Notes under the pieces: model-generated
Database searches by the model: none
Seen by the model: the letters and a program-made list of their open reading frames with translations, nothing else
Told to the model about the DNA's origin: nothing
Shown: positions 1-64,000 of the stretch, in pieces
How positions within the stretch are numbered: position 1 is the first letter of the stretch
Layout: each line of letters begins with the position of its first letter
NCBI GenBank assembly: GCA_903904605.1
Contig: CAIVDC010000076.1
Span: 1-64,000, forward strand
Source: an uncultured Sterolibacterium sp.
Lineage (GTDB): Bacteria; Pseudomonadota; Gammaproteobacteria; Burkholderiales; Rhodocyclaceae
Length of the DNA stretch: 64,000 bases
Reading direction: 5' to 3'
Program-made: the position numbers and the translations under genes

Positions 1-106
1 CGTCGATCTGGTAGGGCTCCGCCGCCCCAGCCAATGCCGACAGCCCCGCAAAAAATGAAAACATCAGTGCCGCGACCATCGTCGATCCCTGCCTAAGCTT
101 GTTCAT
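1..106 (-). CDS. Periplasmic substrate-binding protein, N-terminus only (runs off window)
   Basis: Reverse strand reads MNKLRQGSTMVAALMFSFFAGLSALAGAAEPYQID: signal peptide plus the start of a Liv-type SBP; strong GGAGGAG Shine-Dalgarno upstream of the ATG. Confidence 0.6.
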   Translation of the reverse strand, partial: MNKLRQGSTMVAALMFSFFAGLSALAGAAEPYQID

Positions 107-413
107 AGCGACTCCTCCTCCGGTTCCGCGGCGCCTGCCGCGTGCTTGTTGTCATCGCGCTTGCCGCTTCCCGGCAATGCGCTGGAATCGCAGTTACCGC
201 TATCCGGCTTGGCGCGTGTTCGCACGCTGCAGCGATGTGAGACATGCGAGGCGGAACTTTGCGACAGGGCCCACTAAACATCCAGAAGTATTTTCGTAGG
301 AGAGCCCAAAGATTCCGCTACTGGATTACCTGGGCAAGCTGAGCTTTAATCGCCGGACTCAGCCTTGCCGGCATCAGCCGGTGTCCAGGAAACAAGAATC
401 GGGAGGAAGCAAG

Positions 414-1406
414 ATGTCCAAGCTCAATCTGTCGATCGCCATCGGCAACTATGATCGCACCCGTCCTTTGCTCGACGGCGCAGTCACGATCGATGGCGTG
501 GATCCCACCTATCTGGCCCTGGAACCGGAAGAAATCTTCTTTCGCGCCTTCCGCCATGTCGATTTCGATGTCTGCGAACTGTCCCTCTCCAGCTTTACCG
601 TCAAGACCGCGAGGGGGGACAATCCCTATGTCGGCGTTCCCGTTTTTCCCTCCCGCGCATTTCGCCATACCTCGATCTACATTCGCACCGACCGCGGCAT
701 CAACAGCCCCGCCGACCTTAAGGGACAGCGCATCGGCATCCCCGAGTACCAGCTGACCGCCTGCGTCTGGGCCCGCGCGATCCTGGAAGACGATTACGGC
801 CTGAAGCCTTCCGACGTGATCTGGGTGCGCGGCGGCGAAGAAGACCCGGGCCGACCCGAGAAGATTCCCCTGAACCTGCCAGCGGATATCCGGCTCGAGC
901 AGGCGCCCGAGGGCACCACCTTGAACGCCCTGATCGCCGCCGGGGAGATCGACGGCATCATCGCCCCTCGGGCGCCGTCATGCTTCGATCAAGGCCATCC
1001 CCATGTCGGCTGGCTGTTCCCCGACACCATGGCAACGGCCAAGGACTACTTCCGGCGGACCGGCGTCTTTCCGATCATGCACATGCTGGGAATCCGGCGG
1101 GAACTGGTGGAAAGACATCCCTGGCTGCCCGGAACCCTGCTCAAGGCGTTCGAACAGGCCAAGACCGCGGGCTACGCCCATCTTGCCGACACCGCCGCGA
1201 CAAAAGTGGCCCTACCCTTCGTCGAGGAACAGTTGAAAGCCGCGCGCGATCTGATGGGGGCGGACTTCTGGTCCTATGGTCTGGACGCCAACAGGAAAGT
1301 CCTGGATACCTTTCTCCATCACCACCATGCCCAGGGTCTGTCTATCCGGCGCGTCAAGCCTGAGGAACTGTTTCATCCATCGAGCCTGGAGACGACCAAG
1401 ATCTGA
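414..1406 (+). CDS. 4,5-dihydroxyphthalate decarboxylase-like / ABC SBP-like protein
   Basis: MSKLNLSIAIGNYDRTRPLLDGAV...DFDVCELSLSSF...; RBS GGGAGGAAG before ATG at 414; typical of the family. Confidence 0.75.
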   Translation: MSKLNLSIAIGNYDRTRPLLDGAVTIDGVDPTYLALEPEEIFFRAFRHVDFDVCELSLSSFTVKTARGDNPYVGVPVFPSRAFRHTSIYIRTDRGINSPADLKGQRIGIPEYQLTACVWARAILEDDYGLKPSDVIWVRGGEEDPGRPEKIPLNLPADIRLEQAPEGTTLNALIAAGEIDGIIAPRAPSCFDQGHPHVGWLFPDTMATAKDYFRRTGVFPIMHMLGIRRELVERHPWLPGTLLKAFEQAKTAGYAHLADTAATKVALPFVEEQLKAARDLMGADFWSYGLDANRKVLDTFLHHHHAQGLSIRRVKPEELFHPSSLETTKI

Positions 1407-1499
1407 AGGCCGCCCTGACCTGGCTTGCGCCTGAAACCGCGCTTCGCCGCTGGCCGGTCCCGGGAATGGCAGAAGGTGGTCGGCGCCCCGCCGCGGCTA

Positions 1500-2525
1500 T
1501 CAGCCGTTGGGCAGATAGTCGGCGTGATATCGGGCAAGGGGGCCTATGGCATCCTTCAACAGCACAATCATGTCCTGGATCAGCAGGGAGAGGGCGGCTT
1601 CATTGAAGAATGGCGGCCTCCCCGTGGGGCGGAAAAGATAGAGCGTGCGGGTGATTGCCGGTTCGACGAGACGTCGCCCAACCAGCGCACCACGCTTGAT
1701 TTCGTTGATCGCGGTGCCATAGGGCATGATGCATGCCGCCAATCCGCGCAAGGCGATGTCGCGCAAGGCTGGAATCGACTGCACCTCAAACATCATGGGC
1801 ACCGGCAAGCCCATCCTGGCCGCCGCAGCTTCGGTCAGGTGGCGCACCATGTCGCGTTTGCCCGTGAGCGCGAGATTGTGCGTCATCGCCTCGGCGAAGG
1901 TGATCGGATCTTCCGAATCGGAAAGTTGCGGGGCGGTCAGGAAGAGCAAGTCTTCATCCAGTACCGCCGTCTTGCTTGGCCCGGGACGATCCGCCAGGTC
2001 GTAGGCGAGAGCAAGGTCCAGCTTGCCGTCTGTCATCGCCTCGACCAGTTCGTAACTGACGTCCTCCACCAGGCTGAGGAACACGCCGGGAACGCGTTCG
2101 CGCGCCTGAACCAGCAGTTCGGAGCCGAGAACCTGAATGATGCTGGGGGTCAGGCCCAGAGTCACGATCTCGCGCGCGACTCCGCCCAGGCGCGCTACTT
2201 CCTGTTCGGTATCGGAGATCAGTTGCATGATCCTGAGGGCGCGTTCAAAGAGAAGACTGCCGGCCTCGGTAGGCGCGACCCCTCGCGAATGCCGCACCAG
2301 CAGGGGCACGCTGAAGCTCTCTTCCAGTTGGCGCATTTGTTGCCCCAATGCCGGCTGCGCAATGTGCAACTGTTCGGCCGCCTTGGTCAGGTTTCCGACC
2401 TCGACGACCTTGCAGAAGTTTCGGAGTTTTTTTAGATTGATTTTCTCTCTCCGAAGTTCCCGCCGCCAAGCGCATGCAAATGTCCCAATCGAATCACCAG
2501 CAGATCCTGGCGGCCAGGCCGTCAA
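1500..2525 (-). CDS. LysR-family transcriptional regulator (true start probably internal, near INLKKLRNFCKVVEV)
   Basis: N-terminal HTH (LRNFCKVVEVGNLTKAAEQLHIAQPALGQQMRQLEE) plus effector domain. Confidence 0.85.
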   Translation of the reverse strand: MTAWPPGSAGDSIGTFACAWRRELRREKINLKKLRNFCKVVEVGNLTKAAEQLHIAQPALGQQMRQLEESFSVPLLVRHSRGVAPTEAGSLLFERALRIMQLISDTEQEVARLGGVAREIVTLGLTPSIIQVLGSELLVQARERVPGVFLSLVEDVSYELVEAMTDGKLDLALAYDLADRPGPSKTAVLDEDLLFLTAPQLSDSEDPITFAEAMTHNLALTGKRDMVRHLTEAAAARMGLPVPMMFEVQSIPALRDIALRGLAACIMPYGTAINEIKRGALVGRRLVEPAITRTLYLFRPTGRPPFFNEAALSLLIQDMIVLLKDAIGPLARYHADYLPNG

Positions 2526-2691
2526 TGGAAACCATTGTACTGCACCCGCTTGCGGACGATTGACTTGCCGCCATGGAGAGCGCCATCTGCCTGGTCATCG
2601 CCTTGTCCGGAAGAAAGGCGACCGGCCGGGCAAGAGGGGATGGCCGTTGCCCGGCCGCGATCGGCGCACCGGCTGCCGATCCGCGTGATGC

Positions 2692-3405
2692 CTACGCCAG
2701 CGACCCGGACAGACCCAGGCAGGAGGCCATCAATTCGGGATTGCCCGACAGTTCGATCGAGCGGCCGTCAAAGATGGCGCGCCCGCGATCCAGCACGATG
2801 GTTCGCGGCGCGAATTCGAGCGCCATCAAGGCATATTGCTCGACCAGCACGATGACCAGGCCGCCCGCCGACCGGAGCGTATGCAGCACCTTCAGAATCT
2901 GGTCGATGATCACCGGCGCCAAGCCTTCCATCGGTTCATCCAGCAACAGGACGCTGGGGTTGCCGACCAAGGCCCTGCCGATGCTGAGCATCTGCTGCTC
3001 GCCGCCCGAAATTTCGTCGCCGCGGTTGCGGCGCCGGCCGGCAAGATTGGGGAACAGTTCGAAGATTGCCTCGACCGTCCAGCGGCCGCTGCGGGCGGAT
3101 ATTCTGAGATTCTCCTCTATCGTCAGCGTGCCGAAAATATCCCGCTCCTGCGGCACATAGCCGATCCCCGACAAGGCCCGACGATAGCTCGGCAGGCGGC
3201 CGATCGATTCTCCCTTGAGGTGCACTTCCCCGCGATGCAGGCGGGTCTGGCCCACGATCGTCTTCATCAGCGTGCTCTTGCCTACGCCGTTGCGGCCAAG
3301 CACGGCGAGAACCTCGCCGGCCTGAAGCGCGAGCGAAAGATTCTCGATGATCACGGTGGGGCCGTAACCTGCCGTAACGTCGCAAAGATCAAGAACGGCG
3401 CTCAT
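2692..3405 (-). CDS. livF: Branched-chain amino acid-type ABC transporter ATP-binding protein
   Basis: Walker A GRNGVGKST, signature SGGEQQ, LivF-like end. Confidence 0.88.
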   Translation of the reverse strand: MSAVLDLCDVTAGYGPTVIIENLSLALQAGEVLAVLGRNGVGKSTLMKTIVGQTRLHRGEVHLKGESIGRLPSYRRALSGIGYVPQERDIFGTLTIEENLRISARSGRWTVEAIFELFPNLAGRRRNRGDEISGGEQQMLSIGRALVGNPSVLLLDEPMEGLAPVIIDQILKVLHTLRSAGGLVIVLVEQYALMALEFAPRTIVLDRGRAIFDGRSIELSGNPELMASCLGLSGSLA

Positions 3406-4154
3406 GATCGCTCCCCGAGATAGACATCCCGAACACTCTGGTCGGCGGCGATCTCGGCGGGGGATCCCTCGACGAGTATCGCTCCCTGGACGAGCACGGT
3501 GATGCGTTGCGCGAAACGGAACACCAGATCCATGTCGTGGTCGATCAGGAGAACGGCGATATCGCTGGGCAGTGCCTTGACGATGTCGAGAATGAGGTCC
3601 CGCTCGGATGTCGGAATACCGGCGGCGGGCTCGTCCAGGAGCAGGACTTTGGGCTCCAGTGCCAGCGCCACGGCTATCTCGATCAGGCGCTGCTGGCCAT
3701 AGGGAAATTGTTGCACGCTCGTCGCGGCCGCACCCAGCAAGCCGACTTTTTCCAGAAGTTCGTCGGCCCGGTCGTGCAAGGAACCGTAGGAGCGGGCACT
3801 GCGCAGGATATGCATGCCGAAGCCGGCACTTTCCGCCAAGGCGAGAAATATGTTTTCGTGCGCAGTCAGGGCCGGGAAAAGGGAGGTGATTTGGAATGTG
3901 CGTCCTATTCCCAACTTGCTGCGGGTGGCCTCGTCGGCTCGGCTGACATCGATGCCGTTGAGAAATACATTCCCCGTCGTGGGGCGCAGACGCCCGCTCA
4001 GGAGGTTGACGAACGTGGTCTTGCCGGCGCCGTTCGGTCCGATCAGGGCCCGCCGCTCTCCGCGCATCAGGGACATATTCACGTTGCGGGTCACCGCGAT
4101 GGGACCGAACGCCTTGTTCAGTTCGCGGGCTTCAAGAACCGGCAGCTCGCTCAT
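3402..4154 (-). CDS. livG: Branched-chain amino acid-type ABC transporter ATP-binding protein
   Basis: MSELPVLEARELNKAFGPIAVTRNV..., GPNGAGKTT; the 882-aa ORF in the track is a frame-open extension upstream of this start. Confidence 0.88.
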   Translation of the reverse strand: MSELPVLEARELNKAFGPIAVTRNVNMSLMRGERRALIGPNGAGKTTFVNLLSGRLRPTTGNVFLNGIDVSRADEATRSKLGIGRTFQITSLFPALTAHENIFLALAESAGFGMHILRSARSYGSLHDRADELLEKVGLLGAAATSVQQFPYGQQRLIEIAVALALEPKVLLLDEPAAGIPTSERDLILDIVKALPSDIAVLLIDHDMDLVFRFAQRITVLVQGAILVEGSPAEIAADQSVRDVYLGERS

Positions 4155-5155
4155 CCGGGTCTCCTTCGGCAGCAGGCATGGAAGCCCCGCTCCGCCAGGC
4201 TCAAGACTCCGCCGCGGGCGAACAGCACCAGGATCAGCAGAATGATTCCTTGCCAAAGAAACCAGTTTGTCGGATCGCGCTTCGCGAGATAGTCCTGGGC
4301 GAACATGTAGATCGGCACACCGAACATCGCTCCGTAAAGACGTCCCGAACCTCCCAGGATAAGCATGATCAGCACGGCACCCGAAAGCTCGAAACTCAGC
4401 GAGTTGAGCGCCACGAACCCCGTGCATTGAGCCTGCACCGCGCCGGCCAGGCCGGCCAGCGTCGAGGCGATGGTATAGGCGGTCAAACGGCGCCGGTAGT
4501 TGTGGCAGCCGATCGCGGACATGCGCAGATCGTTTTCGCGAAGTCCGCGCAGCGACCAGCCAAATGGCGAGTTGACCACCCGCCGCAAGAAAATGAAGGT
4601 GAGAAAAAGCATGACGAAGCTGTAGAAGAACGCAGTCGTGCCTCGGAAGTCGAACTCCCAGAGGCCCAGCAGGGGCGAAAAAACCACGCCCTGAAGGCCG
4701 TCGTCGCCGCCGGTGATGCCGGTCGCCTTGTTGGCGATTTCGTAGAGGAACATTCCCGACGCGACGGAAAGCATCAGAAAGGCGAGCCCCTTGGTTCGCA
4801 GCATCAAGGAGCCGAAGAACAGGCCGATGCAGCCCGCTGCAACCATGGCGATAACGGCGGTCATGGTCGGGTCCGTGATCCACCCCCTCGCGGCGAGGAT
4901 GCCCGCCACGTAAGCGCCGGTACCGAACTGTGCGGCATGCCCGAGAGTGACGATTCCCGTATAGCCCACGAGCAGATCCAGGGACATGGCGAACAGGATC
5001 ATCACGAAGATCTGCGTCAGAAGGGGGGCATACTGAGGCGCGGCAGCATAGGTTCCGAGCGCCAGGAGCCACGGAACAGCTTCCAGCCACCTCTTTGACG
5101 CAGGAATTGCCGGCATTCCCTTGCCCGGCAAAGCCGTATCGGTCGGACGGGTCAT
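4151..5155 (-). CDS. livM: Branched-chain amino acid-type ABC transporter permease
   Basis: Polytopic; LDLLVGYTGIVTLGHAAQFGTGAY motif. Confidence 0.88.
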   Translation of the reverse strand: MTRPTDTALPGKGMPAIPASKRWLEAVPWLLALGTYAAAPQYAPLLTQIFVMILFAMSLDLLVGYTGIVTLGHAAQFGTGAYVAGILAARGWITDPTMTAVIAMVAAGCIGLFFGSLMLRTKGLAFLMLSVASGMFLYEIANKATGITGGDDGLQGVVFSPLLGLWEFDFRGTTAFFYSFVMLFLTFIFLRRVVNSPFGWSLRGLRENDLRMSAIGCHNYRRRLTAYTIASTLAGLAGAVQAQCTGFVALNSLSFELSGAVLIMLILGGSGRLYGAMFGVPIYMFAQDYLAKRDPTNWFLWQGIILLILVLFARGGVLSLAERGFHACCRRRPG

Positions 5156-5158
5156 CTG

Positions 5159-6028
5159 CTATCCCTTGCGGCGGCTGACAATCCCCTGGGGGCGCCAACG
5201 TAACAATAGAAAGACGAAGGCGAAGACGAAGATCATGCCCGCCTCGGGCATGATGTACTTGGTCGCCGTGTCGGCCAGGCCTATGATCAGGGAGGCATAG
5301 AGGGGGCCCTTGATGCTCCCCAGGCCGCCTACCGCGACGACGATCAGAAAGAAAATGATGTATTGCAGCGGGTAACCGGGGCTGATCGCCAGTATTTCGG
5401 CACCGAGACCTCCGCCCAGGGCAGCCAAGCCGGTCCCCAGGCCAAAGGTGAGGGCAAACAGGCGATCGGTGTTGATGCCGACGGCTTCGGCCATTGCGTG
5501 ATCCTCCACCGCCGCGCGGACTCTGGCGCCGAACAAGGTGCGATCGAAGCCCAGCCATAAGGCGGCCGCAACAACACTGCCGAAGACGAGCAAGAACAGG
5601 CGGTAGGTCGGAATCGTGGCGCCGATCAAATCGATATGTCCGTGAAGATACTTCGGCAACGCGATCGGCTGCGCCAGCGGCCCCCAAAAGATGCGGGCGA
5701 TGGCTACCGAAATGAAGATCAGGGCCATCGAGAACAGCACCTGATCCAGTTCGGTGGCGCCATACAGCCGCCGGTAGAGCAGGCGCTCCAGGACGAAGCC
5801 GAGCACGGTTACCATGATGCAGGCTGCCAGCAGCGCGGGAAAGAACGGCACGCCCAGAGAGTTCATCAAGGTCACGGTCGCATAGCCGCCCAGCATCGCG
5901 AATACACCATGCGCCAGGTTCACAAAACCCATCAGCCCCATGGTGATCGAAAGCCCGACCGAGGTCATGTACAGAATCATCCCGTACGACAGACCGAAAA
6001 ACAGAATGTTGATCAGGGTCGATGACAT
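5159..6028 (-). CDS. livH: Branched-chain amino acid-type ABC transporter permease
   Basis: GLSITMGLMGFVNLAHGVFAMLGGY motif; LivH-like. Confidence 0.88.
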   Translation of the reverse strand: MSSTLINILFFGLSYGMILYMTSVGLSITMGLMGFVNLAHGVFAMLGGYATVTLMNSLGVPFFPALLAACIMVTVLGFVLERLLYRRLYGATELDQVLFSMALIFISVAIARIFWGPLAQPIALPKYLHGHIDLIGATIPTYRLFLLVFGSVVAAALWLGFDRTLFGARVRAAVEDHAMAEAVGINTDRLFALTFGLGTGLAALGGGLGAEILAISPGYPLQYIIFFLIVVAVGGLGSIKGPLYASLIIGLADTATKYIMPEAGMIFVFAFVFLLLRWRPQGIVSRRKG

Positions 6029-6077
6029 CCCCGGCCTCCCGCGCCGTCAATGATCCGCTTCGCGCATTTCGTCCCGA

Positions 6078-7298
6078 TCAGGGCTTCGCCTTGAACTGCT
6101 TTTCGGGATCGCCAGTCGCAGCCAGCGTCTCGATTTCGATGTTGGCCAGATGGCCATCCCGTTCCTCGACGCGGCGGACATATTCATGCTGGACGATTTC
6201 CCCCGTTTCCGGCTCGATATGTATCGGTCCCCGGGGACTGTCGGGGTTACTCCAATTACGCAGATAGGCCATTGTGGCATCCGGCGTCATTTTGCCTTTC
6301 TGCGCACGGACGGCATCGAAGATCGCCTTCATCCCGTCCCAGCCGCCCACGGAAAAGAAGCTCGGGGTCGAGTTGGCGCCATATTCCCGCTTCCACGCGG
6401 CGACAAAATCCAGGTTCGCCTTGCGGGTGGCCGCCGCGGAATAGTGATGGACGGTGATCACGCCCAAAGGCGCGCGCCCCATGTTCGGGAGCTCCTCGTC
6501 GGTGGTGATGTCGCCCGTTCCGATCACTTTTATTTTCGACGTGGTGATCCCTATGTCGGCAATGGCCTTCATGAAGGCGGTCGCTGCCGGTCCGCCCGGA
6601 TTGAAGAGAAAGAGCAGGTCCGGATTGGCTTCCTTCACTTTCAGCAGGTAGGGCAGATAGTCGGTCGTCTTCATGGGGACCCGCACCGAACTCATTACCT
6701 TGCCGCCGCCCGCGGTAAAGCCCTTGATGAAAGCGGCCTCGGCATCGTGCCCGGCGGCGAAGTCGCTGACCAGCGTGTACGCGGTCTTATAACCCTTTTT
6801 CGCCGCCCATTGGCCGAGCGGATAGCTTGATTGCCACACCGTGAAGGACGTGCGGATGACATAGGGCTCCTGCCATGTCACATTGCTGCCGCCGGCACCC
6901 ATCACGACGTAGGGCATTTTCGCCTGCTTGCTCAAGGCCTCGATCGCCATGGTGTTGGGGGTCCACTGACCGCCCGTCAGAATATTGACCTGATCGCGTA
7001 CGATCAACTCTTGTGCCAGGCGCTTCGCAAGGTCGGGATTGATCCCCGTATCGTCGCGCTTGATGATCTCGACGGTCGTCCCGGCAGGCAATTCCTTTCC
7101 GTGCAACTTGACGTAAAGGCTTGCCCCGCGATCGATCAACTCGCCCAGTGACGCATTCGGACCGGAGTAGGTCAGGATCATGCCGACCTTGACCGCTTCG
7201 GCGTTGGCAACGCCTGGAAGCGAAACGGCTGTCACGATGCAGGCGAACGAAGACACCAGGGCCTTGCGCAGTGCTGACTTCGAATAAAGCTTCTCCAC
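6078..7298 (-). CDS. Liv-type ABC transporter substrate-binding protein (likely GTG start)
   Basis: Signal peptide (VEKLYSKSALRKALVSSFACIVTAVSLPGVANA) then KVGMILTYSGPNASLGE, Peripla_BP_6-like. Confidence 0.85.
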   Translation of the reverse strand: MEKLYSKSALRKALVSSFACIVTAVSLPGVANAEAVKVGMILTYSGPNASLGELIDRGASLYVKLHGKELPAGTTVEIIKRDDTGINPDLAKRLAQELIVRDQVNILTGGQWTPNTMAIEALSKQAKMPYVVMGAGGSNVTWQEPYVIRTSFTVWQSSYPLGQWAAKKGYKTAYTLVSDFAAGHDAEAAFIKGFTAGGGKVMSSVRVPMKTTDYLPYLLKVKEANPDLLFLFNPGGPAATAFMKAIADIGITTSKIKVIGTGDITTDEELPNMGRAPLGVITVHHYSAAATRKANLDFVAAWKREYGANSTPSFFSVGGWDGMKAIFDAVRAQKGKMTPDATMAYLRNWSNPDSPRGPIHIEPETGEIVQHEYVRRVEERDGHLANIEIETLAATGDPEKQFKAKP

Positions 7299-7369
7299 GG
7301 TTCTCTCTCTCCATTGCTTTGTAAAAATCTGAATCGTTCTTTGAAACCTGGGGCTTCTGGTCCGGGCCC

Positions 7370-8284
7370 TCATAGTCGGTTCATCGTGGCTTCTGCCTTG
7401 AGCTCCTCCAGGAAGGCGAGGCATACGGGAGACAGTTCGTGCTTCGAGCGATAGATGACGGCGACGTGCCATGACGGCATTGCCGATTGCATCAGCAAGG
7501 GCGAAATGCCCCAGCGTATGGCGCGATCGGAAAAAAGCTGCTTGGGCACCAGGGTGACATAATCGCCGCGCTCGGCAAGCGCCACGGCGCAAGCGAACGA
7601 GGAGCATTCGATGGTGCTGAGGGGAGGCTCCAGGCCGGCGGAAATGAAGGTCTGCTCGAAAATGTCCAGCCCGCTGCGGCCGCGGCGATAGATCACCCAG
7701 TCGGCGTTGACCAGGTCGGAGAGCTTCATTCGACGATGTTCAAAGGAGTGCCCGGTGCGGACTGCGGGCGTCACGGTATCCTTCAGGAGCAGTTCGAAGG
7801 TGACCCCCTCGTCCCCGGATCCTTCGGGAACAAGACAGACTGCAAAATCGACCGCGCCGGTGCGGACCGCCTGGAGGATATCCGGGTAGACGCCTTCGTG
7901 GATCTGGATCGACACTTTCGGCCTGGTGCGCTTGAAGCTCAGGATCGATCTCGGCAGGAGCGACATGCCCACCGTCGGCGAAGTCACCACCTTGATTTCG
8001 CCTATGCCCGAACCGCGTATGTTGTCGATGTCGTTTCGAGCCTCTCTCAGTTCGGACTCGATGCTCTTTGCCCGCGCAATCAGGGCATGCCCGGCGGCGG
8101 TCGGAACGACCCCGTGCGAAGCCCGGTGCAGTAGCTCCGCCCCCACCGCTTCTTCGAGCTGCTGAATGCTCTTCGTTACCGAGGACTGCGAGAGAAAGAG
8201 CCTTCTCGAGGCCTGGCGCACCGTGCCCGCCTCGGCGACGGCGATCAGGTGGCGAAGCTGGCTGAGTTTCACTGGCGAAGTCAT
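7370..8284 (-). CDS. LysR-family transcriptional regulator
   Basis: MTSPVKLSQLRHLIAVAEAGTVRQASRRLFLSQSSVTKSIQQLEE HTH. Confidence 0.85.
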   Translation of the reverse strand: MTSPVKLSQLRHLIAVAEAGTVRQASRRLFLSQSSVTKSIQQLEEAVGAELLHRASHGVVPTAAGHALIARAKSIESELREARNDIDNIRGSGIGEIKVVTSPTVGMSLLPRSILSFKRTRPKVSIQIHEGVYPDILQAVRTGAVDFAVCLVPEGSGDEGVTFELLLKDTVTPAVRTGHSFEHRRMKLSDLVNADWVIYRRGRSGLDIFEQTFISAGLEPPLSTIECSSFACAVALAERGDYVTLVPKQLFSDRAIRWGISPLLMQSAMPSWHVAVIYRSKHELSPVCLAFLEELKAEATMNRL

Positions 8285-8332
8285 GGCGTATCCGCAAGGC
8301 ACAATGGACTGTGCACTATAGCTCGCCATCGA

Positions 8333-10483
8333 CTACTCCAGTACCGGCGCGATGCGGCAAAGCAGGCCGCGGAGGTGGTAGGTGCCCATCGCCGGATCGT
8401 AGGGCGGGCCGTTCCTGGTCAGCATGTTGGCGTTGGACTTCCAGACGCCGTGCTCGGGTCCTTCCTCTTCCGGAAACCACCAGCCGTGTTCGACATGGAT
8501 CACTTTCGGGTCCACGTCGGTCGTCACCTTGGCCCGCTGCTGGATTTTCCCGCGCAGGGTTTCGATCCAGACCCAGTCCCCGTTTTTGATGCCGAGAGGC
8601 GCAGCGGTCTCGGGATGAATTTCGACCAGAGGATCCGGGTGCGCCTTGCGCAATCGGGGCAATTGCCGATGTTCCGAATTGAAGAAGAACGGAATGCGCG
8701 CCCCGGTCGTCAGCACGAGCGGGAAGTCCTTGGCCACGTCGGGCGTGGACAGGGGACTTTCCGGCGGCTCTTCATAGTAGGGCAGCGGGTCGTAGCCCAT
8801 GGCTTCGAGCCTTGTGGCATACAGTTCAATTTTTCCGCTCGGGGTCTTGAAGCCGCCCTCCTTGTACTTTCCGTAGCGGAAGGGCAGTTTGTGGAATCCG
8901 GTTTCGGCCAGTTCCGCGAAGGTCTTGCCGCTCCCCCCGCTGAGAAGCTGCGCCTCGAGAACCTCCTCCAGCGATTCGGTGCCCACCGGAAGATTCATCT
9001 TCCGCGCGAGTTCGATGAATATTTCCTCGTCGGCCTTGCACTCGCCGATCTGCACCGATTTCTGCTGGGCGAAGATCACGTTCGCCGCAACCGTGGGCAG
9101 GCCGGCGAGCGTAGTCAGTTCAGGCCAGGAGGCTGCCGGCAGGACGATATCGGCCAGCTCGGCAGTCGGCGTCATGAACAAATCGGCCACCACCAGCAGG
9201 TCGAGCTTGAGCAGCGATTCGTAAGCTTGCTTGGCGTTGGCGTAGGTGGTCAGGGTATTGTTGCCGAACACCAGGAAGGCCTTGACCGGGTAGGGCAGGC
9301 CCTCGCGCATCGCTTGCAGCAAGGTGGGAATGTGCGCGGCAGGCAGGTCGGCGCCTTCGCCGGCGAGCATCTTGAAGCGGTCGGCGCCCAGGCGCTTGGC
9401 ATTCATCTCCGGGGAGAGGTTTTCGATCAGGCTGGGGAATTTGCCCAGACCCTTCACGCCGAACACCCATCCGCCCGGAACGTCGATATTTCCGGTCAGG
9501 GCAGGCAGCATGGAAATTGCCCGGATGGTTTGAATGCAGTTCGGCGTGTGCTCGATCGCGCAGCCCCATTCCATCATCGAAGGCTTGGTCGCGGCATACA
9601 GGCGCGCCGCGGCGCGAATTTTCTCGGCCGGCACCCAGGTGATCGGCGCGGCCCATTCGGGACTGTAGTCGCGCACCCGTTCGGCAAGCGCGTCGAAGCC
9701 ATGGGTCCACTGCTCGACGAACGCGGCATCGTAGAGCTTCTCTTCGATGATCGCATGCAGCATCGCCAGCGCCAGGGCATCGTCGGTGCCTGGCCGCAGT
9801 TGCAGCCAGATGTCGGCGCGCTTGGCGAGTTGCGTGCTGCGCGGGTCGACCACGATGATCTTGGGGTTGCCCTTCAAGGATTCCCTGGCATCAAACCGGG
9901 TCTCGCCGTCCGGTCCCGAGTTGAGCGGATTGTGGCCCCAGTACACGATGCACTCCGGTGCCGTGCCGCCGGTGAAGTCGCACACCGGAAAATCGCCGAA
10001 GGTGAGGATGGTGGTGTTTACCCGGGGATGAAAGCATTGCGCAAAGCCGGGTTCGCACCAGTTGGGCGTCCCCAGCGCGTGGGCGAAGCGGGAAACCCAG
10101 CGGATGTGATGCCGGCCGGTTCCCGTACCAAGCGCGATCGCTTCTGCGCCGTGCTCGTCCTTGATGGCCTGCACGCGGCTGGCAATTTCATCAAGGGCCT
10201 CATCCCAGGAGATGCGCTGCCACTTCCCTTCGCCGCGCTTGCCCGTCCGCCTCAGCGGATACTTGAGCCGGTCCGGGTGATAGACGAGTGCCATCGTGTT
10301 CGCGCCGATGGGACACAACGAGCCCTTGTTGAGCGGGGAAGCGCGATCGCCGACGACCTTGCTCAGCTTTCCGTCAGTGACGTGCAGATCGACGCCGCAG
10401 CCGCCATGGCAACTGCGGCAGACGCTCTTCAAGATCCTGGTCTCCGGCACGCCCTCAGTCATCTCATCCACGCTCTGATCCAT
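8333..10483 (-). CDS. Molybdopterin (bis-PGD) oxidoreductase, single subunit, formate dehydrogenase/acetylene-hydratase-like layout
   Basis: N-terminal CRSCHGGC-x27-C [4Fe-4S] motif, [12 protein letters not shown], candidate Cys metal ligand (GFAQCFHPR), C-terminal molydop-binding domain. Confidence 0.82.
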   Translation of the reverse strand: MDQSVDEMTEGVPETRILKSVCRSCHGGCGVDLHVTDGKLSKVVGDRASPLNKGSLCPIGANTMALVYHPDRLKYPLRRTGKRGEGKWQRISWDEALDEIASRVQAIKDEHGAEAIALGTGTGRHHIRWVSRFAHALGTPNWCEPGFAQCFHPRVNTTILTFGDFPVCDFTGGTAPECIVYWGHNPLNSGPDGETRFDARESLKGNPKIIVVDPRSTQLAKRADIWLQLRPGTDDALALAMLHAIIEEKLYDAAFVEQWTHGFDALAERVRDYSPEWAAPITWVPAEKIRAAARLYAATKPSMMEWGCAIEHTPNCIQTIRAISMLPALTGNIDVPGGWVFGVKGLGKFPSLIENLSPEMNAKRLGADRFKMLAGEGADLPAAHIPTLLQAMREGLPYPVKAFLVFGNNTLTTYANAKQAYESLLKLDLLVVADLFMTPTAELADIVLPAASWPELTTLAGLPTVAANVIFAQQKSVQIGECKADEEIFIELARKMNLPVGTESLEEVLEAQLLSGGSGKTFAELAETGFHKLPFRYGKYKEGGFKTPSGKIELYATRLEAMGYDPLPYYEEPPESPLSTPDVAKDFPLVLTTGARIPFFFNSEHRQLPRLRKAHPDPLVEIHPETAAPLGIKNGDWVWIETLRGKIQQRAKVTTDVDPKVIHVEHGWWFPEEEGPEHGVWKSNANMLTRNGPPYDPAMGTYHLRGLLCRIAPVLE

Positions 10484-10493
10484 CCGCGGTTCT

Positions 10494-10841
10494 TCAGTCT
10501 TTGGTCTCGGGCACGATCAAGTGCAGCAGCTTGATTTCGCCGTTGGCGCCCGGCCGGATGACGGCGGCCTCGTTCGGACCCAGATAGACACCGGCGCCCT
10601 TGGTCACCGGGTAGGCCTGCTGATTGAGGTTGATGACGGCATCTCCCTCCATCAGATAGATCAGCTCGTGCGTTCCTGTCTTTGCGTTCGCCTTCAGCGT
10701 GTCGTCGCCTTTCAGCCAATGGAGTTTGGCCAGGACATTCTTGGCCCCGCACAGCGCCTCGTTGAGAATCTCGGCGCTCGAGCCGGCCCCGGCCACGCTT
10801 TGCCGGGCACATTCGTCGGTCTTGATAAAAGTTAAGCTCAT
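10494..10841 (-). CDS. Small cupin-domain protein
   Basis: THELIYLMEGDAVINL...GAGVYLGPNE cupin motifs. Confidence 0.7.
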   Translation of the reverse strand: MSLTFIKTDECARQSVAGAGSSAEILNEALCGAKNVLAKLHWLKGDDTLKANAKTGTHELIYLMEGDAVINLNQQAYPVTKGAGVYLGPNEAAVIRPGANGEIKLLHLIVPETKD

Positions 10842-10870
10842 GTCGTTTCCCTAGTAAGTGGCGCTCGTGT

Positions 10871-11284
10871 TCAGCTCTGAACCCAGACCTTGCCGTCAAT
10901 CTTTTCCCAGAGAAGGTCGTCAGGGGTGCCATCGAGGATGGTCGTCTGAAACCGGTTGGGCGCCTGGAATTCAAAGTAGAAGAGCGGCTCGGTCGCACGC
11001 AGGCGGTGCTTCTCTTCGGCGGGAATGAAGATCATGTCGCCGGGGCCGACCTTGGTCACGCCTTCCTCGCTCTCGACCGTCGCCTGTCCTTCCATGATGA
11101 AGTAGAAATGCTCGCAGTTCTTGTGCATGTGATACGGAGAGGCCGCGCCCTTCTTGTAGTGCATGACCCCGGCCAGCATGTGATTGATGTTCGAGATCTC
11201 CTTGCTCACAAAGAAGATGCGTTCCCGCCCGGGAACCGTCGATACGAGCTTTGGCAGCTCGTTTTCGTGAAAGAGATAAGCCAT
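10871..11284 (-). CDS. Cupin-domain protein
   Basis: SPYHMHKNCEHFYFIMEGQATVE...VGPGDMIFIPAEEKH cupin motifs 1 and 2. Confidence 0.8.
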   Translation of the reverse strand: MAYLFHENELPKLVSTVPGRERIFFVSKEISNINHMLAGVMHYKKGAASPYHMHKNCEHFYFIMEGQATVESEEGVTKVGPGDMIFIPAEEKHRLRATEPLFYFEFQAPNRFQTTILDGTPDDLLWEKIDGKVWVQS

Positions 11285-11322
11285 AACTTCTCCTTGATTT
11301 AGTTTTGGTAATAGATGGATTG

Positions 11323-12159
11323 CTACGCCGAGGCTTCGATGGCCCCGAGATAAATGCTCTGCTCCTTTAGGTGCACGTCAAGCCGGGGCCTGTCGAGAAT
11401 TTGCAGCTGGTAGGCGCCGCTCCCCGGTTTCAGATTGCTGAAGCGAAATTCGCCGAAGGTGTCGCTCGTCTGCTCTGCGACGACGCTACCCTGCTGCAGC
11501 AGCTTGACATGAACGCCGTCTGCGCACTCCTCCACGCCCTTTACCGTCTTGGTCAGCGCGCCGCCGATGAATACCGAGAAGAAACGCACCAGATTGCGGT
11601 AATACACCCGCGGTCTGGTCCCAAGTTCGGGGGACAGCACTTCGAGCCCGTCGCGCTCGACCAGCTGTTGCATTTCGGCATCGGTCACGTGCAGCGTTCG
11701 CATCGCCTGGGTCGGACACATCTGCGAACCGCGCGTCTTGGTCCAGCCCTGGTCGAGCAGATGGGCATCGAAGGGCCAGGCTTGCGGCAGCTGTTTCTCT
11801 TCGTTCCAGAATACCGCTTGGTAGGGGCAGGCTTCGACGATCTGTCTTTGGCCTCGCGCCTTTTCCGGATGGATGATCACGATCCCGTCATCGCGCTTGA
11901 CCACCGCACCGTCTTTCGCGGCCTTCAGGCACGGCGGGTTGTCGCAGTGATTGCACATGACCGGCAGGTAGCTCACCTCGACCATCGGCTTCTGGCCTGT
12001 CTCGCGCGCGCGGATATCGATCCAGCGCTGCCCGTGTTTCTGCATTTCCGCGGCATAGCCGGGAAATTCGTTGCCGTAGTACTCGTCGTGGCAGGACAGT
12101 GCGCAACCATTGCAGTTAAAGCACTTGGCCACGTCGATCACGAGGTTCCATTTCTTCAC
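11323..12159 (-). CDS. Transhydroxylase-like [4Fe-4S] small subunit with C-terminal Cna-B/transthyretin-like domain
   Basis: [31 protein letters not shown] clusters; C-terminal [31 protein letters not shown] beta-sandwich repeat as in pyrogallol transhydroxylase beta subunit. Confidence 0.85.
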
Positions 12160-15100
12160 AGCGCCACCTCCTGCTCTTCGCGCTTCCCGGGCGCGGTCTT
12201 CAAAACTGCGCTGCCGTCCCAGAGCTCCACCTGGATCAGGCAGGAGTTGCAGGCCGTTCCGGTGACCTTCTTGGCGATCGAACGCTTGGGCGTCAGCTGG
12301 TTGATGCAGCCGCCCCGATCGACCGAATGGCCGGGCTCGCCCATCGGATCATAGACGCCCGAGGCGCTGTACGAATGGACCACGCCGTCGGGCAACCGTC
12401 CCGTCACTTCCGCGGCGCAGACCACGGAGGCGCGATCGTTGTAGGCCAGGACCAGATCGTGCATATTGATCCCGCGCGCCAAAGCATCCTGCGCACTTAT
12501 GCGGAGGGTCCAGTAGTAGTAGCCGTCGATCAGCACGCGGTGCTCGCGAATGTCGTTGGTCGAGCTGTCCTTGCCGTCGTTCATGGTGTGATAACTGAAT
12601 CGCGAATGTGGCGAGATCAGCTGCAACGGATAGCGCTTAAAGTCCTCCGACTGAGCCCCCTCCCAGGAAGGCAGATATTTGACGATCGGCGGGCGCTCCG
12701 GATCGTTGGCGTCGAAATGCTTGAGGCTCGAGCACTCGAATTCGAACTTGCCGGACTGGGTCTGCAGGCCTTCGAGGTAGTTCTCGCTATAGTCGCCTGG
12801 CAACGGATGTGGCTCCGGCACGTCCTTCTTCCGTCCTTCGTAAAACCACCGGTTCGAGGGTGGATCGCGCTGATCTTCCGGCGACGGCGGGACAACGAAA
12901 TAGCCCTTCTTCAGAAACTTCTTCCAGGAGATGTGCTTGGGCAGATCCGAAGCGTCGAACATCTTCTTCACCCAGTTGAGCTCGGTCATGCCCTCACAGA
13001 AATAGGTGCCGAGGCCCAGCCGCGAGCCAAGTTCGGTGAAGATCTGGAAATCCGACTTCGACTCTCCCAGGGGCTCGATGCATTTGTGCTGCATCAGAAC
13101 CACCCGGTGGTTCATCTGGGTCTGGCCATGCAGCGCATATCCGCCGGTTCCGCCGAATTCGCTGATGTCGTAGCGTTCGTAGTTGGTGCACGCCGGCAGG
13201 AGAATGTCGGCATACTTGGCCTCGCCCTCGAACCAGATGGACTGATTGACGACAAACGGCAGCTTGTCGGTCCGGTAGGATTTGACGTAGCGGTTGGAGT
13301 CGTTCATCGTCCCGAACGATGCCCCACCATACTTGTAGAGCATCTGGATGGTCGAGTGCCCGGCTTTCGGGTAGCTGAATTTCTGGAACTGGCCTTCGAT
13401 CGTCTGGCCATCCCACGGGTAACCTTCCGCCTTGCCTTCGAGGATCGCCTCGGGAATCTGTAGCCGGGGCACTTTCTGTGACGAGGTATTGAACGACGGG
13501 AGTTGCGGCATGCGCAAATACAGGCTGACGCCCAGGGCGGTCGAGGTAAGGTCGCCGGACATGCCGCCATCGGCATAGCCCGGAAACGAGAAGCCCAGAT
13601 CGATCGGCGTGCCCCACTGAAGCAGTCCGTAATTGACGCCTGGCTTTCCTACGCCCTGCATGGCCATCAGGCAGGCCATGGTCCGCGCCCATTGGATGCC
13701 CGTTGCCGATCGGCAGGCACCGCCGTGGCCGTTGCCCCAACTGCCGGCGCCCAGATAAGTCTTCCTGCTTGCCCAGCGCCGCGCCAATGCGCGCACTTCC
13801 CGGGCCGGAACGCCGGTTTCGCTTTCCTGCCATTCGGGAGTCTTGGCTATGCCATCCTCTTCGCCCAGCAGGTAGTCGCGCCATTTTTCGAAACCCAGGC
13901 AGCGATCGGCGACGAATTTCTTGTCGTAGGTGTCGTCGGTAATCCACACGTATGCGATGGCCATGCCCATCGCCGCATCGGTCGCGGGCTTGGGCGCAAT
14001 CCACTTTCCGCCGAGCAAGGCGGCGGTATGATTGAGGTACGGATCGATATGAACAACTTCGATGCCCATTTCCTTCAGCCACTGGCGGCGTGGCGTCCCT
14101 TCATGCGCTGAATATGAGCCGCTGGTGGTTTCCGGATCGGCCGACCAGAACACGACCATTTCAGCTTCCTTCATCAGGTCCTCGACCAGGCCATAGGTCT
14201 CGACCTGGCCCAGGCGCATGCTGTAGCCGTAATGGTGCATCGCGCCCCAATACCAGCCTTCCCAACTGTCCGGGTTGTGCATCACCTTGGTCGTGCCGAT
14301 GGCGTTGAAGAACTTGTAGGCGGCGCTGATGTAATAGCCGATGTTGCCCCAGGTATGGTGCGAACCGTGGTTGCACATGATCGCGCCCTGGCCATAATCG
14401 CGCTTCACGCGCTTGATTTCCGAAGCGACGATATCGAGCGCCTCGTCCCAACTGATCCGGACATAGCCGGAAATGCCGCGATTCTCGCAATTGCGTTCGC
14501 CGTTTGGATCGAAGTCGACGCGCTTCATCGGATACAGCAGGCGATCCGGCGAATAGATGGTGGATTTCTGGCAAACCGTATGCGACGCCATCGAGGTTTG
14601 ACGGGGCGGCGTCCAGCGCTTGCCTCTGGCCTCGATGGACCAGGTCGGCGCGTCGGTGTCGTCAAACTCTATCGGCGTCAGTCGGACTACCTTGCCGTCC
14701 TTGACATGCACGAAGGCCGGGCCGCCGTTGGTATTGGTCACGTAACGCGTGACGCCGTTGCCCAAGTCGGTGCCGTATTCCCAATGCAGCGTCGGAATCA
14801 TGTTCAGCGTCTGGGTGAACCAGACCACCAGGTCGTCAGGACCATCGGCTTGCAGCTGAAAACCCTTGATCGCCTCGACGCGCTCGATCTCATCGACATG
14901 CAAGCTGAATAGCCGCAGGCCGAGTTCGGCGCTGGCGACCGTTACCTTGATGTCCGGCGCCTTGTGCAGGCCGCGGCCCGAAATGACCTTGCCATTCTCG
15001 AAAGTAAAATAGCGTGCGACCGCATTGTCTTTGGTGCGCATCTGTGCGGTAAAATTCTTCTCGGCGAGGTGCTTGGCGAATTTCGGATGGCGGCGCGCCA

Positions 15101-15164
15101 TGAACCGAACAGCCTGCAGGAGACCCCACAGGACAACTGTGAACTTGACGTCGGCGGATCGCAT
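12156..15164 (-). CDS. Pyrogallol-phloroglucinol transhydroxylase / resorcinol-hydroxylase-like Mo-bisPGD large subunit with N-terminal SCP2-like extension
   Basis: [25 protein letters not shown]...[11 protein letters not shown]...[12 protein letters not shown]...[11 protein letters not shown]...; no N-terminal Cys cluster; ATGA overlap with the small subunit. Confidence 0.85.
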
Positions 15165-15387
15165 GCTTTCTCCCTGATTCTGCGAGACGGGCTAGTTTCC
15201 CTTTCTTCTCGCCGCAAACTCTGTCTATTGAAAGAACTTTCAGGGAGCGATTCTAGAGGCTGTACTGATCACCAAGTGATTCACTATCTTGCGATGTTGA
15301 TCGAAGATATGCATACGGCCGAGCACAAAGATCATTGGAGAGGTATTCTGTACGAACAAAAACCCTAACCCACCTCAGGAGAGAACA

Positions 15388-16551
15388 GTGAAAAGATTGA
15401 TGAAACTAGTCCTGGCCGCAGCCTGCCTCGTTGCCGCGACCGCCAGCTTGGCCGCGGAGCCGTTCAAGATAGGCCTGATACTGCCGCTCTCCGGTCCGTT
15501 CGCCTCGACCGGCAAGCAGATCCTGACCGCGGCCAATCTCTACATGCAGCAAAAGGGGGACACCGTTGCCGGGCGCAAGATCGAACTCATCGTGAAGGAC
15601 GATGGCGGCCTGCAACCGGAAGTCACCAAGCGCCTCGCCCAGGAACTGGCCACCCAGGACAAGGTCAATGTCCTGGCCGGTTTCGGCCTGACGCCGCTGG
15701 CTTTCGCCGCGGCGCCGATCGCCACCCAGGCGAAGATCCCCATGGTGGTCATGTCGGCGGCGACGGACTCCATTCCCCAGCGTTCCCCCTACATCGTCAG
15801 GACATCCCGGAACATGTTCCAGCTCACGGCCCCCATGGCGGACTGGGCGGCGAAAAACAAGATCAAGACGGTGATCACCCTGGTTTCGGATTACGGGCCG
15901 GGCATCGACGCGGAAGGGATCTTTACCAAGCGCTTTGCCGAAAACGGCGGCAAGATTCTGGACACGCTGCGCGTCCCGCTGAAGAACCCCGACTTTGCGC
16001 CCTTCCTGCGGCGGATCAAGGACTCCAAACCGGATGCACTCTTTGTCTTCGTCCCCTCGGGCGTGGGGAGCGCGGTGATGAAGCAGTTCACGGAGAAGGG
16101 ACTTGGCGCCGCCGGCATCAAGCTGATCGGCACGGGTGACGTGCTGGATGACGACATCCTGCCCGGGATGGGCATGGAGGCGGTCGGCATCGTGACCGCC
16201 GACAACTACTCGGCAGCCCACGATTCTCCCGAAAACAAGGCCTACGTCGCCGCCTTGAGGAAGTTTTCCGGCAGCAACATGCGTCCCAACGTCATGTCCA
16301 TTGGCGGCTACGACGGCATGCATCTGATCTACGAAGCCCTGAAGAAAGCCGGCCCCGACGCCGACGGCGATAAGCTGCTCGCCGCGATGAAGGGCACGAG
16401 TTGGGTCAGTCCGCAGGGACCCGTGCACATCGATCCGGAAACACGCGATATCGTGCAGGACATCTACATCCGTCGTTCGGAAATGGTGAAGGGCGAGGTG
16501 TACAACATCGAGTTCGACAAGTACGAGAACTTCAAAGCCCCGATCCATTGA
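15388..16551 (+). CDS. Liv-type ABC transporter substrate-binding protein (GTG start)
   Basis: Signal peptide [53 protein letters not shown]. Confidence 0.88.
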
Positions 16552-16687
16552 GCGAGGTCCGGAGCCCGGCATCGGCGATGTCATCCGGGGCCGCCGCCCC
16601 GGCGGTGACCGGCTTCGCCGCCTGATTCCCTCTGCGGGGCGCCGGAGCCTCTATAATCCGCCTGCCTTGACGAACCTAGACCCGCCC

Positions 16688-17326
16688 ATGAAATTCCGCA
16701 TCATTCCGGTCACCCCTTTTCAGCAGAACTGTTCGCTCCTGTGGTGCGAAGAAACGGGAGAGGCTGCCGTCGTCGATCCCGGCGGCGACCTTCCGCAGAT
16801 CATCGATGCGGCCAGTCAGTTGCAGGTGCGTATCGTGAAAATCCTTCTCACGCACGGCCATATCGATCATGCCGGCGGCACGGCGGCGCTCGCGTCGCAA
16901 CTCGGGGTACCGGTGGAAGGCCCGCAGCAGGAGGAGCGCTTCTGGATCGATCAACTGCCGCAACAAGGACGGATGTTCGGTTTTCCGCACGTGGAGTCCT
17001 TCACCCCCGATCGCTGGCTCAATGATGGCGACCAGGTGCGTTTCGGCAACGTCACTCTCGACGTGCTGCACTGCCCTGGCCATACGCCCGGGCATGTGGT
17101 GTTCTTTTGCGCCCAGGCGAAGCTGGCGATCGTCGGCGATGTGCTTTTCCAGGGGTCGATCGGCCGCACCGACTTTCCGCGCGGCGACCACGAAACCCTG
17201 ATCCGCTCGATCCGGGGCAAACTCTGGCCGCTGGGCGACGAGGTGAGCTTCATTCCCGGCCACGGGCCGATGTCCACCTTCGGCGCGGAGCGGCGCAGCA
17301 ACCCCTACGTCTCCGACCGCGCCTGA
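16688..17326 (+). CDS. MBL-fold metallo-hydrolase (glyoxalase II-like)
   Basis: [27 protein letters not shown] motifs. Confidence 0.85.
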
Positions 17327-17338
17327 CCGGACCGGTGG

Positions 17339-17767
17339 CTATTTCTTCAGCGCGTCGCGGATCTCGCGCAACAACAGGACATCCTCCGCCGGCGCAGCGG
17401 GTGGAGCGGGGGGCTTGGGCTGTTCCCGCTTCAGGCGGTTGATCTGTTTGACCATGATGAAGATGATGAAGGCCAGGATGGCGAAATTGATGGCGATGGT
17501 CAGGAAATTGCCCCAGGCGAATACCGGTATGCCGGCTTTTCTGACTTCGGCCAGTGTCATGCTCACCCCGGGCGGAACTTCCTTCAGGGCGATGAAGTAA
17601 TTGGTGAAATCCAGACCGCCGAGAATGCGGCCGACGACAGGCATGATCAGATCGCCGACCACCGAATCGACTATCTTGCCGAAAGCTCCGCCGATGATGA
17701 CCCCGACCGCGAGATCGATGACGTTGCCCTTGACCGCGAACTCCTTGAATTCCTGCATGATGCTCAT
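17339..17767 (-). CDS. mscL: Large-conductance mechanosensitive channel
   Basis: [33 protein letters not shown]. Confidence 0.95.
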
Positions 17768-17841
17768 GGTTCTCTTCTCCCGGGACGGCGCTTCCATGCT
17801 GCGGCTGGTTCGATGAAACACATGGTAGCAGGAGCCGGCGC

Positions 17842-18756
17842 TTGAAGAAACCTGTGAAGTTGCGCCTCGGTGTCGACCTCGGCGGCACCAAGATCGAAGT
17901 CGTCGCGCTCGCCGAGCCCGATGGGGAGCTCCTGCGCCGCCGAGTGCCCACGCCCAAGGGCGACTACCCGGGCACGGTGCACGCCGTTGCGGACCTGGTC
18001 TTGCAGGCCGAACAGGAATTGCGGCAGCGAGGCAGCGTCGGCATCGGCATCCCTGGATCCGTCTCGGCCCTGACTGGCCGCATCAGGAACGCCAACTCCA
18101 CCTGGCTCATCGGCCAGCCGCTGCAGCGCGATCTGGAGGCGGCTCTGGGTAGTGAAGTGCGGCTGGCCAACGATGCCAACTGCTTCGCCCTCTCCGAGGC
18201 AATCGATGGCGCCGGGGCCGGTCATGAGGTGGTGTTCGGGGCCATCCTGGGGACCGGCGTGGGCGGCGGGATCGTCGTTCGGGGCCGGCTGCTGAATGGC
18301 GCCAACGGCATCGCCGGCGAGTGGGGACACAACCCGATGCCGGGAGAAGCGGCGGGCAGGCCGGGTGGTGAATGCTACTGCGGTCGCCGCGGCTGCATCG
18401 AGACCTATCTTTCCGGCCCGGGACTGGCCGCAGACCACCTCGCCGCCACGGGACGGATGCTTTCACCGCAGGATATCGTCCTGTCTGCGCCCGGGGACGC
18501 CGCCTGCGAGGCGACGCTGCAGCGCTTCGAATCGCGCCTGGCGCGGGCCCTGGCGCAGGTGATCAACCTTCTTGACCCGGACGTCATTGTCCTGGGCGGC
18601 GGCCTTTCGAACATCGACCGACTTTACGATACGGTCCCGCGACTCTGGCTGGAGCACGTCTTCTCCGACCGTGTCGCCACCCGCCTCCTGAGGAACCGCC
18701 ATGGCGACTCGGGCGGCGTGCGCGGCGCCGCCCGGCTTTGGCCGGGAGAAGGATGA
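17842..18756 (+). CDS. ROK-family sugar kinase (fructokinase-like)
   Basis: [35 protein letters not shown] Zn/ROK signature. Confidence 0.85.
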
Positions 18757-20029
18757 AGCGCAGCGCCGGCGGGCTTCCGGCGGCGGCGCCCGCTCCGGAC
18801 TCTCGGACACCGCCCGTGGGACGACGCGGAAGCAGCCCGAACCCCTGGCTCAGAGTGTTCCTGCCCTTCGCCGTCGGTTACTTCCTGTCCTACCTGCTGC
18901 GCAACATCAATGCCGTGATAGCGCCGGAACTGACCCGCGAATTCGGCGTTTCGGCCGCCGGCCTCGGGCTGCTGACCAGTGCCTATCTCGTTGCTTTCGG
19001 CGCCTTTCAACTGCCGCTCGGCATCCTGCTCGACCGTTACGGTCCGCGCCGCGTCGAGTCGCTGCTGCTGCTGGTCGCCGCGAGCGGCGCTGCGCTGTTT
19101 GCGCTGGGCCAAAGTCTCCCGCAACTGGTCCTGGCCCGGGCGCTGATCGGACTGGGCGTTTCGGCCTGCCTGATGGCGTCGTTCAAGGCATTCTCCCAAT
19201 GGTTCCCGGTCGAGCGCCAAGCCTCGCTCAATTCCGCAATCATGGCCGCCGGGGGCCTGGGCGCCTTGACCGCCAGCGTGCCCTTCGGCTGGGTGCTGCC
19301 CCTGATCGGCTGGCGCAGCGCCTTTTTCGCCATAGCGGGACTCGGCACGCTGGCAGCCCTGCTGATCGCCACCATGCCCGACAAGCCGGTCGAGACCGGT
19401 CGTGAGAACCTCGCCGAACAGCTCCGTGGCCTGGCCCAGGTATTTTCCAGCCGGGTATTCTGGCGCTTCGCCCCGCAAACCGGCTTGATCGTCGGCGGCT
19501 TCATGGCCATCCAGGGGCTCTGGGCGGTGCCCTGGCTGATGAAGTTCAGCGGCTATTCGCGCGAGGTGTCGGCCGCCCATCTGTTCCTGACGAGCATCGG
19601 CACGCTGATCGGCTTTGTATCGATCGCCGCTTTCGTCACCCGACTCGCCGCGCGCGGAATCCATCCGGAGCGTCTCCTGATCGTCGGGATCGGCTGCGGG
19701 CTCCTGGTCAGTCTCTTGATCCTGGAGGACGCTGCGCCGACTCACCTCCTATGGTTCTGCATGGGCATCGCCTTCAGCGTCGGCAATCTGTCCTACGCCT
19801 TGCTCTCCCGACATTTTCCGCTGCGGCTTGTCGGGCGCGCCAACACCGCGCTCAATCTGCTGACCTTCGTCGGCGCTTTTTCGGTGCAGTGGGGGTTCGG
19901 CGCCGCGGTCGATGTCTTTTCCGCCTCGGGACTGTCGCCTCATGATGCCTTCCGGCGCAGCTTTGCGCTCTTGCTGGCGTTGCAGGCTGCCAGCTTCTCC
20001 TGGTTTCTGCTGGGCCGATCCTGGGCCCG

Positions 20030-20033
<4 letters not shown>
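18753..20033 (+). CDS. MFS transporter
   Basis: 12-TM-like; DRYGPRR loop motif; overlaps the ROK stop. Confidence 0.8.
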
Positions 20034-22018
<1,985 letters not shown>

Positions 22019-22115
22019 TCAGTGATCAGAGGGTTGCCGTAAACTCTTCAAGCCAACTTCGTCATTATCGGCTAATCCATTGCCGAGAAAGGGGATTGCG
22101 CCCTCGTTTTTCCCC

Positions 22116-22299
22116 TGTGGATAAATATGTGAACAATTTTCGGCAGAATCGCCGCCATCCGCCTCGCGCAAGGCATTCGGCCCAACCCTGTGATCGGCGA
22201 TATTGAAATCTCCATTTAATAACAATGGATTGAAATCGATTCTCGGCAGGGGCCCGGGTTTCCGAAGTTTTCCCCGGTCGAGCGTGTTTCTGTGCATAA
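22116..22299 (-). promoter_or_regulatory. DnaA-box-like cluster in hemE-priA intergenic region
   Basis: TGTGGATAA (22116-22124), TGTGAACAA (22128-22136), TGTGCATAA (22291-22299); complements TTATCCACA, TTGTTCACA, TTATGCACA, all same orientation. Confidence 0.4.
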
Positions 22300-22352
22300 G
22301 TCAACTGCAGCGCAGCATTGGGATGCCCGGCCGCGACCCGACGAAGCGGTCG

Positions 22353-23435
22353 CTAGGCAGGCCGTCCGCGCAGCTTCCGGCTATGTTCATGCACCGCATT
22401 GACCAGGGCCGTCACATGCTCCGGCGGCGTGAATTGGGAGATGCCGTGGCCGAGGTTGAACACGTGGCCGCCACCGGGACCGGCCGCATGGAAGTCGTCG
22501 AGCACGCGTCGCGCCTCTGCGGCCACCACCTCCGGCTTGGCGAACAGGGCAATCGGGTCGAGGTTTCCTTGCAAGGCCACACGGTCGGCTACGCGCCGGC
22601 GTGATTCGGCCAGGCTCGACGTCCAGTCGAGACCGACGCCATCGCAGCCGATGGCGGCGATGTCTTCCAGCCACTGGCCGCCGCCCTTGGTGAAGACGAT
22701 GCTCGGCACGATGTTGCCGTCGTGTTCCCGGGTCAATCCGGCGACGATGCGCGCGAGGTAGGCCAGGGAAAACTCCCGGTAAGCGCGGTGGGAAAGGGCG
22801 CCGCCCCAGGTATCGAAAATCATCACCGCCTGGACGCCGGATTCGATCTGCGCATTGAGATAACGGATCACCGATTGGCTGGTCACGTCGAGAATGTGGT
22901 GCAGCAGGTCGGGACGATCGTAGAGCATCGTTTTGACGCGGCGGAAGTCGTCGGAGGCGCCTCCCTCGATCATGTAGCAGGCAAGCGTGAACGGGCTGCC
23001 GGAAAAACCGATCAGCGGCACCGAATTGTCGAGTGCGCGGCGGATCTCGGTCACGGCATCCATGACATAGCGCAGATGATCGTAGGGATCGGGTGCCGCC
23101 AGGGCACGGATTTCCCACTCTTCGCGCAGCGGCCGCTCGAACTTCGGCCCTTCGCCTTCGGCGAAATACAGGCCAAGGCCCATCGCATCCGGCACGGTGA
23201 GAATGTCCGAAAACAGGATCGCCGCGTCGAGTTCGTAGCGCGCCAGGGGTTGCAGCGTCACTTCGCAGGCCAGGCTGGGATTCTTGCACAGGTCGAGGAA
23301 GCTGCCGGCCCGGCGCCGCGTCTCGCAGTATTCCGGCAGGTAGCGGCCAGCCTGGCGCATCAGCCAGACAGGGGTGTAATCGACCGGTTCGCGCAGCAGG
23401 GCGCGCAGGAAGGTGTCGTTTTTGGGACGGGTCAT
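22353..23435 (-). CDS. hemE: Uroporphyrinogen decarboxylase
   Basis: [36 protein letters not shown]. Confidence 0.96.
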
Positions 23436-23515
23436 GGTCAGGTCCGCTGCAGGAAATGCCAGATTCTACCTCCTTACGCCGACCCGAAGCGCCGCTCCCG
23501 GGCCCGGGGAGGAGG

Positions 23516-24775
23516 TCAATCCTCCTCTTTCCGGGGCGTGCGCAGGCCGAGGTCCTTCAGCTTGCGGTAGAGGTGGGTGCGCTCGAGCCCGGTCTTTTCC
23601 GACAAACGGGTGATGTTGCCGCCCTCGGCCCGAAGATGGTGCTCGAAATACAGGCGCTCAAACACTTCGCGCGCCTCGCGCAGGGGCAGCGCCATCACAT
23701 CGTCGGTCAATCCCGCCATGGCGGCGGTTTCCACAGCGGCATTGGGAAAGAACAGACGCATCACGTCTTCGGCGGAGATTTCCTCCTCGAGCGCGGTGAG
23801 CGCCAGCGACTTGACGGCGCTCTTCAATTCGCCGTAGCCGCCGGGCCAGGCATACTGGCGCAAGGCATTCAGGGCACCGCTAGACAGGCGCCGCGGCGGG
23901 ATCTCGTCGGATTCGCTGTGGTGCGCGAGGAGATGGGTCGCGATCTCCGGTATCTCGTCACGCAGTTCAAGAAGCGTCGGCGCACCCAGCCAAACGTCGA
24001 ACAGTACCGCGAGCTGCGGCTCCTCCCAGCCTTGCGCCAACAGTGCCGCAGCATCGAGGGCGGTGGCCGCCGCCAGATGCAGGCCGTACTTCTCCAGGCG
24101 CTCGGCGGCAAACAGCAGGTTCTTTTGCTGCAGCCGGGTCAAGCGACCGATTTCCTCGGCATAGAGCACGCCGCCAGCCGCCGCCTGCAACACTTCCAGG
24201 GTCAGGGGGAGGCTGTCCAGGGACAGGTCGATCCACGCCTTGCCCGGTGACTGCAAGGTGCGAGCCGTCAATTCCACGATGCCCCCCGGGGCCGACTTGA
24301 TCATCACGATGCGGCTCTTGGCGGCCACCTGTTCGAGCCGCTTCCTCAGATCGCGCAGTGGCACCGAACGGGCGAAGGCCGCCAGGGAAAGACTGCTGGC
24401 AGCCGGCGCCGGCGGCTTGGCCAGGGCACGTTTGACCGCGGAGAGAAGTTTTTGCAAGGCGATGGGTTTCTCGAGGAAGTCCATCGCACCGATCTTGGTT
24501 GCCTCTACGGCGGTGTCGATGGTGCCGTGGCCGGACATCATGATGACCGGCATGGTGAGCTTGCCGCCCCCGACCCATTCCTTGAGCAGTGTGATGCCGT
24601 CGCTGTCCGGCATCCAGATATCGAGCAGCACCAGATCGGGACGCCCGGCCTCGCGGGCCGCGCGGGCCGCGGCGGCATTCTCGGCCAGGACCACGTCGTA
24701 ACCTTCGTCGCGCAGGATCTCCGAGAGCAGTTCCCGGATGCCTATTTCGTCGTCGACCACTAATATTTGGGACAT
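23516..24775 (-). CDS. ntrX: NtrX-like response regulator with degenerate AAA+ domain and Fis-type HTH
   Basis: Receiver MSQILVVDDE...LLDIWMPD; C-terminal EGGNITRLSEKTGLERTHLYRKLKDLG; central domain lacks Walker A and GAFTGA. Confidence 0.75.
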   Translation of the reverse strand: MSQILVVDDEIGIRELLSEILRDEGYDVVLAENAAAARAAREAGRPDLVLLDIWMPDSDGITLLKEWVGGGKLTMPVIMMSGHGTIDTAVEATKIGAMDFLEKPIALQKLLSAVKRALAKPPAPAASSLSLAAFARSVPLRDLRKRLEQVAAKSRIVMIKSAPGGIVELTARTLQSPGKAWIDLSLDSLPLTLEVLQAAAGGVLYAEEIGRLTRLQQKNLLFAAERLEKYGLHLAAATALDAAALLAQGWEEPQLAVLFDVWLGAPTLLELRDEIPEIATHLLAHHSESDEIPPRRLSSGALNALRQYAWPGGYGELKSAVKSLALTALEEEISAEDVMRLFFPNAAVETAAMAGLTDDVMALPLREAREVFERLYFEHHLRAEGGNITRLSEKTGLERTHLYRKLKDLGLRTPRKEED

Positions 24776-24782
24776 AGAATCG

Positions 24783-26918
24783 TCAAGGGCTAAGAGGGAA
24801 AAGGCGCTGCGCAGCGGGCGCAGGTGACATGACCGGCAGCCGGATCGTCACCTCGGAGCCGCTCGGCACTCGATTGGCGACATGAATGTCGCCGCGATGC
24901 TCGTCGATGATCTTCTTGACGATGGCCAGGCCAAGACCGGTGCCCTTGGCCTTGGTGGTGACGTAAGGCTCGAAGGCGTGCGCCAGGATCTGCGGAGGGA
25001 AGCCGGGGCCGTTATCGCGCAGCGAAAGCAGCACGAAATTTTCCTCGCGCCGCGTCGCAACGACGATCTGAGGCTGCGTCACATCGAGCAGGGCATCCGT
25101 CGCATTGGCCAGCAGATTGTGCAGCACCTGCCGCAACTGTGTCTCGTCGCCGGCGACGGTCGGCAGACGCGGTTCGAGCTCAGCGACGACCCTGACCTGC
25201 GAGGTCTCGTAGAGGACCAGCACGTCCTTCACCAGGGCATTGAGGTCGAGCGCCTGCAGTTGCGGCGGTGGCGAGCGCGCGTAGTCGCGGAAGTTATTCA
25301 CCATGTTCTTCATCGCCTCGACCTGATTGACGATGGTTTTCGTCGCGCGCAAGAGAAACTCTCTTGCCGCCGGGTCGAGTTTGTCGGCCAGCTTTTGCTG
25401 CAAGCGCTCGGCGGAAAGCTGGATCGGCGTCAGCGGATTCTTGATCTCGTGGGCAAGACGCCGCGCAACCTCGCCCCAGGCAGCGGAGCGCTGCGCTGCG
25501 ATGAGCGAGGTGATGTCATCGAAAACCACCACGAGTCCGCCGCCGGCCGCCGGCAGGGTCGAGCCGCGCAACAGCAATACCTGGGGCGCGGCGCCGGCCC
25601 GATCGATTTCGACCTGCTGCTGCCATTCGCCGGTACGTTCGAATCCTTCGCGGATCGCCGCCTTGAGCGCATCGTGGCCGGGCCACAGTGCCAGCGATCG
25701 CCCGGCGACCGCCGTGAGATCCTCGCCGAGGATGGCGTAGGCGCCACGATTGGCGGCGCGCAGCAAAAAGTCCCGGTCGAAGGCCAGCACGCCCGCGGAA
25801 AGATTGGCCAGCACGCTTTCAAGGTAGGCGCGCGCCGCTTCCAGTTCGGCGCGATGCCGCTCCGCCTCGCGTCGCGCATCGTCCAGCTGGCGTGTCATCC
25901 GGTTGAACGATTGTGTCAGCACGCCCAGTTCATCGCGCCGCTCCAGTTCGGCGCGCGGAGAAAAGTCGCCTGCGGCCACGGCGCGGGTGCCCTCGGCCAG
26001 GATCAGCAGCGGCTCCGCCAGCCGCCGCGCCAGGTAGAAAGCCAGGGCGATTGCCGCAAACAGCGCCAGAAGCAGCGTCAGGGTCAAGGTCAGCGTGTAG
26101 ATGCGCTTGAGTCCTTGCCGGCCAAGCGACAACTCCTGATAGTCGCGATAGGCGGCCTCCACGCTCTCGGCACTCCTGGCAACGGCAGGCGACACCCCCT
26201 GGGTCAGTTGCAGCACGCGGGTCTCGACCGACAAGGCGCCGCCGGTTACCGGCACCAGCACGCGCAGGGTCAGGCCGGTCGTGGCATCGCCCTCGATCAG
26301 GGAAAGTCCCCGACCCAGGCGCGCCTGACGCAATTGCATGGCGCTGGGCATGTCCGGCAACAACAAGGCAATTTCGCCGGAACTGCTGGCCAGCACCTGT
26401 CCGCTGGCAGACAGCAGCGTCGCCGTCTGCGCGCCCGCCTGCTCGCGCAGGCGGTTGAGCTGGGTCGGGCGGGCCGGGCCGGGATCGCCAAGGTCGAGCG
26501 CCATGCTGCGCGCCTTCTCCGCGAGATCGGCAAGCTGGCTGTCCAGCACGCCGCGGCCAAGCTCCAGGCCGCCTTCGAGCGCGGATTCGACGCGCACGTC
26601 AAACCATGACTCGATGCTGTTCATGGCGAACTGCAGCGAAACGCCGTAGACCAGAGCACCGGGCAACACCGCCATCAGCGCCAGCATCAGGAGCAGACGC
26701 GACTTCAAGCGCGAGCCGAAAACGCCCTGCCGGTATTCGCGCCATAGCGTGGTCAACTGCACCATCACCAGCGCCAGCAGGGCGAGCGCGACCACGGCAT
26801 TAAGGCCGAGGAGCAGTGGATAGTGGCGCGCGAACAGCGCGGTATTGGCGCTGGCCGACGCCAGCAGGAAGAGCAGGATCGCAGCGACCGCTGCGGCGAT
26901 GATGGCCAAGACTCTCAT
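24783..26918 (-). CDS. ntrY: NtrY-like sensor histidine kinase
   Basis: TM region, HAMP, PAS, RLAHEIKNPLTPIQLSAERL H-box, HATPase. Confidence 0.85.
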   Translation of the reverse strand: MRVLAIIAAAVAAILLFLLASASANTALFARHYPLLLGLNAVVALALLALVMVQLTTLWREYRQGVFGSRLKSRLLLMLALMAVLPGALVYGVSLQFAMNSIESWFDVRVESALEGGLELGRGVLDSQLADLAEKARSMALDLGDPGPARPTQLNRLREQAGAQTATLLSASGQVLASSSGEIALLLPDMPSAMQLRQARLGRGLSLIEGDATTGLTLRVLVPVTGGALSVETRVLQLTQGVSPAVARSAESVEAAYRDYQELSLGRQGLKRIYTLTLTLTLLLALFAAIALAFYLARRLAEPLLILAEGTRAVAAGDFSPRAELERRDELGVLTQSFNRMTRQLDDARREAERHRAELEAARAYLESVLANLSAGVLAFDRDFLLRAANRGAYAILGEDLTAVAGRSLALWPGHDALKAAIREGFERTGEWQQQVEIDRAGAAPQVLLLRGSTLPAAGGGLVVVFDDITSLIAAQRSAAWGEVARRLAHEIKNPLTPIQLSAERLQQKLADKLDPAAREFLLRATKTIVNQVEAMKNMVNNFRDYARSPPPQLQALDLNALVKDVLVLYETSQVRVVAELEPRLPTVAGDETQLRQVLHNLLANATDALLDVTQPQIVVATRREENFVLLSLRDNGPGFPPQILAHAFEPYVTTKAKGTGLGLAIVKKIIDEHRGDIHVANRVPSGSEVTIRLPVMSPAPAAQRLFPLSP

Positions 26919-27493
26919 TTCGCCGTGTGCTCAGCCGCCGGCGTGCGCGGCATGAATTGCCAGCGCAGTGTTATTGCTTCGACTTGCCAGTCCCGGTTGG
27001 CGATCGCGTCGACCTGGAACGGCTTGGGCAACTGCTGCCGGTCGAGCGCCAGACGAAGCGCCGCCTGATAGACTTCGCCGGCCTTGACCGAGCTCTTGTC
27101 GACGACCGGCAGGGCGGCAACCCGCGACATCATGCGCAACGCTTCTTCCAGCGTGGAAAAGCTCTGATACAGCCCGCCTCTGGAAAGCCGGTACTGGCGC
27201 GTCAGGGCGGCGTAGGAAAGGCGATAGTTGATCGTAGTCCCGGCGATATGCTCATTGGCCCAATACCAGCGATTTCGCGTCAGGTCGAACTCCAGAATGA
27301 AATAAAGCGGCACGCCGCGCGAGACCGCCTCCTCAAGATGGGCGCCGAGGTCGATCCGGAATTCGGCGGAAAGCAGATAGCTCTCGTCGCCGGCCGTCAG
27401 TTCGGCGCTGACCGGCTCGATCATGCCGGCCCTAGCCAGACCGGAACAGCCGAGCACGAGCAGCAGCAGCCAGCGCATCAGGCGGGCTTGCAT
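26915..27493 (-). CDS. DUF4390 protein (secreted/membrane)
   Basis: MQARLMRWLLLLVLGCSGLARAG signal; located between rsmB and ntrY as commonly seen in Betaproteobacteria. Confidence 0.75.
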   Translation of the reverse strand: MQARLMRWLLLLVLGCSGLARAGMIEPVSAELTAGDESYLLSAEFRIDLGAHLEEAVSRGVPLYFILEFDLTRNRWYWANEHIAGTTINYRLSYAALTRQYRLSRGGLYQSFSTLEEALRMMSRVAALPVVDKSSVKAGEVYQAALRLALDRQQLPKPFQVDAIANRDWQVEAITLRWQFMPRTPAAEHTAK

Positions 27494-27497
27494 GGCC

Positions 27498-28829
27498 TTA
27501 CCCGAGCTTTTGCAATAAGGCATAGTAGAAGCCGTCATGTTCCGCCTGCGGCGTGAGTTGCCAGCCGGGTTGCCGAGTTGCCGCCCCCCCGGCGCCGGTC
27601 GGCGCGAGCCGCGCATCGGCATGCCGCGCCGCGAAGGCGGCGACCTGCAAGGCATTTTCCTGCGGAAACAGCGAACAGGTGCAATAAAGCATTCTGCCAC
27701 CGGGCGCGAGGACGCGCCACAGCGCATCGAGGATCTGCGCCTGGCTGCGAGCGAAGCCGGCGAGGTCGGTTTCGCGCCGCAGCCACTTGATGTCGGGATG
27801 CCGACGGACCACTCCGGAGGCCGAACAGGGAACATCGGCAAGAATGCGCTCGAACGGCCGGCCGTCCCACCACGCTTCGAGCTTGCGGCAATCTGCCGCC
27901 CGCACCTCGGCGCGCAGGCCGAGGCGCCGGAGATTTTCGGGGATTCGCGCCGCGCGGACGGCATCGGCATCCAGTGCCAGCAAGTCGACATCGGCCAACT
28001 CGAGAAGATGGGCGCTCTTGCCGCCGGGCGCGGCGCAGGCATCGAGCACGCGCATGCCGTCCCGAACTTCGAGCAGGGGCGCCGCCCGCTGGGCCCCCCA
28101 GTCCTGAACCGAAAGCAGCCCTTCGACGAACCCGGGAAGCCGCTCCACCGGCAGCGGCCGCTCGACCAGGATCGCCGTCTCGTCGAGCGCGCGCGCAGCG
28201 ATGCCCAGATCGCGAAAGCCGGCGAGGCAGGCGGCTGCGTCGCTGCGCCGTCGATTGACGCGCAGCGTCAAGGGAGGCCGGGCGTTGCCGGCGGCGAGGA
28301 TTTCTTCCCAGTCGGACGGGTAGTTTTCGCGCAGAGTCCCGATCCACCAGGCCGGATGCTGATAGCGGGCGGTCGGGTCGGAATCGGCCGCAGCCTCCAG
28401 CACCGCGCGCTGGCGCAGGTAATTGCGCAGCAGGGCATTGCTCAACGCCTTGAAATTGCCGCGCCCGATGGTGGCGGCGGCAGCGACCGCCTGATCGACG
28501 GTGGTGTGGGCGTCCTCGGGCCGGACGGCGAGCCGGTACAGTGCCGCCAGCAGCAAGGCGCGCAGGCGCGGATCCTTGAGCGGCTCACGCAGCAGCCGGT
28601 TGAGCAGAAAGTCTCCCCGTCCGTAACGGCGCAGCGCGCCGTAGGCGAGGTCCTGCACCGCGCCACGGCTCGCCGCGGCCAGCCCGGGATGGGTGCGCCA
28701 ACAGGCCGCCAGCGTTGCATCCAGATTGCGGCCGGCAAATACGGCGGCGACCGCCGTGGCGGCAAGGTCGAGCGCGTAGGCGAGGGATTCGGGAGAAATG
28801 GGTTCGGCTGGCATCGGGTTCGGCGCCAT
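27498..28829 (-). CDS. rsmB: 16S rRNA (cytosine-967-C5)-methyltransferase
   Basis: NusB-like N-terminal domain, VLDACAAPGGK, ILADVPCSASG. Confidence 0.93.
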   Translation of the reverse strand: MAPNPMPAEPISPESLAYALDLAATAVAAVFAGRNLDATLAACWRTHPGLAAASRGAVQDLAYGALRRYGRGDFLLNRLLREPLKDPRLRALLLAALYRLAVRPEDAHTTVDQAVAAAATIGRGNFKALSNALLRNYLRQRAVLEAAADSDPTARYQHPAWWIGTLRENYPSDWEEILAAGNARPPLTLRVNRRRSDAAACLAGFRDLGIAARALDETAILVERPLPVERLPGFVEGLLSVQDWGAQRAAPLLEVRDGMRVLDACAAPGGKSAHLLELADVDLLALDADAVRAARIPENLRRLGLRAEVRAADCRKLEAWWDGRPFERILADVPCSASGVVRRHPDIKWLRRETDLAGFARSQAQILDALWRVLAPGGRMLYCTCSLFPQENALQVAAFAARHADARLAPTGAGGAATRQPGWQLTPQAEHDGFYYALLQKLG

Positions 28830-28871
28830 CGTAGCAGACAGCGCCGGACCGGGGGCGGAAGCCTGCGCGCC

Positions 28872-29711
28872 CTAGCGCATTGCGCGCAGGCGGGCGATGC
28901 GTTCCTCGATCGCCGGGTGGGTGGAAAACAGTCCGGCGATGCCTCCGCCCGAAAGCGGATTGACGATCATCATCTGCGCCGTCTCCGGATGCGCCTCGGC
29001 TGCGGCCATGGGCGTGCCGCGAGCATAGGCGTCCATCCTCGCCAGGGCATCGGCAAGCGCTCCCGGGTCGCCTGAAATCGCCGCGCCGCCCCGGTCCGCT
29101 TCGAACTCGCGCGCGCGCGAGATGGCCATCTGGATCAGGCCGGCGGCCAGCGGCGCGAGAACGGCGACGAGTATCGCTGCGACGGGATTGTGCCGGCCTT
29201 CGGAATCTCGACCGCCGAAAAACACGGCAAAGTTGGCCAGGGCGGCGATGGCGCCGGCCATGGTGGCGGAAATCGTCGAGATCAGAATATCGCGATGTTG
29301 GACGTGGGCGAGTTCGTGCGCCATCACGCCGGAGAGTTCGCGCGCCGACAGGAGTCGAAGGATGCCGGTCGTCGCCGCGACCGCCGCATGTTCGGGGTTC
29401 CGTCCGGTCGCAAAGGCGTTCGGTTGAGCCTCGTCGATGATATAGACGCGCGGCATCGGCAGGCCGGCACGGCCGGCCAGGTCGGCAACAATCCGGTAGA
29501 GGTAGGGGGAGGACGCCTCGTCCACTTCCTGCGCGTCGTACATCTTCAGCACCATCCGGTCCGAAAACCAGTAGGAGAAAATGTTCATCGCGCCGCCCAG
29601 GACGAGCGCCAGCAACATGCCCTGGCTACCGCCGAGCATGCCGCCGAGGGCGCCGAACAGCGCCATGATCGCGGCCATCAGGATGCCTGTCTTGAGCCAG
29701 TTGCCGAGCAT
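28872..29711 (-). CDS. htpX: Membrane metalloprotease
   Basis: [13 protein letters not shown] zinc motif, [24 protein letters not shown]. Confidence 0.93.
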
Positions 29712-29767
29712 CTCGGATTCTCCTCGAAAGCGTATTCCGCTAGGAGATTGCGCCGGAGGGGAGAAAT

Positions 29768-30694
29768 TCAATCCCGAAGAGAAAATTCGTCGCCGGGCCC
29801 AAGGCTGAAGCCGCGCAGGAACTCGTCGGCGCTCAAGCGCCTGCTTCCGGGCTTCTGCAATTCGACGAGGCGGAGAGCCCCTTCGCCGCAGGCAACGACG
29901 ATGCCGCTCGGGTCAGCCGAGAGCACCTTGCCCGGCCTGCCGCAGCCCGCAGTCGCTTCTGCCCGCCAGATCTTGAGAAGTGCGGCACGGATCGCCGCCG
30001 TCGCCACCGGAAACGGATTGAAGGCGCGCACCTGGCGCTCCAGTTCCGGCGCCGGCCTCTTCCAGTCGAGCATCGCCTCGGCCCGGTCGATCTTGGCGGC
30101 GTAGGTCGCGCCCTCGTCCGGCTGGGCGACCGGCGGCAAGTCGTCCAGCCGCCCCAGCGCCTCGACGATCAGCTCGGCGCCGAGTCCGGCGAGCTTGTCA
30201 TGAAGCGTGGCGGCAGTATCGGCCGGGGCGATTGCGATCGCCCGCTGCAACAGCATCGCTCCGGTGTCGAGTCCCGCCTCCATCTTCATGATGGTGACTC
30301 CCGTCTGCCGGTCGCCGGCCAATATCGCCCGCTGAATCGGGGCGGCACCGCGCCAGCGTGGCAGCAGCGAGGCGTGGATATTGATGCAGCCCAAGCGCGG
30401 CAGGTCGAGGACCGCCTGGGGCAGAATCAGGCCATAGGCCGCCACCACCATGACCTCGGCCGCCGCCGCGCGTATCGCTTCATGGCTGGCGGCTTCCTTC
30501 AGTCCCGCCGGTTGATAGAGCGGCAGGCCGTGGCTTTCGGCGAGTTGCTTCACGGCGCTGGCGTGGAGCTTCATGCCGCGGCCGGACGGCCGGTCGGGCT
30601 GGGTGAGGACAAAGGCTACGTGGTGCCCGGCGGCAAGAATGGCAGCGAGCGCTGTTGCGGCAAACGCCGGCGTGCCGGCGAAGATGATTTTCAA
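29768..30694 (-). CDS. fmt: Methionyl-tRNA formyltransferase (TTG start)
   Basis: [30 protein letters not shown]; 4-nt overlap with def. Confidence 0.94.
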
Positions 30695-31197
30695 GCGGTG
30701 ACCCGGGCGTGGTGCTTGATAAACTTGCTTTTGATCCGCGTCTGCTTCAGGCGGGAAAGGTATTCGACGAATACCTTTCCCTGGAGGTGGTCCATCTCGT
30801 GCTGGATGCACACCGCCAACATGCCGTCGGCCTCCAGTTCGAAAGGCTGGCCATCGAGGCCTAGGGCGCGCACTCTGATCGAAGCGCTCCGCGTCACATA
30901 ATCATAAACTCCCGGCACGGACAGGCAACCTTCCTCGCCCTCGCATTCACCATCGCGTGCCAGGATCTCGGGGTTGATGAAGACCTGGAGCCGGCTCTTG
31001 TCCTCGGAGACATCGATGACGATCAACTGGCGATGCACGTCGACCTGCGTTGCGGCCAGTCCCACGCCGGGCGCGGCATACATCGTTTCGGCCATGTCGG
31101 CGGCAAGTTGCCGGATCGAGGCATCAACGCGTTCCACCGGGGCCGCCTTCTTGTGCAGGCGTTGATCGGGGTAGATCAGGATCGGCAATAGGGCCAT
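30691..31197 (-). CDS. def: Peptide deformylase
   Basis: [25 protein letters not shown]. Confidence 0.95.
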
Positions 31198-31276
31198 AGG
31201 CTGGGAGTTGCTGGATTGGGTAATTACATGCAGAATCGGACGCCATCGGAATGCGCATGAACGGCGAGGTGCCACA

Positions 31277-32317
31277 ATGATTCGTATTATATCCGCGCTG
31301 CTCCTGATTTTTTCAAGCCTGATGATGTCGAGCCGGCCGTCATGGGCCGAGCAGGCACAAGCTCTGGAACTGGCCGACGGCGCGCCGGCGCGCCATGTCG
31401 TCGTGCCCGGCGACACGCTGTGGGGCATCGCCGCGACCTTCCTCAAGGAACCTTATCGGTGGCCGGAGATCTGGCGCCTCAATCAGGAAGACATCAAGAA
31501 CCCCCACCTCATCTATCCCGGCCAGGTGGTCATTCTCGATACCAGCGGCGACCGGCCGCAACTGAGGATCGCCGAATCCGAGGCGTTCAAGCTGGAACCC
31601 CGCGCCTACGCCACGGAAAACAGGGTGGCCATCCCCAGCATCCCGCAGCAGGTGATCGAACCGTTCCTTACGCAGTCGCTGGTCGTGGACGCCCATGCGC
31701 TGGAACATGCTCCGCGCATCGTCGCTACCCAGGAAGACCGCGTCTATCTGAGCGCCGGCGATCAGGCCTACGTCACCGGGGTAAAGGAAAAGACCAAGCT
31801 CTGGCAGATCTATCGGCCCGGCAAGGCGCTGATCGATCCCGAGAGCCGTGAGACGCTCGGTTTCGAAGCCAAGTCGCTGGGCAGCGCGCGACTGGTGGGC
31901 GAGGGTGAACCGGCCAGTTTCCAGATCGTCACTGCGAGCGAGGAGATAGGCCGTGGCGACCGCCTGTTGCCGGCAACGCCGCCCGGTCTCATCGACTATG
32001 CGCCCCATGCGCCGGCGCGGGAAGTGTCGGGCCGCATCATCTCGGTCTTCGGCGGCATCGGCGAAGGCGGCCGGAATTCGATCGTCACCCTGTCGCGCGG
32101 GCAAAGGGACGGGCTGGAGCTCGGCCACGTCCTGGCGATCTACCGCAAAGGCCGGGTGGTCGTCGATCGCTTCGAAGGCAAGGAGTCCACCTACATACTG
32201 CCCGACGAGCGTTCCGGCCTGCTCTTCGTGTTCCGAGTCTTCGACCGCGTCTCCTATGCGCTGGTCATGAACGTCACGCGCCCGGTGGTGACCGGCGACC
32301 TGGTTCGGACTCCTTGA
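31277..32317 (+). CDS. LysM-domain secreted protein
   Basis: Signal peptide, [30 protein letters not shown] LysM. Confidence 0.88.
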
Positions 32318-32330
32318 GGGCGCCGGCGCC

Positions 32331-33416
32331 GTGTCTGCCGACGCCAGCCTCGCCGCCTGGCTCCGCCTGACGCTGATCCCCGGTGTCGGGGGCGAAGCGC
32401 AGCGCGGCCTGCTCAAGGCTTTCGGCGAGCCGGAGGCGATCTTCAAGGCAGGTCTGAACGCCCTGTGCGGGGTCATCAAGCCGGTGCTGGCGGAGCGTCT
32501 GCTGACGCTCGACGTCGCCGCCGAAATTGCGGCGGCGCTGGAGTGGGCAGAGGCCGCCGGCAACAGCATCCTCACCCTCGGCGACGACGGCTACCCGACA
32601 GCACTCCTGGATTGCGCCGATCCGCCGTCGCTCATCTATCTCAAGGGCCGCGCCGAACTCCTCAACCGGCAGGGCCTCGCCATCGTCGGCAGCCGCAACC
32701 CCACCCCGCAAGGGGAGGCCGACGCATTCGCCTTCGCCCAGACGCTGGCGGCGGCGGGCCTGTCGATCGTCAGCGGCCTGGCCCTGGGCATCGATGCCGC
32801 CGCGCATCGCGGCGCGCTGTCGGGCCAGGGCGTTACCGTCGCGGTGATCGGGACCGGCGCCGACCGGGTCTACCCTGCCGGGAACCGGGAACTCGCCCGC
32901 GCCATCTGCAACCGAGGCGCAATCGTGAGCGAGTTTCCGCTGGGCACGCCGCCCCTGCCGGCCAATTTTCCGCGCCGCAACCGCCTCATCGCCGGTTTGA
33001 GCCAGGGCTGCCTGGTGGTCGAAGCGGCGGCGCGCAGCGGTTCCCTAATTACCGCGCGCCTGGCTGCGGACGCCGGGCGGGAGGTGTTCGCCGTCCCCGG
33101 CTCGATCCACTCGCCGCTGTCCAAGGGTTGTCACCAACTCATCCGGCAGGGTGCCAAACTCGTCGAATCGGCCCGTGACGTCCTTGAAGAGCTGCGCTTG
33201 CCGGCACCCTCCGCCACGCCCTGCCAGGCGACCAGCTTGGTCTCGGAGAGCGAAGCGCTGCTCATGGCGTTGGGCTACGATCCCTGCGATATCGACACGC
33301 TCGCGGCGCGGTCCCGCTTGACGCCAGATGCGCTTCTTGCCATGCTGTTGCAACTGGAGCTCGAAGGCCACGTCGCCAGTTTGCCCGGCGGCCGATATCA
33401 ACGTCTCACTACATAA
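32331..33416 (+). CDS. dprA: DNA-processing protein
   Basis: GLAIVGSRNPTPQG, SGLALGIDAAAHRGAL, GTGADRVYPAGN. Confidence 0.94.
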   Translation: MSADASLAAWLRLTLIPGVGGEAQRGLLKAFGEPEAIFKAGLNALCGVIKPVLAERLLTLDVAAEIAAALEWAEAAGNSILTLGDDGYPTALLDCADPPSLIYLKGRAELLNRQGLAIVGSRNPTPQGEADAFAFAQTLAAAGLSIVSGLALGIDAAAHRGALSGQGVTVAVIGTGADRVYPAGNRELARAICNRGAIVSEFPLGTPPLPANFPRRNRLIAGLSQGCLVVEAAARSGSLITARLAADAGREVFAVPGSIHSPLSKGCHQLIRQGAKLVESARDVLEELRLPAPSATPCQATSLVSESEALLMALGYDPCDIDTLAARSRLTPDALLAMLLQLELEGHVASLPGGRYQRLTT

Positions 33417-33434
33417 GCCTCTGACGCCAGAACC

Positions 33435-33890
33435 ATGTTCGACATTCTCGTCTATCTGTTTGAAACCTATTATCAGCCCGGGGCCTGCCCAAGGCCTTCC
33501 GTACTCGCGCGCAAGTTGTCCGCAGCGGGCTTCGAACAGGAGGACATCTCGGCAGCGCTGGAGTGGCTGTCCGGCCTGGAGCGGCTCGCCGAAGACGAGG
33601 GGCGCTCCGCCGGCCCCCGCTCCCTGAGGCTGTACTGCGACACGGAACTGGCGAAGCTGCCGCCGCAATGCCGCGGCTTCCTGAGTTTTCTCGAGAACGC
33701 CGGCGCCATCGACGCGATACTGAGGGAAATGATCATCGAGCGTGCCATGGTGTTGCGGGAACAGACGGTGTCCCTCGGCAAGCTGAAGATCATCGTGCTG
33801 ATGGTGATGTGGCGACGGCACCAAGCGGTGGACACCCTGCTGCTCGAGGAACTGCTTTCCGAAGAAGACGACCCACCCTACATGCACTGA
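33435..33890 (+). CDS. smg: Smg family protein (DUF494)
   Basis: MFDILVYLFETYYQPGACP. Confidence 0.9.
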   Translation: MFDILVYLFETYYQPGACPRPSVLARKLSAAGFEQEDISAALEWLSGLERLAEDEGRSAGPRSLRLYCDTELAKLPPQCRGFLSFLENAGAIDAILREMIIERAMVLREQTVSLGKLKIIVLMVMWRRHQAVDTLLLEELLSEEDDPPYMH

Positions 33891-33978
33891 GCCGTGTGCC
33901 GCGCGCCGACCTCGCCTTGCCTGTTTCCCCGCCGCGCGCTTATCATGCGGCGCTTCCCGCGCTCTCCGGCATCTTGAA

Positions 33979-36579
33979 ATGAGCAAACAACTGATCATCG
34001 CAGAAAAACCCTCCGTGGCGCAGGACATTGCGCGCGTGCTGGGGGGCTTCACCAAGGAGAAGGATTACTTCGAGAGTGACGAGTACGTCCTCTCCTCGGC
34101 CATCGGCCACCTGCTCGAACTGGCGGTGCCGGAGGAGTACGAGGTGAAGCGCGGCAAGTGGTCCTTTGCCCATCTGCCTGTGATTCCGCCCCATTTCACG
34201 CTCAATCCGATCGAGCGGACCGAGGACCGCCTCAAGCTCCTCACCCGGCTCATGAAACGCAAGGACGTCGGCGGGATCATCAACGCCTGCGACGCCGGGC
34301 GCGAAGGCGAACTGATCTTCCGCTACCTGCAGCAGCACGCCAAGACCGACAAGCCCGTCCGCCGCCTGTGGCTGCAGTCGATGACGCAGGGCGCGATCAA
34401 GGAAGGCTTCGCCCATTTGCGCACCGACGACGAGATGAAGCCGCTGGCCGATGCCGCGCGCTGCCGCTCCGAAGCCGACTGGCTGATCGGCATCAATGGC
34501 ACTCGCGCCATGACCGCCTTCAACTCGAAGACCGGCGGCTTCCACAAGACCCCGGTCGGCCGCGTGCAGACGCCGACCCTGGCGATCCTGGTCGAGCGCG
34601 AAGAACGAATCCGCAAGTTCGTCTCGCGCGACTACTGGGAAGTCGAGGCCGAGTTCGGCGCCGTCGCGGGCACTTACCGCGGCCGCTGGTTCGACGAAAA
34701 ATTCAAGCGTGACCCAAATGTAGACAGTGACGAGCATGCCCGCGCCGAACGCTTCTGGGACGTCGCCGCTGCCTCCGCGATCCGCAACAAATGCCTGGGC
34801 AAGCCGGGCATCGTCACCGAGGAAAGCAAGCCGACGACGCAGGCTTCGCCGCAACTGTTCGACCTCACCTCGCTGCAGCGAGAGGCCAACGGCCGCTTCG
34901 GCTTCTCCGCCAAGTCCACGCTGGGACTGGCGCAGGCGCTCTACGAAAAGCACAAGGTCCTGACCTACCCGCGTACCGATGCCCGCTGCCTGCCGGAAGA
35001 CTATATCGGCACGGTCAAGGAGACGCTGCAGGCCTTCTCGGGCACTCCTTACGCGCCGTTCGCCGGGCAGATCCTGAAGGGCGGCTGGGTGCACCCGAAC
35101 AAGCGCATCTTCAACAACGCCAAGATTTCCGACCACTTCGCCATCATCCCCACGGCGCAGCAGCCGAAGAACCTCTCCGAGGCCGAGCAGAAGCTCTACG
35201 ACCTGGTCGCCAAGCGTTTTCTCGCCATCTTCTACCCGGCCGCCGAATACAACGTGACGACGCGCATCACCCGCGTCGAGGGCGAACCGTTCAAGACCGA
35301 AGGCAAGGTGCTGGTTTCCGCCGGCTGGCTCGCCGTCTATGGCAAGGAAGCGCTGGGCGACGACGAGACGCCGCAGCTCTGCGCGGTGGAAAAGAACGAG
35401 CGGGTCTGGGCCAACGACGTCCTGGTCAAGCCCAACCAGACCAAGCCGCCGCCGCGCTTCAACGAAGCGACGCTGCTCTCGGCCATGGAAGGTGCAGGCA
35501 AGCTGGTCGAGGACGAGGAGTTGCGCGAAGCCATGGCGGCACGCGGCCTGGGCACGCCGGCCACCCGCGCCGCGACCATCGAGGGCCTGATCAACGAGGA
35601 ATACGTGCATCGCAACGGCCGAGAACTGCAGCCGACGGCGAAAGCCTTTTCCCTGCTCTTCGCGCTCTCCAAGCTCGGCGTCGACGAACTGCACTCGCCC
35701 GAACTCACCGGCCACTGGGAATACCAGTTGCGCCAGATGGAGACCGGAGAGCTGGGGCGCGACGCCTTCATGGGCCACATCGCCGAGCAGACTCAGGTCA
35801 TGGTCGAGCGCATCAAGAACGGCGAGATCCCCGACGAAGCCTTCAGCACCCTGAAGACGCCGTGCCCCGCGTGCGGCGGCGTGATCCAGGAGAACTACAA
35901 GAAATTCCAGTGCAAGTCTTGCGACTTCTCGCTCTGGAAGGTCGTCGCCAGCCGCCAGTACGAACCCGAGGAAGTCGAGGAACTGCTGGAAAAGCGAGTC
36001 GTCGGCCCCCTGCAGGGCTTCCGCAGCAAGATGGGGCGGCCCTTCGCGGCGATGATCAAGCTGAATAGCGAAAACCAGCCGGAATTCGATTTCGGCAATG
36101 GCGGAACCGAGGGCGAAGGCGAGGAAATCGACTTCAGCGGACAGGAAACGCTCGGCGCCTGCCCGAAATGCGCGGCACGCATCTTCGAGCACGGCATGGC
36201 CTACGTCTGCGAAAAGGCGGTCGGCCCGGCCAAGAGTTGCGACTTCCGCTCCGGCAAAATCATCCTGCAGCAGCCGGTGGAACGCGCCCAGATGCAGAAG
36301 CTGTTATCCGGCGGCAGGACCGATCTCCTCAAGGGCTTCATCTCGTCGCGCACCAAGCGCAAGTTCTCCGCCTATCTGGTGCGCGGTCCCGATGGCAAGG
36401 TCGGCTTCGAGTTCGAACCCAGGGCCGCCAAGGTGGCCAAGGCGGCGCTGCCGGAAGACGCCCAAGCGGCCGCGGCGGAAAAGCCCGCAGCAAAAGCCGC
36501 CGCCCCGGCCAAGGCGGCCAAGACCGCTAAGACCGCGGCGCCAGCCAAGCCGGCCGCCAAGAAGCGCAGCGCCAAATAA
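33979..36579 (+). CDS. topB: DNA topoisomerase III with Lys/Ala-rich C-terminal tail
   Basis: KQLIIAEKPSVAQDIARVLG, LTYPRTDARCLPEDY, LGTPATRAATIE; tail KAAAPAKAAKTAKTAAPAKPAAKKRSAK. Confidence 0.93.
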   Translation: MSKQLIIAEKPSVAQDIARVLGGFTKEKDYFESDEYVLSSAIGHLLELAVPEEYEVKRGKWSFAHLPVIPPHFTLNPIERTEDRLKLLTRLMKRKDVGGIINACDAGREGELIFRYLQQHAKTDKPVRRLWLQSMTQGAIKEGFAHLRTDDEMKPLADAARCRSEADWLIGINGTRAMTAFNSKTGGFHKTPVGRVQTPTLAILVEREERIRKFVSRDYWEVEAEFGAVAGTYRGRWFDEKFKRDPNVDSDEHARAERFWDVAAASAIRNKCLGKPGIVTEESKPTTQASPQLFDLTSLQREANGRFGFSAKSTLGLAQALYEKHKVLTYPRTDARCLPEDYIGTVKETLQAFSGTPYAPFAGQILKGGWVHPNKRIFNNAKISDHFAIIPTAQQPKNLSEAEQKLYDLVAKRFLAIFYPAAEYNVTTRITRVEGEPFKTEGKVLVSAGWLAVYGKEALGDDETPQLCAVEKNERVWANDVLVKPNQTKPPPRFNEATLLSAMEGAGKLVEDEELREAMAARGLGTPATRAATIEGLINEEYVHRNGRELQPTAKAFSLLFALSKLGVDELHSPELTGHWEYQLRQMETGELGRDAFMGHIAEQTQVMVERIKNGEIPDEAFSTLKTPCPACGGVIQENYKKFQCKSCDFSLWKVVASRQYEPEEVEELLEKRVVGPLQGFRSKMGRPFAAMIKLNSENQPEFDFGNGGTEGEGEEIDFSGQETLGACPKCAARIFEHGMAYVCEKAVGPAKSCDFRSGKIILQQPVERAQMQKLLSGGRTDLLKGFISSRTKRKFSAYLVRGPDGKVGFEFEPRAAKVAKAALPEDAQAAAAEKPAAKAAAPAKAAKTAKTAAPAKPAAKKRSAK

Positions 36580-36597
36580 GTCGGCGCCGGACCGGGC

Positions 36598-37383
36598 ATG
36601 CGTCGCCTCGCGCTCCTGCTGGGCCTCATCGCCACCGTGCTCATCGCGCCGGCAAGTGCGCAGAACAGGCTCGACGAGATTCTCGAACGGGGCAGTCTGC
36701 GCGTGGCCACCACCGGCGACTACCCGCCGTTCAGCTATCGCGATCCGGCCAGCGGTGAGTATCGGGGCATCGACATCGACCTGGCCGGAGAACTGGCACG
36801 GGCGCTGGGGGTGAAACTGGAACTGGTGGCCACTTCCTGGCCGACCTTGATGCGGGATCTCGGCGGAGACAAGATCGACATCGTCATGAGCGGCGTGTCG
36901 GCCAATCTCGAACGGCAGAAGCGGGCATTATTCTCGGTTCCCTACCTGAAGGACGGCAAGACTCCGATCACGCGCTGCGAAAACCAGGGTCGCTTCCAGA
37001 CCATGGACCAGATCGACCGGCCCGGCGTGACCCTGATCGTCAATCCCGGCGGCACCAACGAACGTTTTGCCAGAGACGCGATCAAGAACGCGACGATCAC
37101 CGTGCATCCCGACAACGGGACAATCTTCGATCAGATCGTCGATGGTCGCGCCGACGTGATGATCACCGATGCCGTCGAGGCACGCTTGCAGCAGAAGCTG
37201 CATCCGCAACTCTGCGCCGTCCATCCCGACGCGCCCTTCGATTACTCGGAGAAGGCTTACCTGTTGCCGCGCGACTGGCTGTTCAAGGCCTTCGTCGATC
37301 TCTGGCTACACCAGACCATGGAGAGCGGCAAGCTGCGCAAGATCCACGACAAGTGGCTCGACTATCCCTGGCCCAAGGGCTGA
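36598..37383 (+). CDS. Periplasmic cyclohexadienyl (prephenate/arogenate) dehydratase-like SBP-fold protein
   Basis: Signal peptide; LIVNPGGTNERFARDAIKNATITVHPDNGTIFDQIVDGRADVMITDAVEA, PheC-like. Confidence 0.75.
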   Translation: MRRLALLLGLIATVLIAPASAQNRLDEILERGSLRVATTGDYPPFSYRDPASGEYRGIDIDLAGELARALGVKLELVATSWPTLMRDLGGDKIDIVMSGVSANLERQKRALFSVPYLKDGKTPITRCENQGRFQTMDQIDRPGVTLIVNPGGTNERFARDAIKNATITVHPDNGTIFDQIVDGRADVMITDAVEARLQQKLHPQLCAVHPDAPFDYSEKAYLLPRDWLFKAFVDLWLHQTMESGKLRKIHDKWLDYPWPKG

Positions 37384-37700
37384 GCCGGCCGCTCGAGCCG
37401 GCCCGTCCCGCGCTTCCGGCGGAGAAGTGACGGAAAGCAGCCCTCGCCGGCCGGCGACCGCCGGGAGCTGTCGGCTAATCTGACAGTCGTATCCGCAAGT
37501 CTTGAGGAGTCATGGCCGGGTGGAGATCGGCGTCGGCTGGCTTCATGCCTCAGGAATGCATTCAGGCAACAACATCTGGCAATGGCACAAACTCTGCTTT
37601 GGCCCTGGAAACTCGTCGTGCATTGGCGCCGCGCTGGCGGGGAAGGCCCAGTGATCAGCAGACCGCCCCGAGTTCAACCGACGTATTGAAAGGAACGGCC

Positions 37701-38270
37701 ATGAACAATATCCGGAGCGCCATCAACCGGTTTCCGGAAGGCGGCGCCCCATTCGCCGAGTACACGCTGATCTTGCTGCTGGTCGCGGCCACGGTCTTCG
37801 ACTTCCGCTGGCAGCGCATACCGAACTGGCTGATCCAGGTCGGCGTCCTGTTCGGCCTGGCCTGCAACATCGCCATCCCGCCATACCCGCAAGCGGGTCT
37901 GCTCTGGCCTTTTGAAGGCATGGGCCTGGGCTTCATCGCATTCCTGCCGCTCTACCTGGTCGGCGCCATGGGTGCAGGCGACGTGAAACTCATGTCCATG
38001 GTCGGCGCCTTCGTCGGGCCGGACGACATGGTCGGGGTGCTGTTGTTCACCATGATCGCGGTCGGCCTGCTGTTCATCGTGCATGTCCTGCTGCACGGCA
38101 CGGGCGGCCGGATACTGCTCGATCTGAGGGCATTGTTCAAACGGGGCTTGCCCGAGAATCGAGGCCGCATGCGGCCCGCGGCCTCCGCCACCAAGCAGTT
38201 GCCCTACGCGCTGGCCATTTCGGCCGGCACCATCGCTTATCTCATGGCAAGACAATCGGGTCTGCTGTGA
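37701..38270 (+). CDS. A24 prepilin peptidase (CpaA/TadV type)
   Basis: DFRWQRIPNWL and GAMGAGDVKLMSMVGAFVGP catalytic Asp motifs. Confidence 0.85.
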   Translation: MNNIRSAINRFPEGGAPFAEYTLILLLVAATVFDFRWQRIPNWLIQVGVLFGLACNIAIPPYPQAGLLWPFEGMGLGFIAFLPLYLVGAMGAGDVKLMSMVGAFVGPDDMVGVLLFTMIAVGLLFIVHVLLHGTGGRILLDLRALFKRGLPENRGRMRPAASATKQLPYALAISAGTIAYLMARQSGLL

Positions 38271-38484
38271 TCGTCGAAGGGATCGCGCCGCCAATTTGTC
38301 CGTAAAGCGCTCCGGGTTGGATGAGCCCCGTGAGATCCGGACGCCACGGGTTCCGAGCCTCGGTTTGCCCCATTCTGCGAATTCTCACGCGATCACGGAA
38401 GTTTCCGGCCGAAACGACATCCGCCTCGTGCCGTTCATCGGCGATCGGCTTTCAGGATGCCGCCGCGAAGGTCCGCAGCGGCCC

Positions 38485-38676
38485 TTACTCCCCGGGTCCG
38501 TTGCCGCCGCCGACAACGATGCGACAGGCCCGACGAATGAAATTCAGCTGCTGCTTGTAGCGCGAGCAGCCTTCGCACACGGCCAGGTGCATTTTCAACC
38601 GCATCTGCTCGGCCATCTTGAGCTTCCGGTCCTGGGATTCGGACAATAGGCGGGTGATTTCCTTGCAGGTCAACAT
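38485..38676 (-). CDS. Anti-sigma factor, zf-HC2-like
   Basis: MLTCKEITRLLSESQDRKLKMAEQMRLKMHLAVCEGCSRYKQQL: H-x3-C-x2-C; overlaps the sigma stop. Confidence 0.8.
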   Translation of the reverse strand: MLTCKEITRLLSESQDRKLKMAEQMRLKMHLAVCEGCSRYKQQLNFIRRACRIVVGGGNGPGE

Positions 38677-39266
38677 GCGCGCTCTCCGGGACCAAACCAT
38701 GTCTGCTCCAGGCAGCGGCGCAAGCCGTTGCGCGCGCGATGAAGGATGACATGGCAATTGCTGGACGTGATATTGAGTTCGACGCAGACCTCGTTGGTTT
38801 CGAACTCCAGGAATTCGCGCATCATGAACACCCGTGCCGTATTGTCGGGAAGGTGTTTCAGGCAGGCGTCGAACACCGCCCAGAATTGCTCCTGGTGCAG
38901 GGCCTCTTCCGGATCGCCCCAAGCGCGCGGACGCGATTCGGGCTGCCAATGCGCATTGGGTTCGAACAGCGCCTCGAAAGCCTGATCGAGGCTGTCATCT
39001 TCCGGCGACAGGGACGAAACGTTGATGCTCCGGCTCCGCTGCCGGATGGCGTCGACGATCTTGTTGCGCAGGATCGCGAAAACCCAGGTCTTCATGGCGG
39101 AGCGTCCGGAAAAATCCTCTTCTCCCGCCAAGGCGGCCATCAACGCCTCCTGCACCACATCCTCGGCCAGTTGGTCATCGCGCAACTGCAGACTGGCGAA
39201 GCGCAGCAGATCGCGCCGCAACTCGGCCAGATAGGGCGCATCCTGCTGCAACCGTCCGCCGCTCAT
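38670..39266 (-). CDS. ECF RNA polymerase sigma factor (start at MSGG inferred)
   Basis: DDQLAEDVVQEALMAAL sigma2, SAMKTWVFAILRNKIVDAIRQR, LPDNTARVFMMREFLEFETNEVCVELNITSSNCHVILHRAR sigma4. Confidence 0.88.
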   Translation of the reverse strand: MSGGRLQQDAPYLAELRRDLLRFASLQLRDDQLAEDVVQEALMAALAGEEDFSGRSAMKTWVFAILRNKIVDAIRQRSRSINVSSLSPEDDSLDQAFEALFEPNAHWQPESRPRAWGDPEEALHQEQFWAVFDACLKHLPDNTARVFMMREFLEFETNEVCVELNITSSNCHVILHRARNGLRRCLEQTWFGPGERAC

Positions 39267-39423
39267 CGCGCAGGCGGCCGGCGGGAGGCGCGCCGCTTCG
39301 CGCAGCAAGCCGGTCGATGCCGGCTTCGGGTTCCGGGCCTTTCGGCGCAGCCGCGGCACCCGGACCGGGCCGGGGGTGCACCGTCATCGCCGCCGGGCAT
39401 CCGGGTAAAGTCCTTCAGCAAAT

Positions 39424-39576
39424 TCATGTGGCCTTTCCGTCTCCAGGGACAGTCGAGCCAACCGCGGCCCTGTCCATCTCCGTCAGTCGCCGGAGAAGTT
39501 CGAATCCTAACAGTCGCTGCCGTTGGAGGAACAACGACTGCGGCTCATGCCGGTCGGCGTCGGGCTGAGAATACAT
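39424..39576 (-). CDS. Candidate 50-aa small ORF between doxX and the ECF sigma gene
   Basis: ATG-TGA frame MYSQPDADRHEPQSLFLQRQRLLGFELLRRLTEMDRAAVGSTVPGDGKAT; not in the ORF track. Confidence 0.35.
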   Translation of the reverse strand: MYSQPDADRHEPQSLFLQRQRLLGFELLRRLTEMDRAAVGSTVPGDGKAT

Positions 39577-39614
39577 CGGTTCGGTCCTGTAGCACACGTC
39601 GCATGCCGCCTCCG

Positions 39615-40145
39615 CTACGACTTCGCACCAAAGCGACGAGCGATCAGGTGATCCAGCGACAATCGCCCTGGCCCCCTGGCGACCAGCATGAGGAGAACGG
39701 TCGCCCAGACGCCGTGGGTCGGATAGGCATCGGGATAGACGAAGATCTCTATGATCAGGGTCATGACCAGCAGGGCGACAGCGGAAAAGCGCGTGGCCAG
39801 CCCGACCAGGATCAACAGCGGAAAGAGATGCTCGGCGAAGGCCGCCAGCGGCGCCGCCAGTTCAGGCGATATGAACGGCAGGCGGTATTCCTCGCGAAAG
39901 AGATCGGTGGCGGAATCGGAAAGCCGCGGCATCCCGAATTGAAACGTGCCGCTGACAATGTCGAGGGCGAAACCCTGGATCTTGGTCTCGCCGGATTTCC
40001 AGAAGACCGCCGCGATGGAAAACCGGCCAAGCAATGCGGTCACGGAATCCGGGATGCGGGAAAAAATGGCGACCAGTCTCCGGATCGGCTTCTCCGGCCA
40101 AGAGACGAGGCGGGAAGCCGGCGCGGCTGCGGGCGATTCGTTCAA
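39615..40145 (-). CDS. DoxX-family membrane protein (TTG start)
   Basis: LLGRFSIAAVFWKSGETKIQGFALD..., DoxX TM pattern; 4-nt overlap with upstream DUF2063 gene. Confidence 0.85.
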   Translation of the reverse strand: MNESPAAAPASRLVSWPEKPIRRLVAIFSRIPDSVTALLGRFSIAAVFWKSGETKIQGFALDIVSGTFQFGMPRLSDSATDLFREEYRLPFISPELAAPLAAFAEHLFPLLILVGLATRFSAVALLVMTLIIEIFVYPDAYPTHGVWATVLLMLVARGPGRLSLDHLIARRFGAKS

Positions 40146-40927
40146 GAGGGGATACTCCCTGCAATAGTGGCGCTTGTTATGGCGCCGCTGCGGATCAGCA
40201 GACCCAGGGCGGCGGCCAGATCGAACGCGGCGTCGCCGGCCGAGGCCAGTCCGGCGGCCGGTCCGAAGGCGATGCCTTGCCGCAGATTCATGATGAACAA
40301 GGCCGAACCTTCCGGGACGAGAAAAACTTCCACGTCGAGCCCCGAGCGCAACACCAGCGCCGCTTCGCGCGAATCGGGAACAACTGCCGCCAGTGCCGCA
40401 GAAACACTTTCGGCTTGATGCGCCGCCCACAGGGAAACCAGCGCATGGCGGGAGCGCACAAGCGCGAGCGACGGATGCAAGTCGAAACAGACTTGCGGCA
40501 GGCGTCCCTCATCGGCCAAGAGCCGCGAGATTTCCCCGCTATCGAGCGGTGTCGCATCCTCGGCATGATAGGCACGCACGCGCAGCATTTCCAGCCGCGC
40601 CACGTCGGCGAGATAGGGCAGCGAAGCCGCCGGCGTAAAGGCTTCTATGAAATCCGCCAAGCCGTCGCCGTAGAAGGAAAGAATTCGCGTGCGCGGCGGG
40701 TTTGTCCGCACGAACAGGCCTGCCATGGCGCGGAAGAATTCCTCGCCGACCAAGGCCTGGGTCACCGGGTAGGTTTCGGCCAACGCGTCGACCAGCGATG
40801 CGGCGACGTTGTTGCGATAGACGGCAAAGCGCCGGCCGGGATCAGATCCGTTCCATGCAGTCAGGCCCGGCGGGCATGTCGATTCCGCCGCGAGCAAAGC
40901 GTCGGCAAAGGCCTGGTGATCGCTCAT
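40142..40927 (-). CDS. bufC: DUF2063 / HvfC-BufC-like RiPP-modification partner protein
   Basis: FADALLAAE...[37 protein letters not shown]. Confidence 0.88.
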
Positions 40928-41829
40928 GTGCGCAGCGCGAGGGAGGGCCGGACGAGGTCGCGCATCATCCGCTCCGCCCGATGTGCTTCGGCGAGCAGGA
41001 CGGGAAAGGCCGGGATGTCGTTATCGCGTTCGATCAGGGTCGGCACCGGACCGACGCGTTCCAGCGCATAAGCGTAGAGATCCCAGACAACCTGCGCCAC
41101 CGCCGCGCCGTGGCTGTCGATGAGGAGCGAATCGCCGGCTGCGTCGACGTCGTGGGCAAACCCCGCGAGATGAATTTCCGCAACGTGCTGAAGCGGCAGC
41201 GCGCGGATGTAGTCGTAAGGATCGCGGCCATGATTGACGCAGGAAACGTAGACGTTATTGACATCGAGCAGCAGTCCGCAGCCGGTGCGCCGGACAAGCT
41301 CGGCGATGAACTCCGCTTCGGCCATCGTCGAGGCGGAGAATTCGACGTAGGTCGCCGGATTCTCCAGCAGCATGCGGCGCTGCAGGCGATCCTGCACCTG
41401 GTCGATGTGCCCGCAGACACGGGCCAGGGTGCCGGCGTGATAGGGCACGGGCAGCAGGTCGTTGAGAAACACCCCGCCGTGGCTGGACCAGGCCAGGTGT
41501 TCGGAGAACGATTCGGGCTGGTAGCGCTTGAGCAGCCTGGAGAGCTGGGCAAGATGGTCCCGGTCGATCGGCGCTGCCCCGCCAATGGAAAGGCCGACGC
41601 CGTGCACGGAAAGGGGGTAGTGCTCACGGATGCGGCTCAGATAGTGATGAAAAGGACCCCCGTCCACCATATAGTTTTCGGCGTGGATTTCGAAGAAACC
41701 GACATCCGGGCGCGTCGCAAGGATCTCCTGGAAATGCTCAGGCTTGAGGCCTACTCCGCCGCTTGCGGGCAAGCGACGGGGGGAGGCGGCGCCGACAGCC
41801 ATCGGCACGGAAGGGAGTCGTGAGTTCAT
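40924..41829 (-). CDS. bufB: DUF692 MNIO (multinuclear non-heme iron-dependent oxidative enzyme), HvfB/BufB-like
   Basis: [13 protein letters not shown]...[10 protein letters not shown]...[11 protein letters not shown]...EHLAWS...[11 protein letters not shown]...[14 protein letters not shown]...EIHLAGF. Confidence 0.92.
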
Positions 41830-41859
41830 GGTCGGCGTCCCGGGTCTGCCGGCGGGCGA

Positions 41860-42162
41860 TCAGGCCTTCTTTTCCTTGAATTCCTGGAGCTGGCCGTAGC
41901 CTGTCGGCGACGTCGACGAAACGGTCTTCTCGCAAGTGCCCTTGGGCACCAGGGACCAGGCGTTGCCTTGGTGGTCCCTCATCGACGTGCCCGCGCAGCT
42001 TGTTCCGGCACCGGCCTTGCAGTCGTTCTTGCCCTTGAGGGCCACGCCATAGCAGTGCTCCTTGTCCGACATCTTGTTCTGGGCTGCGGCCGGGCTCGCG
42101 GCAACGGTCATGGCGGCACCGAGAGCCAGGGCGAGAGAGGCGGCGGTCAATGTCTTGTTCAT
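41860..42162 (-). CDS. bufA: DUF2282 bufferin/GigP-like RiPP precursor (Sec signal peptide, four Cys)
   Basis: [90 protein letters not shown]. Confidence 0.92.
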
Positions 42163-42244
42163 TTTGGATCTCCTTAACGCTGAATGGGCAGGTAACTTAG
42201 GTTTCGCCGCAGATACTCGAGGAATGTGAGCCTGCTGTAGCATT

Positions 42245-42270
42245 AGTCGGCGCCGCCGCGAATTTCTTAC
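42245..42270 (-). promoter_or_regulatory. Candidate ECF-type promoter for bufA
   Basis: Minus strand GTAAGA-N15-CGACT about 80 nt upstream of the bufA ATG. Confidence 0.35.
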
Positions 42271-42601
42271 ACGCCTCGGGCAATGATCACGGCTTCTGGG
42301 GAAGCCCAAGTGCCGGGCATGGAAGTCGGCGCCGTTTCCCGTAGCGCCGAAGGATGAGGCCGGAAGGGTCCGCCGGCGCACGGATCGCATCTGTGAATCA
42401 GCGATCGGGATGGGCGTTCCTGGGTTAGCATAGCGGGCCCGGATCGCCGACTCGATCCGCCGATGGCTGATGTCGTGAGTTCCGGCAAGCCGGTGGTGTT
42501 CCGGAGATCAGCATGGACCTGACCATCGCCAGCGGGTCGGCGGCGCAAATTTCGGCCGATGTTCCGTCGAACTGCGGGTACTTTTTTGAAAGGATGTGTA
42601 A

Positions 42602-43765
42602 ATGAAATGCGCATTGGTGGGATCCCGATTCTTCGCCGCCTCGGTGTTCGAGGCCTTGCGCAAGGAAGAAGGGATCGAGTTCACAAGCATCGTCGCTCCG
42701 GCCACGGATGATCGGCTGGCGCTGGCCGCGAGGGCGGCGGGCGTGGCATTGCATGTGCTCGAAAATCCAAGAGTCGTGCCCGGCAACGCGGTTGCCGAAG
42801 GCACTGATCTCATCATTGCCGCGCACACGCACGCGAGGGTGAGCAACGAGGCGCTGGCGCGCTCACGCCTGGGCGGCATCGGCTATCACCCATCGCTACT
42901 GCCCAGACACCGCGGCATTGCCGCGGTCGAATGGACAATCATGGAAGGCGATCCGATCGCCGGCGGCTCGGTATATCACCTGGCCGACGGCTGGGACGCG
43001 GGCGCCATCGCCGCTCAGGATTGGTGCTTCGTCCTCAAGGGCGAAACGGCGCGCGAGTTGTGGGAGCGCGCTCTGGCGCCGATGGGGCTTGCCCTCCTGG
43101 CCAAGGTCGTCCATAGCGCCCGACTGCAGGGAAGCATCCCCGCCTACCCGCAAGATCCCCGCTTCGCAACCAAGGCCCCGATGATCCGCAAGTCGGTCGT
43201 GCTGACCGAGGAGGTGTCTGCGACCACCACCTCCCTCGTCGTCACCATCGTCGGCGCCGACCGTCCCGGCATCGTCAACCTGCTGGCCGACCGGGCGCAG
43301 CGCTTCGGTGCCAACTGGGCGGCGAGCCGCATGACAAAGCTTGCCGGTGAATTTGCCGGCATGGTTCATTTCGAGGTGCCGCGCGAGAATGCCGATGCAC
43401 TGGCAACTGCGCTGCGCGGCATGGAGTCCAGCGGTCTGCAAGTGGTCATCGCCCGAAGCGACGGCGCCGAGCTGCCCTCGTCGCTTCGCGCGGTCGAACT
43501 GGAATTGGTCGGAGAGGACAGGGTCGGGATCGTCAGCAGCCTGACCAAGATGCTGGCGGAGCGCGGCATCAGCATCGAAAGTATTCACACCGAAATCGTC
43601 CGCAGCGGCGGGGTCGGCAAGCAGACTTTCAAGATCGAAGCGCACTTGCTGGTCCCTGCGGCCTTGTCCGTCGATGCGTTGCGGCGAGAGCTGGGCAGCT
43701 TGGCCAGCGAGATGATGGTCGACATCTCTTTGGGAGAGCGGCAGATGCCCGGCCGTTCGAGTTGA
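42602..43765 (+). CDS. Formyltransferase-fold domain followed by two ACT domains (10-formyl-THF hydrolase-like, GcvR-like C-terminus)
   Basis: GGIGYHPSLLPRHRGIAAVEWTIMEGD...DGWDAGAIAAQ; then LVVTIVGADRPGIVNLLADRA and LELVGEDRVGIVSSLTKMLAERGI. Confidence 0.82.
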   Translation: MKCALVGSRFFAASVFEALRKEEGIEFTSIVAPATDDRLALAARAAGVALHVLENPRVVPGNAVAEGTDLIIAAHTHARVSNEALARSRLGGIGYHPSLLPRHRGIAAVEWTIMEGDPIAGGSVYHLADGWDAGAIAAQDWCFVLKGETARELWERALAPMGLALLAKVVHSARLQGSIPAYPQDPRFATKAPMIRKSVVLTEEVSATTTSLVVTIVGADRPGIVNLLADRAQRFGANWAASRMTKLAGEFAGMVHFEVPRENADALATALRGMESSGLQVVIARSDGAELPSSLRAVELELVGEDRVGIVSSLTKMLAERGISIESIHTEIVRSGGVGKQTFKIEAHLLVPAALSVDALRRELGSLASEMMVDISLGERQMPGRSS

Positions 43766-43843
43766 CCGTCGGCTCGAGTCAGATCGCCTGTCGGCCCCGC
43801 AGGCTGCCTTTAGCAGTCTGCCGGCTTTCCCTGAACCGGCGGC

Positions 43844-44848
43844 TTAAAGGGCAGGCGGCACGAAGTCCCGGGAGTACAGGCCGGCCTGGCGACCGCATTC
43901 CTGAACCAGCGCAAGAACGACGTCGATGGTGGCAGTCGGGACATCCGTCATGCGGCCCAGTTCCTGAACTGCGGTGACCAGCGCATCGATTTCCATCGAC
44001 CGCCCGCGCTCAAGGTCTTGCAGCATCGACATCTTGTGCCCCACGACCGAACCCGCCGCTGCAAGACGGCGTTCGATCATCTCCTCCGGAATATCTATTC
44101 CCAGTGCCCCGGTGACGGCCCTGGCTTCGTGCATCATCGATTTGCATAGCGCTCTCAGTCGCGGCTCGGCGGTGATTCGGTCTAGGCTTGCATGGGTAAG
44201 CGCACTGATCGGATTGAAGCAAACGTTACCCCACAGCTTCAGCCAAACATTCCAGCGGATGGCATTTCGGATGGGGGCATCGAAATTGGCCGCCGTCAAA
44301 GCTTGATTGAGCGCGACAACGCGTTGAGAGTGGCTCCCGTCCGGTTCACCGATGATGAATCGATTGAATTCATGATGCTCGATGACCCCGGGTGCGATGA
44401 CTTCACAAGCCGGATCGACGACACAGCCGATGGCGCGTTCCGGCCCGATCAGTTTCCATTGCCGTCCGCCCGGGTCGACCGATTCCAGGTGGCGGCCGTC
44501 GAAAGAGCCACCCGTCTTGTAGAAGTACCACCATGGAATGCCGTTCATCGCGGTCACCATCGCGGTATCTGGTCCAAGCAGCGGTTTGAACTGTGCCGCG
44601 CTTTCATGGGACTGGTGCGCTTTCAAGGCGCAAATCACGAATTCCTGGTGGCCGAAATCGGCCGGGTCATCGCTCGCGGCCGGTCGCGCCACCTTCTCCC
44701 GGCCGCCGATCAGCAGCTTCAATCCATTCCTTCGAATCGCTTCCAGATGCGCGCCCCTCGCCACGACACTGACTTCATGTCCTGCCAGTGCCAGTTCGAC
44801 TGCCAGATATCCGCCGATCGCGCCAGCGCCGAAAATGCAGATCTTCAT
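43844..44848 (-). CDS. 2-dehydropantoate 2-reductase family protein
   Basis: MKICIFGAGAIGGYLAVELALAGHEV; KLWGNVCFNPISALTH. Confidence 0.87.
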   Translation of the reverse strand: MKICIFGAGAIGGYLAVELALAGHEVSVVARGAHLEAIRRNGLKLLIGGREKVARPAASDDPADFGHQEFVICALKAHQSHESAAQFKPLLGPDTAMVTAMNGIPWWYFYKTGGSFDGRHLESVDPGGRQWKLIGPERAIGCVVDPACEVIAPGVIEHHEFNRFIIGEPDGSHSQRVVALNQALTAANFDAPIRNAIRWNVWLKLWGNVCFNPISALTHASLDRITAEPRLRALCKSMMHEARAVTGALGIDIPEEMIERRLAAAGSVVGHKMSMLQDLERGRSMEIDALVTAVQELGRMTDVPTATIDVVLALVQECGRQAGLYSRDFVPPAL

Positions 44849-44941
44849 CTGATGGTGCTCCGCTTAGATGTTCACGATAGGATCGCTGCAACGATCGCGG
44901 CGCTACACGCCGTCACGGCCATTGCCGCCGGTCATTGCACA

Positions 44942-45658
44942 TCATGTTCCCGCCGAGCGGGCGAGAACTCCGGCAAGGTCGACAATGCTGGAAACCGAAA
45001 TATCTACGGCGACGGTCGGGGCAGCTTCGCCTTTGCCGCGGCCAAACTCATCGGGACGCGCGACGAAAGCGGTCTGCAAGCCAGCCGCCGCTGCGGCAGA
45101 AAGATCCGAAGAGTGTGCCGCCACCATCATGGTCTGAGCCGGCTGCAAATCGAAAGCATCTGCCGCCGAAAGATAGACAGCCGGGTCTGGCTTGTAATTG
45201 CGCGCCAATTCAGCGCCCAGGATGGCATCCCAGGTGAAGCCATTGCGTCTGGCAAGATCGACCATCAGGGAAATATTTCCATTGGAGCACGGAGCCAGCA
45301 AATATCTTGTTCGTAGCGCATTCAGGCCAGGACCGACATCCGGCCAGGCATCCAGCCTGTGCCAGGCCAGATTCAAGAGGCATCGGCTTGCTTCGTCCAC
45401 ATGATCCATTCTGTATTCGGACAGAATGGCGTCGAGGTTGCGCCGGTGAAGGCGATCGAGTTTCGAAAAAGCGATACGCCCCGACCTGATTTCATTCATC
45501 GCCGGCTGATACAGATTGCGCCAAGCATCTGCAAACTCGAACCAATCGATCGAAATGCCAAAGGGCGCCAGCACTGCTTTCGACTCCCTGGCGATCGAAG
45601 TGCGCCAATCGACCAAGGTGCCAAAAACATCGAATACAAGAGCCTTGACCTGATGCAT
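44942..45658 (-). CDS. Haloacid dehalogenase type II-like HAD hydrolase
   Basis: KALVFDVFGTLVDWR, LAPCSNGN, YKPDPAVYLSAAD. Confidence 0.85.
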   Translation of the reverse strand: MHQVKALVFDVFGTLVDWRTSIARESKAVLAPFGISIDWFEFADAWRNLYQPAMNEIRSGRIAFSKLDRLHRRNLDAILSEYRMDHVDEASRCLLNLAWHRLDAWPDVGPGLNALRTRYLLAPCSNGNISLMVDLARRNGFTWDAILGAELARNYKPDPAVYLSAADAFDLQPAQTMMVAAHSSDLSAAAAAGLQTAFVARPDEFGRGKGEAAPTVAVDISVSSIVDLAGVLARSAGT

Positions 45659-45808
45659 GGAAAATCCCGAAAGTGATTCAGCGCGATTGGCCAGGAAGCA
45701 TCTTAACAAATCGGAACAGATCGCCCGCGAACAAGGCTGGGGCCAGGTCGCCCTTGCTCATGGCTTGGCGATCACGGTTTCGGCCGGATCAGGCCTTGCA
45801 AGCAGTCT

Positions 45809-47065
45809 TCAGATCTCGACCGTGATCCGCGTACCTGATCCTGAGACGGAAGTCAGATTCAATTTGCCGCCGATTGACTCAGCCCGCTCGCGCATCGAAA
45901 GCAATCCCAATCCACCCAGGTTCCCGCCGCTAATGAAATTGCTCACGTCGAATCCTGAGCCGTCATCGGAGATCACGAACAAGATGTGATCGTCCCTGCT
46001 GTTGAGTTCGATCGTGACGGTTTCGGCGCCGGCATGTTTGGCGCAATTTGCCAGTGCCTCCTGGGCGATGCGGTAAAGCGCTATCTCAGCCTCGGCTGGC
46101 AGGCGGATGCCCCGATCGCTTCCCGTTATCTCCACGACGATTCCCGTTTGGCTGTAGTATTTCGGCGCATAGTCCTCCAGCGCGGGGAAGACCCCGCCAT
46201 ACTCCAGTACCGCGGGATGCAGGTCGTGGCTGATTTCCCGGGCATTCAACATGGCGTCCTTGAGCAACTCCCGGGTAACGGACAGCCGGTCCCTTATGCC
46301 GGCGTCAGACTCGCCGGGCAGCTGACTTTCGATGAGGCCGAGGCCGAGGCCGATAGCGGTCAAGCTCGATGACACCCGGTCGTGCAGCTCTCTCGCCAAT
46401 CGGCGCCGTTCCGTCTCCTGGGCGTCCGCATAGCGTCGGGTCATTGCCTGAAGGCGGGTCGCGAAGTCCGAAGCCAACGACTCGGCGATCTTCCGGTCGT
46501 GCACCTCCTTCTCCAGTTGCTCTTTCGCCTCGAGTTCCTTGATGCGGTCGAGGCCGCTGTCGGCCAGCATGGCTGCAAGTTGTGCATATAGGCGCGTTAC
46601 GGACTCGATCCGTTCCTTGGGCAGGACCGGAACTCGGGAGACGGAGTCCAGGTAGCTCGCTTCGTCGAAGCCGAACTGACGGGCCTGCCGGCGAAATGCC
46701 TCCAAGTCGGGCGGCTCGGTGAGGAGTTGGCCGGTAAAAACGTTTGCCACGTGCTCACCCGCCACTATGATCGGGGCCGCCGCATCGACCAGACCGTTAG
46801 GGCATGCGTAAACTGCAAAATGCGCTCCTTGCATCATGCTCGCCGCAAGGGAAGTATCGCTTTCCACACACCGGCTACAGGTTTCCGCATTGGCTCGATG
46901 GAAGCCGGCACAGACGTCCTGCCATCCAGCATGGACGATGACGGTTCCGTCGACGTCTATAACTGCGTTGGCTATACCGAACGCTTCGCTGAAGCTCTCC
47001 ATGAGCGCTTGAAGCCTCAGGACGTCAATGAGATCAGCATACCTGATGCGACTGACGATGCTCAT
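45809..47065 (-). CDS. PocR-domain sensor histidine kinase (NarL/HisKA_3 type)
   Basis: CAGFHRANAETCSRCVESD...[15 protein letters not shown]...FTGQLL PocR; ARELHDRVSSSLTAIGLGLGL H-box. Confidence 0.85.
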   Translation of the reverse strand: MSIVSRIRYADLIDVLRLQALMESFSEAFGIANAVIDVDGTVIVHAGWQDVCAGFHRANAETCSRCVESDTSLAASMMQGAHFAVYACPNGLVDAAAPIIVAGEHVANVFTGQLLTEPPDLEAFRRQARQFGFDEASYLDSVSRVPVLPKERIESVTRLYAQLAAMLADSGLDRIKELEAKEQLEKEVHDRKIAESLASDFATRLQAMTRRYADAQETERRRLARELHDRVSSSLTAIGLGLGLIESQLPGESDAGIRDRLSVTRELLKDAMLNAREISHDLHPAVLEYGGVFPALEDYAPKYYSQTGIVVEITGSDRGIRLPAEAEIALYRIAQEALANCAKHAGAETVTIELNSRDDHILFVISDDGSGFDVSNFISGGNLGGLGLLSMRERAESIGGKLNLTSVSGSGTRITVEI

Positions 47066-47807
47066 GGATACCTTATCACGCTGCCTGCCCGGACAGCGAT
47101 ATGCACGTTGTCGAGTTGAGATGCCGCCGACTTACCGGATCCATCACGAGCCAGGCAGCGGCCGCCTGCCATTCTGTAGGGACTACGCCCAGTCGGCAAT
47201 TACTATAGCATATTCTGATGGCCATAGAGCTTTCCGCCGAGGGCGCGGTTATCCGTTGGCAGTGCCCGGCCAACGGCCCTGGCCGGCAGGGGCATCATCG
47301 GCGGGTTGGAGGCCTCGCAGGTGTGGCCAGAGAGGCCGCCGCACTGCCTGGCCGACCGCCCGGCGTCACGACGTCGACGGTGTCGGCGGTATCGGAGACT
47401 ACGTAGTTTCCGCAATTGGCTGCGGAACTTACGGATTAACAAGATGCTTCCAGCCTGAGATCATTTCTCTGGCTGGAAGGAAATCTCCAGTCGAAATGCC
47501 CGCGATTCAGAACGCAGGACCACGGGCCGGTCATGCCGCCGTCGATGGCCGAATGCTCGTAGGTTTTTGGAAAGATGCGTTCCAGGACGATCCTATCCGG
47601 AATTGATGTGCCCGTGTTTGCCGGACTGGCTTGTTCAGAGGGGCGCGGCCTGTCGATCAATCTGAACCGTTCGCGCTGCGTGTCGGTCAGGCGACTGAGG
47701 CCGGGCGGATGCGTGGCGGCAATGCGGTGTCTGGCAGCCCGCAGCACTGCCGGGTATGTAACAATAAGGCGCACCGCCGCTGTCTTGAAGCCAAGGGAAA
47801 CCCCGTC

Positions 47808-49496
47808 ATGAGCATCCGAACTCGAATCCTGATCATCATCAGCCTGGCGATGGTCTCCCTGGCCGCGATCGTCGTCTTCAACGCCCTGCAGGTCCGCGCG
47901 AACCTGATGGCGGAAAAGAAACTCCAGACACGCCATCTTGTGGAAACGGCCTATGGCGTTCTAGACTTCTGGTACGCAAAGCAAATGACCGGAGCAATCG
48001 ACGAGGAAACCGCCAAGCGTGAAGCCGCCGCCGCGATCAAGACGATGCGCTATGCGGGCAAGGAGTATTTCTTCATCACCGACTTCACGACGCCGGTACC
48101 GAAAATGGTCATGCACCCGACCGTGCCGACCCTGGATGGCAAGGTGTTGGATTCCGAGAAGTTCAACTGCGCGACCTCGATGCAAGCGGGCGAGGATGGC
48201 CCTGTCGTCTCCACGGACGGCAAGAAGAACTTCTTCGTTGCCTTTAATGAGGTCGCCAACAAGGCGGGTTCAGGCTATGTCACCTACGACTGGCCCAAGC
48301 CTGTCGCCGGTGGTGGAGCGACGAAGGAACTTTACCCCAAGATGTCTTACGTGAAGAAATTCGATAGCTGGAACTGGCTAATAGGAGCCGGTATTTACAT
48401 CGACGACGTGAGCGACGTGGTGGTTGCCAGGCTTGTGCGGGATACTGCCATCGCCGGCGGCATCGCGATCCTTCTGCTGGTGCTCTCCATCTGGCAAACA
48501 AGATGCATCGTGCGGCCATTGGCGGCGGCGGAAGCGGCCTCCAGAGCCGCAGTGGGCGGCAACGACTTCACGCACTCCGTCCCCGTTTCAGGCGACGACG
48601 AGGTGGGGCGGGTATCCGCTGCCTTCAACGAAATCATGGCCAAGTTGCAGGCCATCATCAACGAAATCCGCCGCTCGGCCGACGCCATCGCCGGAGCGGC
48701 GGGCGGTATTGCCAAGTCGGCCGGGGAGATCGTTGGCAACACCGAACAGCAATCCACAGCGGCGAGCGCGACGGCCGCGGCCATCGAACAGATTTCGGCC
48801 TCGCTTTCCGAAACAACGGCCAACGCGGCCGAATCCGAGAAGTCGGCCGAAAGCGCAGCCGAGGATGCCGGGCGGGCCTTGGTGGTCACGCGCGACAACG
48901 TCTTGGGCATGGAAGGCGTGGCGTCGGCCAGCCGTACCGCGACCGAAGAGGTGCGCAAGCTATCGGAAAACTCCAGCAAGATCAGCGGCATCGTCGGCGT
49001 CATCAAGGAAATCGCCGACCAGACCAACCTCCTCGCGCTCAATGCCGCCATCGAGGCGGCACGGGCCGGAGAGCAGGGCCGGGGATTTGCCGTCGTCGCG
49101 GACGAAGTGCGCAAGCTGGCCGAAAGGACGGCGAATTCCACCCAGGAGATTGGCAAGCTGATCGATCTCATTCAGGCACAGATTCAACAGGCCGTCGGCG
49201 CGATGGAGACGGTGGATCATCAGGCCGGAGCGGGCGCTGAATCGGCGCGGAAGACCGAGGCAGAACTCGAACACATTGCGGCGAACAGCGAACACGCGGG
49301 CGAACGGGCCCGCGGGATCGCTCACAGCGTGCGCGAGCAGGATTCCGCCGTGCAGGAAATTGCCCGTCAGGTGGAGGCAATTGCGCGCATGACCGAGAAG
49401 GCGACGGTGTCGGCCAACCACAACAACGTGACTGCAGAAGAACTCCTGGGGCTTGCCGCCGCATTGCGCACGGCCGTCGCCCAGTACAAGGTCTGA
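47808..49496 (+). CDS. Methyl-accepting chemotaxis protein, single Cache domain
   Basis: Periplasmic [24 protein letters not shown]...; [45 protein letters not shown]. Confidence 0.92.
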
Positions 49497-49918
49497 CCCG
49501 AAAGCAGAGGCACAGGCGCTTCAGTCCCGGCTTGGCCGACGATGGGCTCACCGAGAGCGACCCTCGAATATGGCCGGCTGCTGAAGGATCGGGGTCGATC
49601 GGAGCGATCCGTCGGTGCGCGATTCCGGCGTAGTGTCGGAAAGACGGCGAACCGGCCATCGAATTTTGATGGCCACGCCGGCCGCTGTAATATTCGAACT
49701 CAAGTTGAAAGCAAGCGGCTGCCGGCAAGCCGCAGCGACCGACGGATTACGAATTTTCTCCGCAACCATCACCGCCCGACAGCTGACGGCCATACACCAA
49801 CAATGCCCATTTCCAGCGAGGCCGCCTGGCACCCCGAGCGCCGACATGACGGGCGGTTGCATCTTCGCCGTCGCCGTCGCCGGCAGGCGTGAAGTCCCGC
49901 ACCGCCGACTCGTCCATG

Positions 49919-51097
49919 CGTGATTCCCGCCCGCCCGTTCCCCGCGCCATCTGGGCGCTCGGCTTCGTCAGCCTGTTGATGGATGTGTCCTCGGAACTCA
50001 TCCACAGTCTGCTGCCGGTATTCATGTTCACGGCGCTGGGCGTTTCCGTCTTCGCCATCGGCTTGATCGAGGGAACGGCGGAAGCGACGGCGCTTATTGT
50101 CAAGGTCTTCTCCGGAGTGCTGTCCGACTGGTGGGGCAGGCGCAAGCCATTGGCGGTTCTCGGTTATGGCCTGGGGGCACTGTCCAAGCCCTTGTTCGCA
50201 ATCTCCAGCGGGGCCGGGTTGATCGTTGCTGCCCGGCTGATCGACCGCGTCGGCAAAGGCCTTCGCGGCGCGCCGCGCGATGCGCTGGTGGCCGACCTCA
50301 CCCCCGCTGAAATACGTGGCGCGGCCTTCGGTCTGCGCCAGTCGCTCGATACCGTCGGTGCCTTCCTCGGACCCCTGCTCGCGATGGGTCTTATGTTGCT
50401 GTGGGCCGACGATTTCCGCTCGGTGTTCTGGGTAGCGGCGATTCCCGCATTCCTCGCCGTCGCACTGCTGTTGTTCGGCGTTCAGGAACCGCAGCGTCAC
50501 CGGAACGGCAAGCGCGTCAATCCGATAACGCGCGCGAACCTGCGACGGCTGCCGGTCGCCTATTGGCGCGTCGTGGCAATCGGCGCGATCTTCGCACTGG
50601 CACGCTTCTCCGAAGCCTTCCTGGTATTGCGTGCGCAGCAAGGCGGACTGCCGCTGGCCTTGACGCCACTGGTGCTGATCGCCATGAACGTGATCTACGC
50701 GGCCGCAGCCTATCCCTTCGGCAAGGTGGCGGACGCGATGCGCCACGAAATGCTGCTGGCGGCCGGTCTGGCCGTTCTGATCGCGAGCGACGCGGCACTC
50801 GCGGACGGCGCGGTCTGGAGTGTCTGGGCCGGCATCACGCTCTGGGGCCTGCATCTGGCCATGACCCAGGGCTTGCTCGCGGCCATGATTGCCGATACCG
50901 CCCCGGCCGATCTACTCGGAACGGCTTACGGCTTCTTCAATCTGGCCAGCGGGATCGCCATGCTTCTTGCCAGCGCCTTGGCCGGGTTGCTGTGGGACCG
51001 TTTCGGCGCGTCGTCTACTTTCGTCGCCGGAGGAGCATTCTGTTTGGCGGCGCTCGGCGTCATTGCCTGGCGTGGTGCGCGGCAGGGTGCGGGATAA
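49919..51097 (+). CDS. MFS transporter
   Basis: LIHSLLPVFMFTALGVS..., IDRVGKGLRGAPRDALVAD motif; start ATG at 49919 inferred. Confidence 0.82.
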   Translation, partial: RDSRPPVPRAIWALGFVSLLMDVSSELIHSLLPVFMFTALGVSVFAIGLIEGTAEATALIVKVFSGVLSDWWGRRKPLAVLGYGLGALSKPLFAISSGAGLIVAARLIDRVGKGLRGAPRDALVADLTPAEIRGAAFGLRQSLDTVGAFLGPLLAMGLMLLWADDFRSVFWVAAIPAFLAVALLLFGVQEPQRHRNGKRVNPITRANLRRLPVAYWRVVAIGAIFALARFSEAFLVLRAQQGGLPLALTPLVLIAMNVIYAAAAYPFGKVADAMRHEMLLAAGLAVLIASDAALADGAVWSVWAGITLWGLHLAMTQGLLAAMIADTAPADLLGTAYGFFNLASGIAMLLASALAGLLWDRFGASSTFVAGGAFCLAALGVIAWRGARQGAG

Positions 51098-51163
51098 GGG
51101 AGGGGTCCGTCGGGCGAGTCCGGCTCCCGCCAAGGCAGATAGTCCATGGTTGCCCCGGTCTGA

Positions 51164-51562
51164 TCAGCCGATCTTCTTCCCCGCAGTGGGACCGGGTTTG
51201 AGTGAGTGGATCTCGGTGACGTGGAGGAGTGCGACCGCCTTCGGAGCCCGCATCCCGTTCTTGAGCGAAAGCTCCTTCGCCTGCTCGTAGGCGTCTCCCT
51301 CGCTCCGGAGTTCGGCATCGCAGAGGAAGCGGTAGCCGTCGGGGACTTCGCGATCGACCAGGGCGACCGAGACCTTCGACCCGTTCAGTATGTTCTCGAA
51401 GGTCGCCCCGCCGGTCCCTTCGTTGAAGATGAGCGTCTCATCGTCGAGCACCCGCGTCGACCGTTTCGGTGCCACGTTCGGGATGCCGTCCTTATTGACC
51501 GTACCGATAAAGCACTGCTGTCCGGCGATCATGGCCTTCATTTCTTGCGTCAGCGTAGACAT
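51164..51562 (-). CDS. Pyridoxamine 5'-phosphate oxidase-like flavin-binding protein
   Basis: CFIGTVNKDGIPNVAPKRSTRVLDDETLIFNEGTGGATFENIL. Confidence 0.8.
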   Translation of the reverse strand: MSTLTQEMKAMIAGQQCFIGTVNKDGIPNVAPKRSTRVLDDETLIFNEGTGGATFENILNGSKVSVALVDREVPDGYRFLCDAELRSEGDAYEQAKELSLKNGMRAPKAVALLHVTEIHSLKPGPTAGKKIG

Positions 51563-51777
51563 GACTATCTCCTTATCTCTTAAGAAATCCCATCGCCCTT
51601 CATCGGTGCGACTGAGGTCCGATGATGGCCGCCACGACCGGCTGTTCGCGCCCTCCCGGGCGCGAAAAGGCGCTTTCAATACTACAATCAAGCCCGACAT
51701 TGCGCTAGTTGTCGGTCATCGGTGAATCGATGGGGCAATTCGCGGGCCTTTTACGCCGCTCGTCGGCAATGAGGCCC

Positions 51778-52902
51778 TCAGTCACCGAAGTTTGTGCCCA
51801 CTCGGCGCGCGCTACCGATCCAGGAGTGATTGATCGGTACTGTCTTCACCTTGCCGGCAACCTCTTCCAATCTCACAGGCCGCGTGCCGTCGCCTTTGGC
51901 TGCCACCATCACGCCGTACCTCCCATTGGCAATCAGGTCGGCGCATGCGGTGCCCAGTCGCGTCGCCAGAATCCGGTCAGCCGCGGACGGCGCGCCGCCG
52001 CGCTGCACATGGCCAAGGATGGTGACGCGGGCTTCCAGGCCGGTCAGCGCTTCGAGATGCTTGGCGAGCCGCAGCGTCCGGTCGGCGTAGAGCAGCTCGG
52101 CGGCATCGGCTTCCTGATCATCGGCCTTGCGCCCATCCCTGAGCTTCGACGACTTCCTTCCCGCCGACCTCGCTGCGGCTATTGTGGCCAGGTCCTGCTT
52201 CGACATGGCCCCTTCAGCCACGGCAACGATGGAGAAGGGTTTGCCGCCGCGGACCCGCGCCCGGATCGCCTCGGCCACGCTGTCCACCTCGTAGGGAATT
52301 TCCGGGGTCAGGATGACGTCGGCGCCGCCGGCAATCCCGGCGCCGAGTGCCAGCCAGCCGGCCCGGTGGCCCATGATCTCGACCACGATTATGCGATGGT
52401 GGCTGTGCGCGGTACTGTGCAGCCGATCGATGGCCTCGGTGGCAATGCCCAGGGCGGTATCGAAACCGAAAGTGGTGTCCGTGCCGGCAACGTCGTTGTC
52501 TATGGTCTTGGGCAGTGTGATGACATTGAGTCCCATCTGCTTAAGGCGCAGGGCATTCTTCACCGTGCCGCCGCCGCCGAGGCAGACCAGGCAGTCAAGA
52601 TGGTTGACATGGTAATTGCCCGCGATGGAGTCGAGCATGTTCACGAGCTTGCCACCGACCGGCATCTTGTGCGGCTTATCGCGGCTGGTGCCGAGGATCG
52701 TGCCACCCACGGTCAGGATGCCCGAGAGCTGGCCGCCGTCTAGGGGTGCGGTGCGGTTTTCCATCAAGCCGCGAAAGCCGTCCCGAAAACCCACGATGTG
52801 CATGCCGTAATGGCCGAGCGCCGCCTTTCCGACGCCGCGGATAGCGGCATTCAGGCCAGGGCTGTCGCCACCCGCGGTAAGAATTCCAATGGTTTTGCTC
52901 AT
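51778..52902 (-). CDS. pfkA: 6-phosphofructokinase (group III-like signature)
   Basis: [60 protein letters not shown]. Confidence 0.9.
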
Positions 52903-53055
52903 GCTTGCGGCCTTCCGACTGAATGATTGGCTATCCTGGTGCTGACGGCGGCATGACGATAAGCGGCCGTTCACATCGCTCGCGGGCAGCAGCGAGCGGT
53001 GCCGAGCCCCAGAGCGCAATGCCGGCCATCGGCACCGGCAGGGAGCCCTCGGTCC

Positions 53056-53604
53056 TTATCCACCCATCAGCGGCATCGCTTCGTGGATGCCCAGGTAGAT
53101 GAGCGCGACGCTGCCCATGAGCGCGTAAGCGCCCACCTTGGTGAAATAGAGCAGGCCGGTGACGACGACCACGGTCGCCAGTCCGAGCGCTCCGGCATGA
53201 GCCGCCCTCAGCACGGTGACCGCACCGGCGAAAATCAGGCCGACGGCAATCGGCGCCAAACCGCGTTCAATGGCCATTCGTACCGGCGATGCCTCGTTGC
53301 GCTGCCACCAGCCCGCCGCGAAGAAGACGACCACGGACGACGGAAGGTAAATGGCCAAGGTGGCGACGACGGCGCCCCAGAACCCATAGACCTGCCAGCC
53401 GATGAGGGCGCAGATCAAGCTGCTCGGTCCGGGCGCGGCACGCGAGATCGCGAAAAGATCGGCGAACTGCGGATCGCTCAGCCAGCCATGAACCGCCACG
53501 GCCTGGTTTTGAATTGCCGGGACAATTGCCTGGCCGCCGCCGAAGGAAAAGATCGAGAGCGGGGCGAAGACAAGGATCAGGCCGAAAAGGCGACTATCGA
53601 TCAT
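53056..53604 (-). CDS. Chromate transporter, half-size (ChrA C-half-like)
   Basis: FAPLSIFSFGGGQAIVPAIQNQAV...ISRAAPGPSSLI. Confidence 0.85.
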   Translation of the reverse strand: MIDSRLFGLILVFAPLSIFSFGGGQAIVPAIQNQAVAVHGWLSDPQFADLFAISRAAPGPSSLICALIGWQVYGFWGAVVATLAIYLPSSVVVFFAAGWWQRNEASPVRMAIERGLAPIAVGLIFAGAVTVLRAAHAGALGLATVVVVTGLLYFTKVGAYALMGSVALIYLGIHEAMPLMGG

Positions 53605-54190
53605 TGCGGGCCTTCCTTTCGAGAACGAATGCCCAGGCGATGCTAACCGGGGCGGCAACCGCGACCACCGGGACCATCGGCCATCGGAGAATGCCGACCA
53701 CCGCGAAACAGACTCCAGCGACCACGGGCGCCATGACATTGCGCGGCAGTCGTGCAGCCACCTTGATCCCCATTTGCAGGGTCGCGCCGACCGCCGCGGC
53801 CGCCATGCCTGCAAGCACGAAGTGGACGATCTCGAAATGGCCGTAGGTGCGGTACAAGTAGCCCAAAACGAGAATGACGCAGAAAGCGGGGATGACCATG
53901 CCGAGAACGGCAATGGTACCGCCGACCCCGCCCCGCAGCCGCATGCCCACATACAGCGCAATGTTGACCGGATTGGCGCCGGGCAGCACTTGGGCGACGG
54001 TCAGGCCGGACAGGAATTCCTTCTCGTCAAGCCAACCGCGCTTGACGACGATGTCGTGATGGACCCAGGCTTGGACGCCGCCGCCGAAAGTCGCCATTCC
54101 CAGCCGGACAAAGGCGCCCAATAGCGCCATCAGACTGACTTTCGGTCGGTTGAATTCTGAGTCGGCCAGACTTGAGCTATCGGTCGCCAT
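53594..54190 (-). CDS. Chromate transporter, half-size (ChrA N-half-like)
   Basis: FVRLGMATFGGGVQAWVHHDIVVKRGWLDEKEFLSGLTVAQVLPGANPVNIALYVG. Confidence 0.87.
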   Translation of the reverse strand: MATDSSSLADSEFNRPKVSLMALLGAFVRLGMATFGGGVQAWVHHDIVVKRGWLDEKEFLSGLTVAQVLPGANPVNIALYVGMRLRGGVGGTIAVLGMVIPAFCVILVLGYLYRTYGHFEIVHFVLAGMAAAAVGATLQMGIKVAARLPRNVMAPVVAGVCFAVVGILRWPMVPVVAVAAPVSIAWAFVLERKARNDR

Positions 54191-54419
54191 GGGTCGTCCT
54201 TAATGGGTGGGAAGTGGAGTTCGCGGTTGGGGTCTCCGCCATTATGGCCTAAGCGGCAATCTTCAGGAAAACGCTTGCTCCCCGCCGTTCTGAAGATGTC
54301 GAATCTGGATTGGATTCTATATGCAGGTCGTGATGACCTGCCTCCTTTTGACCGAATTCTTCCGGATCAACATTCTCTGCCGATCCGGTGAGGAGATGCC
54401 GGTCATGGAAGGTGGCGAG

Positions 54420-54580
54420 GTGACCGACAGCAGGCAGACACGCGAGCGGATCGCGCAACTCAAGGCCAGCGTTCGCGCCAAGGTCGCGCACCCGTTTCAT
54501 ATCGTCACGAATCGCTTCGGGCAAAGGAAGGGCGCAATCGCGGATAGGCCAAGAACGCGGCCCAATTGCTGCGGCATCGA
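54420..54580 (+). pseudogene. IS5-family transposase C-terminal remnant, frameshifted and with an internal stop
   Basis: RERIAQLKASVRAKVAHPFHIVTNRFGQRK in one frame, continuing as RG*AKNAAQL in the next, matching the IS5 pattern ..RARVEHPFRVIKRQFG..RYRGLAKNTAQL.. Confidence 0.6.
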
Positions 54581-54659
54581 AAGTGCATAAGACGCGCATG
54601 ACCGACCATCTGCAGTCGAGAAGAGCGCCCTATTTCACGGATTGCCATCTGAAAAGTAC

Positions 54660-54733
54660 TGGAGCGGGCGATGGGAATCGAACCCACGGCTCTAGCTTGG
54701 GAAGCTAGGGTATTACCATTATACGACGCCCGC
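54660..54733 (-). tRNA. glyU: tRNA-Gly(CCC)
   Basis: Minus strand GCGGGCGTCGTATAATGGTAATACCCTAGCTTCCCAAGCTAGAGCCGTGGGTTCGATTCCCATCGCCCGCTCCA; cloverleaf folds, CCA encoded, anticodon loop TTCCCAA. Confidence 0.95.
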
Positions 54734-54743
54734 CTTGGCGGTC

Positions 54744-54772
54744 ATTGTAGTCAGGACTATCGTCGCTGGCAA
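54744..54772 (-). promoter_or_regulatory. Sigma-70-type promoter of tRNA-Gly
   Basis: Minus strand TTGCCA-N17-TACAAT. Confidence 0.6.
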
Positions 54773-54787
54773 ATTGCCCGCGACGAT
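54759..54787. repeat. 29-bp near-perfect palindrome
   Basis: ATCGTCGCTGGCAAATTGCCCGCGACGAT: 13 of 14 arm positions complementary around a single central A. Confidence 0.85.
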
Positions 54788-54797
54788 GATTTCGCAC

Positions 54798-54825
54798 TTG
54801 ACGCGCAATCTCAAAAGCTTATTAT
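54798..54825 (+). promoter_or_regulatory. Candidate sigma-70 promoter for the Tad/Flp locus
   Basis: TTGACG-N16-TATTAT in an AT-rich stretch upstream of the Flp pilin gene. Confidence 0.45.
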
Positions 54826-54965
54826 TCATTTGGGATATTTTGCAAGATGACCCCAATGACTTCTGGCAATCGCAGCAACTTGAGTCGCCGGCCTTTGTCT
54901 CTGGTTGTCCACGGCGCCTGGTCAATGCTGCCGATTCTTCACGATATTTTCCAAGGAGCACACCC

Positions 54966-55235
54966 ATGAGCAGTCTGTCGATAACCCGGCGTCAATGCGG
55001 TCAGGGCATGACCGAATACATTGTCATCGTGGCGTTGATTGCCGTCGCCGCAATCGCTGTCTATCAGTTCTTCGGACAGACGATACGCAGCCAGACCGCT
55101 GGCATTGCCAAGGAAGTCGCGGGTCAGAGCGCGGCGACCTCGATCGGCAATTCGCAGACGGCGGCAGGCAATGCCGAAGCGGAGGGTACGACAAAGAAGG
55201 GGCTGGACAAGTACCAGAACGACAATTCACGTTAG
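54966..55235 (+). CDS. Flp-type pilin
   Basis: MSSLSITRRQCG/QGMTEYIVIVALIAVAAIAVYQFFG: G/xxxxEY prepilin site followed by hydrophobic stretch. Confidence 0.8.
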   Translation: MSSLSITRRQCGQGMTEYIVIVALIAVAAIAVYQFFGQTIRSQTAGIAKEVAGQSAATSIGNSQTAAGNAEAEGTTKKGLDKYQNDNSR

Positions 55236-55257
55236 CGCCCCACGGAAGCTGGACATC

Positions 55258-56700
55258 ATGGAACTCGCCAGGGCCGGTCGAGATCCGCGGCGCGCGGGCG
55301 ACAGGGGTTGTCAGCGAGGCCAGGCACTCATCTACGGACTGTTTGTCCTGACAGCCGGTCTTGCCGCGCTCTTTTTCCTGTTCAATACCGGACAACTGGT
55401 CAGTGAAAAGACCAAGCTCGTCAATACCGGAGACGCCGTGGCCTATAGCGCCGGAGTGATGCACGCACGCCTGCTGAATTTTGACGCCTATGCCAACAGG
55501 GCGATGATCGCCAACACCGTGGCCATCGCCCAAATGGTGAGCCTTTCCTCATGGCTTCAGTACGCTGACAACCTCGCCCGGTTTGGCGCGGCTACGATGA
55601 ATCCAAAGTTTCTGCCGTTCTATCCCGCTTATGCCGTCGCATTGCAGATCGGACCCGCCACCAAGGAAACACTGGTCGATTCCGGTACGCTCCAGGAACT
55701 GGCCGCCGGCTCCGACATGATCGTGCGAAAGGCGTTGATGACGGCACAGTGGGTCGCCTATCAAGGCATGGCCGTTGCGCGTAAGGAGGTGATGGACGAA
55801 GTGGCCCAGGCCAACTATGGCGGCGACGGGACTGTCACTGTCGAATCCTTGACTGGAGATGAATTGACCGGCTTCCTCACGCGCTACGCCGATGAGCAGC
55901 GCAGCCGCTTTGCCGACGCCTCAAGTGCTTCCGCCGGTCGCGACCCATTCGTCCCGAAACGCAGTTGGAGCCTCCCCGGATTTTGGAGCGATTGCCCAAG
56001 CGCCACTGCCACGGGCCGGGTAGATTGGCTTGACCGCAGGGGCGGCACTGCCTTAATCGGTTTCGATGAATGGCAGGCAATGGACACGCTTTCGGAAAAG
56101 CGCTGGGTCCCCAAGAGCAAGAATGACGTGATGTGTCAGGGTCTGGCCGAGGTTCCCGATGGCTGGGGAGCGCAGTCGGCCGCCGACAACCCGTCCTTCG
56201 ACATGGAGCCGAACCGCTATGGCGGATCCCCGGCGGTCAATCCCGCAGCCAGCGGCTTGGCACTCGTCTTCTCAAGTAATTCCTGGGCCTATTCCGGATT
56301 GCCCAATTTCTACGACCTTTCCGTAGACGGACTGAAGCAGGAGGATCCGCGCTTCCGATTTGCCATACGATTGCGCCGCGAGAAAAGTCAGACGGCGACC
56401 TCTGAAGCCCGTTCGGCCATTAGGCCCAGCGCTCGTGTCAATGCCTACCAGGCAACCCCTGCCGGCGGACAAGAACTGGTGGCAGTATCGGCGTCGGAAG
56501 TCTTCTTTCAGCGTACCGGCCCCGATGAAACATGTTCGGATGGCAAACGGATGGGACGCGACAACTGCTACGGGCGAAACTCGCTCGGCAAGGCCCGCGA
56601 GCTCGCCAGCCTTTTCAATCCCTACTGGCAGGTGCATCTGGTTCAATCCGGCGAGGCCGTGGCGACAGCGCAGGAGATGCAGGGAGCGACGCTGCCATGA
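55258..56700 (+). CDS. TadG-like pilus assembly protein
   Basis: N-terminal RGQALIYGLFVLTAGLAALFFLFNTGQLVSEKTKLVNTGDAVAYSAG. Confidence 0.7.
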   Translation: MELARAGRDPRRAGDRGCQRGQALIYGLFVLTAGLAALFFLFNTGQLVSEKTKLVNTGDAVAYSAGVMHARLLNFDAYANRAMIANTVAIAQMVSLSSWLQYADNLARFGAATMNPKFLPFYPAYAVALQIGPATKETLVDSGTLQELAAGSDMIVRKALMTAQWVAYQGMAVARKEVMDEVAQANYGGDGTVTVESLTGDELTGFLTRYADEQRSRFADASSASAGRDPFVPKRSWSLPGFWSDCPSATATGRVDWLDRRGGTALIGFDEWQAMDTLSEKRWVPKSKNDVMCQGLAEVPDGWGAQSAADNPSFDMEPNRYGGSPAVNPAASGLALVFSSNSWAYSGLPNFYDLSVDGLKQEDPRFRFAIRLRREKSQTATSEARSAIRPSARVNAYQATPAGGQELVAVSASEVFFQRTGPDETCSDGKRMGRDNCYGRNSLGKARELASLFNPYWQVHLVQSGEAVATAQEMQGATLP

Positions 56701-57494
56701 ATGAGCCGTCACCTTTTCGGACGCTTGCGGGAGGGCAGGCTTTCACGGAATTCCTTGTCGTCGTTCTGGCGCTGCTGCCGCTTTTCCTGCTGATGCCGGT
56801 CATCGGCAAGTATCAGGATATCGCCCATAGCACACGGATGGCGAGTCGCTACGTGGCATTCGAGGCGATGACTCGCAACGCCGCAACAAGCAGTTGGAAG
56901 CCAGAGGCCCAATTGGCCGACGAAGTGCGGCGCCGATTCTTCAGCAATTCCGACGCGCCCATCAAGACCCATGACCGGGCAGGCAATTTTGCCGCCCATC
57001 GGAATCCGTTCTGGAGCGACCCGAAAGGCGATCCCTTGATCAAGGACTTCAACACCGACATCACGATCAGCTTCGGATCGGACAATAGCAGCGGCCAGAA
57101 TGATGCATTCTCCGCCGCTTCAGATGGCGAACCCTTCCTGGAATACGGCTGGTTCGACTTGCGGGCCCAAGGAATCTACACGGCCAAAGTCTCGGTCGCA
57201 CTGGCCAATTTGCCGGGTGGATTGAGGAACTACGAGCCATTCGACACGATAGATCTGTCCATCGCCCGAAGCACCAGCGTCGTCATCGATCCTTGGACGG
57301 CCGCAGGGCCGAAGCAAGCCGAAGCGCGCTTCGGCGGCAATGCGCTGGTCTTCCCTGCTGGCAGCCTCAAGGAAGCCGCGGCCATCGTCGACGCTCTGGT
57401 GAGCGTGATCGACCTGCCGGGCGGCGTAAGCGCTCCGGCACTGGGCAAACTGGATTTCTGGCGCGACGTGGTGCCTGAGGACCGGCTCAGATAG
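56697..57494 (+). CDS. TadE-like pseudopilin
   Basis: LAGG/QAFTEFLVVVLALLPLFLLMPVIGKYQDIAH. Confidence 0.72.
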   Translation: MNEPSPFRTLAGGQAFTEFLVVVLALLPLFLLMPVIGKYQDIAHSTRMASRYVAFEAMTRNAATSSWKPEAQLADEVRRRFFSNSDAPIKTHDRAGNFAAHRNPFWSDPKGDPLIKDFNTDITISFGSDNSSGQNDAFSAASDGEPFLEYGWFDLRAQGIYTAKVSVALANLPGGLRNYEPFDTIDLSIARSTSVVIDPWTAAGPKQAEARFGGNALVFPAGSLKEAAAIVDALVSVIDLPGGVSAPALGKLDFWRDVVPEDRLR

Positions 57495-57506
57495 GAAGGA
57501 ATAATC

Positions 57507-58265
57507 ATGTTCGATGCCTTCGGAATTCGCTTTGGCCTCATTGTCGGCGTGATGTTTTCACTGTCCGCAGATGTGGACGGATTGGCATTGACTCAATCAG
57601 TCTGGCCGGTTATGGCCGCACCCGAGGAAGCTCGACTTTTCGACATCGGGAACAAGATGACCTTCGCTGGTTTGCCGATGCGCGTCCAGGGCTTCGTCTC
57701 GGCAGTCAGGCCGCCACAACTGGCCGACGGTTTCCGCCAAAGCCTGGGCCAGCCCTTGGTCGAAGACAGACTCGGCGACAAACTGATCCTCGGCCGCTTT
57801 CAGGGCGAACATTACCTGACGGTTCAACTGGAGCCCGCCGGAGCGGGAACGCGGGGCCTAATCGCGGTGACGCACCTGAGCGCCGCATACGAAAGTCAAG
57901 GTGAAATCCAGGCCGCCATCGACCAAAGGCAGTCACGACTGCCGCCGGGCTCCCGGATAATCAGCCAGATCAACTCCGAAGATGGGGGCAAGCTTGCCGA
58001 GCATTTCGTGACGGTCAGCAGCCAAGGCCTGGACCAAAATCTCGAATACGTGAAGGTCCTGATGCGCGAAGACGGCTTTGCACTCCAACGCGAAGCCGAC
58101 GCCGCCCGGAGTGATACCTCGTCGGACCCCAGCCAGATCGCCGACGGAAAAGTCTTGTTCTTCAAAGGCCCGGGCAAGGAGGCGATGGCCGTTGTCTTCC
58201 GCAAGGACAAAGGCGACACGACCATCGTACTCAACACCGTCACACTGTTGGCTCGATCCAAATGA
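57507..58265 (+). CDS. Hypothetical protein in Tad locus
   Basis: 252-aa ORF with N-terminal hydrophobic segment, tightly packed between tadE-like and pilin-like genes. Confidence 0.7.
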   Translation: MFDAFGIRFGLIVGVMFSLSADVDGLALTQSVWPVMAAPEEARLFDIGNKMTFAGLPMRVQGFVSAVRPPQLADGFRQSLGQPLVEDRLGDKLILGRFQGEHYLTVQLEPAGAGTRGLIAVTHLSAAYESQGEIQAAIDQRQSRLPPGSRIISQINSEDGGKLAEHFVTVSSQGLDQNLEYVKVLMREDGFALQREADAARSDTSSDPSQIADGKVLFFKGPGKEAMAVVFRKDKGDTTIVLNTVTLLARSK

Positions 58266-58456
58266 GCACTCGCCCGGCAAAGGCTCCCGAAGCCCAACGC
58301 GGACAGTCCTCCATGGAGTACGTCGCAGTCTGTGCCGCGCTCGTTCTTGCGCTGGGCATTGGTCTGCGAGATGACAACAGCGCTCTTTCGGAACTGATCG
58401 GAGCCTTCAAGACTGCCTACCAAAAATTCAGCTATGCGATTTCATTGCCCGGATAG
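58262..58456 (+). CDS. Second short Flp-like pilin
   Basis: RG/QSSMEYVAVCAALVLALGIGL: G/xxxxEY site; 64 aa; 4-nt overlap with preceding gene. Confidence 0.7.
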   Translation: MSTRPAKAPEAQRGQSSMEYVAVCAALVLALGIGLRDDNSALSELIGAFKTAYQKFSYAISLPG

Positions 58457-58458
58457 TC

Positions 58459-59403
58459 ATGAAACTCTCGGGCCTGCGTACATTCAAGTTCAACAAGACC
58501 TGGATTGTCCTCGGGGTGGCCCTTGCCGCCGGGCTGGCGGCGGCCCTAGGCGCGAAACACTACCTTGCCAATCAGATGGCCGCCATCGAGGCGCGCGCGA
58601 AGGGCAAGACCGTGGCCATCGTGGTGGCCAAGCGCGATCTGGCCAAGGGCACCCGCCTGTCGGCCGAGAGCCTGGCGGTTCGTCCGGTACCGCAGGATTT
58701 CGCCCACTCGGCCGCCGTCGTACCGGAGCAATTTGACGGCATTGACGGTCAGGTCCTGGCTTACCCCGTCAAGAGCGGCGAGATGATCTTTTGGGGACTG
58801 CTGGAAAGCAGGAAATCCGCCGGCTTTTCATCGCGGGTGGAATCAGGGCGTCGCGCCATGACGGTGCAGGTCGATGAAATCAACTCGATTTCCGGCCTGC
58901 TTGAACCCGGCGACGCCATCGATCTGATGGTCACCATCGACCAAAGGGGCCGGAAAATCACTTTTCCGCTGGTGCAGAACGTCAAGGTCATGGCGACAGG
59001 CCAGCGTTCGGTGGATGACAAGAAGAGCGGCGAGCGACGGCAGTATTCCAGCGTTACGCTCGACACCACGCCGGAACAGGCGCAAATTGTCATCGTTGCC
59101 CGCGAGGCCGGCAGGATCACCGCGCTGTTGCGCAATCCTCAGGACAGGAAGGCGATGTCCAATGTTCGCCGCGATCTCGCCGCGCTCTTGGGTATTCGGA
59201 ACGGCAAGGACGAAGTTTTCGATAACGATGAGCGCCAGGTTCCTGTGCTCTATGGCGGTCGTGCCGGAAAGCTTCCGCCAGAGGGCCTCCAACTCGGTCA
59301 ATACGCGAGCGCCTCCGACTCCGCTTTTCCGACGGGTTCGGGTTCACAGGTGCCGGGTCTTCCCGCTGCACCGCGGCATGTACCTGCACCAGGCCGGCCT
59401 TGA
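58459..59403 (+). CDS. cpaB: Flp pilus assembly protein CpaB/RcpC
   Basis: VAIVVAKRDLAKGTRLSAESLAVRPVPQDF SAF-like; GFSSRVESGRRAMTVQVDEINSISGLLEPGDAIDLMVTI. Confidence 0.88.
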   Translation: MKLSGLRTFKFNKTWIVLGVALAAGLAAALGAKHYLANQMAAIEARAKGKTVAIVVAKRDLAKGTRLSAESLAVRPVPQDFAHSAAVVPEQFDGIDGQVLAYPVKSGEMIFWGLLESRKSAGFSSRVESGRRAMTVQVDEINSISGLLEPGDAIDLMVTIDQRGRKITFPLVQNVKVMATGQRSVDDKKSGERRQYSSVTLDTTPEQAQIVIVAREAGRITALLRNPQDRKAMSNVRRDLAALLGIRNGKDEVFDNDERQVPVLYGGRAGKLPPEGLQLGQYASASDSAFPTGSGSQVPGLPAAPRHVPAPGRP

Positions 59404-59433
59404 TTCGTCGAGGCCCTTCAACTGCGTTCCCCA

Positions 59434-61137
59434 ATGACAGGCAACGACATGACTCATTTTCCGAGAAAGCACGGACCTGACCGCGCTGTCGGCAGTTCTG
59501 TGCAGGGACTCATCGGTGCGGTACTGCTTTGCCTAATCTCCGGCGGTATCGTCCATGCGCAAAGCGCAAGTCCGGGCGAAGGGACAGTGAATTCCGCGAA
59601 GCAAGCGCCGGCTGTTCCGGTGGCAGCGAGCTTGCTCAAGAACAGCTTCGGAGAAAGTCTCCGGTCCAGGATCAAACGTCCGCGTATGGTCCTGAGCCAG
59701 CCCTATGACCCGATCAAGAGCCACGACGACCCGGCACCGATTCCCGAGATAGAAATGTTTGTCGGCGAGTCGCGGGTATTCCCCGCCCCGGCCGTGGCGC
59801 GCATCGCCGTCGGCAACGGGCAGATCATGACCGCTGCGGCGCTCGACAACAAGGAAGTGATCATCTTCGCCAACGCGGTGGGAACTTCATCGCTTTTCAT
59901 ATGGAACGAGGACGGACGTTATCAGAGGGTCAAGGTCAATATCGTCCCGGGCGACACCAGTCGCATCGCCAGCGAGGTAGCTAAATTTCTCTCTGCGATC
60001 CCCAATGCCAAGGCGGCCATCGTGGGTGACAAGGTGATCGTCGAAGGCGACAACCTGTCAGACGCAGATCTGGCAAAGATAGAGCAACTCGGACTGCGCT
60101 ATCCACAAATCGTGAACTTCACCAATCGCCTGGGCTGGGAACAGATGGTGATGATGGACGTCAAGGTGGTCGAATTTCCAGTCACCGAACTGCGCGATGT
60201 CGGATTCAAATGGGGCACGACCGGAGGTGCTGCAATCGGCGGGGTATGGGCGCCGATCCGCCGCGGCAATGCCGGCCCCTATCAGCTCAACATCATCTCG
60301 GGGCAGGACACGCCGGCACCGGTCACCAATCAGAGCGGCGGCCTTCCGGTGATCTTCCCGCAGGGGCTGAATATCCTGAGTGCAGTCAATCTGGGATTGA
60401 ACGCGCAGCTCAATCTCCTGGCTCAGGAAGGCCGGACAAGCATTCTTGCCGAACCGCAACTGTCCACCCGCAACGGAACGAAGGCGAGTTTCCTTGCCGG
60501 TGGCGAATTTCCCTACGTCGTTTCCACCATCAACGGACCCAGCGTCTTCTTCAAGCCCTATGGCGTCAAGCTTGACATTCTCCCTCGCGTGGATAAAAAC
60601 GGCGTGATTCGCGCCACAGTCGAATATGAAGTCAGTTCCATCGACGACTCGATCACTACCGCCGCAGGCCCGGCCCTGCGCACACGCAAGACCAATACCG
60701 AGTTCAATGTGAAAAGCGGCGAGACCATCGTCCTTTCCGGATTGCTTGCACGCGAAGACAGCACCAACATCGAAAAACTGCCGTTTCTCGGCGACATCCC
60801 GATCTTGGGCGCCCTGTTCAAGTCCAAGCGCTACCAGAACAAGGAAACGGAACTGGTGGTGTTTGTCACGCCCATGGTCATCGACAGCCATTCTCCCGGA
60901 CTGGTCGATCGCGTCGAACGCGCCGCGGAACGTTTGCAGCAGAATCTTGGTGAGCGACCCTACCTTGGTGATCCGCTTCAACCCGGTCACGACCCGGTGC
61001 TTGTCGGCCCCTCTGCCCGGAGCTCTGCGGACATACCGCTGACGATGTCGCCGACCTTGACCAGCCCGACTCCGGCGCGCGCCATTCAGAACGGCAGCGG
61101 CCATTCGTGGCCGGAATCCCCAGCAGAAAAGGATTGA
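59434..61137 (+). CDS. cpaC: Flp pilus outer-membrane secretin CpaC/RcpA
   Basis: BON/POTRA-like N-domain; LAQEGRTSILAEPQLSTRNGTKASFLAGGEFP; ETELVVFVTPMVID. Confidence 0.9.
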   Translation: MTGNDMTHFPRKHGPDRAVGSSVQGLIGAVLLCLISGGIVHAQSASPGEGTVNSAKQAPAVPVAASLLKNSFGESLRSRIKRPRMVLSQPYDPIKSHDDPAPIPEIEMFVGESRVFPAPAVARIAVGNGQIMTAAALDNKEVIIFANAVGTSSLFIWNEDGRYQRVKVNIVPGDTSRIASEVAKFLSAIPNAKAAIVGDKVIVEGDNLSDADLAKIEQLGLRYPQIVNFTNRLGWEQMVMMDVKVVEFPVTELRDVGFKWGTTGGAAIGGVWAPIRRGNAGPYQLNIISGQDTPAPVTNQSGGLPVIFPQGLNILSAVNLGLNAQLNLLAQEGRTSILAEPQLSTRNGTKASFLAGGEFPYVVSTINGPSVFFKPYGVKLDILPRVDKNGVIRATVEYEVSSIDDSITTAAGPALRTRKTNTEFNVKSGETIVLSGLLAREDSTNIEKLPFLGDIPILGALFKSKRYQNKETELVVFVTPMVIDSHSPGLVDRVERAAERLQQNLGERPYLGDPLQPGHDPVLVGPSARSSADIPLTMSPTLTSPTPARAIQNGSGHSWPESPAEKD

Positions 61138-61150
61138 CAGCGGGGGCTCA

Positions 61151-62878
61151 ATGCTGCAGGTAGAAATCATCGATGCCGATCAAGCTCCGCGTCTGGTTCA
61201 GGCTCCGGACGACTGTATCCTGGGCAAAGGCGCACAAACAGGGATTCAGCTGGACAGTTGGCGAGTATCGAAGGAGCATGCGCGCCTGCTCAGAACGCCC
61301 TCAGGTGTCTTGATAGAGGACATGGGATCGTTCGCCGGCGTCAGTGTCAACGGGCAACGCATCGATAGCCAGTTTGGTCCCTTGAAGGGCACCGACGTCA
61401 TCGGCATCGGCCCCTTCAAACTGCGCGTGACGGAAGTCGCCGCCTGGCCTGCACCGGAAGCGTCCCTTCCCAGTGAGGACCTGCCGCCGCGGCATGCCAT
61501 ACAAGCTGCGCCGGACCCGGCGGAGATTTCAGTTCTGAGACGCAGGGAAACGGAGTTCGAATGGCGGAAACACATCCACGGCAAATTGCTCGAGACCATG
61601 GACTTGCGCCGACACGATGTTTCCAGGATGAGCGACGAGCGCCTGCGGAGCGAGACAGACAGCTTGATCAGGCAGATTCTTCAGGAGCAAGACCAGGACA
61701 TTCCGCCGGAAATCGATCGCGACCTGCTGCGCAAGCAGGTGCTCGACGAAGCGATCGGACTGGGACCTCTGGAAGATCTCCTCGCCGACGATAGCGTCAG
61801 CGAAATCATGGTCAACCGTTGCGACGAAATCTATATTGAACGCCACGGTGTCCTGCAGAAACACACGCTCACCTTCACCGGTGACCGGGCAGTGATGGGT
61901 GTCATCGAACGCATCGTAGCACCGCTGGGGCGCCGCATCGACGAATCCTCGCCCATGGTTGATGCCCGACTGAAAGACGGTTCCCGGGTTAACTCCATCA
62001 TTCCACCGCTGGCGCTGAAGGGTCCGGCGCTCACCATACGCAAGTTCGCCAAGCATAAACTGAACGCAGAGGACCTGGTGCGCTTCGGTTCCATCAGTCG
62101 GGCCATGGCCGAGTTCCTGAGAATCTCCGTGGAATCCCGCAAGAACATCATCGTTTCCGGGGGCACCGGCTCCGGCAAGACCACGCTGCTCAACATCCTT
62201 TCCAATTTCATTCCACCAGGCGAGCGGGTGATCACCGTTGAAGATGCAGCGGAACTCAAACTGCATCACGAACATCTGGTCAGCCTGGAATCCCGTCCTG
62301 CCAACGTCGAAGGCAAGGGCGCAGTCCATATACGGGATCTGGTCAAGAACACTTTGCGCATGCGACCTGATCGCATCGTCGTCGGTGAGTGCCGGGGTTC
62401 GGAAGCGCTTGACATGCTGCAAGCCATGAACACCGGTCACGAAGGCTCCCTCACCACGCTCCATGCCAATTCCTCGCGGGATGGCTTGGCCAGGTTGGAA
62501 ACAATGGTGCTGATGGCCGGCATGGACTTGCCGCTCACCGCCATTCGCGAGCAGATAGCCTCGGCGGTGGATTTGATCGTGCAACAGACGCGCTTTGCCT
62601 GCGGCGCCAGGATCGTCAATAGCATCACGGAGATCACCGGGATGGAGAGCGGCAAGATCCAGATTCAGGAGCTCTTCAAGTTCGTCCACAAGGGCTACGA
62701 AGGGGCCAACAGAAAGATAGTCGGCTACTTCACGGGTTGCGACATGGTGCCGAGATTCTACGAGGAACTGCTCGTCGCCCGAAACGATCTGGATATGTCG
62801 ATCTTTAAACCGTCCGATGACATCATGGTCGCGTCTGGCGGTCCGACCGAGACGGGCTTCGAGCGACACCATGAGTGA
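61151..62878 (+). CDS. FHA-domain-fused CpaF/TadA secretion ATPase
   Basis: FHA: ILGKGAQTGIQLDSWRVSKEHARLLRTPSGVLIEDMGSFAGVSVNG; ATPase: GGTGSGKTTLLN, GEVR-like VGECRGSEALDMLQAMNTGHEGSLTTLHAN. Confidence 0.92.
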   Translation: MLQVEIIDADQAPRLVQAPDDCILGKGAQTGIQLDSWRVSKEHARLLRTPSGVLIEDMGSFAGVSVNGQRIDSQFGPLKGTDVIGIGPFKLRVTEVAAWPAPEASLPSEDLPPRHAIQAAPDPAEISVLRRRETEFEWRKHIHGKLLETMDLRRHDVSRMSDERLRSETDSLIRQILQEQDQDIPPEIDRDLLRKQVLDEAIGLGPLEDLLADDSVSEIMVNRCDEIYIERHGVLQKHTLTFTGDRAVMGVIERIVAPLGRRIDESSPMVDARLKDGSRVNSIIPPLALKGPALTIRKFAKHKLNAEDLVRFGSISRAMAEFLRISVESRKNIIVSGGTGSGKTTLLNILSNFIPPGERVITVEDAAELKLHHEHLVSLESRPANVEGKGAVHIRDLVKNTLRMRPDRIVVGECRGSEALDMLQAMNTGHEGSLTTLHANSSRDGLARLETMVLMAGMDLPLTAIREQIASAVDLIVQQTRFACGARIVNSITEITGMESGKIQIQELFKFVHKGYEGANRKIVGYFTGCDMVPRFYEELLVARNDLDMSIFKPSDDIMVASGGPTETGFERHHE

Positions 62879-63731
62879 AGGCGAAGTACTCGGTCTGCTG
62901 ACCTTGATCGCGGCCTTCTCGGCGGGACTTCTCGCCTGGTTCGCCATCGATGTGGGTACCGTGAGCTTGGCGCGCTACCGCGCTTATTTCACGGAACATG
63001 CCAAATTCAAGGTGGAAGAGTTCTTCCTGTTCATCGACCCGACGAGACTTTTCATCGCGAACCTAGCCGTCATGTCGCTGGGCGCTCTGTTGGCATGGAT
63101 CGCGACGGGCAGCGCCTTGACTGCGGTTCCGGTCTTTCTGGCTTTGGCCCTGCTGCCGCGAATGGCGTATGCCTGGATGCGCAAGAGCCGGTTGAAGAAG
63201 TTCGAAGAGCAACTACCGGATGCGCTGATGATGCTCTCGGGTGACCTGCGCGTCGGCCTGGGCTTGAGTTTGGCACTTCAACAGGTGGTTGCCGAGGCCC
63301 AGGCGCCGCTGGCCCAGGAGTTTGCCCTGATGTTGCGCGAACAACGGCTCGGCGTGACCTTGGAGCAAAGCCTGAACAATCTCAGTCGGCGCATGCCGAC
63401 TCAAACGACCACCCTGGTTACCGCCGCCATGCGCATTGCCAACGAGACCGGAGGCGGTCTGGCCGAAACCCTGGACCACACCGCTCAAACCATCCGAACC
63501 CGACTGCAGATGGAAGGCAAGATCGGCGCACTCACCGCCCAAGGCAAACTGCAGGCTTGGGTGGTCGGGCTGTTGCCGATTGTCCTGATGGCGATTCTCA
63601 ACAAGATGGAGCCGGACGCCATGGGCTTGCTCTGGTCAACCCGCATCGGCTGGGCCAGCATCACGGCAATCATATTCCTGGAACTCATGGGAATTTACAC
63701 GATACGCAGGATCGTCGCGATCGATGTTTGA
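62871..63731 (+). CDS. tadB: TadB-like inner membrane platform protein
   Basis: FEEQLPDALMMLSGDLRVGLGLSLALQQV T2SSF domain. Confidence 0.87.
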   Translation: MSEGEVLGLLTLIAAFSAGLLAWFAIDVGTVSLARYRAYFTEHAKFKVEEFFLFIDPTRLFIANLAVMSLGALLAWIATGSALTAVPVFLALALLPRMAYAWMRKSRLKKFEEQLPDALMMLSGDLRVGLGLSLALQQVVAEAQAPLAQEFALMLREQRLGVTLEQSLNNLSRRMPTQTTTLVTAAMRIANETGGGLAETLDHTAQTIRTRLQMEGKIGALTAQGKLQAWVVGLLPIVLMAILNKMEPDAMGLLWSTRIGWASITAIIFLELMGIYTIRRIVAIDV

Positions 63732-63743
63732 GCAGAGACCCTC

Positions 63744-64000
63744 ATGGCTGAATATATTCTCGACGGCTCGACGCTGATCACACTCGGCGTGATATTGGCA
63801 ACAGGCCTGTCCGCTGCCTTGATCGCGGCTCTTCTCGGCCATGCGGTGGCGGCAGTTCCGGAAGAGAAGCGCGAGTACAAGGACACGCCGCCCTTCGGCT
63901 TCCGGCTCGTCTGGTGGCCGATTCAGTGGATCAGTCATTATCTCGAGCCATTGATTGCCCATAAGACCCATTGCCGCTTGCTGGCCAAGTTGCGCAAGGC
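63744..64000 (+). CDS. tadC: TadC-like platform protein (truncated by window end)
   Basis: MAEYILDGSTLITLGVILATGLSAALIAALLGH..., follows tadB. Confidence 0.6.
   Translation, partial: MAEYILDGSTLITLGVILATGLSAALIAALLGHAVAAVPEEKREYKDTPPFGFRLVWWPIQWISHYLEPLIAHKTHCRLLAKLRK

Follow-up and report, generated by a model that had tools for sequence, protein, structure and literature searches.

PurU-type enzymes are hydrolases, and in PurU (TIGR00655), the formyl-THF deformylase, an ACT domain and a formyltransferase-fold domain are carried in one chain. In the N-terminal hydrolase domain of 10-formyl-THF dehydrogenase (FDH), the residues His106, Ser108, Asp142 and Arg114 have been named as catalytic or important (PMC4388273, PMC6802093), and Phe89 is required for full activity of the zebrafish domain, the F89A substitution costing about 85% of the activity (PMC4388273). 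A domain of this fold can also feed other acceptors, as shown by HypX, for which formyl transfer to CoA has been proposed (PMC6802093). Here we describe a gene from an uncultured Sterolibacterium sp. (Rhodocyclaceae) in which a formyltransferase-fold (FT) domain is followed by two ACT domains. It lies in a stretch of 64,000 nucleotides (contig CAIVDC010000076.1, positions 1 to 64,000), which we refer to as the window. We found no literature on an FT-ACT-ACT fusion, a result that is provisional because most subscription journals lay outside the search.

The ORF list gives one intact gene of 387 codons, open from an ATG and running from 42602 to 43765 on the plus strand. The Pfam matches place the FT domain in residues 1-195 and the ACT domains in residues 208-380, so the original prediction that the domain order of PurU is inverted here holds. 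The gene is laid out as follows.

42602..43765, plus strand: FT-ACT-ACT fusion gene, 387 aa (single ORF, homologous loci, dN/dS)
42590..42594, plus strand: putative ribosome-binding site AAGGA, 7 bases 5' of the ATG (from the sequence)
42602..43186, plus strand: FT domain, residues 1-195, of the phrog_9240-type subfamily, without a C-terminal OB-type domain
43187..43222, plus strand: variable linker, residues 196-207 (low pLDDT at 190-206; variability in the alignment)
43223..43471, plus strand: ACT domain 1 (ACT_6, GcvR-like), about residues 208-290, with a DRPGIV loop at 220-225
43472..43741, plus strand: ACT domain 2, about residues 291-380, with a DRVGIV loop at 306-311

The Formyl_trans_N match covers residues 65-159 (67.6 bits, cut-off 26.1), the ACT_6 match residues 212-281 (66.5 bits, gathering score 23) and the ACT_4/ACT match residues 298-364 (34.1/29.9 bits, cut-off 27). 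None of the NCBIfam equivalog cut-offs tested (fmt, GcvR, PurU) is reached by the protein, which scores 63.8 bits against a cut-off of 201.5 for Fmt (TIGR00460), whose N-x-H motif is absent (Gly94), 32.0 against 267 for GcvR and 12.3 against 285.95 for PurU. An AlphaFold model built with 30 orthologues (pLDDT 71, pTM 0.50) has an alpha/beta N-terminal domain, a low-confidence linker at about 190-206 and two units that are both predicted to have the beta-alpha-beta-beta-alpha-beta topology of ACT domains, as in ACT_6 double-ACT proteins; the model is only moderate, with pLDDT below 50 at residues 106-116. An antisense ORF at 42896-43645 on the minus strand was rejected as a mechanical shadow of the fusion gene, and comparable shadows occur in other loci.

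By scanning about 85,000 species genomes we confirmed 202 relatives, the best 80 of which were analysed. In 78 of these 80 loci a single ORF covers at least 90% of the query, and with this many relatives the fusion is not a chance event. The best 80 loci are 55-89% identical and come nearly all from Burkholderiales or other betaproteobacteria, including Polaromonas, Herminiimonas, Noviherbaspirillum, Paraburkholderia, Caballeronia, Rubrivivax, Thiomonas and a few Rhodocyclaceae/Azoarcus bins. The spread is patchy, with the fusion in 3 of 150 genomes of one family and the full fusion in 2 of 250 genomes across the order, namely the window's own and one other. Against five orthologues dN/dS lies at 0.07-0.09 in the FT domain, 0.08-0.16 in ACT1 and 0.10-0.28 in ACT2, values which indicate that both halves are kept by purifying selection. 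That the fusion is real and conserved in many Burkholderiales is confirmed by these data.

The FT domain matches phrog_9240 over its full length (residues 1-192 on 3-197 of 199, E 4e-44), far better than it matches any characterised family, and it carries the H-x-H loop and the GYH motif of that subfamily. Among 34 sequences of the wider FT subfamily H75, H77, G94 and H103 are invariant; rat FDH and the paralogues in this genome differ at the first three, and H103 is common only to FDH among them. Judged by profile and alignment, the FT domain belongs to a distinct uncharacterised subfamily (phrog_9240) with these four residues as its signature and with an invariant AH-x-H loop that is predicted to bind folate. 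The original prediction had judged the active-site loop closer to the hydrolase domain of FDH than to Fmt. That hydrolase domain is indeed the nearest solved structure (E 5e-21), and rat FDH is the nearest characterised branch in our trees, but the FT domain is not derived from FDH or PurU.

Residues 93-105 of the fusion protein read IGYHPSLLPRHRG and residues 129-134 read DGWDAG; the predicted active site comprises three features.

42818..42841, plus strand: AAHTHARV, residues 73-80, predicted folate-binding loop (alignment to FDH 83-90)
42881..42916, plus strand: GYHPSLLPRHRG, residues 94-105, with Gly94 at the Asn/Ile position, predicted catalytic H96, S98 and R104 (alignments; FDH His106/Ser108/Arg114)
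42995..42997, plus strand: predicted catalytic Asp132, equivalent to FDH Asp142 (invariant in the alignment)

H96, S98, D132 and Gly94 are invariant in an alignment of 81 sequences, in at least 95% of which R104 is conserved; in an alignment of 30 sequences R104 is invariant as well. The four residues H96/S98/D132/R104 align with FDH His106/Ser108/Asp142/Arg114, so the triad and the arginine of FDH all have equivalents here. The FDH likeness earlier claimed for the motif extends to these residues but not to the folate site, where Ile104 and Phe89 of FDH are replaced by Gly94 and Arg79 in the alignment. Gly94 sits where transferases have Asn, and the Fmt, PurN, PurU and ArnA-like paralogues of this genome all carry that Asn two residues ahead of the His. 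An Fmt-like paralogue (INIHASLLP) lies inside the window near 30083-30499. The loss of the Asn, with His and the Asp of DGWDAG kept, had thus been read correctly from the sequence, but it is no mark of a hydrolase, because PurU, a deformylase by family, keeps the Asn and reads INIHHSFLP in this genome.

A search for purU outside the locus, which had been suggested along with the original prediction, found a bona fide PurU elsewhere in this genome (343.9 bits, above the cut-off), and PurU is also present in 3 of 3 sampled fusion-bearing genomes of family f30. Since the fusion has both domain types of PurU, only in the opposite order, it might be taken for another enzyme of PurU type that stands in for PurU; we rejected this reading and consider it very improbable, as PurU co-occurs with the fusion and the score of the fusion falls far below the PurU cut-off.

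Most probably the protein acts on 10-formyl-THF and is controlled by an amino acid of the serine/glycine type. The reading that we tentatively prefer, with a probability a little short of even, is that the fusion is an amino-acid (Ser/Gly) regulated enzyme of the 10-formyl-THF deformylase type, acting alongside PurU and not in its place. The N-terminal domain would bind 10-formyl-THF, and the His96/Ser98/Asp132 triad would take off the formyl group to yield THF and formate, the acceptor being water or a small thiol. Sensing of an amino acid, presumably one of the serine/glycine family, would fall to the ACT pair at the C-terminus, which would tune deformylation so that free THF is matched to serine/glycine flux. 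Deformylation is favoured by the affinity to FDH and by a distribution in the style of general metabolism, and because no acceptor pathway is evident. The invariance of the triad and the conservation of Arg104 are also counted in its favour. GcvP is encoded on another contig of this genome and formate-THF ligase was not detected, an absence that is provisional because the assembly is 87% complete, so a deformylase would not oppose that ligase. Counted against this reading are the replacement of FDH Phe89, which belongs to the pterin loop, and of Ile104, the presence of PurU, the moderate AlphaFold model and the provisional nature of the missing ligase.

The C-terminal half proved to consist of two GcvR-like ACT domains, as had been predicted, both by Pfam (ACT_6 and ACT_4/ACT) and by fold. 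In Foldseek the model is best matched by the double-ACT structure 2nyi, by GcvR 1u8s, by the hydrolase domain of FDH (4qpd/1s3i/2cfi) and by the ACT portion of SerB2, a phosphoserine phosphatase for which one entry shows serine bound to the ACT domain. The proximity of the modelled ACT pair to 2nyi, GcvR and SerB2 would suit a regulated deformylase and is counted in its favour. The same GcvR likeness is what a sensor or regulator would have, in which formyl-folate bound to the FT domain serves as a signal, the ACT half senses glycine and the two jointly control the glycine cleavage genes, comparable to GcvR in E. coli; stand-alone ACT pairs in related genera also fit this idea. In all, the ACT half occurs alone, at 41-49% identity, in several genera. 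However, the complete catalytic triad and the block around it are invariant, which is more than sensing requires, and a pure sensor is therefore less likely. The score below the GcvR equivalog cut-off, the location of GcvP on another contig and the lack of a glycine riboswitch in the window also speak against it, and we regard such a role as improbable. No ZTP or other riboswitch lies 5' of the fusion gene in the window either.

In most of the best 80 loci there is no conserved operon around the fusion, as would be anticipated for an enzyme of general metabolism. In 23 of the 80, a gene for a serine-pyruvate/AGXT-type aminotransferase (best PDB match 3ke3, E 1.7e-139) directly adjoins the fusion in the same orientation, preceding it in 13 loci and following it in 10. 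The adjacency is kept while the order changes, which suggests a functional link, and we count this linkage in two opposite orders for the deformylase. Neighbouring genes were assigned with a simple ORF rule, which may pick antisense shadows, and the aminotransferase calls were corrected by tblastn. The aminotransferase of this genome (73-74% identity) lies elsewhere, at a contig edge. As a functional clue the neighbours in the window were uninformative, with DUF2282/MbnB-like genes divergent on the left and a PanE-like gene convergent on the right.

Several other features were observed near the fusion. The divergent genes of the window (39615-42390, minus strand) are DoxX-like, DUF2063, MbnB/TglH/ChrH-like (DUF692) and DUF2282 genes and resemble a 'bufferin'-like RiPP set; in loci L070, L096 and L109 a comparable cluster occurs no more than a few kb from the fusion. 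These three loci and L069 have, on the strand of the fusion and about 145 bp upstream of it, a zinc-dependent dehydrogenase-like gene that looks formaldehyde-dehydrogenase-like by eye. At L067 a tandem glycine riboswitch (4315-4607, minus strand) is found upstream of the fusion at a distance of about 1.4 kb, facing the neighbour on the other strand.

Relatives of the FT domain that lack the ACT pair occur in quite different surroundings. Stand-alone FT proteins of about 200 aa are encoded in phages and prophages directly 3' of an ABC-ATPase/GNAT gene (phrog_11143). A Pseudomonas phage has the FT gene in the corresponding place behind a gene of 374 codons, and in Gordonia phages ParB-like and ABC-like genes precede it. 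Plasmids of Azospirillum and Streptomyces carry a stand-alone FT gene next to NRPS/PKS-like genes, neighbours that were judged by eye from their translations. We also noted that the ABC-ATPase-GNAT fusion gene (phrog_11143) is followed by FT with a short overlap in L088-L092, L100, L107, L112 and L113, a pair that possibly forms a DNA- or nucleotide-modification operon; the phage FT proteins are annotated as phosphoribosylglycinamide formyltransferase or tRNA-methyltransferase. Unannotated FT genes of the subfamily are present at about 5926-6711 in L102 and about 5728-6483 in L103, on Azospirillum pAB510a and a Streptomyces plasmid.

A stand-alone FT protein of about 195-199 aa, 58-64% identical, is also found in 12 sampled genomes (L118-L125 among them) of one alphaproteobacterial-type family, the taxon being inferred, which belongs to the same phylum but another class. 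In our trees this protein joins the fused clade. One tree nests it within the fused sequences (support 97/87), but a second disagrees and groups the fused sequences to one side of a split (support 57/74). The simplest history is the fusion of two pre-existing genes, possibly with loss of the ACT domains afterwards in the alphaproteobacterial FT. Its existence implies that FT can act without ACT, that is, that the ACT pair is regulatory.

The phage operons and the NRPS/PKS clusters suit formyl transfer, and they are counted against a deformylase; in these settings hydrolysis is no likelier than formyl transfer. Because of these contexts, a serious rival is an amino-acid-regulated N-formyltransferase that uses 10-formyl-THF to formylate a small amine or an amino acid, which might be what the linked aminotransferase consumes or makes, with the ACT pair as feedback control. 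Enzymes of the FT fold are mostly transferases, which we likewise count for this explanation. It is weakened by the usual lack of an operon that would supply the acceptor, a lack seen also around the stand-alone copy in the 12 alphaproteobacterial-type genomes, and by the absence of the Asn that transferases use, so that we give it an appreciable probability, clearly below even. Less likely than not is the idea that the whole FT subfamily, biochemically undescribed and marked by Gly in place of the Asn and by a His-x-His folate loop, carries out one shared, new reaction of formyl transfer or removal, in phage operons (ABC-GNAT, ParB-like), in NRPS/PKS clusters and in amino-acid metabolism, where ACT control was gained.

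Should the fusion prove to be a second 10-formyl-THF deformylase under different regulation, then in many Burkholderiales a serine/glycine-type signal would govern how free THF is released, a route that current folate models lack. Should it be a transferase instead, its acceptor would also account for a gene family that phages and biosynthetic clusters carry and that now goes by the names 'phosphoribosylglycinamide formyltransferase' or 'tRNA-methyltransferase'. On either reading, a conserved fusion for which we found no literature becomes directly testable.

Among known systems, the fusion resembles the N-terminal hydrolase domain of FDH/ALDH1L1 (PDB 2bw0, 1s3i, 4qpd) in having the same fold, the motif YHPSLLPRHRG and the equivalents of the triad and Arg114; apart from the changes at Ile104 and Phe89, the fusion differs in having an ACT pair instead of the OB-type subdomain, the carrier and the aldehyde dehydrogenase domains. 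PurU differs from it in the order of the domains, in the number of ACT domains, of which the fusion has two, and in the motif, IGYHPSLLP in the fusion. The phage proteins of phrog_9240 ('cyanobacterial phosphoribosylglycinamide formyltransferase') share H75, H77, G94, H103 and the triad with the FT domain, but they stand alone 3' of an ABC-GNAT gene and read HRGRDA where the fusion reads HRGIAA. The alphaproteobacterial stand-alone FT has the same motif as the fusion and lacks the ACT domains. GcvR and the ACT_6 double-ACT proteins (1u8s, 2nyi) have tandem ACT domains with DRPGIV-type loops like those of the C-terminal half, to which the fusion adds an FT domain. HypX resembles the fusion in that an FDH-like formyl-folate domain at its N-terminus is joined to another module, but there the partner is enoyl-CoA hydratase-like and the catalytic residues are His74/Asp80/Asp109 (PMC6802093).
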